Source: Pontiellaceae bacterium B1224 (GTDB lineage Bacteria > Verrucomicrobiota > Kiritimatiellia > Kiritimatiellales > Pontiellaceae). Taken from it: a stretch of DNA of 37,866 nt. A model generated the notes under the pieces. It was not told the origin of the DNA, ran no database searches, and saw nothing but the letters and a program-made list of their open reading frames with translations. The position numbers were made by a program, and so were the translations under genes. Below, piece after piece: positions 1-37,866 of the stretch; the first letter of the stretch is position 1, and every line of letters begins with the position of its first letter. Location: NCBI GenBank assembly GCA_029432815.1, contig JAROBA010000046.1, forward strand, positions 1-37,866, written 5' to 3'.

Positions 1-93
1 GCGAATCAGCCCGAAAAAGGAGACGCCCCCTCCCAAAAAAAGTCAGCAGGATCTACTGCCGGGGTTTAGCTGAAAAAAAATGGGGAATGTCCT

Positions 94-109
94 GTTTCCG
101 CCCTACAAA
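94..109 (+). repeat. Short repeat GTTTCCGCCCTACAAA, copy 1
   Basis: The same 16 bases recur at 31401-31416, where they form one arm of an inverted repeat. Here only one arm is present, just beyond the terminator of the sigma-factor operon. Confidence 0.5.
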
Positions 110-141
110 TAAAAAAGATACCCCGTCTGCTTGCAGCGGGG
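108..141 (-). terminator. Intrinsic terminator of the sigma factor-kinase operon
   Basis: Read on the minus strand, a GC-rich stem (CCCCG-CTGC pairing with GCAG-CGGGG, one bulged base) is followed by a T-rich tract. It starts 16 bases beyond the stop codon of the sigma factor. Confidence 0.75.
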
Positions 142-156
142 AACCTCATTAAATTT

Positions 157-765
157 TTAGCCGAGTTCGCGATTCAGTCGGGTGATTTCTGTGCGCATTT
201 TTTCAAATACTTCGGCTTTATAGACGCGGACACTGGCTTCTGAGATGCCCAGCTTGGCGGCAATTTCTTTGGTAGGAAGCTCGGCGGAAACCAGTTTGAA
301 GACGTCCCGCTTGGTTTCGTAGATATCGCCTTTGATATTATCCCACGCCAGATTGGTGATATGCAGCACCCATTCTTCGCGCGCCAGGTTTTCAATATCC
401 GGCAGTACCTGCTGCTCGATGGCCACATACTGCTCCTGATATTCCACCGAGTCGCGACCGGTAATAAAATTTTTCTTGGTTCGGAAAAAATCTTTCACCG
501 TATTTCGAGTCATGGCGGCCAGCCAGTTGTGGAATTTACCCTTGTTCTGGTTATATTCGAAATCTTCGATCTTCTGCCAGACCTTGGTCAGGACCGCCTG
601 GCAGATATCTTCCGCGTCGTCGGCATTAATGCCCATTCGTAGAATCAGGCTGATGATGAAGGCCCGGTAAATCTTCTCGAACTCGAGCCACGCTTCGTGG
701 TTTTCGGTTTTCTTCAGTTTGGCCAGCAGCGTGACCCGGGTTTGATATTGATCTTCGTTAGCCAT
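157..765 (-). CDS. ECF-type RNA polymerase sigma factor
   Basis: A 202-residue sigma-70-family protein of ECF layout. Region 2 spans roughly residues 25-95 and includes DAEDICQAVLTKVW (50-63) and the -10-recognition helix around KGKFHNWLAAMTRN. Region 4 spans about 140-195 with a helix-turn-helix at PTKEIAAKLGISEASVRVY (164-182). It would direct RNA polymerase to a dedicated regulon. Its ATG lies one base after the stop codon of the upstream kinase gene, so the two are probably translationally coupled. In PVC bacteria ECF factors encoded beside membrane Ser/Thr kinases are thought to be controlled by them; a direct link here is inference from the coupling. No anti-sigma factor gene is visible. 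Confidence 0.88.
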   Translation of the reverse strand: MANEDQYQTRVTLLAKLKKTENHEAWLEFEKIYRAFIISLILRMGINADDAEDICQAVLTKVWQKIEDFEYNQNKGKFHNWLAAMTRNTVKDFFRTKKNFITGRDSVEYQEQYVAIEQQVLPDIENLAREEWVLHITNLAWDNIKGDIYETKRDVFKLVSAELPTKEIAAKLGISEASVRVYKAEVFEKMRTEITRLNRELG

Positions 766-766
766 A

Positions 767-2989
767 TTAGTCGTCTGTGTAGATAATAATCACACCACGC
801 CGCGATAGCGATACTATGGTGTCATCCTCGCGGAACTGCTCAGATACGGTCAGTATTCTCAGGTTCTGCAACCAGTTTAGATTGGAAGAGATTGTCAGCC
901 CTTCAATGCCGCTGATATCCAGCGTCCGCAGTTTGGAATATTTGAGAATGTTGGAAATGTTCCGGATGTTGGTTTTGCTGATGTCCAACGACTGGAGGCT
1001 GGCCATCTGACCGAGATTAAAGAGGTGGTTCAGCTGGGACCCACCGAGCCGGAGTTCAACCATCCCCGTTTCGGTGAGCAGATTAAGGTCCGGTGCTCCA
1101 ATGTTACCGGCATTCAGCATAAGGATTTTCAGGCCGCACAGGGGCGAAATATTGTCCAGCTCCGGATTGTTGCCCATATCGATGATCCAGCCATTGGAAC
1201 CGGTGGGCTGCCATTGAAAATGCAGTTCAGTCACTTCCGGGTTCAGCAGTTTCAGCGATTCCGCCAGAGCCGGGAAGCGGGTTTCCGGATCGAATGGAGC
1301 TTTGTTGAGCTGATAAAACAGACGGGGCAGTCCTTCGGCAACGTTGTAGGCCACAAAATCTTTCACCAGCTGCGGCAGTTCTGTATCGGTGATCGGCCCG
1401 AGCTCCATATATTTTTTGGCCAGTCGAATGGCCGGCGGATTTTTCTGAACCGGAAAACCGTGTTCGCCCGATAAAATGTTCCATGCATTGGAAAAATCGA
1501 GCTGAGCCAGCAGGAGCTTTCCTTTGGCGAGCCAGGCACTTCCAAGGGATGGATCAAAGGCCAGCGCAGTTTCGAGCGACTCTTCGGCGTTTGCAAAGGC
1601 ATAGCTGGTTTCCTGCTGCTGCATCAGATTGAGATAATCCGGTGCCACCCGTTGGGCTGTCCGTTCAATATATTCGTTCTTTTCCTGTAGCTTTGCCAGC
1701 GCATTGACAGCCACTTTCTCGCTCTGGCGGATGGAACTGAAGCTTTGAAAAAGGGCTCCACCAATAACCAGAACCGTGGCGGCAATCAGGCCGACGGCCA
1801 GTTTATGCCGTTTGACGAGCAGCAGGGCGTGCGTGATGAAGGTCGGATTCTCCGCAATGGTTGCAAAGCCATCCTGATATTTATGAACATCGGTAATCAG
1901 TGCGGCGACATTGGGATAACGATCGGAGGGATCGGTGGCCATGGCTTTCATGGCAATGGCACTGAGCGGTGCAGGAATTTTCTGCTCCGGGGCCCGTTTT
2001 CCAGGGATTGGAAAATCGCCGCGCACGGTTTTCTGCAGAACCTCTTTTACGGTGCTGCCTTCGATGGGGCAGTGAAACGTCAGGATTTCGTAGAGCAGCG
2101 ATCCCAGCATGTAGACGTCGGTCTGGAAGTCGATATCGGAAGGGACTCCCTGCGCCTGTTCGGGCGACATATAGCCCGGGGTTCCGCCCACCACGTTTTT
2201 ATGTTCCCGCCGTTTGGCATTCTTTTCCAGATAGCGCGTCAGGGTTTGTCCATTTTCAAGCGAGACATCGTCCATACTCTGCCAGGACACCGGCTCGCCA
2301 TCATATTCATTCAGATGCGTGATCAGCGTGGAGAGCCCCCAGTCGAGCACATGGACATCGCCGAAATCGCCGATATTGATATTCGAAGGCTTCAGGTCGA
2401 GATGAATGACGCCTTTCGTGTGAGCATAATCAATCGCATTACAGACTTTCAGAAAAATGGCCATCAGTCGGGTGCGGGTAAAGCGCCCGGTGTATTCCGG
2501 ATTTCCATGGCGCAGCTGCTTAATGATATCGCCCAGCGTTTCGCCTTTGAGCGCTTTCATAGTGAAATACGGATTTCCGTTTTCATCCAGTGCAATATCG
2601 TAAATCGGGATAATATTCGGATGCTGCAGATTTGCCGTGAGGCGGGCTTCGTAGAGAAAGGAATCGATATCCTCTTCGGAGGCGATTTTGGAATCCTGGA
2701 TCAGGGCCATAGCCACTTTGCGCGCGGTTCGATGATCATCCACCTCCCAGATTGCCTTCATTCCTCCCTGATTCAGCTTTTTATTGGCGGAATAGCGTTC
2801 TTCGGGATTTCCGTCCATCAGGCCATCGCGATTCGCGGCCGGCTTTTCGTGCAGGTCTTCTTCGAACAGAATTTTTTCGGTGTTGGAAAAGATTATGTCA
2901 TCGGCGAAAAGGTTGGCATTGCCGATTTCGCGGGAGGGAGCCTGTGTCTTATGATCTGGCTTTGTATCGTTTTTTTCCGAATCGTCCAT
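767..2989 (-). CDS. Membrane Ser/Thr protein kinase with C-terminal leucine-rich repeats
   Basis: A 740-residue protein. Residues 66-375 form a Hanks-type kinase domain: a glycine-rich loop variant (NQGGMKAI, 73-80), catalytic loop HLDLKPSN (196-203, Asp198), DWG in place of DFG (216-218) and GTPGYMSPE (269-277). The usual VAIK lysine is missing: the position reads VAMA (92-95), although Lys91 is close by. One membrane segment lies at about 397-416, then a coiled-coil/TPR-like part and leucine-rich repeats from about 620 to the end, presumably periplasmic sensing or interaction domains. ATG at 2989 is preferred because the longer frame would translate a dispersed palindrome (2995-3009) in the leader. 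Two more copies of that palindrome are inside the gene (1479-1493 read as SNAW; 1999-2013 read as PIPG). Coupled to the downstream ECF sigma gene. Confidence 0.85.
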   Translation of the reverse strand: MDDSEKNDTKPDHKTQAPSREIGNANLFADDIIFSNTEKILFEEDLHEKPAANRDGLMDGNPEERYSANKKLNQGGMKAIWEVDDHRTARKVAMALIQDSKIASEEDIDSFLYEARLTANLQHPNIIPIYDIALDENGNPYFTMKALKGETLGDIIKQLRHGNPEYTGRFTRTRLMAIFLKVCNAIDYAHTKGVIHLDLKPSNINIGDFGDVHVLDWGLSTLITHLNEYDGEPVSWQSMDDVSLENGQTLTRYLEKNAKRREHKNVVGGTPGYMSPEQAQGVPSDIDFQTDVYMLGSLLYEILTFHCPIEGSTVKEVLQKTVRGDFPIPGKRAPEQKIPAPLSAIAMKAMATDPSDRYPNVAALITDVHKYQDGFATIAENPTFITHALLLVKRHKLAVGLIAATVLVIGGALFQSFSSIRQSEKVAVNALAKLQEKNEYIERTAQRVAPDYLNLMQQQETSYAFANAEESLETALAFDPSLGSAWLAKGKLLLAQLDFSNAWNILSGEHGFPVQKNPPAIRLAKKYMELGPITDTELPQLVKDFVAYNVAEGLPRLFYQLNKAPFDPETRFPALAESLKLLNPEVTELHFQWQPTGSNGWIIDMGNNPELDNISPLCGLKILMLNAGNIGAPDLNLLTETGMVELRLGGSQLNHLFNLGQMASLQSLDISKTNIRNISNILKYSKLRTLDISGIEGLTISSNLNWLQNLRILTVSEQFREDDTIVSLSRRGVIIIYTDD

Positions 2990-2994
2990 ATTTA

Positions 2995-3009
2995 TTCCAA
3001 ACCTTGGAA
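2995..3009. repeat. TTCCA-N5-TGGAA motif in the kinase leader
   Basis: An exact copy of both arms of the dispersed motif, spacer AACCT, ending 6 bases upstream of the kinase ATG at 2989. Its AAGG on the minus strand is the nearest purine run to that start, so it may overlap the ribosome binding site. Confidence 0.8.
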
Positions 3010-3047
3010 AACAGGGGCAAACTGTAGCATTGCCGGGGTGCGTGGGC

Positions 3048-3075
3048 AAAAGAAAACCCCGCTGGTTAGGCGGGG
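3048..3075 (-). terminator. Intrinsic terminator, minus strand
   Basis: Read on the minus strand, the stem CCCCGC / GCGGGG with a 7-base loop is followed by TTTTCTTTT. It lies between the porin terminator (3203-3241) and the kinase gene, so it would end a separate short transcript or attenuate the kinase leader. No convincing gene of more than 30 codons lies between the two terminators. Confidence 0.6.
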
Positions 3076-3202
3076 CAGTCGGAGTAATGTTAAGAAGTTC
3101 GCAGCAGGTTTGGGTTCACTTGGGCTGCGTGCCTCATATTTGGTTGTTGTTGGGTTCATTAATGGTTACGAGGGCAATCTCCGAAACGTTATCCAAAAAG
3201 AT

Positions 3203-3241
3203 AAAAAAATTCCAGAGACTGGTATTGTCCAATCTCTGGAA
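3203..3241 (-). terminator. Intrinsic terminator of the porin gene, built from two dispersed motifs
   Basis: Read on the minus strand, a perfect 9-bp stem (TTCCAGAGA / TCTCTGGAA, loop 14) is followed by seven Ts. The stem is made from two adjacent TTCCA-N5-TGGAA-like copies (3210-3224 and 3227-3241), each with one arm base changed. It begins 24 bases after the porin stop codon. Confidence 0.85.
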
Positions 3242-3265
3242 TGTTCCTTTCAGGATCTGTTTTGC

Positions 3266-4522
3266 TTAGAAGCGGAGATTGCCACGCAGCCAGAATACGG
3301 TGTCATCAGATGTTAAGTTTGATGCGGAATCATTGCCCTTCATGTAAACCGCGATGCCGGTGAGTGCATCAAAGTTTTTACAAAACTTGTATTTAAGCAT
3401 GGCATCAATTTCGTTTCCGTAGTTGCCGGAGAAGGAGGTGGCCGGGGTATTTGCCGCCGTGTTGAAGTAGTGATACACCCCGATCAGGTCCATATTTTCC
3501 ATCGGAGAAACTGTTCCTTTCACCCACACATCAATCAGGCCGGCAGCCAGACTTCCGTTTGCGGTCGAGTTTCCGGCGCGAATGAATTGATCCGCCCAGC
3601 CGTTGAATTTATGTGCCGTACCGTTCAGCGTTTGGAAACGCTCTCTGGTGTCATCACCGCCGGAGAGATATTCCCCGCCGAGCTCAACCGTGATCGTGTC
3701 CAGATCCATTGCGCCGGAAAGAAACCCGTAGTAAGCCCTGCGCTGAATGGCAGCCATTGCATCATGCGTAAGTTTACCGTTGGTTCCCCAGATACGTGCT
3801 CCGAAGGTGTTGATATTCGCTGCATTATCGTTCGACTGGTAATAGGCGAAGGCCGAAGCATTATTGCTTTCGTTCAGTTTATATTGGCCGTTGAGCAGGT
3901 TGTACTGGCGGGTCGTATAAAGATTGCCGTCAATCGCGTTAATGCTGGCCGCGTAGGAGTACAGCAGGGTCAGGTTTTCAATGGAATTGTTTTTAATCAG
4001 CCCGGCATTGAAAGACTGCGCGTTGAAGCGCCAGCCAACGTTGCCGATGAATCGGGCATTATCGAGGATAATTTCCTGCGCGCCGACGCGGGCAAGCGTG
4101 TCATACCCGGTATAATCCAGATAAGCCTGCTGCATACGGAAGGCTTCCGGATCCATAATGGTGTCATAGTTCGCGTTTCTTGGATTATAATGGTTATTCA
4201 GTGGCCCGACATACTGGGCCTGAATCATCGTATTAAATCCCTCTTGATTCGCGGTCTTGAACGTGAGGCGTGTACGGCTCACGACAGCATTGGCGGGCTT
4301 GGTTGCATTGCCTGTTTGGTCTTCATATTCGTAACCCAGAAGGATATCCACGCTGAGCATTCCGTCTTTCAGTTTATTTTTATTGGCCCATTCATTGACG
4401 TTCGGCCATTGATATTCGCTTTTCTTTTCAACGGTGGCTTCCGCCGGTTCCTGAATCTTGGCGGCTTCTTCGGCATAAGCCCCCGTGGAAATAAGTGCTG
4501 CAGCAATGAGTAGACGTTTCAT
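3266..4522 (-). CDS. Porin-like outer-membrane beta-barrel protein
   Basis: A 418-residue protein with a clear signal peptide (KRLLIAAALISTGAYA, cleavage after AYA). The mature part is rich in alternating aromatic and polar strands (for example LSVDILLGYEYED, RTRLTFKTA, MIQAQYVG) and ends in a C-terminal phenylalanine (WLRGNLRF), the hallmark of BAM-assembled barrels. It resembles alginate-export or phosphate-selective porin-type channels of PVC bacteria; the substrate cannot be told. A start six bases upstream is possible, but the AAGGGG Shine-Dalgarno would then touch the start codon, whereas it is properly spaced from ATG 4522. It is monocistronic, with its own terminator at 3203-3241. Confidence 0.75.
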   Translation of the reverse strand: MKRLLIAAALISTGAYAEEAAKIQEPAEATVEKKSEYQWPNVNEWANKNKLKDGMLSVDILLGYEYEDQTGNATKPANAVVSRTRLTFKTANQEGFNTMIQAQYVGPLNNHYNPRNANYDTIMDPEAFRMQQAYLDYTGYDTLARVGAQEIILDNARFIGNVGWRFNAQSFNAGLIKNNSIENLTLLYSYAASINAIDGNLYTTRQYNLLNGQYKLNESNNASAFAYYQSNDNAANINTFGARIWGTNGKLTHDAMAAIQRRAYYGFLSGAMDLDTITVELGGEYLSGGDDTRERFQTLNGTAHKFNGWADQFIRAGNSTANGSLAAGLIDVWVKGTVSPMENMDLIGVYHYFNTAANTPATSFSGNYGNEIDAMLKYKFCKNFDALTGIAVYMKGNDSASNLTSDDTVFWLRGNLRF

Positions 4523-4619
4523 AAGCATCCCCTTCTGTTAAGTTTCATGAACATACTCTAAGATAAGGCTCATATTAAGTGTTTGAGTGAGCAGTGCAAG
4601 CCTATGAAGCAGGGTAAAT

Positions 4620-4940
4620 ATGATCATATATTCAGAGTTCAGAACCATCGAAATCATGATCCGGCTCTATTGCCGGAAGCGGCATGGCTCCCGGAAGGCG
4701 CTCTGCGCTGACTGTGCCCGGTTATTGGCGTATGCCGCCGAGCGTATAGAGAAGTGCCCGTTCGGAGCCGACAAACCTGTTTGCAATCAATGTACGGTTC
4801 ATTGTTACAAACCGGAAATGCGGGAACGGGTAAAAGAGGTTATGCGTTATTCCGGTCCCCGGATGCTGCTGCGACATCCGGTGCTCGCGATCCGGCATCT
4901 GATTCGTTCCGGAGTTTATTCCGGAAAACGCTCAAAATAA
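4620..4940 (+). CDS. YgbA-like protein (nitrous oxide-stimulated promoter family)
   Basis: A 106-residue protein rich in cysteines: LYCRKRHG, LCADCARLLAYAAERIEKCPFG, KPVCNQCTVHCY, then VMRYSGPRMLLRHPVLAIRHL. This order of CxxC-like pairs followed by a GPRML-HP block is the pattern of the E. coli YgbA family, a small cytosolic protein linked to nitrosative-stress responses and probably metal- or Fe-S-binding. The ATG at 4620 has GCAGGG upstream. Another in-frame ATG at 4656 would remove 12 poorly conserved residues. Its end overlaps by 25 bases the end of the convergent lipoprotein gene at 4916, leaving no room for a terminator between them. Confidence 0.75.
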   Translation: MIIYSEFRTIEIMIRLYCRKRHGSRKALCADCARLLAYAAERIEKCPFGADKPVCNQCTVHCYKPEMRERVKEVMRYSGPRMLLRHPVLAIRHLIRSGVYSGKRSK

Positions 4941-5887
4941 ACCACACCTTTTTTGGGGCAGATGGTAATATTATAGGTCTCAAGCATCCGTCGGCCTGCG
5001 CGTGCCGGCGCATCATAGGTTGGAAGAACCAAGGTCGGGACATTTCGGAAAACCACGTCCCCCAGGCTCACCTGTTTGGTGATGTTCACTTTCACATCGC
5101 CGCGGGAAAAAAAGTAGTCGCCGGCAAAGTCCAGAATGATCGGTTGCTGTTTGCCCAGCAGGCTTCCTTCAACCGCAAGGCCGTGGTGTTCAACAGCCAC
5201 GATTTTTGCTGTTGTCATTAACAAATCCTCATTGGGTGAATAAGGCGTTGTCGATGAAAGTTCAAGCTGCTGCTCCTGGGAATTAAAGCGCAGATATTCA
5301 AATTCCTGAAGCACATCATAGCCCAGCACGGTTCCAATGTCTGGAGAGGTAATGCCGCGCGCGAGCGGGCCGAGAGTATGCGTAGCCATGCGAACGTATA
5401 GGGGAGTGTTTTCAATATGAATCGTGTCGATCTGCATGTGGGAGACCACTGCCGCATAAGCGGAAACATCGCCGGTATTGAACGTGCCGGAATAGGGAAT
5501 ATTAGCCGAATCAGTTCCCAGAAAAACCGCCCTGAATTTTTGAGACGTACTGAATTCCATCCAGGAGGCCGGTGAGCTGGTGTCGAGCAGTGCGGTCGTA
5601 TAGATTCGTCTGGCATGTCCGCGTATGTTAATGACGGGAAGCTGGCCATCGCTCAGCTTGATCTCACCCATTTGGTTCGGATGGAGATGTGCATGCGCTT
5701 CGAATAAAGCAAGCCCATCATCAGTTTCAAGAGTCCTGAAACCGAAATGTTCCGGTTCTTTGGCGTGCGACAGATAGGTGTTCTGCTGCATTTCCGGCAT
5801 GATGAACTCTTTCTGTGCGGAGGCGCACAGGGCGCATCCCGCAAAAAGTGCGCTAAAGAACACGGACGGTTGGCAAAATTGAATCAT
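4916..5887 (-). CDS. Retropepsin-like two-lobed secreted protein, paralogue 1
   Basis: A 323-residue exported protein. The N-terminus has a hydrophobic signal (10-24) with a weak lipobox (LFAGC, Cys18) or a signal-peptidase I site after ASA. Lobe 1 has LLDTSSP (Asp102) where aspartic proteases have DTG, and VLGYDVL (187-193), matching the hydrophobic-hydrophobic-Gly motif of retropepsins. Lobe 2 has ILDFAGDY (Asp253) and ends in AGRRMLETYNITICP...VYFER. It is about half identical to the next gene (5929-6903) by eye, so the pair is a tandem duplication. Both lobes keep an aspartate but neither has canonical DTG, so activity is uncertain. A carbohydrate- or peptide-binding role is also possible. 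Confidence 0.6.
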   Translation of the reverse strand: MIQFCQPSVFFSALFAGCALCASAQKEFIMPEMQQNTYLSHAKEPEHFGFRTLETDDGLALFEAHAHLHPNQMGEIKLSDGQLPVINIRGHARRIYTTALLDTSSPASWMEFSTSQKFRAVFLGTDSANIPYSGTFNTGDVSAYAAVVSHMQIDTIHIENTPLYVRMATHTLGPLARGITSPDIGTVLGYDVLQEFEYLRFNSQEQQLELSSTTPYSPNEDLLMTTAKIVAVEHHGLAVEGSLLGKQQPIILDFAGDYFFSRGDVKVNITKQVSLGDVVFRNVPTLVLPTYDAPARAGRRMLETYNITICPKKGVVYFERFPE

Positions 5888-5928
5888 AGCTTCAGCAGTA
5901 CGGAACCCGGCCGGTGCCGGGTAATATT

Positions 5929-6903
5929 CTATTTCTCTGGGTACCGTTCAAAATAGACACATCCCTGGCGGGGACAGATGGTGATGAGATATTTATCGAG
6001 CATACGCCGACCGGCCCGCGGCAGACTGTTGCTGATCACCATCGGTAGTGGAAGAGTGGGAACTTTCCGATATACAATATCGCCGATACTGACCTGTTTT
6101 GTCTCGCTTCCGTTCGCACCGCCTCGCATGAAGTGATAGTCCCCGGCAATATCCAGCACAATCGGAGTGTCCTCTCCAAAAATGGACCCTTCAACGGCCA
6201 GACCATAGCCCTGCACCGGAACGATTCTGGCCTGCGTCATCAACAGTTCCTCATGGGGAGCATAAGAGTGAGCGGATGAGAGAATTACATTTTCATCTCT
6301 GAGATTGAGTTGGATGGTCTCGTAGAGACCGAGAATATCATACCCTAAGACCGCATCGATCTCGGGGGTGAAAATTCCGCGTGAAAACGGGCCGAGTCCT
6401 CCGATGGACATACGAACATAGAGCGGAACATTTTCCATGAAAAGATTATCAATTCGTATCTGGCTGATCACCGCTGCATAGGCCTTTACATCGCCGGAAA
6501 AACTTCCTCGATAAGGGATGACGTCTTCATTCATACCCATAAAGGTGGCGCCGAATTCGCTGGCGGTTGAAAACTCCATCCAGGAGGACGGAGAGCTGAA
6601 GTCCAGTAGAGCATTTCCATTAATACGGCTTGATTTGCCCCGAATTTCAATGACTGGCTGGCCCTTCAGAAAATCAGCATCGGTCTGGTGGTTCGGATGC
6701 AGCCGTGCGTAGCCCCTGTATTCGATTCCTCCTTGCACCGGAAATGCGTGGAACCCGTAATATTGAGGCGATTTTGTTTTGGCCAACGCCGATTTTTGTT
6801 CACGTTCAGTAAGAAAACGTTCTTCACCATAATTATTATCAGAGGCACATCCGGCAAGCAGGAGCATCGCGAAAGCGCAGTAGATGGGAGTTTGTATGTT
6901 CAT
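5929..6903 (-). CDS. Retropepsin-like two-lobed lipoprotein, paralogue 2
   Basis: A 324-residue lipoprotein with a textbook lipobox LLAGC (Cys19). It parallels the following gene over its whole length: LLDFSSPSSWMEFS (Asp101), the GDVKAYAAVIS block, PLYVRM, VLGYDIL (185-191), IVLDIAGDY (Asp251) and the C-terminal AGRRMLDKYLITICP...VYFERYP. The fold suggested by the Asp and ψ-ψ-Gly pattern is a pepsin/retropepsin-type double barrel anchored in the cell envelope. The catalytic triplets read DFS and DIA rather than DTG. It starts two bases after the stop of the gene at 6906 and is followed after 25-odd untranslated bases and a short gap by its paralogue, so all three probably share a transcript. 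Confidence 0.6.
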   Translation of the reverse strand: MNIQTPIYCAFAMLLLAGCASDNNYGEERFLTEREQKSALAKTKSPQYYGFHAFPVQGGIEYRGYARLHPNHQTDADFLKGQPVIEIRGKSSRINGNALLDFSSPSSWMEFSTASEFGATFMGMNEDVIPYRGSFSGDVKAYAAVISQIRIDNLFMENVPLYVRMSIGGLGPFSRGIFTPEIDAVLGYDILGLYETIQLNLRDENVILSSAHSYAPHEELLMTQARIVPVQGYGLAVEGSIFGEDTPIVLDIAGDYHFMRGGANGSETKQVSIGDIVYRKVPTLPLPMVISNSLPRAGRRMLDKYLITICPRQGCVYFERYPEK

Positions 6904-6905
6904 AT

Positions 6906-7541
6906 TTATTTACCTCGGCTGTAAGATGCCACCCGCCCGTCATAGGTATCGAGCAACAGCACGATATCAGACGGGCTTTCAGAAAGGCAGGCAATGAAAA
7001 GATTATCGGTGAGTGAAAATGTAAGGTGCATGCCGTGCGCAAGATCCGGGGAAGTGTATTCCCAGATCGGCCAAACGGCATGTTTGCCCAGAAAAGTCAG
7101 TTGTTTGCCGGCTGCCGCTTCCAGCTTCCAGCGAAGCCACGGGCTTCGCCAGCCCACCCAGCTGACGGCCGCCCACGATTTCTGTTCGCCCATGTTGCGA
7201 TACGGAATGTCCGCCACCGCAATTTCAGAAGCCGCGGCGAGTTTTTTCCAATCATTGGAAGCCGTGCTTTCCGCCAGTGAATTACCGGCACCGAGCGCTT
7301 TATCCAGCTGATTGCACACCGGACTTTGCAACAGCTCCTCCAGAGTGTTAGCTGTGAAAACAAACGAAGCCTGCTGCGGAATGGCATTGCAAACCATGCC
7401 TTGCTGAAACGGCTGGATAAAAGAATAGACAACGATGACGCCCACAAACAGTGCGCCCAGTCCAATTGTGATTCCAAATTTAATTTTTCCGCTCATCAAT
7501 TTTTTACAGAATAATTTTCTGCTCCTCCGGAATGGAACCAT
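6906..7541 (-). CDS. Unknown membrane-anchored protein, possibly C-terminally truncated
   Basis: No family recognised. 211 residues from ATG 7541, which has AGGA four bases upstream; ATG 7496 (MSGKIKFG) is an alternative but has no Shine-Dalgarno. One transmembrane segment (FGITIGLGALFVGVIVVYSF, about 22-41) places the rest in the periplasm. The soluble part (QASFVFTANTLEELLQSPVCNQL) has the look of the N-terminal part of large DUF3352-like PVC proteins, and the abrupt end (YDGRVASYSRGK) hints at truncation. It contains a dispersed motif (7246-7260), read in frame as SNDW. It lies 38 bases after pyrD and 2 bases before the lipoprotein gene. Confidence 0.55.
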   Translation of the reverse strand: MVPFRRSRKLFCKKLMSGKIKFGITIGLGALFVGVIVVYSFIQPFQQGMVCNAIPQQASFVFTANTLEELLQSPVCNQLDKALGAGNSLAESTASNDWKKLAAASEIAVADIPYRNMGEQKSWAAVSWVGWRSPWLRWKLEAAAGKQLTFLGKHAVWPIWEYTSPDLAHGMHLTFSLTDNLFIACLSESPSDIVLLLDTYDGRVASYSRGK

Positions 7542-7579
7542 TCTGTCCTAATTATTCTGTATAATTTCAGTCTCGCTCT

Positions 7580-8494
7580 TTAGATCTTCACGCTACCGAC
7601 AATGTCATATACGGATCGGTGGCCCTTTTCAACGAGGTAGTTTTCAATGCCGTCAATCACCCGGTCAATCGTGGTTGGGTCAATAAAGTTGGCCGTGCCG
7701 ACAGCAACGGCGGTCGCTCCCGCAATCAGGAACTCGATCGCGTCTTCCGGCTCGAAGATGCCGCCCATTCCAATGATTGGAATATTGCAGGCCTGCGCCG
7801 CATCGAACACCAGTTTAATGGCAATCGGTTTAATCGGGGGGCCGCTGAGACCGCCGAACTTGTTCGCCAGTTCCGGTTCGAGCGTATCAATGTTGATCGC
7901 CATGGCCGGCATCGTGTTCATGATGGCAATGGCATCCGCACCGCAGTCTTCAGCCGCTTTGGCAAAAGCTCCAATGTTTGGAACATTCGGCGCGAGTTTC
8001 GGAATAATCGGCTTTTTCGTTTTGGCACGAACCAGATCAATTACGCTGGAAAAAGTTGCCACGTCAGTTCCGAAGGCGGAGCCGCCTTCTTTTACGTTGG
8101 GGCAGGAGAGGTTGATTTCGTAGGCGCTGACGGTTTCTTCGCCGTCGAGCATGTCAACCACACGACCGTAGTCGTCTTTGCCTTTTCCCCAGATGTTCAC
8201 AATCACAGGCGTGTCGTACTGACTGAGGAACGGGACGTATTTATCAATGAAGCCCTGCGCGCCCGGCCCGGGCAGACCGATCGCATTCAGCATGCCGCCG
8301 CGCGTTTCGAAGGTGCGGGGCGTTGAATTTCCGACATGCGCTTCGGGGCAGATGCCTTTCACGGTAATCGCGCCGAGGCGGTTCAGATCCACCAGATCGG
8401 CATATTCCGGTCCATAGCCGAAGGTCCCCGACGCCACCGTCACGGGATTCTTCATCTCCATAGAACCGATTTTAATTTTCAAATCAACACTCAT
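7580..8494 (-). CDS. pyrD: Dihydroorotate dehydrogenase, class 1B catalytic subunit
   Basis: A 304-residue FMN-binding TIM barrel that oxidises dihydroorotate to orotate in pyrimidine synthesis. Visible hallmarks are NPVTVASGTFGYG near the N-terminus, TPRTFETRGGMLNAIGLPGPG, the active-site loop NLSCPN with the catalytic cysteine of class 1B (Cys131), and the C-terminal phosphate-binding segment IIGMGGI...AGATAVAVGTA. Length is normal for the class. It lies nine bases after the electron-transfer subunit gene pyrK, with which it forms the NAD-dependent heterotetramer. Translation probably starts at ATG 8494. Confidence 0.96.
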   Translation of the reverse strand: MSVDLKIKIGSMEMKNPVTVASGTFGYGPEYADLVDLNRLGAITVKGICPEAHVGNSTPRTFETRGGMLNAIGLPGPGAQGFIDKYVPFLSQYDTPVIVNIWGKGKDDYGRVVDMLDGEETVSAYEINLSCPNVKEGGSAFGTDVATFSSVIDLVRAKTKKPIIPKLAPNVPNIGAFAKAAEDCGADAIAIMNTMPAMAINIDTLEPELANKFGGLSGPPIKPIAIKLVFDAAQACNIPIIGMGGIFEPEDAIEFLIAGATAVAVGTANFIDPTTIDRVIDGIENYLVEKGHRSVYDIVGSVKI

Positions 8495-8503
8495 TCTAAA
8501 ACC

Positions 8504-9283
8504 TTATTCTTCCCAGAGGATTTCGCGGGATTCAAAGATGGGGCCGTCTTTGCAGCAACGCGCCCATTCCCACCCATCGTCCGTTTTGCGCTTAATCACG
8601 CAGGTTAGGCAGGCGCCGACGCCGCAGGCCATGTTTTTGTCGAGCGAAAGCCACGCCGTAAAATTGTTTTCAATCGCGCGGTCGCCGATCGCTTTAAGCA
8701 TCGGGTTCGGGCCGCAGACAAAAACTTCCAATGATTGGAAATCCTGCTCGGCCGCCCACGGATCAAACGCGTCCGTGACAAGACCTTTGGTGCCAAGAGA
8801 GCCGTCGTCGGTGGTGGGGCGGACTTCCCAGCCGAGGGCTTCGAATTCCTTTACGAGAAGAATATCGATGGCCGAGCGGCCGCCGAAAAAGGCGATGCCT
8901 TTCTTTCCCATCCGTTGCGCCAGAATGTAGAGCGCGGCATTGCCATAGCCTCCGGCCACCAGCACGGGGGTTTTATTCGGATCGGGGTCCGGATAGCCGT
9001 TCCCGAGCGGGCCGATGATGTTAATCTCATCGCCCACCTGAATGGCGGCCATGGCATCGGTTCCGCGGCCGACCGATTTGTAAAGGACGGCTACGCCCGA
9101 TTTGTCGGCCTGATAGATTGAAAACGGGCGGCGCAAAATACGTTCTCCAAGCCTTGGAACTTCAAGGTGGAGAAACTGACCGGGCTGCACCAGCGGACCC
9201 ACCACGGGAGCCGACAGGCGCAGAATACGATATTCGCCCTGAAAATTGTCATGTTCGAGTACGGTTGTTTTTTCCTGTTTCAT
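8504..9283 (-). CDS. pyrK: Dihydroorotate dehydrogenase B electron-transfer subunit
   Basis: A 259-residue ferredoxin-reductase-type flavoprotein that passes electrons from dihydroorotate dehydrogenase to NAD. FAD-binding part: RRPFSIYQ (51-58). NAD-binding part: VLVAGGYGNAALYILAQ and FVCGPNPMLKAI. The [2Fe-2S] cluster cysteines are Cys220, Cys225, Cys228 and Cys243 or Cys244 (CGVGACLTC...ARCC). The dispersed motif at 8726-8740 is read as FQSLE (182-186), immediately before VFVCGPNP, and a one-mismatch copy at 9145-9159 is read as PRLG near the start. The sequence fits the family around both sites, so the motif does not disable the protein. Confidence 0.94.
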   Translation of the reverse strand: MKQEKTTVLEHDNFQGEYRILRLSAPVVGPLVQPGQFLHLEVPRLGERILRRPFSIYQADKSGVAVLYKSVGRGTDAMAAIQVGDEINIIGPLGNGYPDPDPNKTPVLVAGGYGNAALYILAQRMGKKGIAFFGGRSAIDILLVKEFEALGWEVRPTTDDGSLGTKGLVTDAFDPWAAEQDFQSLEVFVCGPNPMLKAIGDRAIENNFTAWLSLDKNMACGVGACLTCVIKRKTDDGWEWARCCKDGPIFESREILWEE

Positions 9284-9328
9284 ATGGGTGCGGGATAATG
9301 GGGATTTCCAGAGGGCGGGTCAAAGCAT

Positions 9329-9343
9329 TTCCAGCGATTGGAA
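9329..9343. repeat. TTCCA-N5-TGGAA motif, pyrK upstream region
   Basis: Exact arms, spacer GCGAT. Lies 46 bases upstream of the pyrK ATG in the divergent intergenic region 9284-9469. Confidence 0.85.
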
Positions 9344-9396
9344 ACAACGCGTGGCTGGGTTGGCAATTGCATGAATAATTTGTAATCAGAAAAATT

Positions 9397-9411
9397 TTCC
9401 AGTCGTTGGAA
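9397..9411. repeat. TTCCA-N5-TGGAA motif, pyrK/autotransporter intergenic
   Basis: Exact arms, spacer GTCGT. It is the second copy within 83 bases, between the divergent pyrK and autotransporter genes, where promoters in both directions must lie. Confidence 0.85.
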
Positions 9412-9469
9412 GTTTCTGGCAAGTTGTCCGGGTTATTCAACGTCCGCATTGGGCAGATCGAGGTTTTTT

Positions 9470-12400
9470 ATGAAGTTTACTAAGTTTTGGATTTTTCTTT
9501 CGTGTGCAATTTCAACGGTCACCGCTTTCGGGCAGGTGGTGGTGAGTAATTCAACTGACATAACTCAGGATGCGGATTTGGGAACCTCCGATTTATTTAT
9601 CGGATATTCGAATTCCGATGTTGAGCTGTCTGTTGACGGAGCGACCCTTACGGCCTGGGAGGTTGGGCTGGGCGTTTCTTCCAGCGCAACCAATAACACG
9701 CTGAGTTTTGATGGAGGGGTAGGCACGTTTTCCAGTTACCTGACTGTGGGGAGTGGAGGCTCAGAAAACGAACTGATTATTGACGATGATTCTACGGTGA
9801 CTTCATACCATGGAATCATTGGATATTCTGATGGTGCTGACGGGAACTCTGCGGAGGTAACAGACGACTCCTCCTGGGATGTCACCAGCGTGCTGACGGT
9901 TGGCGAGGAGGGCGCTTTCAACTCCTTGTATATTGCAGATGATTCTGCGGTGACTTCACACCATGGAATTATTGGCAATAAAGATGATGCTGAAGGGAAC
10001 TCAGTGGTGGTCACGGACGAATCCTCCTGGGATGTCACTGACATATTGACGGTTGGAGAGGAAGGCGCTTTAAACTCCTTGCAGATTACAGATGAGTCCG
10101 CAGTGACGGCGAATACGTTGAATATCGGTGTCCTGGACACGGCTACGAGTAACACTGTTCTGGTTTCTGATTCCACGCTGGATGTGGCGGATTCAATCCT
10201 CGTGGGAAAATACGGGGGTGGGAATCAGCTGGTCATCACCAACGGCGGCACCGTTTCCTCTGCGGAGGGGGGGGTAGGCAGCCAGGATGACGATTATGAA
10301 GATCGCGAAGATGACGACAATACTGTTCTTGTGACCGGAGAGGGTTCGAGTTGGACGATTGACGGTGATTTGGGAATCGGAACCGAGGATAATACAGGAA
10401 ACTTTGTTGTCGTGACCAACGGAGGTTCCATTGCCGTGGATTCTCTGGTGATTGTTGGTGAAGATAATGGCTTTGACCTTAATAAAGATGGCCTGCTGAC
10501 CGTTGCGTCCGATTTCAATGCTTCGATGACGGGCTTTAGTTTTAATGTTGGCAGCGCACTCTATGTTGGGGGCGAGCTGACGGGCATGACGAATAGTATT
10601 GAAGAGGGCCGGACCTTAGGTATCACGGAAGGCGGAAACTGGGACCAGAGCGGATCCAATGTCACGGTGGGCGGATCTTCCTCGGACAGTGCATTGGTTG
10701 TTGAAAATGGTGGAACCGTGACGCTTGCGGACCTGCAGATCGGTGCCGTGAGTAATACCGGCAATTCGGTCGTTGTGTCTTCTGACGGAAAAATCATGGC
10801 GGACCACGTTGCGATTAGTGGAACCGATAACACGCTTACTGTTACTAACGGTGGCTGGTTGATGGTGGATAACGATTTTAATGCGGGTATGACCGGATTT
10901 GAATTCGGCCCGGGCGGTGTGCTTGAAACAACAGGTACACTGACGGGGATGACCAATACGCTTGAGGATGCGCGTGAGATTCGTTTGAGCGGCGGAAGCT
11001 GGGATGTCGGCAATGAATTAGTGATCGGTGCCAGTACTTCAAGCAATGCGGTCTACGTCACAGGCGGGGGGCTGCTTACCAGTGCAGAGGCCTCGATTGG
11101 CGGGCAGGGGCAGGACAACATGGTTTGGATTCAGGGGGTAGGTTCGCGCTGGGATACCGAAGCGCTGGAGATTAGTGGATCTGGAAACTCGCTGACCATT
11201 TCCGATGGAGCCTTGGTGAATGCAACGGGAGCCTTGTTGTTGCAGAATAATGCCACGCTTTCTTTTTCATCGAACGGAACGGCAACGGCCGGCAGTTATT
11301 TTCAGGATTCAACTTCCGTGCTGGAGTTCAATTCCATAACCAATGTGGCGTTTGATCCCGGTGATGCCCTTGTTGATGCGTCTGGAGGTACCGTTGAATT
11401 CGAAACCGATGCAACCATTGCGTACACCGGAGTTATTGGTGATATCGATGTTGGCGTGACCAATAGCCGGCACATTGCTTCTTTCTCTTCTCTGGTTGTT
11501 GGAGGTGTGACCAACGCCTCCGGTACAGATTTGGATCTGTTAAACGGCATTATTATAAACGGTTTGTTAGAATACGATTTTATCTCTCAATCTGATGAGC
11601 TGTATATGCAGTTTTTCCGTCAGAGCCTGGCCGAAAGTGCCGGGTTTCAGACGAATACCCAGATGTATGTGATCAGCGATGAGATTGATCTGCTGGCCAC
11701 TGATGGGAATCAGGCGGCAGTCAACCAGCTCGAAATTCTGGGCACTATGAGCGGCGCGCAGCAGAACACGCAGCTGACGCAGCTGTATGAACAGACCGCA
11801 CCGGCTTACGCCCATATGGACGGGATGCTCGACGGGATGCGACAGGTGAAGAGCCGGGGGATCATGCCGGATTCAATGTGGCCGGTCGGTCCGAACGGCC
11901 CTCACCTTTACGGAAGGCAGGTGCAGGTCTGGATGAAGGGATACGGCACCTGGGCGAGCCGCGACGGCGAGGGTGCAAACTCGTCCTACGACCAGTCGAT
12001 CTATGGCGTCGTGCTTGGTTTCGATAAAGCCTTCGGCGATATTCTGGTCGGGTTGGCAGGCGGATATGCATCTTCCGATATCAGTCAGGACAATGGCGAC
12101 AGCAGTAAAGCCGGCACGGGATATGGAGTGCTCTACAGTTCCTGGGGGACCTCCGACTGGTTTGCGGATGGAAGTGTGGCCTTTGGTCTGGGTTCGGTGG
12201 AGAATGATTCCGGAACTGTTTTTGACACCTCGTCCGAGACGGATGCCAGCCAGTTTGCATATAATCTGAGCGGCGGGAAAGAGATGGTCTTTATGGAAGA
12301 CCGGATGTTCCTCACACCTTCGGCCGGTATTCTGGGCGGTTTGTATTCACAGGATGCATACACCGAAAAATCATCCAATGCAGTGGCCAAACAGGTTGAT

Positions 12401-12742
12401 TCATACAGCCGGTGGAGTTTTCAGTCGGAGCTGGGTGTACAGGCCGCATATCATAAAGAGCTGAAGAAAAATGTATTGATGCCCGAGGTGCATGCAAACT
12501 GGCTGCATCAGTTTAACACCGATGCCGATCAGCTGGGCTATTCTCTGGTAGGCGGAACCGGCGGATTCAATTTAGACATGCAGGCCCCTGTTTCTGATCT
12601 GTTCGAAGTTGGCGTTGGACTCACCCTTTGGTCCGAGAGCAAAAAAGGGACCGTATCCGAATGGGTGCTCGGTCTCGACAGCCGCTTCGGCGATGGCTAC
12701 AGCGCAACCGCCTTCAACGCCCGGCTGGTGCTGGAGTTCTAA
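9470..12742 (+). CDS. Autotransporter with repetitive passenger and C-terminal beta-barrel
   Basis: A 1090-residue protein. ATG 9470 is preferred over an in-frame start 21 bases upstream because GAGG sits correctly before it and the signal peptide (KFTKFWIFLSC...STVTAFG) then begins directly. Residues about 30-750 form a repetitive beta-helix-like passenger built from units such as VTDESSWDVTDILTVGEEGA and LVITNGGTV, including two near-identical 51-residue repeats. Residues about 818-1090 form an autotransporter beta-barrel (QVWMKGYGTWASRDGEG..., ending in RLVLEF with terminal Phe). The barrel inserts in the outer membrane and exposes or releases the passenger. The passenger's target cannot be told. 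No catalytic motif was seen. Confidence 0.88.
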   Translation: MKFTKFWIFLSCAISTVTAFGQVVVSNSTDITQDADLGTSDLFIGYSNSDVELSVDGATLTAWEVGLGVSSSATNNTLSFDGGVGTFSSYLTVGSGGSENELIIDDDSTVTSYHGIIGYSDGADGNSAEVTDDSSWDVTSVLTVGEEGAFNSLYIADDSAVTSHHGIIGNKDDAEGNSVVVTDESSWDVTDILTVGEEGALNSLQITDESAVTANTLNIGVLDTATSNTVLVSDSTLDVADSILVGKYGGGNQLVITNGGTVSSAEGGVGSQDDDYEDREDDDNTVLVTGEGSSWTIDGDLGIGTEDNTGNFVVVTNGGSIAVDSLVIVGEDNGFDLNKDGLLTVASDFNASMTGFSFNVGSALYVGGELTGMTNSIEEGRTLGITEGGNWDQSGSNVTVGGSSSDSALVVENGGTVTLADLQIGAVSNTGNSVVVSSDGKIMADHVAISGTDNTLTVTNGGWLMVDNDFNAGMTGFEFGPGGVLETTGTLTGMTNTLEDAREIRLSGGSWDVGNELVIGASTSSNAVYVTGGGLLTSAEASIGGQGQDNMVWIQGVGSRWDTEALEISGSGNSLTISDGALVNATGALLLQNNATLSFSSNGTATAGSYFQDSTSVLEFNSITNVAFDPGDALVDASGGTVEFETDATIAYTGVIGDIDVGVTNSRHIASFSSLVVGGVTNASGTDLDLLNGIIINGLLEYDFISQSDELYMQFFRQSLAESAGFQTNTQMYVISDEIDLLATDGNQAAVNQLEILGTMSGAQQNTQLTQLYEQTAPAYAHMDGMLDGMRQVKSRGIMPDSMWPVGPNGPHLYGRQVQVWMKGYGTWASRDGEGANSSYDQSIYGVVLGFDKAFGDILVGLAGGYASSDISQDNGDSSKAGTGYGVLYSSWGTSDWFADGSVAFGLGSVENDSGTVFDTSSETDASQFAYNLSGGKEMVFMEDRMFLTPSAGILGGLYSQDAYTEKSSNAVAKQVDSYSRWSFQSELGVQAAYHKELKKNVLMPEVHANWLHQFNTDADQLGYSLVGGTGGFNLDMQAPVSDLFEVGVGLTLWSESKKGTVSEWVLGLDSRFGDGYSATAFNARLVLEF
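9785..10090 (+). repeat. Two tandem 153-bp repeats inside the autotransporter passenger
   Basis: Units 9785-9937 and 9938-10090 are highly similar, each encoding 51 residues, and a diverged third unit starts at 10091 (GATGAGTCCGCAGTG). The period is a multiple of three, so copy-number change would keep the frame. Confidence 0.85.
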
Positions 12743-12759
12743 ACGCCAAATGGTCCGGG

Positions 12760-12785
12760 GTAGGGACCGGTCTCCCACCGGTCCG
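12760..12785 (+). repeat. GTAGGGA-family palindrome
   Basis: The core GGACCGGT-CTCCC-ACCGGTCC is a perfect 8-bp stem. Related copies lie at 12883-12908, at 22317-22342 (reverse) and inside hsdM at 35805-35830. Changes between copies are partly paired across the stem. Confidence 0.75.
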
Positions 12786-12860
12786 CACCAAGAATTGGTC
12801 CGTCAGCAAGCGGGAGATCTGATAAACCGGCGGTCCGCTCGAAGACCCGGCCCTGTCTTT

Positions 12861-12875
12861 TTCCAATGATTGGAA
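12861..12875. repeat. TTCCA-N5-TGGAA motif, autotransporter downstream region
   Basis: TTCCAATGATTGGAA: identical to the coding-strand copy in the gene at 6906-7541. It lies between two GTAGGGA-family palindromes. Confidence 0.85.
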
Positions 12876-12882
12876 GCCTGCG

Positions 12883-12908
12883 ATAGGGACCGGTGTCCTA
12901 TCGGTCCG
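12883..12908 (+). repeat. GTAGGGA-family palindrome, second copy
   Basis: Reads ATAGGGACCG-GTGTCCTAT-CGGTCCG, so GGACCG pairs with CGGTCC and an inner ATAGG pairs with CCTAT. About 120 bases from the first copy and in the same orientation. Confidence 0.7.
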
Positions 12909-13096
12909 TCGCTCGGTTTTCCTTGCGTGTATAGGCAGGCTGGGAGCCCGTCCTGCATGCTGGAATTGCCTGTTTCCGGTCACCTCGATTTTTAATCGCT
13001 GAAAAGAAAATGATGGATACAGCATCCGGCTTTCTATACAAATCATAAGTAGGTTGGTCGCGGTCGGGAATCACGTGTAACGACAGGGAAGCTTAA

Positions 13097-13474
13097 ATGA
13101 AAAGATATTCAATCGCCTTCATCTTGCTCTCAGCCATTGGGTTGATGCTGTGTTCGATAGCTCAAAACATCATCGTTAAAACAGGACCAATCAAAAAATG
13201 CACGGTCGAGATTGAAGGTAAATACTATAAAGTCGATTACCCTGATGCCGACGAAAAGAGAGAGGCGATCCTCACCGGTGCAAAAATTGCAATGGTTGGT
13301 CTTGTTTTAATAACCATCGGCTGCTGTTCCCAGGCGTATGCACGGGGCCGTTCCCCTGCGTGGGGATTGTTCGGAATTCTATCTCCTTTGGGAATCCTCA
13401 TCATAGCAACTTTAAAAGATAAACAGCCCGGGAATCTGAGGCCTGCGGAAGCACCTGACAAAGAGCTGAATTGA
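13097..13474 (+). CDS. Small two-helix membrane protein of unknown function
   Basis: Not recognised. 125 residues from ATG 13097, with CAGGGAAGC upstream. An N-terminal hydrophobic segment (YSIAFILLSAIGLMLCSIAQ) is followed by a short polar loop (about 30-55), a second membrane segment (AKIAMVGLVLITIGCCSQAYA) and a third hydrophobic stretch (WGLFGILSPLGILIIATL). The last part, RGRSPAWGLFG-LSPLG, resembles a stretch common in small uncharacterised bacterial membrane proteins. Its stop codon overlaps the region just before the next gene, 14 bases away, so the two are likely co-transcribed. Confidence 0.6.
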   Translation: MKRYSIAFILLSAIGLMLCSIAQNIIVKTGPIKKCTVEIEGKYYKVDYPDADEKREAILTGAKIAMVGLVLITIGCCSQAYARGRSPAWGLFGILSPLGILIIATLKDKQPGNLRPAEAPDKELN

Positions 13475-13491
13475 ATATGAGGAATCGGTGT

Positions 13492-14862
13492 ATGAAAATA
13501 AAACCAGGTTCTTTTTGGGTTGCGACGTTGGTTGTATTGCTGCGTGGCTTAGCCAGCGCCGGACTTGCGGATGATACAGGCACGCAACTGGATGTTTCGA
13601 ACGCGGAGCAACTCAGCAAAACTCTTTCCGATACATTTAACCGGCAGGGCTCCTTTCAGGCGGAGTATCAGGCGATTGGTCCAACAAACTCCATGGGGTT
13701 CGGCCTTTTGCTCAATAAAGAGCTGGAATTTGTTTTGATGAAGATGATCAAGGAAGGTGAAACTTCAACTATTGTATATACGATTAATGATTTTTCAGAA
13801 GACGGACTAACGTTCTTGGCCACAGATGGAACGACCGGGATTAAAATTAACTATCGCTCTTGCTTTCAGACGATCCTGGAAAGTTTTAAACGACCGGACA
13901 ATCCAGCGGGCTGGTTTGTTTTTATAGCAAAAAGTTTTGCTGAGGAGTCGAAGGTGGAGGTTCGCGATGCATCATCTCCAAAGAAACTTTTAACGACCAT
14001 CAATCTCGGACTCTCAGCGGACGGCTTAAATGCCGGAGTTGGGAATTCGTCAAACGGATTCAACAGCTGGCTCGCCCCGGAACTGCTTACGAATGCTGTT
14101 TCTATTGTAGAATATGATGACTCGATCCAGTTCTTTTTTAAAAATAGTCATACGGTTCTGATTGATAAAAATTCGGGACTTTTACTTGAGGATAGTTTCC
14201 CATCTCCGGATAAGCTCTATCCACGAGCAATAACCCGGATTCACCGGGGTGAACTTGAAGTCGGGGGGCATTATTCGACGCTTATTCCGGGGTTTGATCA
14301 GATTGAATTTAAGGAGGTTGATCCAAATTCATCACAGATGAAAAAACAGATGTCCCGGGAGTTTTTAACGGCTCTTGGGCGGAGTCTGGGGGAGACCGAG
14401 GGGCTGGAGAAACTGCTTGAAAAGTACGCCGAAAGAATAGAGGATCGGACCCGCGAGGCCGGGCGTGCAGCAGCTCAAGAGGTGTTTATAGATAATATTC
14501 CTTTAAAATATATCGAAGTATTCGGAGCGACCGTACTGGCTGAATATGAAAAATACGAAGTCTCTGTGCCGGATACCGAAACGCCTGTTTCCTTCTCTTT
14601 ATTTGTTGATGCATTGCAATTGGAGATGGCGAAGAGGCCAGGTGTTGCAGCAACGATTGCCGATAAATTTAATGCCGAGTTTTGTCAGAAGTGTCAGAGC
14701 CTTTTGGCGGGCCTCCCAGCGGACGCCCGGGCTCCGCTGCAGATGCTTTATGACCAGATCATGCCGTCTTTCGTCGAGGGGGTGTCAGAAGAGATTATCC
14801 AGTGGTTTTTTGAACAGATAAAGATGACCAATGGGGAAGTAGATTCGCCCGCCATTGACTGA
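13492..14862 (+). CDS. Unknown secreted protein
   Basis: Not recognised. 456 residues from ATG 13492, chosen because GAGGA lies at the right distance; upstream in-frame ATG 13477 and TTG 13471 are possible. A signal peptide is evident (SFWVATLVVLLRGLASA, then GLADD). The N-terminal half (SKTLSDTFNRQGSFQAEYQA... FGLLLNKELEFVLMKM... LTFLATDGTTGIKINY) has the alternating strands of LolA/LppX-like lipid-carrier folds, but no family call is justified. The C-terminal part (from about residue 280) is helical and charged (LEKLLEKYAERIEDRTREAGRA). Probably periplasmic and in an operon with the gene before it. Confidence 0.55.
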   Translation: MKIKPGSFWVATLVVLLRGLASAGLADDTGTQLDVSNAEQLSKTLSDTFNRQGSFQAEYQAIGPTNSMGFGLLLNKELEFVLMKMIKEGETSTIVYTINDFSEDGLTFLATDGTTGIKINYRSCFQTILESFKRPDNPAGWFVFIAKSFAEESKVEVRDASSPKKLLTTINLGLSADGLNAGVGNSSNGFNSWLAPELLTNAVSIVEYDDSIQFFFKNSHTVLIDKNSGLLLEDSFPSPDKLYPRAITRIHRGELEVGGHYSTLIPGFDQIEFKEVDPNSSQMKKQMSREFLTALGRSLGETEGLEKLLEKYAERIEDRTREAGRAAAQEVFIDNIPLKYIEVFGATVLAEYEKYEVSVPDTETPVSFSLFVDALQLEMAKRPGVAATIADKFNAEFCQKCQSLLAGLPADARAPLQMLYDQIMPSFVEGVSEEIIQWFFEQIKMTNGEVDSPAID

Positions 14863-14934
14863 ATGTAATCGGGCGCAACAGCAAAGGGATGGATATGAAC
14901 GAAGGGGCGTTGTTTTGTTGCGGTTGAAAATGTG

Positions 14935-14998
14935 GAGCAGACTTTCCGGTCTGCTCAGCGGGCGGGGCGGGCAGACTGGAAAGTCTGCCCCGCGAAAT
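14935..14998. repeat. Pair of GCAGACT palindromes
   Basis: Two adjacent hairpins share the core GCAGACTTTCC / GGAAAGTCTGC. The second, GGGGCGGGCAGACT followed by its complement, has a 9-bp perfect stem with a GGAA loop. No T tract follows, so terminator function is unlikely. Confidence 0.6.
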
Positions 14999-15028
14999 AC
15001 GAATCGCGGCAGATCGGTTCAGCGCGGT

Positions 15029-15043
15029 TTCCAAAGGCTGGAA
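15029..15043. repeat. TTCCA-N5-TGGAA motif with extended arms
   Basis: Spacer AAGGC. The flanks extend the inverted repeat to 11 bp per arm (CGCGGTTTCCA / TGGAAACCGCG, about 15023-15049), the longest palindrome of the set. Confidence 0.85.
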
Positions 15044-15098
15044 ACCGCGTTCGTGCAGCAGTCGACTGTACGGAACTGACAGGTGCTCAGCGCGTGCC

Positions 15099-15113
15099 TT
15101 CCAATGCTTGGAA
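15099..15113. repeat. TTCCA-N5-TGGAA motif, lepA upstream
   Basis: TTCCAATGCTTGGAA, 83 bases upstream of the lepA ATG. Confidence 0.85.
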
Positions 15114-15196
15114 GTTGACGTTCGGGCGGCGCTCGGGTAGCTTGTGCCCTCGTTTTTTGCAGGCAATTACGCCCGAAACCCATTTTATATACGTTT

Positions 15197-17002
15197 ATGA
15201 ACGACCTTAGTTTAGTAAGAAATTTTTCAATTATCGCGCACATTGACCACGGAAAGTCGACGCTGGCCGACCGTATGATGGAGCTGACGCATACGGTGGA
15301 AGACCGTAAGATGAAAGAGCAGCTGCTCGATTCAATGGATCTTGAACGCGAGCGCGGCATCACGATCAAGGCGCATCCGGTTACCATGAGATATAAGGCG
15401 AAGGATGGGAAAATTTATACCTTCAATCTGATCGATACCCCTGGCCATGTGGACTTTTCCTACGAAGTGTCCCGCAGTCTTCAGGCCTGTGAAGGGGCCA
15501 TTCTGGTGGTCGATGCTTCGCAAGGGGTGGAGGCGCAGACCGTTTCCAATACCTATTTAGCGACGGACAACGGCCTGACCATTTTGCCGGTGCTCAATAA
15601 AATCGAGATGCCGAATGCGGATATCGACGAGGTTTCCCAGCAGATCGAAGACATTTTGGCTATTGAGGCCACGGACGCCCTGCAGGTCAGTGCCAAAAAG
15701 GGAATCGGCATTGAGGCGGTACTCGAGGCCGTGGTTGAGCGATTCCCTCCGCCGACTCCGGCAAAAGATCATTTTACCCGCGCGCTGGTGTTCGACTCGA
15801 AATACGATGCCTTCCGCGGCGTGGTGGTTTATATGCGCCTATTTTCCGGAACGCTGAAAGCGGGCGATAAGGTTCGTGTGATGAGCTCCGGCGAGGATTA
15901 CGAAATTAAGGAAGTTGGCATTTTTACTCCGGAAATGGAGAAGTGCAAGGTTCTGAACGAAGGTTCCGTGGGCTATGTGATCGCCAACATCAAGGATGCT
16001 TCCGAGATTCAGATCGGCGATACGCTGACCCTGGCCAAAACTCCGGCGGAAGATCCGTTGCCGGGTTTTAAGGAAATTCATCCAATGGTGTTTTCGGGCA
16101 TCTATCCGGTGGAAACCTCCGATTACGAAAAGCTCGGAGCGAGCATGGATAAGCTGCGCCTGAACGATGCTTCGTTTTCCTTCCAGGCGGAATCGTCCAT
16201 TGCATTGGGCTTCGGTTTTCGCTGCGGGTTCCTTGGATTGCTTCACATGGAAATCATCATGGAGCGTTTGCGCCGTGAATATAACCTCGATATTATTTCG
16301 TCCTACCCGAACGTGGTCTACCGCGTGGTGCTGAAAAACGGAGAGGTGGAGGAGATTGATAATCCGATGTATCTGCCGGATATGAGCAATATTGAGCAGA
16401 TCGAAGAACCGATGATTAATACGACCATTATCTGCCCGACGGACTATCTGGGCGACATGATGAAGCTGATCATGGATCGGCGCGGCGACATAACGAAGAC
16501 CGATTCCATCGACGGGCACCGGGTGATGCTGACCTGCTATATGCCGCTAAACGAAGTGTTGATCGATTTCTATGACAAGCTCAAGACCATCAGCCGCGGC
16601 TATGCTTCGATGGATTATGAATATGCGGACTACCAGCCCTCGGAGCTGGTGCGGATGGATATTATGATTCACGGCGAAGTGGTGGATGCCTTTTCCAGCA
16701 TTCTGCATCGGTCGAAGGCGGAGTTCCGTGGGCGGCAGATGTGTAAGTCGCTGCTCGATGTGATTCCTCGCCAGGCTTTTGCCGTGGCGCTGCAGGCGGC
16801 GGTGAACGGAAAAGTGATTGCCCGCGAGACCATTCGGGCCTACCGGAAAGATGTGACAGCCAAGTGCTACGGCGGCGATATTTCCCGTAAGCGCAAGCTG
16901 CTGGAGCGTCAGAAGGAAGGAAAGAAAAAGCTGAAGGCCATCGGTAAAGTGAATATTCCGCAGGAGGCGTTTATTGCTGTCCTGAAAACGAATAATAAGT
17001 GA
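15197..17002 (+). CDS. lepA: Elongation factor 4 (LepA), ribosomal back-translocating GTPase
   Basis: A 601-residue translational GTPase, normal length for EF4. GTP-binding motifs: G1 AHIDHGKS (14-21), the switch ERERGITIKAHPV, G3 DTPGHVDF and G4 NKIEMP (a variant of NKxD common in LepA, followed by NADID). The C-terminal LepA-specific region includes CYGGDISRKRKLLERQKEGKK, which binds the A-site side of the ribosome. It acts on stalled or wrongly translocated ribosomes under ionic stress. In many bacteria lepA is followed by the signal peptidase gene lepB, as here, with a 92-base gap holding a repeat hairpin. Confidence 0.97.
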   Translation: MNDLSLVRNFSIIAHIDHGKSTLADRMMELTHTVEDRKMKEQLLDSMDLERERGITIKAHPVTMRYKAKDGKIYTFNLIDTPGHVDFSYEVSRSLQACEGAILVVDASQGVEAQTVSNTYLATDNGLTILPVLNKIEMPNADIDEVSQQIEDILAIEATDALQVSAKKGIGIEAVLEAVVERFPPPTPAKDHFTRALVFDSKYDAFRGVVVYMRLFSGTLKAGDKVRVMSSGEDYEIKEVGIFTPEMEKCKVLNEGSVGYVIANIKDASEIQIGDTLTLAKTPAEDPLPGFKEIHPMVFSGIYPVETSDYEKLGASMDKLRLNDASFSFQAESSIALGFGFRCGFLGLLHMEIIMERLRREYNLDIISSYPNVVYRVVLKNGEVEEIDNPMYLPDMSNIEQIEEPMINTTIICPTDYLGDMMKLIMDRRGDITKTDSIDGHRVMLTCYMPLNEVLIDFYDKLKTISRGYASMDYEYADYQPSELVRMDIMIHGEVVDAFSSILHRSKAEFRGRQMCKSLLDVIPRQAFAVALQAAVNGKVIARETIRAYRKDVTAKCYGGDISRKRKLLERQKEGKKKLKAIGKVNIPQEAFIAVLKTNNK

Positions 17003-17008
17003 TTTTTT

Positions 17009-17062
17009 CAACACAAAGGCACTAAGGCCACGAAGGACAGATCTTCGTGCTCTTTGAGTCTT
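17009..17062. repeat. Hairpin with tandem-repeat arms between lepA and lepB
   Basis: The left arm is a degenerate 9-base repeat (CAAAGGCAC-TAAGGCCAC-GAAGGAC). It can pair with the right arm CTTCGTGCTCTTTGAGTCTT through CACGAAG / CTTCGTG. The layout is the same as the heptamer-armed hairpins at 18866, 25754 and 26769, with a different unit. Confidence 0.55.
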
Positions 17063-17094
17063 AAGCGAAGCGGGTGTTTAGTTTGGAGAATATG

Positions 17095-18360
17095 ATGGTT
17101 TCAATTTTTAAAAAACGTAAACTGAAGAAGCAGCTTAAGGAATACATTCAGATGGCCCGTCATGCGCGGCATATGCGCGAGGACATCGCCGATCCGGCTG
17201 ATTTGAAGGCGCTTATTGAGGCCGAAGAGGCCGTGGTTGAAATCCGGCGCACCGGCGAGGGGGATGTCGAAAAAGCCGTCCAGACGCTGGAAGCGGCGGC
17301 GAACAAGGTGTATTCCATGGCCAGGAAGTCGGTCATGATGGAATGGACCGAAACGTTAATCGTGGCGCTGGGCGCAGCGATGGCGATTCGCGCCTTTTTC
17401 TTCCAGCCTTTTAAAATTCCGACCGGGTCCATGCAGCCGACTCTCAACGGGATCAATTCTTTTCAGCAGTCGGCCCCGAGCTGGAACCAGAAGCCGCCGT
17501 TTAAATTTGTTAACTGGCTGATTACCGGTGAATCCTACAAAGTGATACGGGCGAAGAGTTCAGGATATTTGACCCGCGAGGGCGGTTCCCGTGATACCGG
17601 TATTTTTCTGATTAACGGCAAAGTGCACAAGATTCCGTCGTATATGAGCGGATTGACTCAGATCGATACGGAAAAGGTTTACAAGAAGGGCGATGTTCTG
17701 ATTCCGGGCCCCGAAGGCCATGAAATTTTGGCGCAGGCGGATGGCCGGATTAATTCAAACGGCGGTTCGCTGGATGAAGAGGGAAATATTGTTTTGCATA
17801 TTGGTGGGGTGATTCAGCGTATCCCTGCGTATCTCGTGCAACCCGTGGTCGGAAAATATTATGAAAAGGGCGACATCATCCTGGCGGGACGGGTGGTTGC
17901 AGGTGACCATATTCTGGTCAACAAGATGAAATATAATTTTATGAGCCCTGAGCGCGGTGACATTTCGGTGTTTGATACACGAAGTATTTCCCATCCCCAG
18001 GTACGAGCCGATACTTTCTATATTAAACGGATGGTCGGTCTGCCGGGCGAAAAGATCCAGATTCAGGAGCGCCGGCTGGTGGCCGATGGCGAAATCATTG
18101 AAGATCCGCCGATGTTCAAGATCATCGATACAGATCCGATCTATAGCGGAGGGCATGACATTGCCCCGGGCAGCCTGCTTTATTCCGAGGACGCCTTCAT
18201 TCAGCTGGGGGATGATGAATATTTGATGATGGGGGACAATACGCGCCCGAATATGAGCCTGGACGGCCGCTTTTTCGGCGGTGTTCCGCGGGCGGATTTT
18301 CAGGGACCGGCCATTTTTGTCTACTGGCCGTTCCGAAGCCATTGGGGTGTGGTCCGCTGA
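17095..18360 (+). CDS. lepB: Signal peptidase I with a large internal insertion
   Basis: A 421-residue signal peptidase that cleaves Sec and Tat signal peptides at the outer face of the inner membrane. A cytoplasmic helical region (1-80) precedes one membrane segment (about 88-104). Box B holds the catalytic serine, GSMQPTL (Ser112); box D holds the lysine, YIKRMVGLPGE (Lys311); box E is MMGDNTRPNMSLDGR. Ser and Lys are about 200 residues apart, against 55 in E. coli LepB. The insertion contains two related units (KVHKIPSYMSG...YKKGDVLIPG and VIQRIPAYLVQ...YEKGDIILAG). ATG 17095 is chosen because GGAG is six bases before it; ATG 17092 is also possible. Confidence 0.93.
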   Translation: MVSIFKKRKLKKQLKEYIQMARHARHMREDIADPADLKALIEAEEAVVEIRRTGEGDVEKAVQTLEAAANKVYSMARKSVMMEWTETLIVALGAAMAIRAFFFQPFKIPTGSMQPTLNGINSFQQSAPSWNQKPPFKFVNWLITGESYKVIRAKSSGYLTREGGSRDTGIFLINGKVHKIPSYMSGLTQIDTEKVYKKGDVLIPGPEGHEILAQADGRINSNGGSLDEEGNIVLHIGGVIQRIPAYLVQPVVGKYYEKGDIILAGRVVAGDHILVNKMKYNFMSPERGDISVFDTRSISHPQVRADTFYIKRMVGLPGEKIQIQERRLVADGEIIEDPPMFKIIDTDPIYSGGHDIAPGSLLYSEDAFIQLGDDEYLMMGDNTRPNMSLDGRFFGGVPRADFQGPAIFVYWPFRSHWGVVR

Positions 18361-18466
18361 TACTCTTGTGGAGTGTTGGAGTACCGGGATGATGGATTGA
18401 TGGATGTCGGGTGAAACGGGGGCAATGCTCCAAAAATCCGTTACCCTAATAATCCAATCTTTCGGG

Positions 18467-18494
18467 TTGACTTCAAAATCGGCTCCGCTACTAT
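18467..18494 (+). promoter_or_regulatory. Sigma-70-type promoter of rpsT
   Basis: TTGACT (18467-18472) and TACTAT (18489-18494) are separated by 16 bases, with transcription expected to start near 18501. A dispersed motif (18506-18520) therefore falls at the very start of the mRNA leader. Confidence 0.65.
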
Positions 18495-18505
18495 CCCAAC
18501 CTCTT

Positions 18506-18520
18506 TTCCAGAATCTGGAA
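18506..18520. repeat. TTCCA-N5-TGGAA motif in the rpsT leader
   Basis: TTCCAGAATCTGGAA lies 12 bases after the promoter -10 box and 27 bases before the rpsT ATG. It would form a 5' hairpin in the mRNA, or an operator overlapping the start site. Confidence 0.85.
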
Positions 18521-18547
18521 CGAATTTGTTAAAACGGAGTATTTGAA

Positions 18548-18811
18548 ATGCCGAATCTTAAAAGTGCAAAGAAAAGAATGCGTCAGAATGTGGTGCGTCA
18601 CGACCGTAACATCCAGGTCCGTACCCGCATCAAATCTGCGCGTCGCAGCATGATGGAAGCGCTGGAAGCCAAGGACGCCGAAGCAGGTCAGACTGCATTG
18701 CGCACCTATAGCTCCGTGCTCGATAAAGCTGCAAAAGCCGGTGTCATCAAGAAAAACACCGCTGTTCGCCGCAAAACTAACGCTGCGAACGGTCTGCGTA
18801 AGATTGGCTAA
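18548..18811 (+). CDS. rpsT: Small ribosomal subunit protein bS20
   Basis: An 87-residue, very basic helical protein beginning PNLKSAKKRMRQN and carrying the family block KSARRSMMEAL...DKAAKAGVIKKNTAVRRKT. It binds 16S rRNA early in assembly of the small subunit. It is preceded by its own promoter (18467-18494) and a GGAG-type binding site, and followed by a strong terminator at 18834-18863, so it is transcribed alone. Expression may be affected by the palindrome in its leader. Confidence 0.97.
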   Translation: MPNLKSAKKRMRQNVVRHDRNIQVRTRIKSARRSMMEALEAKDAEAGQTALRTYSSVLDKAAKAGVIKKNTAVRRKTNAANGLRKIG

Positions 18812-18833
18812 TTCCAATCCGAGCAACCGAAGG

Positions 18834-18863
18834 AAAAGCCCGCCGATGAGCGGGCTTTTTTGT
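18834..18863 (+). terminator. Intrinsic terminator of rpsT
   Basis: Stem AAAAGCCCGC / GCGGGCTTTT with a six-base loop and a run of Ts. Confidence 0.9.
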
Positions 18864-18865
18864 TT

Positions 18866-18958
18866 TTAGAGTTTTAGGTTTTAAGTGGTTAAGTTTTAGG
18901 TCGAAGGGTTCCAATGCCTGGAAACTTAAAACCTGAAACGTAACTCTTAAAACTGCTG
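18866..18958. repeat. Heptamer-armed inverted repeat with a dispersed motif in the loop
   Basis: The left arm (AGTTTTA-GGTTTTA-AGTGGTT-AAGTTTTA) is roughly complementary to the right arm (CTTAAAACCTGAAACGTAAC, then TCTTAAAACT). The loop contains TTCCAATGCCTGGAA at 18909-18923. The arm sequence closely matches the arms that flank the four-helix-bundle gene at 26769-27170, so this looks like the same element without its gene. Confidence 0.7.
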
Positions 18959-18965
18959 CATCCGC

Positions 18966-19478
18966 CTAGTTCCACTGGTCAATCAGATCATCCAGCATAT
19001 ATTCGGCGAGCTCAATGGCAGCGGTAGGGAACGCTTCGCGCTTGGATGTCGTTAGATCAGACTGAAAGGGGAAGGTGGCCTCACCATAGGTGGTTGAGGT
19101 GGAGATGACCTTTCCGGTTGAAAGTTTGCGTAGTTCGGCTTCAGCCGTAACCCGAAGTCGATACGTGTCCGGCGTCGTTTGCTGATCTGTGGCATAGGCG
19201 ATCGGAGTGAGGGCATAGTTGATGAGCGTGATGTCGATGATGGCATCGGCATCTTTGGGTTCATTGACGAGCTTCATGCGTCCATCAAATTGAATCTGTT
19301 GCCGCATGGCTGCGGTAACCTGCAGTTCAATAGCCGGTTCGCCGGAGTTGTTTATGATCGGTCCCATCGTGACGGAATGAATCCCTTCCGGTCGCGAACC
19401 GCCCAGATGATAGCCCATACAGCCCGATAAGAGCAGCGCGGCGGTGAGTATGTACAGCAGGTAGAGTCTTTTATTCAT
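18966..19478 (-). CDS. LptE-like LPS-assembly lipoprotein
   Basis: A 170-residue lipoprotein from ATG 19478 (NKRLYLLYILTAALLLSGC, lipobox LLSGC at Cys19). The longer frame from 19502 adds eight residues ahead of the signal and is not preferred. After the lipid anchor comes GYHLGGSRPEGIHSVTMGPIINNSGEP, then a two-layer alpha/beta pattern (RQQIQFDGRMKLVNEPKDADAIID...) typical of LptE, which plugs the LptD barrel in the outer membrane and guides LPS to the surface. Sequence is weakly conserved in this family, so the symbol is withheld. Divergent from serA. Confidence 0.65.
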   Translation of the reverse strand: MNKRLYLLYILTAALLLSGCMGYHLGGSRPEGIHSVTMGPIINNSGEPAIELQVTAAMRQQIQFDGRMKLVNEPKDADAIIDITLINYALTPIAYATDQQTTPDTYRLRVTAEAELRKLSTGKVISTSTTYGEATFPFQSDLTTSKREAFPTAAIELAEYMLDDLIDQWN

Positions 19479-19599
19479 AAGCGGTATCCAATCAAGACGC
19501 AAAACTGTGCCGGAAAAATGAAATTTGTCAAAGCTTGATTCCGGCGTTCAGCCTGCTTAGTGTGTGCGCTCGTTTTTCAACCATAACTGAGAGGAAATA

Positions 19600-21177
19600 A
19601 TGAAAAAGGTACTGATACCGACCAAACTGAACGCGGTAGCCCGCGAGACCCTCAACAAGCATGGCAGCTATGATGTTGTGCAGGACGAAACATCGGATCT
19701 CGGTACCCTTGCTTCTCAGAATCCTGACACGTATGCACTGATCGTCCGCTCTGAAAAAGTTACGGCCGAGATTATTGATGCAATGCCGTCGCTGAAAGTG
19801 GTAATTCGTGCCGGGGCCGGTTACAACACGATCGATACCAAACATGCCCGTTCCAAAGGTGTGGATGTCATGAATACGCCCGGCGCCAACGCGAATGCGG
19901 TGGCCGAAGAAGTGGTGGCGCTCATGCTGGCCGATGCTCGCCATGTGGTTCCGGCCGACGCTTCTACCCGCGCAGGAAAATGGGAAAAAGGCAATTTCAT
20001 GGGCAAAGAAATCACGGGCAAGACCGTGGGCATTGTCGGTTTCGGTGCGATTGGTCAGCTGACCGCGAAGCGTCTGTCCGGTTTCGATGTTACAATTCTG
20101 GCCTACGATCCCTTCCTCTCCGACGAACGGGCCCGCGATCTCGGTGCTGAATCGGTTGAGCTCGCCGAAATTTTTGAAAAGTGCGATTACATTTCCCTGC
20201 ACATGCCGGAGAACGATGAAACCCGCGGCATCATTAATAAGTCGCTGATCGCCCGTATGAAAAACGGGGCCACGCTCATCAACTGCGCACGGGCCGGAAT
20301 TTTGAATGAAGACGATTTCCGCGCGATGAAGGCGGATAAAGGGCTGCGCCTGCTGAACGATGTATATCCGAAAGATGAAGCCAGCGATAAACCGATTGCG
20401 GATATTGCCGACATCATGCTGCCGCACCTCGGTGCCAGTACGAATGAAGCAAACTGGAATGCGGCGTACCGCTCCGCCACGCAGCTGATCGGCTATGACG
20501 ATAAAGGCATTGCCTCCTATGTGGTGAATCGCGATGTGCCGGAAGGGCTCGACCGCACGTATTCTGAACTGGCCTACGCCCTGGCGCACACCTGCCGCGG
20601 TATTGCCGGCGGGAATAAGCAGATGAAGCTGATCGAAACCAGTTTCTATGGTGATCTTGCAAAATTCGGCGATTGGCTGCTGGTGCAGATTGTTTCGGCA
20701 CTGTCCGACGATTTCGACCGCACCCTCGGCTACGATGCCGCGCTGGAATATCTGAAAGAAATGGGCGTGGAATATTTCAACCGCGAAACCGATACCTCCA
20801 AGGGATACGGCGATTCCATTACGGTGGACGTCACCACCTCTGTGGACGCGGCACACTTCAAGCGGGTCAGTGTTCGCGGCACCGTTGCAGAAGGCAATAT
20901 GATGATTTCCCGCATCAATGACTTCGATAAGCTCTATTTCGAGCCGACCGGCACCGCCGTCATCTTTATCTATAAAGACCGTCCCGGTGTGATCGGTCAG
21001 ATCGGTAATGCGTTGGCGGAAGCCGGCATCAATATCGACGACATGCGCAACCCGCACGATCCGTCCGGCGAAAACTCGCTGGCCATCCTTCGCACCGGCG
21101 CGCCGGTGGATTGCGACATTATGGATACGATTGCGGCTAAAATTGAGGCGTTGCACGCATCCTGCGTGAAGTACTAA
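19600..21177 (+). CDS. serA: D-3-phosphoglycerate dehydrogenase
   Basis: A 525-residue dehydrogenase that makes 3-phosphohydroxypyruvate, the first step of serine synthesis. The N-terminal substrate domain includes VVIRAGAGYNTID. The Rossmann domain has VGIVGFGAIGQ (GxGxxG) and the catalytic set with NCARAGILNEDD and LPHLGASTNEA (His in PHLGAST). A long middle region (about 310-440) is followed by a C-terminal ACT domain (FIYKDRPGVIGQIGNALAEAGINIDDM), the usual serine-sensing module, so feedback inhibition by serine is likely. ATG 19600 has GAGAGGAAAT upstream. It faces away from the lptE-like gene. Confidence 0.95.
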   Translation: MKKVLIPTKLNAVARETLNKHGSYDVVQDETSDLGTLASQNPDTYALIVRSEKVTAEIIDAMPSLKVVIRAGAGYNTIDTKHARSKGVDVMNTPGANANAVAEEVVALMLADARHVVPADASTRAGKWEKGNFMGKEITGKTVGIVGFGAIGQLTAKRLSGFDVTILAYDPFLSDERARDLGAESVELAEIFEKCDYISLHMPENDETRGIINKSLIARMKNGATLINCARAGILNEDDFRAMKADKGLRLLNDVYPKDEASDKPIADIADIMLPHLGASTNEANWNAAYRSATQLIGYDDKGIASYVVNRDVPEGLDRTYSELAYALAHTCRGIAGGNKQMKLIETSFYGDLAKFGDWLLVQIVSALSDDFDRTLGYDAALEYLKEMGVEYFNRETDTSKGYGDSITVDVTTSVDAAHFKRVSVRGTVAEGNMMISRINDFDKLYFEPTGTAVIFIYKDRPGVIGQIGNALAEAGINIDDMRNPHDPSGENSLAILRTGAPVDCDIMDTIAAKIEALHASCVKY

Positions 21178-21210
21178 TCGGTTCGCGCGAGTAAAATCAG
21201 AAAGGCTCCA

Positions 21211-21768
21211 ATGGCTGGAAAAACGGAATCTCCGAAGCTGTTGGAGCTTTTTTGCGTCTTTGCACGAATCAGTGCCATCACCATTGGCGGCGGCTATGTG
21301 ATGTTTCCGCTGATGAAATCCGAGGTGGTCGATTCCAAAGGCTGGATAACCGACGAAGAGATGGTCGACTACTATGCCCTCGGCCAATCTGTTCCCGGCA
21401 TTATCGCCATGAATACCTCCACGCTCATCGGATACCGCAAACGAGGGATTTCTGGAGCGATGAGCGCGGCGGCAGGTATGGCGACCCCGTCTGTGATTGT
21501 GATTCTCCTGATCGCCGCTTTTCTCACTCCCTACTTTGATCTGCCCTGGGTGCAGAAGGCTTTTGCCGGAATCCGCGCGGCCGTGGTGGCTCTGATTGTG
21601 ATGGCGGTCTGGCAGGTGGGTAAAAAGTCGGTTAATTCAGTTTCTAAAGGGATCATTGCCATTGGTTCCTTCCTCGCCATCGTCGGCCTCGGCATGCATC
21701 CGGTTTTGATGATTGTTGCCGGAGGGCTGCTCGGAGCGCTCCTTTTCCGAAAGGAGGCCTCGGTGTGA
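21211..21768 (+). CDS. Chromate transporter family protein, first half
   Basis: A 185-residue integral membrane protein of the CHR family in its short, one-domain form. The signature is FARISAITIGGGYVMFPLMKSEVV followed by YYALGQSVPGIIAMNTSTLIGYRKRG, then four to five membrane segments. Short CHR proteins work as pairs of opposite topology, and the partner is the next gene, overlapping by four bases. The pair may export chromate or a similar anion, or take up another substrate. The start ATG 21211 follows AGAAAGG. Confidence 0.85.
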   Translation: MAGKTESPKLLELFCVFARISAITIGGGYVMFPLMKSEVVDSKGWITDEEMVDYYALGQSVPGIIAMNTSTLIGYRKRGISGAMSAAAGMATPSVIVILLIAAFLTPYFDLPWVQKAFAGIRAAVVALIVMAVWQVGKKSVNSVSKGIIAIGSFLAIVGLGMHPVLMIVAGGLLGALLFRKEASV

Positions 21769-22283
21769 ATATGCTGTTTCAGCTTTTTACGGCCTTCTTC
21801 ACGATCGGCCTGTTTGCGTTTGGCGGGGGCTACGCAATTCTATCGTTCCTGCAGCAGGAGGTGGAGCGACGCGGCTGGATGTCCACCGAGCGGTTTGTGG
21901 ATTTTATTGCCATCTCTCAAAGTACACCCGGGCCGATTGCTATCAATATGGCGACGTTTGTCGGTTTCGAAACGGGTGGCGTTCTCGGGGCATTGGTGGC
22001 ATCGATTGCGGTGGCGTTGCCGGGAATGATTCTGATGTCGACGTTTGCGCTGTTCTTCTTCCACTTCTACGAACGGCCGGGTACGCAGGCGGTATTTCGC
22101 GGGCTCCGTCCCGCAGTGGTCGGCCTCGTTGCGGCGGCGGCCTGGCAGATCGGTCGGGTGGCCGTAGTGAATGTGCCGGCGGCGGCCATTTCCATTGTTT
22201 GCATCGTGCTCATCGCAAAATGGAAAGTCAGCCCGGTGTTTCTCGTGATTGGCTCGGCGATCGCCGGGGTTATTTTTTTCTAG
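21765..22283 (+). CDS. Chromate transporter family protein, second half
   Basis: A 172-residue partner of the preceding gene, with FFTIGLFAFGGGYAILSFLQQEVE and ISQSTPGPIAINMATFVGFETGG as the CHR signature. GTG 21765 is the likely start: AAGGAGG ends seven bases before it, whereas the in-frame ATG at 21771 would be 13 bases away. It overlaps the end of the first half by four bases, indicating translational coupling. It ends just before a palindromic element (22287-22342) and the convergent GGDEF gene. Confidence 0.85.
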   Translation: MNMLFQLFTAFFTIGLFAFGGGYAILSFLQQEVERRGWMSTERFVDFIAISQSTPGPIAINMATFVGFETGGVLGALVASIAVALPGMILMSTFALFFFHFYERPGTQAVFRGLRPAVVGLVAAAAWQIGRVAVVNVPAAAISIVCIVLIAKWKVSPVFLVIGSAIAGVIFF

Positions 22284-22286
22284 AAG

Positions 22287-22342
22287 GGTAGTGCGCTTTC
22301 GATGAAAGCGCCGTGTGGACGGCTCGTCGAGCCTTCCCTACC
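22287..22342 (-). repeat. Compound palindrome including a GTAGGGA-family copy
   Basis: GCGCTTTC-GAT-GAAAGCGC (22293-22311) is a perfect stem. On the minus strand 22342-22317 reads GTAGGGAAGGCTCGACGAGCC followed by GTCC, matching the element inside hsdM. The stop codon of the GGDEF gene (22338-22340) is within the element, which sits between two convergent genes. Confidence 0.65.
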
Positions 22343-22814
22343 TTTTCTTCCGCCCCAGAAGATCCGCATCAGCTTCTCTATAGAGGTCGGCGGCAGGCAG
22401 GGCGGCGGCGCCGGCGGTGACGGTTGGGAACTTTTGTTTCGCCATCACGCGCTCGACAAACTTCCAGGCATTGGAAAGTTCCGTCTCCGGAAGCAGAACT
22501 GCAAATTCATCGCCGCCGATCCGGCACACAATATCGGCCGCGCGCGCGGTGGACATCAGGATCTCTGAAAAATGCTTCAGCACGGAATCGCCCTCCGCGT
22601 GCCCGTTGGCATCGTTTATCTGCTTAAAACGATCAATATCGAAAAGGACGAGGCTGAGCGGCCGGTCGTAGCGCGTGGCGGTTTGGATGTGATCAGCCAG
22701 CGTCTCGTTAAAGTAGCGGCGATTATAGAGTCCGGTCAATCCGTCGCGGGTGGCCTGTTCGCTCAGTAGCATCAGGGTCAGCCAGAGCAGGGGATTGGTT
22801 TCGGAATCATTCAT
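22338..22814 (-). CDS. Stand-alone GGDEF diguanylate cyclase
   Basis: A 158-residue protein that is nearly all GGDEF domain: DGLTGLYNRRYF, FDIDRFKQIND, then RAADIVCRIGGDEF with both the active-site GGDEF and the inhibitory RxxD site five residues upstream. It should make cyclic di-GMP; there is no sensor domain, only a short hydrophobic stretch (LLWLTLMLL). The end (READADLLGRKKR) is a little shorter than usual and is encoded by the edge of the GTAGGGA-type repeat. A dispersed motif at 22462-22476 is read as SNAW (114-117). The ATG overlaps by one base the stop codon of the YdcF-like gene. Confidence 0.85.
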   Translation of the reverse strand: MNDSETNPLLWLTLMLLSEQATRDGLTGLYNRRYFNETLADHIQTATRYDRPLSLVLFDIDRFKQINDANGHAEGDSVLKHFSEILMSTARAADIVCRIGGDEFAVLLPETELSNAWKFVERVMAKQKFPTVTAGAAALPAADLYREADADLLGRKKR

Positions 22815-23464
22815 CAGGGATGGAAAAATAGTTTTGCATATATATAGGCCAGAGTTTCGCTCATCACATAGCGAACGCCTTCGCTGCCTTTATACCAGTC
22901 CTTCGGTTCGTAGGAGGCAGGGGCCAGACAGGTGATGCCGATGTTGTAGTCGGAACCCAGTGCTTTCTGAAAAAGCATTCGGCTGCGTCGCCCGTGCGGG
23001 CCGGTTGTGATCAGGTGCAGATCGGTCTCCTGCATATTATAGGCGATGAATGCTTCCCGGAGTGCAACCGCCGCCTGATAGGTCCGGTCTTTTTTTGCAT
23101 CGTCGGCAACGGATACGATTATTTTTTCCGGATCAACGCCCATTTTAATCAGGCGGGCGGCGGTCATTTCCGGATAGGATTCAAATTGCTGGATATAACT
23201 TCCGGTCTCGATTTGCACACCCGTGCAGACGATTTGAGAGTATTCGCCGGCGTTGAACAGGATGATCGCTTCATCGAGCGCAAAGTCATGAATCCATCCC
23301 TCAACAACCATAAGGCCTTTATATGGTGGTTTTTGAGGCGCTAAAAAGGGGTAGAGACTTTTGATGAACCCGATAAAAATAAGTACGAGAAGGGTTGCAA
23401 TCAGCAACCAGCCAAGCAATGTTGGGCATCTTCTCGAACGGATACGGGTGAGTGCAAATCTCAT
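22814..23464 (-). CDS. YdcF/SanA/ElyC family (DUF218) membrane protein
   Basis: A 216-residue protein with one N-terminal membrane segment (LLGWLLIATLLVLIFIGFI, about 17-35) and a DUF218 domain: LMVVEGWIHDFALDEAIILF, SQIVCTGV, MGVDPEKIIV and LITTGPHGRRSRMLFQKALG. Family members (SanA, ElyC, YdcF) sit in the inner membrane and affect envelope or peptidoglycan-precursor homeostasis; the biochemical activity is not settled. Its stop overlaps the start of the GGDEF gene, so the two form an operon. The ribosomal operon rplM-rpsI diverges from it. Confidence 0.75.
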   Translation of the reverse strand: MRFALTRIRSRRCPTLLGWLLIATLLVLIFIGFIKSLYPFLAPQKPPYKGLMVVEGWIHDFALDEAIILFNAGEYSQIVCTGVQIETGSYIQQFESYPEMTAARLIKMGVDPEKIIVSVADDAKKDRTYQAAVALREAFIAYNMQETDLHLITTGPHGRRSRMLFQKALGSDYNIGITCLAPASYEPKDWYKGSEGVRYVMSETLAYIYAKLFFHP

Positions 23465-23524
23465 GGTGTGGTTGTATCACGGAATCCGGGGTTTGAAAAA
23501 CCAGAAACTTCTTGCGTACAGGGG

Positions 23525-23551
23525 TTGACACGCCGCGGTCTCTTATATAAC
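23525..23551 (+). promoter_or_regulatory. Promoter of rplM-rpsI
   Basis: A perfect -35 box TTGACA (23525-23530) and TATAAC (23546-23551), spaced by 15 bases, slightly short. TATATA two bases earlier is an alternative -10. Confidence 0.6.
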
Positions 23552-23598
23552 TTCCCCCACCTTGTGTTTTTACCGAACAGAGCTAGAGGACTATTTAA

Positions 23599-24033
23599 AT
23601 GAAAACTTTTATGCCCAACGAGGCTGACATCAAACGCGACTGGTACATTGTCGATGCAACTGACAAACCGGCCGGCCGTCTGGCTGTAGTGATCGCCGAC
23701 GCCCTGCGTGGCCGCGACAAGCCTACTTATACCCCGCACGTCGATACCGGCGCATTCGTTGTTGTGATCAACTGTGAGAAAATCAAGCTGACCGGCAACA
23801 AAGAAGAAAACAAAATCTATCAGGACTATACCGGATTCTCCAGCGGCCGCTCGGAAACGAAAGCCAAAGACATCCGTGCTAAAAATCCGGAGCGTATTAT
23901 CAACCAGGCGGTTAAAGGCATGATGCCGACCAACCGCCAGGCACGTCAGACGCTGAAACGCCTGAAAGTATATGTTGGTGGCGAGCATCCGCATGTCGCT
24001 CAGCAGGTCCAGGAACTGGCACTCAACTTCTAA
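23599..24033 (+). CDS. rplM: Large ribosomal subunit protein uL13
   Basis: A 144-residue protein with the family pattern WYIVDATDKPAGRLAVVIADALRGRDKPTYTPHVDTGAFVVVINC shortened here to its recognisable blocks: DATDKPAGRLA, RGKDKPTY-like RGRDKPTYTPHVD and the C-terminal MMPTNRQARQTLKRLKVYVGGEHPH. It binds 23S rRNA early in large-subunit assembly. It is first in the conserved rplM-rpsI operon, with 15 bases between the genes. Confidence 0.97.
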   Translation: MKTFMPNEADIKRDWYIVDATDKPAGRLAVVIADALRGRDKPTYTPHVDTGAFVVVINCEKIKLTGNKEENKIYQDYTGFSSGRSETKAKDIRAKNPERIINQAVKGMMPTNRQARQTLKRLKVYVGGEHPHVAQQVQELALNF

Positions 24034-24048
24034 GCAGGATAAATTATC

Positions 24049-24447
24049 ATGGCAAAAGATACTCTGACACTCGCAGCAACCGGACGTCGCAAGACCTCTG
24101 TAGCCCGCGTTCGCATGACTGAAGGTTCCGGAAAAATTACCGTAAACGGTCTTGAATCCGACGCTTATTTTAACACTGCACTTCAGCAGGAACTGCTCAA
24201 GAAGCCGTTCGAATGTGCTGGCGTAGACGGCAAGTTCGACGTAATCGCTTCTGTTAAAGGCGGCGGAAAAGCCGGCCAGTGCGGTGCGGTGGTACATGCC
24301 GTAGCCCGCTCGCTCGCCGGTTCCGATGATGAGCTGAAAGACGTCCTGAAAAAGGCCGGCTTCCTGACACGTGATGCGCGTATGAAAGAACGTAAAAAAC
24401 CGGGTCAGCCGGGTGCGCGTAAACGCTTCCAGTTCTCCAAACGTTAA
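24049..24447 (+). CDS. rpsI: Small ribosomal subunit protein uS9
   Basis: A 132-residue basic protein: ATGRRKTSVARVRMTEGSG near the N-terminus, GGGKAGQCGAVVHAVARSL in the middle and the characteristic C-terminal tail PGARKRFQFSKR, whose last residues reach the P-site tRNA. It is second in the rplM operon and followed by a strong terminator (24468-24500). Length is normal. Confidence 0.97.
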   Translation: MAKDTLTLAATGRRKTSVARVRMTEGSGKITVNGLESDAYFNTALQQELLKKPFECAGVDGKFDVIASVKGGGKAGQCGAVVHAVARSLAGSDDELKDVLKKAGFLTRDARMKERKKPGQPGARKRFQFSKR

Positions 24448-24467
24448 TCGTTACGAACTGCACGTTG

Positions 24468-24500
24468 CAAAAGCCTCCCGCTTCGGGGGGCTTTTTTTGT
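24468..24500 (+). terminator. Intrinsic terminator of rplM-rpsI
   Basis: AAAAGCCTCCCG / CGGGGGGCTTTT with a four-base loop and a T run. A decayed dispersed motif (24502-24516, one arm mismatch) follows at once. Confidence 0.9.
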
Positions 24501-24533
24501 TTTCCAATGTTTGTAAAATCACTTTAATCCGTC

Positions 24534-24548
24534 TTCCAGTCATTGGAA
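24534..24548. repeat. TTCCA-N5-TGGAA motif, argJ leader
   Basis: TTCCAGTCATTGGAA ends 15 bases before the argJ ATG, directly ahead of its GAGGAG ribosome binding site. Confidence 0.85.
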
Positions 24549-24563
24549 TCGAGGAGCGAGAAT

Positions 24564-25745
24564 ATGTTTTCAGAAATTCATATGCCGAAAGGATTTAAAT
24601 GTGCCGGTATTTCGGCCGGTATCAAAGCGTCGGGCATCAAGGATATGGCGTTTATCTTCTCGGAGTTGCCGGCCGCCGCGGCCGGTGTTTTCACGACCAA
24701 TCAGGTTTGTGCTGCACCGGTTAAAGTGTGCCGGGCTCACTTACAGCACGGCGTGGCCCGGGCGATTGTTATGAACAGCGGCATTGCCAATGCCTGCACC
24801 GGATCCGCCGGCATGGTAGCCGCAACAGATATGGCGGCCGAAACCGCCAAGGTGATCGGCTGTGAACCGCAGGAAATTTTTGTCTGCTCCACCGGAAAAA
24901 TCGGCCCGCAGCTTCCGCTCGAAAAAATAATTGCAGGCATTGGAAAGCTGTTCGATGTCGCCCTCATTGAAAATGTGCAGGACACCGCTGAGGCCATGAT
25001 GACCACCGACACACGACCGAAGGTTGCTGTGGAGGAACTGCATATTGAAGGCAAGTCGGTCCGGATTGTTGGTTTTGCTAAAGGGGCCGGCATGATCGAA
25101 CCGAACATGGCCACGATGCTTTCCTATATCACCACTGATGCCGCTGTTGAACAGCACGCCCTGCAGGCGGCACTCAAAAGGGCGGTAGACTCCAGTTTTA
25201 ACCGGATCTCAATTGACGGCGACCAGAGCACCAACGATACAGTGCTGGCGTTGGCGAACGGTGCGGCTGAGAACCGGCCGCTGGATGAAAGTTCCCATGA
25301 CTGGGGTGTATTTTTCCAGGCATTGGAAAAAGTGTGTTTCGAACTGGCCATGATGATTGTGCACGATGGCGAGGGGGCCGATAAATTTGTGACGGTCAAT
25401 GTGACAGGGGCGGCGTCTGCTGAAGATGCCGAGCTGGCTGCCCGTGCCGTAGCCAATTCCATGCTGAACAAAACTGCCTGGGCCGGCTGTTATCCCGACT
25501 GGGGGCGCATTATGGATGCGATCGGGTACTCCAAAGCCAGGGTAATCGAAGAGCAGGTGGATATCTTTTATGACGATACACAGGCGGTGGCCGGCGGTTG
25601 TTTGTCGGGCGTTGCACAAGAAGACTTGATTAAGGTGGTCTCGCAAACGGATTTTGCTATAAACATCAACCTGCACATCGGGGACGGGGAGGCCGTGGTT
25701 TACACCTGCAACTGCACCGAGGAATACGTGCGGATTAATTTTTAA
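24564..25745 (+). CDS. argJ: Bifunctional ornithine acetyltransferase / N-acetylglutamate synthase
   Basis: A 393-residue self-cleaving enzyme that recycles the acetyl group in arginine synthesis. GMIEPNMATMLSY holds the nucleophile Thr184, where the precursor splits into alpha and beta chains. Other family blocks are MNSGIANACTG, CSTGKIG and the C-terminal CNCTEEYVRINF, ending in the usual asparagine-phenylalanine-like tail. ATG 24564 is chosen because GAGGAG precedes it by eight bases; the upstream in-frame start would lie inside a dispersed motif. A second motif copy (25314-25328) is read as FQALE (251-255) in a conserved helix without any length change. First gene of the arginine cluster. 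Confidence 0.95.
   Translation: MFSEIHMPKGFKCAGISAGIKASGIKDMAFIFSELPAAAAGVFTTNQVCAAPVKVCRAHLQHGVARAIVMNSGIANACTGSAGMVAATDMAAETAKVIGCEPQEIFVCSTGKIGPQLPLEKIIAGIGKLFDVALIENVQDTAEAMMTTDTRPKVAVEELHIEGKSVRIVGFAKGAGMIEPNMATMLSYITTDAAVEQHALQAALKRAVDSSFNRISIDGDQSTNDTVLALANGAAENRPLDESSHDWGVFFQALEKVCFELAMMIVHDGEGADKFVTVNVTGAASAEDAELAARAVANSMLNKTAWAGCYPDWGRIMDAIGYSKARVIEEQVDIFYDDTQAVAGGCLSGVAQEDLIKVVSQTDFAININLHIGDGEAVVYTCNCTEEYVRINF
25314..25328. repeat. TTCCA-N5-TGGAA motif inside argJ
   Basis: TTCCAGGCATTGGAA, identical in sequence to the copy at 22462-22476 in the GGDEF gene. A further near-copy with one arm mismatch is at 24931-24945 in the same gene. Confidence 0.85.
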
Positions 25746-25753
25746 CGAGAAAA

Positions 25754-25874
25754 GTTTTAGCTCGTACTGCGTATTACGTATCGCTTGACGGAGCACTCGC
25801 TTCGCCACACCCATCATACGCAATACGCAATACGCAATACGCAATACGCAATACGCAATACGCAATACGCAATA
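25754..25874. repeat. Heptamer array (CGCAATA) with an inverted partner
   Basis: About eight tandem copies of the 7-base unit CGCAATA lie at 25818-25873. Upstream, CTGCGTATTACGTATCG (25768-25784) is a degenerate inverted copy, so the region can fold into a hairpin with a loop of about 35 bases. It separates argJ from argB. An AAAGTTTTAG stretch at its left edge resembles the arms of the elements at 18866 and 26769. Confidence 0.8.
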
Positions 25875-25893
25875 GTTTGGGGAGAGTTGTTTT

Positions 25894-26766
25894 ATGGACA
25901 AATTTATTGAAAAAGCCGCCGTGCTGACAGAAGCGCTTCCTTTCATTCAGCAGTTCCGCGGGGAAACCGTGGTGGTGAAACTGGGTGGAAGCATTATGGA
26001 GAGCGAAGAAGGCTACAGCCGAATCATGCAGGATATCGCTTTCATGGAATGTATCGGTATGTGCCCGGTCGTGGTGCATGGCGGCGGGAAAGCCATCTCT
26101 CGTTCGATGAAGGAGGCCGATATTGCGCCGAACTTTGTTCACGGGCTGCGCGTAACGGATGAGGCCACCATTCACGTGGTGGAAAAGGTGCTCAATCGGG
26201 AAGTGAACCCGCATCTGGTGGAAATCATTCAGCAGTATCACGGCAAGGCCCGCGGTATTCATGGCGAAGATATTCTGCACGTTGAAAAAATGGAGGGGCA
26301 TGATCCGGTAACCGAGGATGCACTCGATTGGGGCTATGTCGGTAAAGTCATTTCGGTGGATACGGAGCCAATCATGGCGTATCTGAAATCGGAAATTGTG
26401 CCGGTCATCACACCGCTGGGAAAAGGGCCGGATGGGCACCTTTATAACATAAATGCCGACGATGCCGCCACGGCGGTTGCAGTGGCGCTCAAAGCCAGAA
26501 AACTTGTATTTCTTACGGATGTTCCCGGATTGTTGCTCGATCCCGAGGACAAAACATCGATCATTTCATCGCTGCATCTGAGCGAAGTGGATGAGCTGAT
26601 TGAACGGGGAGTGATTGCCGGTGGTATGTTGCCGAAGATCAATGGAATGGTAGGTGCGGTTAAGTCGGGCATCAAAAAAGCCCATATCATCGATTCCTCG
26701 ATGCCGCATTCGCTCCTGTTGGAGCTGTTTACCAGTGCGGGTGTGGGAACTGAAATAACTGAATAG
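25894..26766 (+). CDS. argB: Acetylglutamate kinase
   Basis: A 290-residue amino-acid kinase that phosphorylates N-acetylglutamate in arginine synthesis. Blocks seen: VVVKLGGSIM near the N-terminus (phosphate binding), VVVHGGGKAISRSMKE (substrate loop), NINADDAATAVAVALKARKLVFLTDVPGLL and GVIAGGMLPKINGMVGAVKSG. The N-terminal helix before the first strand (KFIEKAAVLTEALPFIQQF) is of the kind found in hexameric, arginine-inhibited enzymes, which suggests feedback control. ATG 25894 follows GGGGAGAG. The heptamer hairpin upstream may separate it transcriptionally from argJ. Confidence 0.96.
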   Translation: MDKFIEKAAVLTEALPFIQQFRGETVVVKLGGSIMESEEGYSRIMQDIAFMECIGMCPVVVHGGGKAISRSMKEADIAPNFVHGLRVTDEATIHVVEKVLNREVNPHLVEIIQQYHGKARGIHGEDILHVEKMEGHDPVTEDALDWGYVGKVISVDTEPIMAYLKSEIVPVITPLGKGPDGHLYNINADDAATAVAVALKARKLVFLTDVPGLLLDPEDKTSIISSLHLSEVDELIERGVIAGGMLPKINGMVGAVKSGIKKAHIIDSSMPHSLLLELFTSAGVGTEITE

Positions 26767-26768
26767 TG

Positions 26769-27170
26769 TTAAGTTTTAAGTGATTAGGTTTTAGGTATTA
26801 TGTATCGGTCATTTGAGGAATTGGAGGTTTGGCAACGCAGTTCGAGAATTGCAGTCAGAATCTATGAAATTACTCGAAGCGGCTTTGATGCAGGGCTGAA
26901 GAACCAAATGACGCGTGCAGCAGTTTCTATAGCCAGCAATATTGCAGAGGGGGCCGAAAGAAACTCAACAAAGGAGTTTTCTCGATTTCTCTATATTTCA
27001 AGGGGATCGGCTGCGGAGTTGAGAACGCAGGTATACATTGCCTATAAAGTTGGATTATTAGATCAGGTAACAAAATTGAAGTGGTTGAGGAATTAACTGA
27101 AATCTCTAAAATGTTATTTGGATTGGCTCAGTCTCTTAAAACTTAATCACGTAATAACTTAAAACTTGGT
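26769..27170 (+). mobile_element. IVS-like element: four-helix-bundle gene between heptamer-rich inverted repeats
   Basis: The left end (about 26769-26797, TTAAGTTTTAAGTGATTAGG and on) and the reverse complement of the right end (about 27136-27170) are near-identical except for a 7-base insertion (TATTACG). Between them lies one four-helix-bundle gene, broken by a frameshift. The element separates argB from argD. Similar genes occur in intervening sequences of 23S rRNA and in many intergenic sites; mobility is inferred from the inverted ends and from the gene-less copy at 18866-18958. Confidence 0.6.
26800..27146 (+). pseudogene. Four-helix-bundle protein (23S-rRNA IVS type), frameshifted
   Basis: The first frame gives 98 residues: FEELEVWQRSSRIAVRIYEIT, then NQMTRAAVSIASNIAEGAER, FLYISRGSAAELRTQVYIAYKVG, all typical of the S23/IVS four-helix family, and stops after KWLRN. 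In the next frame the missing last helix follows (VVEELTEISKMLFGLAQSLKT, stop 27144-27146). One lost A in the run at 27072-27075 explains this. The complete protein would be about 115 residues, the normal size. A sequencing error in the A run is an alternative. The function of the family is unknown; related proteins form pentamers and bind nucleic acid in diversity-generating retroelements. The final stop codon lies in the right inverted repeat. Confidence 0.8.
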
Positions 27171-27179
27171 GGGGATACC

Positions 27180-28421
27180 ATGAACACAGAAGAAATTGCA
27201 CAATTACAACAGGATTATCTGATGCCGACCTATGCGCCGGGCATTGCGCTGGTGGAGGGGACGGGAACCTTCGTTTGGGATGCGGAGGGGAATGAGTATC
27301 TCGACTTCGTGTCGGGCATTGCTGTCACGAGCATTGGTCACTGCCATCCGAAAATGGTGCATGCTGTGCAGGATCAGGTGGGGACGCTGGTCCATGTTTC
27401 GAACCTCTATTTTAATGAAAAGCAGCCCGTGCTGGCAAAGGCACTGACCGATCGTTCCGGTTTGTCGGGGGCCAAATGTTTTTTCTGTAATTCGGGAGCA
27501 GAAGCCAATGAAGGCCTGATCAAGCTGGCGAGGCTTTGGGGCTCCACGCAGGGGAAATACGAAGTCATCACCATGCAGAAGTCTTTCCACGGGCGGACAC
27601 TCGCCACGCTGACGGCGACCGGTCAGGATAAGGTAAAGACCGGCTTCGGCCCGTTGCCGGAAGGCTTTGTCTATGCCGAATTCAATAATATCGAGTCCGT
27701 TGAAAAAGCGGTAACCTCGAAAACGGCGGCGGTTTTGGTTGAAGCGCTGCAGGGCGAAGGCGGTGTTATTCCGGCCGAACCGGAGTTTCTTTCCGATCTT
27801 CGGAAGCTGTGCGACGAAAAAGGGATTCTGTTGCTTTGTGATGAAGTGCAGGCTGGCGTGGGACGGACCGGGAAATGGTTCGGATTCCAGAACTATGATG
27901 TTCAGCCGGATGCATTCTCGCTGGCAAAAGGTCTGGGCAACGGATTCCCGATCGGTGCAATCGTGGCCGGCGAAAAGTTGGCGAATGTTTTTCAGCCGGG
28001 CCATCATGCCACGACCTTCGGCGGTACGCCGCTGGCCTGCGCCGCCGCCCTGTCCGTGGTAGATGTGATCGAAGAGGAAGACTTACTCACGAACACGATG
28101 ATGATGGGTGCTTATTTTGTGGAAGGGTTGTGCGATATCGCCGTGAAGCATAAGAAATGGATTTCCGGCGTTCGGGGACTCGGTCTGCTGCTTGGTCTGG
28201 TATTGGATGTGCCCGCCGCCCCCCTGCAGAAAAAATTGCAGGAAAAAGGCATGCTTGCGCTGGCCACAGCAGGTAATGTCCTGCGTTTATTACCTCCGTT
28301 GAATGTTAAGCAGGAGGAAGTTGATCAGGCACTCATGCTGATCGCCGAAGCATGCGTGGAACTCCACGAAGAATCGGCGGCACTTTCGCCGAATCCCTGC
28401 GAATGCGGGATGGGTAAATAG
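27180..28421 (+). CDS. argD: Acetylornithine aminotransferase
   Basis: A 413-residue class III PLP-dependent aminotransferase converting N-acetylglutamate semialdehyde to N-acetylornithine. Blocks: YLDFVSGIAVTSIGHCHPKM, FCNSGAEANEGLIKLAR, FHGRTLATLTATGQ, LLLCDEVQAGVGRTG and the PLP lysine in SLAKGLGNG (Lys250). Position between argB and argG supports argD over other class III enzymes. GTGGGG precedes ATG 27180 at a proper distance. A short cysteine-containing tail (SPNPCECGMGK) extends past the usual end. The next open frame begins nine bases later. Confidence 0.94.
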   Translation: MNTEEIAQLQQDYLMPTYAPGIALVEGTGTFVWDAEGNEYLDFVSGIAVTSIGHCHPKMVHAVQDQVGTLVHVSNLYFNEKQPVLAKALTDRSGLSGAKCFFCNSGAEANEGLIKLARLWGSTQGKYEVITMQKSFHGRTLATLTATGQDKVKTGFGPLPEGFVYAEFNNIESVEKAVTSKTAAVLVEALQGEGGVIPAEPEFLSDLRKLCDEKGILLLCDEVQAGVGRTGKWFGFQNYDVQPDAFSLAKGLGNGFPIGAIVAGEKLANVFQPGHHATTFGGTPLACAAALSVVDVIEEEDLLTNTMMMGAYFVEGLCDIAVKHKKWISGVRGLGLLLGLVLDVPAAPLQKKLQEKGMLALATAGNVLRLLPPLNVKQEEVDQALMLIAEACVELHEESAALSPNPCECGMGK

Positions 28422-28430
28422 ATTGAAGGT

Positions 28431-28626
28431 ATGCCGAAGCTCTATGAATATTTCGGATTGGTAGTACTGTTCTATTCAAATGAACATGAGCCGGTGCACG
28501 TTCATGGACTTTATCAAGGCAGGGAGTGCCGCGCTGACTTCACAATTGTGAACGGAAAAGTGGGTCGACTATTTTTTGCTTCATAAAGCGATAAAGCCAG
28601 AGCGGATTGATCGGAGGCTTAAATGA
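28431..28626 (+). pseudogene. DUF4160 protein with internal deletion
   Basis: The start (PKLYEYFGLVVLFYSNEHEPVHVHG) is the DUF4160 pattern, and the frame stops after 51 residues (28584-28586). In another frame from 28570, YFLLHKAIKPERIDRRLK continues to a stop at 28624-28626, which looks like the expected C-terminus of the longer DUF4160 subfamily. About 25-30 residues in between appear lost together with a frame change. That ancestral stop overlaps the ATG of the DUF2442 gene (ATGA), the usual layout of this two-gene module, which is often regarded as toxin-antitoxin-like. The family function is not established. Confidence 0.6.
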
Positions 28627-28946
28627 GCATAACTGAAGGAATCGAGTTGAATATCATCGATGCTGTTTGGGTATCAGGTCTAAAATTGGATATCTCGTTT
28701 AGTGATGGAACTCAGCGGGAATTGGATTTTGAGCCGTTTCTCTCGCGATCTGATCAGCCAGGGATTCGGAAATATCTGGACGCCGAGCGATTCAAAGCTT
28801 TTGAAATTAGCTATGGAAACCTCGTCTGGAATGACTATGATCTCTGCTTTTCTATCGAAGACCTCTATTCGGGACAGCTGATTGCGCAAGAGGCATTCAA
28901 TAGTAAGGTTGCAGAAGACGGTCCTGAATATGGACTGGAGAAATAA
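28623..28946 (+). CDS. DUF2442 family protein
   Basis: A 107-residue protein with the family pattern DAVWVSGLKLDISFSDGTQRELDFEPFL...LSFE-like FKAFEISYGNLVWNDYDLCFSIEDLY. DUF2442 proteins often follow DUF4160 genes and pair with them in a presumed regulatory or toxin-antitoxin-like unit. Here the partner gene is damaged, so this one is probably an orphan. ATG 28623 follows GGAGGC. The extension after DLYSG (about 15 residues) is a little longer than usual. The next gene starts 25 bases downstream. Confidence 0.75.
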   Translation: MSITEGIELNIIDAVWVSGLKLDISFSDGTQRELDFEPFLSRSDQPGIRKYLDAERFKAFEISYGNLVWNDYDLCFSIEDLYSGQLIAQEAFNSKVAEDGPEYGLEK

Positions 28947-28971
28947 TTTTTTAGATAAAGGAGATAAAGAA

Positions 28972-29328
28972 ATGGCGTATGATTTAACCGGAAAAGTAAA
29001 ACTGATCCAGGATGCCCAGACGTTCGGTAGCGGCTTCACCAAGCGTGAAATGGTGGTAGTTGTTGAAGATGGAAAGTATCCTCAGGAAATTAATCTGGAA
29101 TTCGTTCAGGACAAGGTTAGCCTGCTGGACAACGTTCAGGTGGGCCAGGAAGTAACGGTCACCTTTGATATTCGCGGACGGGAATATAACGGCCGCTATT
29201 TCAACAACCTTCAGGGTTGGAAAATTCAGACCGGCGCTGCGGCTCCGGCTGCTGATGACAAACCGCCGGTTGCCGATAAAGATGTTCCGGCCGACTTCGA
29301 CGAATACGAAGACGACATCCCGTTTTAA
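28972..29328 (+). CDS. DUF3127 OB-fold-like protein with SSB-type acidic tail
   Basis: A 118-residue protein. Residues 1-84 match the DUF3127 pattern: LTGKVKLIQDAQTFGSGFTKREMVVVVEDG, then VTFDIRGREYNGRYFNNLQGWKI, an OB-fold-like beta arrangement resembling single-stranded-DNA-binding proteins. A low-complexity Ala/Pro/Asp linker (85-105) leads to a tail DEYEDDIPF that is very like the DDDIPF tip by which SSB recruits repair and replication enzymes. ATG 28972 follows GGAGATAAAGA. The sequence itself suggests nucleic-acid binding with partner recruitment. It sits in the arginine cluster with no obvious functional link, and a GTAGGACAG repeat follows it. Confidence 0.75.
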   Translation: MAYDLTGKVKLIQDAQTFGSGFTKREMVVVVEDGKYPQEINLEFVQDKVSLLDNVQVGQEVTVTFDIRGREYNGRYFNNLQGWKIQTGAAAPAADDKPPVADKDVPADFDEYEDDIPF

Positions 29329-29333
29329 TCAAA

Positions 29334-29359
29334 GTAGGACAGGCTTCCAGCCTGTCTGC
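29334..29359 (+). repeat. GTAGGACAG-family hairpin, copy 1
   Basis: GACAGGCT-TCC-AGCCTGTC (29338-29356) is a perfect 8-bp stem just after the DUF3127 stop codon. No T run follows. Related copies lie at 30718-30796 and 31495-31516. Confidence 0.7.
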
Positions 29360-29392
29360 AGCTGATAAGAATATTCTTTTAGGAGATTATAT

Positions 29393-30601
29393 ATGAAAGT
29401 GGTACTCGCTTATTCCGGCGGTCTCGACACCACCGTGTTGCTGACCTGGCTTCAGGAAAAATATAACGCAGAGGTCATCTGCTACTGCTCGAATGTCGGG
29501 CAGGAAGAGGAACTCGATGGCTTGGAAGAAAAGGCCCTCAAACATGGCGCGGTTAAGTGCTATGTGGACGACGTTCAGGAAGAGTTCGCTGCCGACTACA
29601 TCTATCCGATGATGCAGGCCAACGCGATCTACGAGGGAACCTACCTGTTGGGTACCTCCATTGCGCGTCCGCTGATCGCCAAGCGCATGATCGATATTGC
29701 CAAAGCCGAAGGCGCCGAAGCCATCTGCCACGGTGCAACCGGCAAAGGCAACGACCAGGTTCGTTTCGAACTGACGGCCTATGCGCTGATGCCCGATGTG
29801 AAAGTGATCGCTCCATGGCGTATGCCGGAAGACTTCCCGTTTGAAGGTCGCACCGACATGATCAACTATCTGAAAGAGCGCGGCATTCCGACTGCCGTAT
29901 CAGCGGCGAAGCCCTATTCGATGGACCGCAACATGCTGCACATCAGCTTCGAAGGCGGCATTCTGGAAGATCCGTGGAATGAACCCGATGAAGATATGTG
30001 GTGCATGACCAAGCCGTTGAGTCAGGCGGCGGACGAAGCAGAGAATGTTGAAATCAGCTTCGAAAAAGGAATTCCGGTTGCGGTCAACGGCGAAAAGCTG
30101 GGCGCTGCTGCGTTGCTGAAAAAGTTGAACGCTCTCGGTTGCGAGCATGCAGTCGGTCGTATCGACATTGTTGAAAACCGTTTCACCGGCATGAAAGACC
30201 GTGGCGTGTATGAAACTCCCGGCGGAACCATCCTGCAGCACGCACACCGTGCGCTGGAATCCATCTGCATGGACCGCGAGGTCATGCACATGCGCGACGG
30301 TTTCATCTCCAAGTATGCCACGCTGGTGTATAATGGCTTCTGGTTTGCTCCTGAGCGCGAAATGCTGCAGTCAGCCATCACCCAGAGTCAGGAAACGGTG
30401 ACCGGCGACGTGCGCGTTAAGCTCTACAAGGGCGGCGTACACGTGAGTGGTCGACGTTCCCCTTATTCGCTCTACAGCCCCGAGCTGGTGAGTTTCGACG
30501 AAGCAGGTGGATACGACCAGTCCGACGCAACCGGCTTCATCAAACTCAACGCCCTGCGCCTGCGCGTGGGTGCAACGATGAAGGCTCAGACGAACGGATA
30601 A
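29393..30601 (+). CDS. argG: Argininosuccinate synthase
   Basis: A 402-residue enzyme joining citrulline and aspartate with ATP. Hallmarks: [18 protein letters not shown] (pyrophosphate loop SGGLDT), [58 protein letters not shown] and the C-terminal [20 protein letters not shown]. Length and order are those of the standard family. AGGAG lies ten bases before ATG 29393. It closes the arginine cluster. The next gene of the pathway, argH, is not in the window. Its terminator at 30621-30657 includes a dispersed motif. Confidence 0.97.
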
Positions 30602-30608
30602 CGTTTGT

Positions 30609-30623
30609 TTCCAGACATTGGAA
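30609..30623. repeat. TTCCA-N5-TGGAA motif after argG
   Basis: TTCCAGACATTGGAA, eight bases after the argG stop codon and seven bases before the copy that forms the terminator stem. Confidence 0.85.
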
Positions 30624-30657
30624 AGGGTTCTTCCAACCATTGGAAGAGCCCTTTTTT
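30621..30657 (+). terminator. Intrinsic terminator of argG with a dispersed motif as its upper stem
   Basis: AAGGGTTCTTCCA / TGGAAGAGCCCTT pair over 13 bp with one G-U, closing on the spacer ACCAT, followed by a T run. The upper part of the stem is an exact TTCCA-N5-TGGAA copy at 30631-30645. Confidence 0.9.
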
Positions 30658-30670
30658 GTGTTTACAAAGC

Positions 30671-30712
30671 ATCGTACCCATTGATGTCGTCTCTCGCGAC
30701 GAGGTTTATTAA
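30671..30712 (+). pseudogene. Relic of a RelE/ParE-type toxin, C-terminal end
   Basis: IVPIDVVSRDEVY followed by a stop codon. The intact toxin at 34235-34510 ends IVPIDVGSRDEVY and stop, and the DNA is similar throughout. Only the last 13 codons remain, 13 bases beyond the argG terminator. Confidence 0.75.
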
Positions 30713-30717
30713 GTATA

Positions 30718-30796
30718 GTAGGACAGCGCTTCCAGCCTGTCCCCGACGGATAAGGGTATCTATGCCAGTGCTGACAGGTTGGAAGCGCTGTCCTAC
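30718..30796. repeat. GTAGGACAG-family large inverted repeat
   Basis: Arms of 24 bases (30718-30741 and 30773-30796) are complementary except for one position that leaves a G-U pair. The arms begin GTAGGACAGCGCTTCCAG. The loop is 31 bases and a T run follows at 30797, so it could act as a terminator. Confidence 0.85.
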
Positions 30797-30811
30797 TTTT
30801 TTCTGAGGTAC

Positions 30812-30879
30812 TGCCGGAACTTAGGACGACTTGTTCGCCGTAGCTCAAAGAGCGAAGGAGGAAGTCCGTAGGTCCGGCA
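30812..30879. repeat. Inverted repeat (TGCCGGAAC type)
   Basis: TGCCGGAACTTAGGAC (30812-30827) is complementary at 13 of 16 positions to GTCCGTAGGTCCGGCA (30864-30879). The loop, TTCGCCGTAGCTCAAAGAGC and on, resembles a phrase I associate with dispersed repeats in PVC genomes, which is recollection only. Confidence 0.55.
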
Positions 30880-31098
30880 TATGAATGCAATGCTCCTGCT
30901 CTAATTCCGCCTTGTTCGACTATCGCACATATGCCATATACAAACTATGAATGCGATGCGTAAGGCACACGAAAAACGAGCCAAAGCCCTCCAAAAACAG
31001 CCTATAAAAATGTTTCAGACGCGTTTGATGTGGAATACGCCCTTGCCAAGGAACCTCTTTCTTTACAACGTCTATACTGAGTATAAACAGGAGCTCAT

Positions 31099-31242
31099 AT
31101 GGATATAAAACCACACAACGAACGTCGGGAGTGCGAACTGGAAGTTGCCCTGCTGGAATCGAAACGTGATCTCGAATCCGGTTCGTTTTTCAGCGAGAGC
31201 GTAGCCGATCATATTCACCGGATCACCGACGAGTGTACGTAG
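31099..31242 (+). pseudogene. Truncated Phd/YefM-type antitoxin (toxin-binding end only)
   Basis: An open frame of 47 codons with its own ATG and AGGAG. Residues 10-45 (RECELEVALLESKRDL, then ESGSFFSESVADHIHRITDE) match the last 36 residues of the intact antitoxin at 33988-34245, but the DNA-binding N-terminal half is missing. Just after it, a frame from GTG 31233 (VYVEINWREERSK, stop 31290-31292) resembles the start of a RelE-type toxin, at low confidence. The fragment might still be translated and bind toxin without repressing the promoter. Confidence 0.7.
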
Positions 31243-31400
31243 AAATCAACTGGCGTGAAGAGCGCTCGAAAGGGAATAGATCCTTGTTTTAAGTTGAGGG
31301 CTGAAATGGGTGAGCGTGCGAATCGTTGAGCCGCATGGGGCTGCCTCGCAGCGCGTTCCGCCAAAGCGTACGGGCGGCGGAAAGGTCTCCTTCGTCAACC

Positions 31401-31453
31401 GTTTCCGCCCTACAAACAGAAAATTTTTTTAGTTTGTGTAGGGCGGGGGAACG
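31401..31453. repeat. Inverted repeat containing GTTTCCGCCCTACAAA, copy 2
   Basis: The arms are complementary apart from a two-base GT insertion in the right arm. The left arm is the same sequence as 94-109. The loop AGAAAATTTTTTTA is A/T-rich. Confidence 0.65.
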
Positions 31454-31494
31454 CGATCATGGGACAACTTGTGCGGGGATGTTCGCTCGGAAAA

Positions 31495-31516
31495 GTAGGA
31501 CAGTGCTTCCAGCCTG
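31495..31516 (+). repeat. GTAGGACAG-family copy 3 (single arm)
   Basis: GTAGGACAGTGCTTCCAGCC then TG, differing from the arm at 30718 by one base over the shared stretch. It has no inverted partner nearby and its GTC end is replaced by GTAC. Confidence 0.65.
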
Positions 31517-31570
31517 GTACTCTGACCCCGAGTGCCCCGAGTGCCGAGTGTTGGTTCTGTCAAAAAATCT

Positions 31571-31912
31571 ATGAAAAGGATGAATGAGTCAGGGCTGATG
31601 GCGTTGTGTATTTCAGCCAGTGTGATGGCTACGGACATTATGGTGTCGATTGAATCGAACGGGGTATTGCGGGCGGAAGGGATGGAACCGGGGTCGACCT
31701 GTGACGTGGAGTGGACGCCAGATCTTCAAAGCAGTTTTAACACGAACAACCCGTCGTTCAGAGGACTGACTGTAGACAGCAACGGCACTATTCGTGTTCC
31801 TGTTCTGATGGACTCACCCTGCATGTTTTTTCGGGTGAAAGGAATGTCGGTGGTAGAAGCAACGGAAGGCATGGTGCAAATCCCAGCCGGAACACGGTGG
31901 TGCGAGCGGTGA
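31571..31912 (+). pseudogene. N-terminal fragment of a secreted formylglycine-generating-enzyme-like protein
   Basis: 113 codons from ATG 31571. A short signal peptide (NESGLMALCISASVMATD) is followed by SIESNGVLRAEGMEPGSTCDVEWTPDL...FFRVKGMSVVE and then MVQIPAG, the point where the sulfatase-modifying-factor (FGE) domain normally begins, but the frame ends six residues later (TRWCER). Such FGE-like proteins are abundant in Kiritimatiellota, which is known of the group, and the leader layout is what suggests the assignment. The catalytic domain is absent, so it is presumably a relic of a deletion that joined it to the next fragment. Confidence 0.5.
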
Positions 31913-31958
31913 GGCGGACAAGAATTGCCGGGGTGACGTCGGTCAGATTTTCCAATGG

Positions 31959-32373
31959 TTGGAGGTGATTGGGCCGGCGCAAAAACGACCGCCCATTGCT
32001 TTCGAAGCCCGACTTCCAACGTCTGGAATTATTCAGCTGCAGGCCGGAACAGAAACCCGGATTATATTCGACGGTCGTATTATCGGCGGACAGCGCGGCT
32101 ATTCCATTAAACTCGACCATCCGCCCAAAGGATTCAGCACCGAGAAAAATGGATGGATCGGCAAACAGAAGCTCAAGGAAAAAGATAAAAACGGGAAAGA
32201 CCGGTTTGAGAAAAATAAGGCTGCCGGAGGCATTGTGATTACCGTGGACGAATCTGTCGCTCCCGGCACACAGCTCAGTCTGGTGGTCGCCGCAGAAGTA
32301 CGAAGCGGAAAAGATAAAATCTACTATCCCGCCCCGGCCATCACTCATCAAAGTGATCAAAAAGAAAAACTAA
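31959..32373 (+). pseudogene. Fragment of an unknown protein, frameshifted near its end
   Basis: Not recognised. The frame is open upstream of 31959 and has no proper start. It encodes PIAFEARLPTSGIIQLQAGTE...IIGGQRGYSIKLDHPPKGFS..., probably a beta-sandwich, then VVAAEVRSGKDKIYYPAPAI. At about 32343-32346 one extra base shifts the frame: the expected end IKVIKKKN and stop 32371-32373 lies in the next frame, as shown by a related relic at 33679-33768 that ends IPIKVIRKK. Two dispersed motifs lie in it (31950-31964 with one mismatch; 32014-32028 read as PTSG). Confidence 0.55.
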
Positions 32374-32454
32374 TCGAATGCTCATTTAGCATTAATCGGT
32401 TGGTAGCGGTCAACGATCATGAATCTTCCCAATTATTAAACAGGGAGATTTACC

Positions 32455-33417
32455 ATGATAAAAAATATACTCACAACCATGAGCGTTGCTGTTGTTGCAA
32501 CGTGTGCAATGAATGCCTCAGCCCTCAATATCGTTCTCACAAATGATGACGGCTATGAAACTGAAAACATCCAGGCCCTATACTCCGCACTGACCAATGC
32601 AGGGCACGATGTCATCATGAGCGCACCGAAAGGCGCGCAAAGTGGAACCTCAGGAATGATCGAATTTCTGGCCCCGGTTGAAGTCGGAGAAACCAATGGG
32701 CAATACTATGTGGATTCCACACCTGCCGCATCCGTGCTTTACGGTATTGACGTGTTGGCGATGAATAAGTGGGGCGCATTCCCGGACCTCGTGCTTTCCG
32801 GGCCCAATGAAGGTAATAATATTGGTCTGGTCACGCCGCATTCCGGAACGATTGGTGCGGCCGTTGCCGCCATCAACAAAGGCATCCCAACCATTGCCCT
32901 CAGTGCAGAAGGGGCAGATGAATATGCTGCCGAAGTTGTGGCTGAGCTGACCGTTCAACTGGTTGCTTCCTTGGACGAAGGCAGAGGTCCGCTTCTTCCT
33001 CCGAATACCGGGCTGAATGTGAATATGCCGGCCATTGCGGAAGGACAGACCACTGACGATTTCAGCTTCGAAATGACAAAAATCGGCACGGCTGCACCCT
33101 TTGGGCTGCAGTTTTCGGATGATCTTTCCATGGACCCCGTTGTCTATTACTACCTCGTGATTGAAGGCGGAATGCCGGAAGACTATTTCTTCCAGGTTTA
33201 TGGAGGAAAAGCCGGTGTTGCCATTGCTTCGCCCTACACCATGGGTGGCTATCCGGAAGATCGGAATAAAAGTTCTGAAGGCAATGTGTTTGAGGATGGC
33301 GACAAAGTCACGGTCAGCGTGATCGAAGGAACCTATCAGGCGGACAGCCGCAAAGAAGCACTGGTGAAAGGCAAATTGATGAAAATGTCGAAAGGCAAAA
33401 AACACTGCCGCAGATAG
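32455..33417 (+). CDS. Secreted SurE-type 5'/3'-nucleotidase
   Basis: A 320-residue protein with a signal peptide (KNILTTMSVAVVATCAMNASA, cleavage after residue 23) fused to a SurE domain. The mature part starts with LNIVLTNDDGYETENIQAL, holding the metal-binding Asp31-Asp32, followed by SGTSGMIEF, DLVLSGPNEGNNIG, HSGTIGAAVAA and GIPTIALS, all SurE landmarks. SurE enzymes release phosphate from nucleoside monophosphates with a divalent metal. The usual SurE is cytosolic, so export suggests phosphate or nucleoside scavenging in the periplasm. ATG 32455 follows AGGGAGATTTACC. The C-terminal extension is basic (KMSKGKKHCRR). Confidence 0.85.
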   Translation: MIKNILTTMSVAVVATCAMNASALNIVLTNDDGYETENIQALYSALTNAGHDVIMSAPKGAQSGTSGMIEFLAPVEVGETNGQYYVDSTPAASVLYGIDVLAMNKWGAFPDLVLSGPNEGNNIGLVTPHSGTIGAAVAAINKGIPTIALSAEGADEYAAEVVAELTVQLVASLDEGRGPLLPPNTGLNVNMPAIAEGQTTDDFSFEMTKIGTAAPFGLQFSDDLSMDPVVYYYLVIEGGMPEDYFFQVYGGKAGVAIASPYTMGGYPEDRNKSSEGNVFEDGDKVTVSVIEGTYQADSRKEALVKGKLMKMSKGKKHCRR

Positions 33418-33442
33418 GTCGGATTTATCTGATTTAACAATC

Positions 33443-33473
33443 AAGCCTCTCTGGATTTCCGGCGGGGCTTTTT
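33443..33473 (+). terminator. Likely terminator of the SurE gene
   Basis: AGCCTC can pair with GGGGCT (one G-U) over a 12-base loop, with TTTTT following. Confidence 0.55.
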
Positions 33474-33678
33474 GGTGTGTACAGGAAGGTGGTTAAGCAC
33501 AGGTCGAGGTCGGCCATCTCCCTGAGCTTGTAGACGAATGGATGAGGTTCTCAGACATTGGAACGATTCAAAATCAGATTTTATATTAAGCTCAAGACGG
33601 TCAAAGTGAATGAAGATATGTAAGACTCGTTTTCTCCATTGCCACTATAGCGCGGCCTGGTGCTCTGATCCCGCCCGC

Positions 33679-33768
33679 TTGGTGGTTTCCGCAGAAGTAC
33701 GGAGTGGAAAAGATAAAACCTACTATCCCGCCCCCGCCATCCCTATCAAAGTAATCCGTAAGAAATAG
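33679..33768 (+). pseudogene. Relic duplicate of the unknown protein's C-terminus
   Basis: 29 codons, LVVSAEVRSGKDKTYYPAP then AIPIKVIRKK and stop, about 85% identical in DNA to 32279-32370. It preserves the unshifted end that the longer copy has lost. No start or upstream part remains. Confidence 0.75.
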
Positions 33769-33783
33769 TACCCATCACAATGC

Positions 33784-33838
33784 TGGAGGGACAACGTCCT
33801 CGTTGTCCGCAGCCGCCGCCGAGGACGGCAGCCCTCCA
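33784..33838. repeat. Nested palindrome (TGGAGGG type)
   Basis: Outer arms TGGAGGG / CCCTCCA enclose ACAACG-TCCT-CGTTGT and also CGTCCTCG / CGAGGACG, so two alternative folds compete. Confidence 0.7.
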
Positions 33839-33987
33839 CTATTGGGCCTTCTTCTTTAGCGCTTTTCTGGCGATTGGCGGAAGGGAGGAGGATGTCCATC
33901 AGATCTCCCTGAGACTTCCTTGGGGCGGTTTAGTGTTTACATTAATACTTATTAAAGTACTCTAAAGCACATTGTTAAGGAGGTTTT

Positions 33988-34245
33988 ATGACTGCAATAA
34001 CGGCAAATGATCTTAAGAAACAGGGCGTTTCGTTGCTTGATCCGATTTTGAAAGACGAGCAGGAAGCGGTGATTACCGTGCGTGGAAAACGGAAGTATGT
34101 CGTAATGGATATGGAGGCTTACAACCACCTCCGCGAGTGCGAACTAGATGCCGCGCTCATGGAATCGAAACGTGATTTAGAAACGGGAAAGTTTGTTTCT
34201 GAAAGCGTGGCCGATCATATCCGCCGGATTACCGATGACCTATAA
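33988..34245 (+). CDS. Phd/YefM-type antitoxin
   Basis: An 85-residue antitoxin. The N-terminal half (TAITANDLKKQGVSLLDPILK...EAVITVRGKRKYVVMDMEAY) is the Phd/YefM DNA-binding fold; the C-terminal half (RECELDAALMESKRDLETGKF...HIRRITDDL) is the toxin-binding helix. AGGAGG lies seven bases before the ATG. It would neutralise the toxin and repress the operon together with it. The stop overlaps the toxin start by 11 bases. A truncated paralogue of its C-terminal half lies at 31099-31242. Confidence 0.88.
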   Translation: MTAITANDLKKQGVSLLDPILKDEQEAVITVRGKRKYVVMDMEAYNHLRECELDAALMESKRDLETGKFVSESVADHIRRITDDL

Positions 34246-34510
34246 AATCATCTTTACCGAGAGCTACTCCAAACGCGCGCGCAAATTCCTGAAGAAGCAT
34301 CCGGATGTATTGAAGCAATACGAAAAAACACTCGCGCTCTTAGAATTGAATCCGCAACACCCATCGCTACGGTTACATCAACTCAAAGGGAAACTCTCCG
34401 ACCTCCATTCGGTATCCATCAACATCAGCTATCGCATCACCATTACATTCCTGATCACCGAAAAAACCATCGTGCCCATCGATGTCGGCTCGCGTGACGA
34501 GGTGTATTAG
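34235..34510 (+). CDS. RelE/ParE-superfamily toxin
   Basis: A 91-residue protein starting at ATG 34235 inside the antitoxin's last codons; the longer frame from 34193 would run through the antitoxin and is not needed. Pattern: YKIIFTESYSKRARKFLKKHPD, HPSLRLHQLKGKLSDLHSVSI, YRITITFLITEKTIVPIDVGSRDEVY, that of the RelE/StbE-type mRNA-interferase toxins, which cut mRNA on the ribosome. The final Tyr and the Arg/His residues typical of RelE catalysis are present, but ParE-type gyrase poisoning cannot be excluded. It is placed just ahead of the restriction-modification genes, in keeping with a defence or stabilisation locus. Confidence 0.85.
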   Translation: MTYKIIFTESYSKRARKFLKKHPDVLKQYEKTLALLELNPQHPSLRLHQLKGKLSDLHSVSINISYRITITFLITEKTIVPIDVGSRDEVY

Positions 34511-34624
34511 GCTCATCGATGATCACCAAACTCATTTTCATCGCCTGCGAAATCCGGCTGAATAGATTGTCAAAGAACAGGTTGTTTTTTATGCTGTTTC
34601 CCTCTTTATCAACCTTAGGAAAAC

Positions 34625-36244
34625 ATGCGTATGAAGAAGACCAGCCCGGTAAAAAAGAAAGCCGCAGCGAAAAACACGAAATCCTTCGAGGAATCCCTTT
34701 GGGAAACCGCGACGAAGCTGCGGGGCAGTGTGGAGTCGTCGGAATATAAGCATGTGGTACTGAGTCTGATCTTCCTGAAGTTTGTTTCGGATAAGTTTGA
34801 GGAACGGCGCGCGGAGCTGATGGCCGAGGGGCAGGAACAATATGCCGATATGGTGGAGTTCTACACCATGAAGAATGTGTTCTATCTGCCGGAAAGTTCC
34901 CGCTGGTCCTACATTCAGCAGCACGCCAAGCAGGGCGACATCGCCATTAAGATCGACTCCGCGCTGAAGGATGTGGAGAAGAGCAATGCCTCGCTGAAGG
35001 GCGCGCTGCCGGATAACTATTTCTCCCGCCTCGGCCTCGATGGCAGTAAGCTGGCCGCTTTGATCGATGCGATCAACAATATCGACACGGTGGCCGACAA
35101 CGAAGAAGACACTGTGGGCCGCGTCTATGAGTACTTTCTGGGAAAGTTCGCCGCCTCGGAAGGAAAGCTCGGCGGCGAGTTCTATACGCCCAAGAGCGTG
35201 GTGAACCTGATTGCGGAAATGATCGAACCCTACAAAGGCAAGATCTACGACCCCTGCTGCGGATCGGGCGGCATGTTCGTGCAGTCGCTCAAATTTGTGC
35301 AGAGCCACCACGGCAACACCAAAGACATCTCGGTCTATGGCCAGGAGTTCACCGCCACCACCTACAAGCTGGCCAAGATGAACCTCGCGGTGCGCGGGCT
35401 TTCGGCCAATCTCGGTGAAGTTCCCGCCGATACTTTCTTTAAGGATCAGCACCCCGACTTGAAAGCCGACTACATCATGGCCAATCCACCCTTCAACCTG
35501 AAGGACTGGCGGGGCGCTGACGAACTCGTCCACGACTCACGTTGGAGCGGCTACGAAACTCCGCCCACCGGCAATGCCAACTATGCCTGGATCCTGCACA
35601 TGGTCAGCAAACTCTCTGAACACGGCGTCGCGGGCTTTGTGCTGGCCAACGGCTCCATGAGCACCAACACCACCGGCGAAGGGCAGATCCGCCAGAAGTT
35701 GGTCGAGAACGACCTCGTCGACTGCATGATTGCCCTCCCTGGCCAGTTGTTTTACACGACGCAAATCCCGGTCTGCCTTTGGTTTTTGGCCAAAGACAAG
35801 TCCGGTAGGGACGGCTCTCCGAGCGGTCCGCCCATGCGCGACCGCCGCGGCGAAACCCTTTTCATCGATGCCCGCAAGATCGGCTCCATGATCAGCCGCA
35901 CGCAAAAAGAACTCGATGTGGACGACATCGCAAACATTGCGGCCACTTATCACAGTTGGAGATCCGACCTCTCTTCAAACTCCAAACACCAAACTTCAAA
36001 CCTGTCGGCGTATGCCGACATCCCCGGCTACTGCAAATCCGCCAAGCTCGAAGATATGCGCAAGCACGACTATGTGCTCACGCCCGGACGCTACGTCGGT
36101 GCGGCACCTCTCGAAGACGACGGCATCCCCTTCGAAACCAAAATGACTGAAATGAGCCAGACGCTTTATGCTCAGATGGAAGAATCCGCCAAGCTCGACG
36201 ATGTAATCCGCCAGAATTTGAAGGGGTTGGGTTATGGCGAATGA
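34625..36244 (+). CDS. hsdM: Type I restriction-modification DNA methyltransferase subunit
   Basis: A 539-residue N6-adenine methyltransferase. The N-terminal HsdM helical domain (about 20-150) is followed by the SAM motif DPCCGSGGMF (209-218) and catalytic NPPF (287-290). It forms the M2S complex with HsdS and methylates the recognition site. AGGAAAAC precedes ATG 34625; ATG 34631 is an alternative. Two coding insertions are odd: a GTAGGGA-family palindrome (35805-35830, near residue 393-402, reading GRDGSPSGPPMRD) and a heptamer repeat (35975-36002, near 451-460, SSNSKHQTSNL). Both sit in surface-like loops between conserved blocks. It overlaps hsdS by 11 bases. Confidence 0.95.
   Translation: MRMKKTSPVKKKAAAKNTKSFEESLWETATKLRGSVESSEYKHVVLSLIFLKFVSDKFEERRAELMAEGQEQYADMVEFYTMKNVFYLPESSRWSYIQQHAKQGDIAIKIDSALKDVEKSNASLKGALPDNYFSRLGLDGSKLAALIDAINNIDTVADNEEDTVGRVYEYFLGKFAASEGKLGGEFYTPKSVVNLIAEMIEPYKGKIYDPCCGSGGMFVQSLKFVQSHHGNTKDISVYGQEFTATTYKLAKMNLAVRGLSANLGEVPADTFFKDQHPDLKADYIMANPPFNLKDWRGADELVHDSRWSGYETPPTGNANYAWILHMVSKLSEHGVAGFVLANGSMSTNTTGEGQIRQKLVENDLVDCMIALPGQLFYTTQIPVCLWFLAKDKSGRDGSPSGPPMRDRRGETLFIDARKIGSMISRTQKELDVDDIANIAATYHSWRSDLSSNSKHQTSNLSAYADIPGYCKSAKLEDMRKHDYVLTPGRYVGAAPLEDDGIPFETKMTEMSQTLYAQMEESAKLDDVIRQNLKGLGYGE
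35805..35830 (+). repeat. GTAGGGA-family palindrome inside hsdM
   Basis: GTAGGGACGGCTCTCC then GAGCGGTCCG. It matches the element at 12760-12785 at 23 of 27 positions compared and keeps the arm symmetry (GGACGGCTC / GAGCGGTCC, one mismatch). Confidence 0.7.
35975..36002 (+). repeat. Four tandem CAAAC-type heptamers inside hsdM
   Basis: TCAAACT-CCAAACA-CCAAACT-TCAAACC. The 28-base block adds low-complexity residues in a loop just before the conserved YADIPGYCKSA. Confidence 0.75.
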
Positions 36245-37643
36245 ATGGCCCATAGCCTCTCTTGGGGAATTGTTTAATATAACCTCTAGCAAGCGTATAT
36301 TTGCTGCAGATTATTGTGAATCCGGTGTTCCGTTTTACAGGTCTAAAGAGATCATTGAGAAAGCAAAAGGAAACGCAATTTCCACAGAGCTCTTTATTTC
36401 TAGAGAAAAATTCGATGGCATAAGAAATAAATTTGGGGCACCCAAAGCAAATGACATTCTTCTGACCTCGGTTGGTACTTTGGGAGTCCCTTATTTGGTC
36501 TGCCCTGATGAAGAGTTCTATTTTAAGGACGGAAACTTAACTTGGTTGCAGACCTCTGATTCCGATGTGTGTCCGAGGTTCGTTTATCTATGGCTCCGAT
36601 CGAACATCGCAAAAAGAGCGATTGACGAGGTAACTATCGGCAGCACTCAACAAGCACTTACGATTGTTGCTTTGAAGTCCTTGGAGCTGAGGCTCCCACC
36701 ACTCCCCGAGCAAAAAGCGATTGCTCATATTTTGGGATCATTGGATGACAAGATAGAGTTGAACCGGCGGATGAATGAAACGCTGGAAGGGATGGCGCAG
36801 GCGCTCTTCAAAAGCTGGTTTGTGGACTTTGATCCCGTGATCGATAACGCCCTCGAAGCCGGAAACCCCATCCCAGCAGCATTTGCCGCCCGCGCCGAAA
36901 CCCGCCGCAAAGCCCTCGCCGATGGCACGGCCAACCGCGAAACCGCGGCAACCTTCCCCGCCGCCTTTCAGGAAACCGATGAAATGGGCAGTATCCCCGA
37001 GGGGTGGGAGGTCCAATCAATTGCGCATGTTGCTGAAAAAATTGCTATGGGACCATTCGGATCAAGAATCACTCGTAATAATTTTGTAGAGCACGGTGTG
37101 CCAGTTATTCGAGGGGGGAATCTAACTAGCGGTTTTGTTGATAGGAATTTTGTGTATCTAACTGAGGAGAAAGCTACCGAGTTGAAAAGTTCCAATGCTT
37201 TTTCCGGAGATATTATATTCACTCATCGAGGTACAATTGGACAGGTTGGCATTATCCCACGTGCCTCTATTTATCCACGCTATGTTGTTTCGCAAAGTCA
37301 GATGTTTTTACGAATAAATTCAGAAATTATCTCAGCGGAATTTGCATTCAGATACTTCAAATCTGGATCTGGAATGGAACGGCTGTTGGGTTATGCAAGC
37401 CAGGTTGGTGTTCCTGCGATAGCGAGGCCAACAACTAGCCTGAAATCGCTTCCGATTCTTGTGCCTGACAAAACAATCGTAAGCACTTTTGACGAAATCA
37501 ATAGATCGTATGTCAACAAGACAAACGCTAACAAAAATCAGAACGAAAACCTTTCCAAACTCCGCGACACCCTTCTTCCGAAACTGATCTCCGGCGAGCT
37601 GCGAATTGAGGATGCGGAGAAAATTGTAAAAGGTGAGGGGTAA
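36234..37643 (+). CDS. hsdS: Type I restriction-modification specificity subunit
   Basis: A 469-residue HsdS with two target-recognition domains (about 5-150 and 255-415) separated by conserved helical regions: LPPLPEQKAIAHILGSLDDKIELNRRMNETLE (part of the first, near 152-183) and QNENLSKLRDTLLPKLISGELRI (near 440-462). The two target domains differ, so an asymmetric bipartite site is expected. ATG 36234 overlaps the end of hsdM by 11 bases. Base composition of both target domains is more AT-rich than the neighbouring helix regions, as often seen where specificity domains are exchanged. hsdR is not in the window and may lie downstream. Confidence 0.93.
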   Translation: MANEWPIASLGELFNITSSKRIFAADYCESGVPFYRSKEIIEKAKGNAISTELFISREKFDGIRNKFGAPKANDILLTSVGTLGVPYLVCPDEEFYFKDGNLTWLQTSDSDVCPRFVYLWLRSNIAKRAIDEVTIGSTQQALTIVALKSLELRLPPLPEQKAIAHILGSLDDKIELNRRMNETLEGMAQALFKSWFVDFDPVIDNALEAGNPIPAAFAARAETRRKALADGTANRETAATFPAAFQETDEMGSIPEGWEVQSIAHVAEKIAMGPFGSRITRNNFVEHGVPVIRGGNLTSGFVDRNFVYLTEEKATELKSSNAFSGDIIFTHRGTIGQVGIIPRASIYPRYVVSQSQMFLRINSEIISAEFAFRYFKSGSGMERLLGYASQVGVPAIARPTTSLKSLPILVPDKTIVSTFDEINRSYVNKTNANKNQNENLSKLRDTLLPKLISGELRIEDAEKIVKGEG

Positions 37644-37866
37644 AGTGAAAAGGGACCTGCCAGAACGAACAAAAGAATTGGGCCGGGGTCAGTCCTATGA
37701 AATGATGTTTTTTTCCGCGTTTGGAAAAAAGGTCGGAAGAATTTCCGATGATTGGATCAGGGGTCAGTCCGGAATGGCACTTCCTTAAGGGCTCCTTCCA
37801 TACAAAAAACCCCCGTAGATTCGGTAAAAATAAGTGACTTTAACTTGAATTATCTTGGTGTATACA
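37644..37866. other. Region after hsdS with two GGGGTCAGTCC repeats
   Basis: GGGGTCAGTCC occurs exactly at 37685-37695 and 37760-37770. A frame of 47 codons from GTG 37645, with GAGGGG upstream, reads through both (GRGQSYEM, RGQSGMAL) and stops at 37786-37788; it resembles nothing I know and is probably not a gene. The last 80 bases contain TTGAATTATCTTGG-like A/T-rich DNA that could hold the promoter of a following gene. Confidence 0.4.

Follow-up and report, generated by a model that had tools for sequence, protein, structure and literature searches.

A 15-bp palindrome iterated through coding and intergenic DNA in Kiritimatiellota and the putative dimeric DNA-binding protein that may read it

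The DNA uptake sequences of Neisseriaceae (DUS) and Pasteurellaceae (USS) occur in thousands of copies with an intergenic excess, and their coding copies arise by substitution and affect protein sequence. Chi, KOPS and matS are genome-wide motifs selected inside coding DNA, while operator arrays of global regulators, such as those of Lrp at pap, consist of 15-bp odd palindromes that are flanked by A/T-rich DNA and lie on the same face of the helix. Rickettsia palindromic elements (RPEs), which are also found in genes, and REP sequences are insertions. For the cyanobacterial palindrome HIP1 (GCGATCGC), spread by nucleotide substitution has been reported (Robinson 1997, as cited in PMC4390886) and a repair-bias model has been put forward (PMC4390886).

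We analysed a 37,866-nucleotide stretch of DNA from Pontiellaceae bacterium B1224 (Kiritimatiellales; contig JAROBA010000046.1; hereafter, the window). Its argJ gene (24564..25745, plus strand; Pfam ArgJ, E=3.7e-136) carries the 15-mer TTCCAGGCATTGGAA at 25314-25328 on the plus strand, read as FQALE. Allowing at most one mismatch, the window holds 53 matches to TTCCANNNNTTGGAA, compared with 1.15 (s.d. 1.2) in dinucleotide shuffles. The genome, assembled at 5.38 Mb in 204 contigs, contains 2,088 copies of TTCCARNNNYTGGAA, compared with 3 for a reversed-pattern control. The full consensus in a 610-kb sample is TTCCAR-N-S-N-YTGGAA, that is, a palindromic TTCCA and TGGAA separated by five bases; 281 of 296 copies carry C or G at the centre S, and R is A in 76%. 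This consensus, TTCCARNSNYTGGAA, is neither HIP1 nor one of its stated variants. A literature search found no paper describing the motif or palindromes of this kind in Kiritimatiellota, and the motif system is apparently undescribed.

The first-pass annotation had read the motif in conserved genes in three frames, and its readings were right: FQxLE in argJ and in pyrK (FQSLE, 8726..8740, minus strand), SNxW in a Ser/Thr kinase gene (SNAW, 1479..1493, minus strand, a near-copy one base off the R/Y consensus), in gene 6906-7541 (SNDW, 7246..7260, minus strand) and in a GGDEF gene (SNAW, 22462..22476, minus strand), and PxxG in the kinase gene (FPIPGK, 1999..2013, minus strand). The position it gave for the second SNxW copy, 6906, is the end coordinate of that gene, the motif itself lying at 7246, and its PxxG list missed two pyrD copies, one read I-P-I-I-G-M (7768..7782, minus strand) and one at 7969 with one mismatch. 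A further copy is read LPTSG in ORF 31959-32546 (32014..32028, plus strand). Between genes, single copies lie directly upstream of the kinase gene (2995..3009), at 12861..12875, at 18506..18520, where A at the centre is a rare departure from S, and at 18909..18923, and two more stand at 15029 and 15099 (15029..15113). Two copies (9329 and 9397; 9329..9411) separate the divergent pyrK and autotransporter genes, the latter (9449-12742) encoding an autotransporter beta-domain protein of 1,097 residues with both copies in its upstream region. Immediately upstream of argJ, copies at 24502 (one mismatch) and 24534 form a pair 32 bp apart (24502..24548), and a 22-bp pair at 30609 and 30631 (30609..30645) directly follows gene 29393-30601.

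Base substitution has placed the motif in hundreds of protein genes, and it is kept even where it dictates amino acids. Codon alignments of ArgJ, PyrK and PyrD with as many as 27 congeners, and of the GGDEF protein with relatives, showed the sites to be replacements. ArgJ and PyrD showed no indel at the motif in any aligned congener, in keeping with the ungapped fit to the family helix that the first-pass annotation had described for the argJ segment. The argJ motif recurs in two congeners with another centre base (G035 and G127) and in one with other codons (G300). In PyrK, a few motif-less relatives differ in length at the site or a few codons upstream, which does not amount to a clean insertion of a five-residue motif in the motif bearers.

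We compared the coding sites with two related genomes, G226 and G246, and with G087, which is nearly motif-free (~10 copies in 3 Mb). Six window sites (kinase 1999, gene 6906-7541, pyrD, pyrK, GGDEF and argJ) are ungapped in all three. The pyrK motif is kept in G226 and G246 and absent from G087; the copy in gene 6906-7541 is perfect in G226 and G246, with 6 mismatches in G087; the GGDEF copy has 0, 1 and 10 mismatches, and the kinase copy 5, 3 and 5, in G226, G246 and G087, respectively. Across the 610-kb sample, 66 of 68 coding sites are ungapped in G226, 72 of 73 in G246 and 46 of 47 in G087, the last being not a sister genome, so that single sites may be losses there instead of gains here, which leaves the no-indel result unaffected. 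This gap rate equals that at random positions of the same genes (~1%), and the copies therefore arose by replacement. Thus, the tested coding copies differ from Rickettsia-type palindromic elements, which add residues, as the first-pass annotation had held; the alignments refute the alternative that every copy is a clean insertion of at least 15 bp. At orthologous sites, G087 has 1-10 mismatches, most often 4. The PyrD peptide IPIIGM is invariant, with the motif present in this genome, G226, G246 and G297 and absent from G289, G050 and G087, so the pyrD motif is only a synonymous codon choice. Recent gains, visible with well-conserved flanks, look stepwise in sequence comparison, and replacement may have proceeded by point mutation or short-tract gene conversion.

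Outside pyrD, the motif imposes residues on proteins. Synonymous shuffling within genes left 19 (s.d. 4) copies, compared with 170 observed in coding DNA. In 175,868 residues here FQxLE appears 84 times, and it appears 53 times in G226 and 43 times in G246; the 89,977 residues examined in G087 contain it once. The control peptides ELxQF and FQxxLE occur here once and twice. At residue-conserved sites between G226 and G246, motif codons were compared with the same codons elsewhere: CCA was conserved in 19 of 20 cases (4.8 expected), GGA in 20 of 20 (6.9 expected) and TTC in 26 of 27 (16.8 expected). Nucleotide identity between the two genomes is 0.92-1.00 in the arms and 0.93 at the centre S, compared with 0.49-0.70 at the R and N positions and a four-fold background of 0.47. 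The arms and central G/C are under strong DNA-level conservation, while the N positions drift. Residues across a proteome are here clearly set by a signal at the DNA level and not by protein function.

Using a simple hexamer caller trained in the analysis for genes outside the window, we assigned 181 of the 296 sampled copies to coding DNA (0.34/kb). All three phases are seen on coding strands (83 FQxLE-type, 71 PxxG-type and 27 SNxW-type). Intergenic density in the 610-kb sample is 2.07/kb between divergent, 1.37/kb between tandem and 1.05/kb between convergent genes. Copies are evenly distributed along genes and Poisson-distributed over 10-kb windows (variance/mean 1.0), and close pairs are in excess, with 16% of gaps below 150 bp compared with 9.6% in simulations. 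Separately, samples of G000, G226 and G246 show a density peak of 3.35/kb at 0-20 bp past stop codons, where constraint is weak.

Near-sites from three genomes tolerate the same changes. Positions 1/13 and 3/11 seldom vary, while 0/14 and 4/10 do: the outer T can be replaced and the A at position 4 can become G, the second T and second C being nearly invariant. This pattern reads as the profile of a putative protein half-site. The two halves do not covary: R/Y half-site combinations number 168/116/12, compared with 172.6/106.9/16.6 expected under independence, positions 7/9 are complementary in 65 copies compared with 86 expected, and double mismatches are compensatory in 8 cases and not in 8. 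In the sense orientation of coding DNA, pairable G..T copies are about as frequent as unpaired A..C copies. Such independent variation of the half-sites shows that the motif is no conserved hairpin.

In other families of the class, where many copies lie in arrays of 2-7, and on some viral contigs, copies are spaced mostly 21-22, 31-32 and 41-42 bp apart, corresponding to 2, 3 and 4 helical turns. Pairs within 150 bp are in phase in 69 of 77 cases in other families (22 expected) and 41 of 51 on viral contigs (14.6 expected), in regions chosen for holding arrays, not for spacing phase, so that array frequency there is unrepresentative; the window genus gave 41 of 95 (27 expected). A viral scan allowing spacings of 20-45 bp returned 13 contigs, on which the reported pairs are only 21-22, 31-32 or 41-42 bp apart, although the full set of close pairs on these 13 also has a few at other spacings, 36 and 45 bp among them. 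Arrays of 4-6 copies were observed on L328, L333 and L336, contigs classed as viral of which some may be host DNA. In G012, G056 and G160, coding density is 0.03-0.08/kb compared with 1.4-2.5/kb in intergenic DNA (G090, G104 and G118 were left out of these densities, their gene calls being too poor). The motif-poor G038, G059 and G265 hold pairs or triples spaced 31-32 bp. Two G038 loci were noted in passing: a 32-bp pair in the 3' part of an ArsR-like minus-strand frame (L197:6799-6845), read by eye as FPVVGK and FQALE, and a HARE-HTH protein gene just downstream of another 32-bp pair (L196:10995-12005), a possible lead to a binder. The genes adjoining arrays are functionally unrelated, with no common theme, which argues against a specific regulon. 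Sites on one helix face suggest that the proteins bound there would cooperate.

High counts are confined to one class among 289 genomes of the phylum, the sampled genomes being mostly metagenome assemblies. On a tree of ArgJ, PyrK and PyrD, density among congeners ranges from 1-5 to 388 per Mb, and sisters differ markedly (G035 229 and G297 66 per Mb; G289 62 and G295 5 per Mb), so that gain and decay are both fast. No other palindrome dialect with 6-bp arms was found in 292 kb of a motif-free congener. Two large congeners assembled in 5-6 contigs, L008 (G289, 8.7 Mb) and L018 (G309, 7.4 Mb), have intermediate densities of 62 and 91 per Mb. The contrast between motif-bearing and motif-free congeners provides a natural experiment on how such a signal spreads.

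On the basis of the substitution origin, DNA-level conservation, independent half-sites, central G/C, in-phase pairs and ~2,000 copies, we propose, with a probability of about 0.68, that the motif is recognized by a putative dimeric, sequence-specific DNA-binding protein acting genome-wide. A homodimer would read half-sites of approximately (T/a)TCC(A/g)(A/g)-N, the dyad being occupied by a G/C base pair, and neighbouring dimers on the same DNA face would cooperate. The set of sites might be maintained by a global role of the protein, in nucleoid organization or global regulation, or by preferential recombination of motif-bearing DNA. In the window genus, mainly intergenic arrays may have been the source from which the motif entered coding DNA where the protein tolerated it. 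Counting against this reading, the genes adjoining arrays have no theme in common, and a copy number that differs among congeners by as much as 1-5 and 388 per Mb is odd for an essential site. Profiling of the Lrp/AsnC, Fur and LysR families across motif-rich and motif-free genomes did not find a candidate binder. Lrp/AsnC is nearly universal, mostly single-copy and has a near-identical HTH in motif-free G087, and so does not discriminate. TTCCAATNATTGGAA looks like a Fur-family 7-1-7 box, but Fur is absent from motif-rich G012, G065, G118 and G160; a LysR T-N11-A site was likewise rejected, a LysR-type protein being absent from motif-rich G012, G065, G160, G003 and G029. The in-phase arrays of relatives are ready-made bait for finding the protein. 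More tentatively, and with the balance somewhat against it, the motif could represent a new chromosome-wide recognition code in Kiritimatiellota, with a putative protein multimerizing on one DNA face and selection rewriting hundreds of proteins in one genus.

An uptake-sequence-like molecular drive, in which the motif marks DNA preferred in natural transformation and spreads by point mutation and biased recombination with no chromosomal function, would account for the thousands of copies, the gain of coding copies by substitution with residues overridden, the intergenic excess and the fast turnover between species. ComEC is present in motif-rich genomes, with G118 the sole exception, but it is equally common in motif-free ones (51 of 52 genomes overall) and does not discriminate. 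Uptake signals would not be expected to form in-phase arrays of 2-7 sites, some of which lie in otherwise motif-poor genomes, and, to our knowledge, no uptake sequence known so far is a palindrome; we therefore regard such a drive as unlikely.

We consider it improbable that the motif is a HIP1-like by-product of methylation-directed repair, with a methyltransferase and mismatch repair turning near-matches into matches. In its favour, the repair-bias model was put forward for HIP1, another highly iterated palindrome for which spread by substitution is reported (PMC4390886). However, single-mismatch variants of the motif are plentiful (for example, 144 per Mb at position 0/14), not depleted, motif-less orthologues are mostly 4-9 positions away from it, far more than a single repair step would bridge, and the in-phase arrays are left unexplained.

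An RNA hairpin, acting as a transcription terminator or mRNA structure, would fit the high density just past stop codons, yet the arms show no conserved pairing, neither covariation nor an excess of complementary positions 7/9 nor a preference for pairable copies, and no loop requires the fixed central G/C, making it a very remote prospect. Equally hard to credit is a mobile or inserted element of the REP or Rickettsia type, palindromic and highly repeated as the motif is, which is refuted for coding copies by alignments with no indels above the random rate, while spacers and flanks are not common to copies and copies arise within invariant peptides by synonymous change.

Read as the site of a dimeric DNA-binding protein, the motif can be set beside the described systems. 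RPE and REP sequences are likewise palindromic and repeated, but they are insertions, whereas the tested coding motif copies are replacements. As with Lrp arrays at pap, a 15-bp odd palindrome with A/T-rich flanks is repeated on one helical face; however, the motif sites number thousands, many of them coding, and the Lrp/AsnC orthologue is not discriminating. Like Chi, KOPS and matS, the motif is genome-wide and selected inside coding DNA but, being symmetric, it cannot give direction, and its density is Poisson over the sampled stretches. With DUS and USS it shares thousands of copies, intergenic excess and coding copies gained by substitution, and it differs from them in being palindromic and arrayed in helical phase. 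HIP1, whose function is unresolved, is similarly a dense palindrome, genes included, that is reported to spread by substitution and is low in some relatives. The HIP1-type features of gross genome-wide over-representation, including coding DNA, and gain by substitution are both present, and we conclude that the motif is probably HIP1-like or uptake-sequence-like in its evolution. The purpose of highly iterated palindromes has been open since HIP1, and the motif system makes that question testable outside cyanobacteria, in a different lineage and with a different sequence: a gapped palindrome of 15 bp in which the central G/C is fixed and which forms in-phase arrays at 2-4 helical turns.
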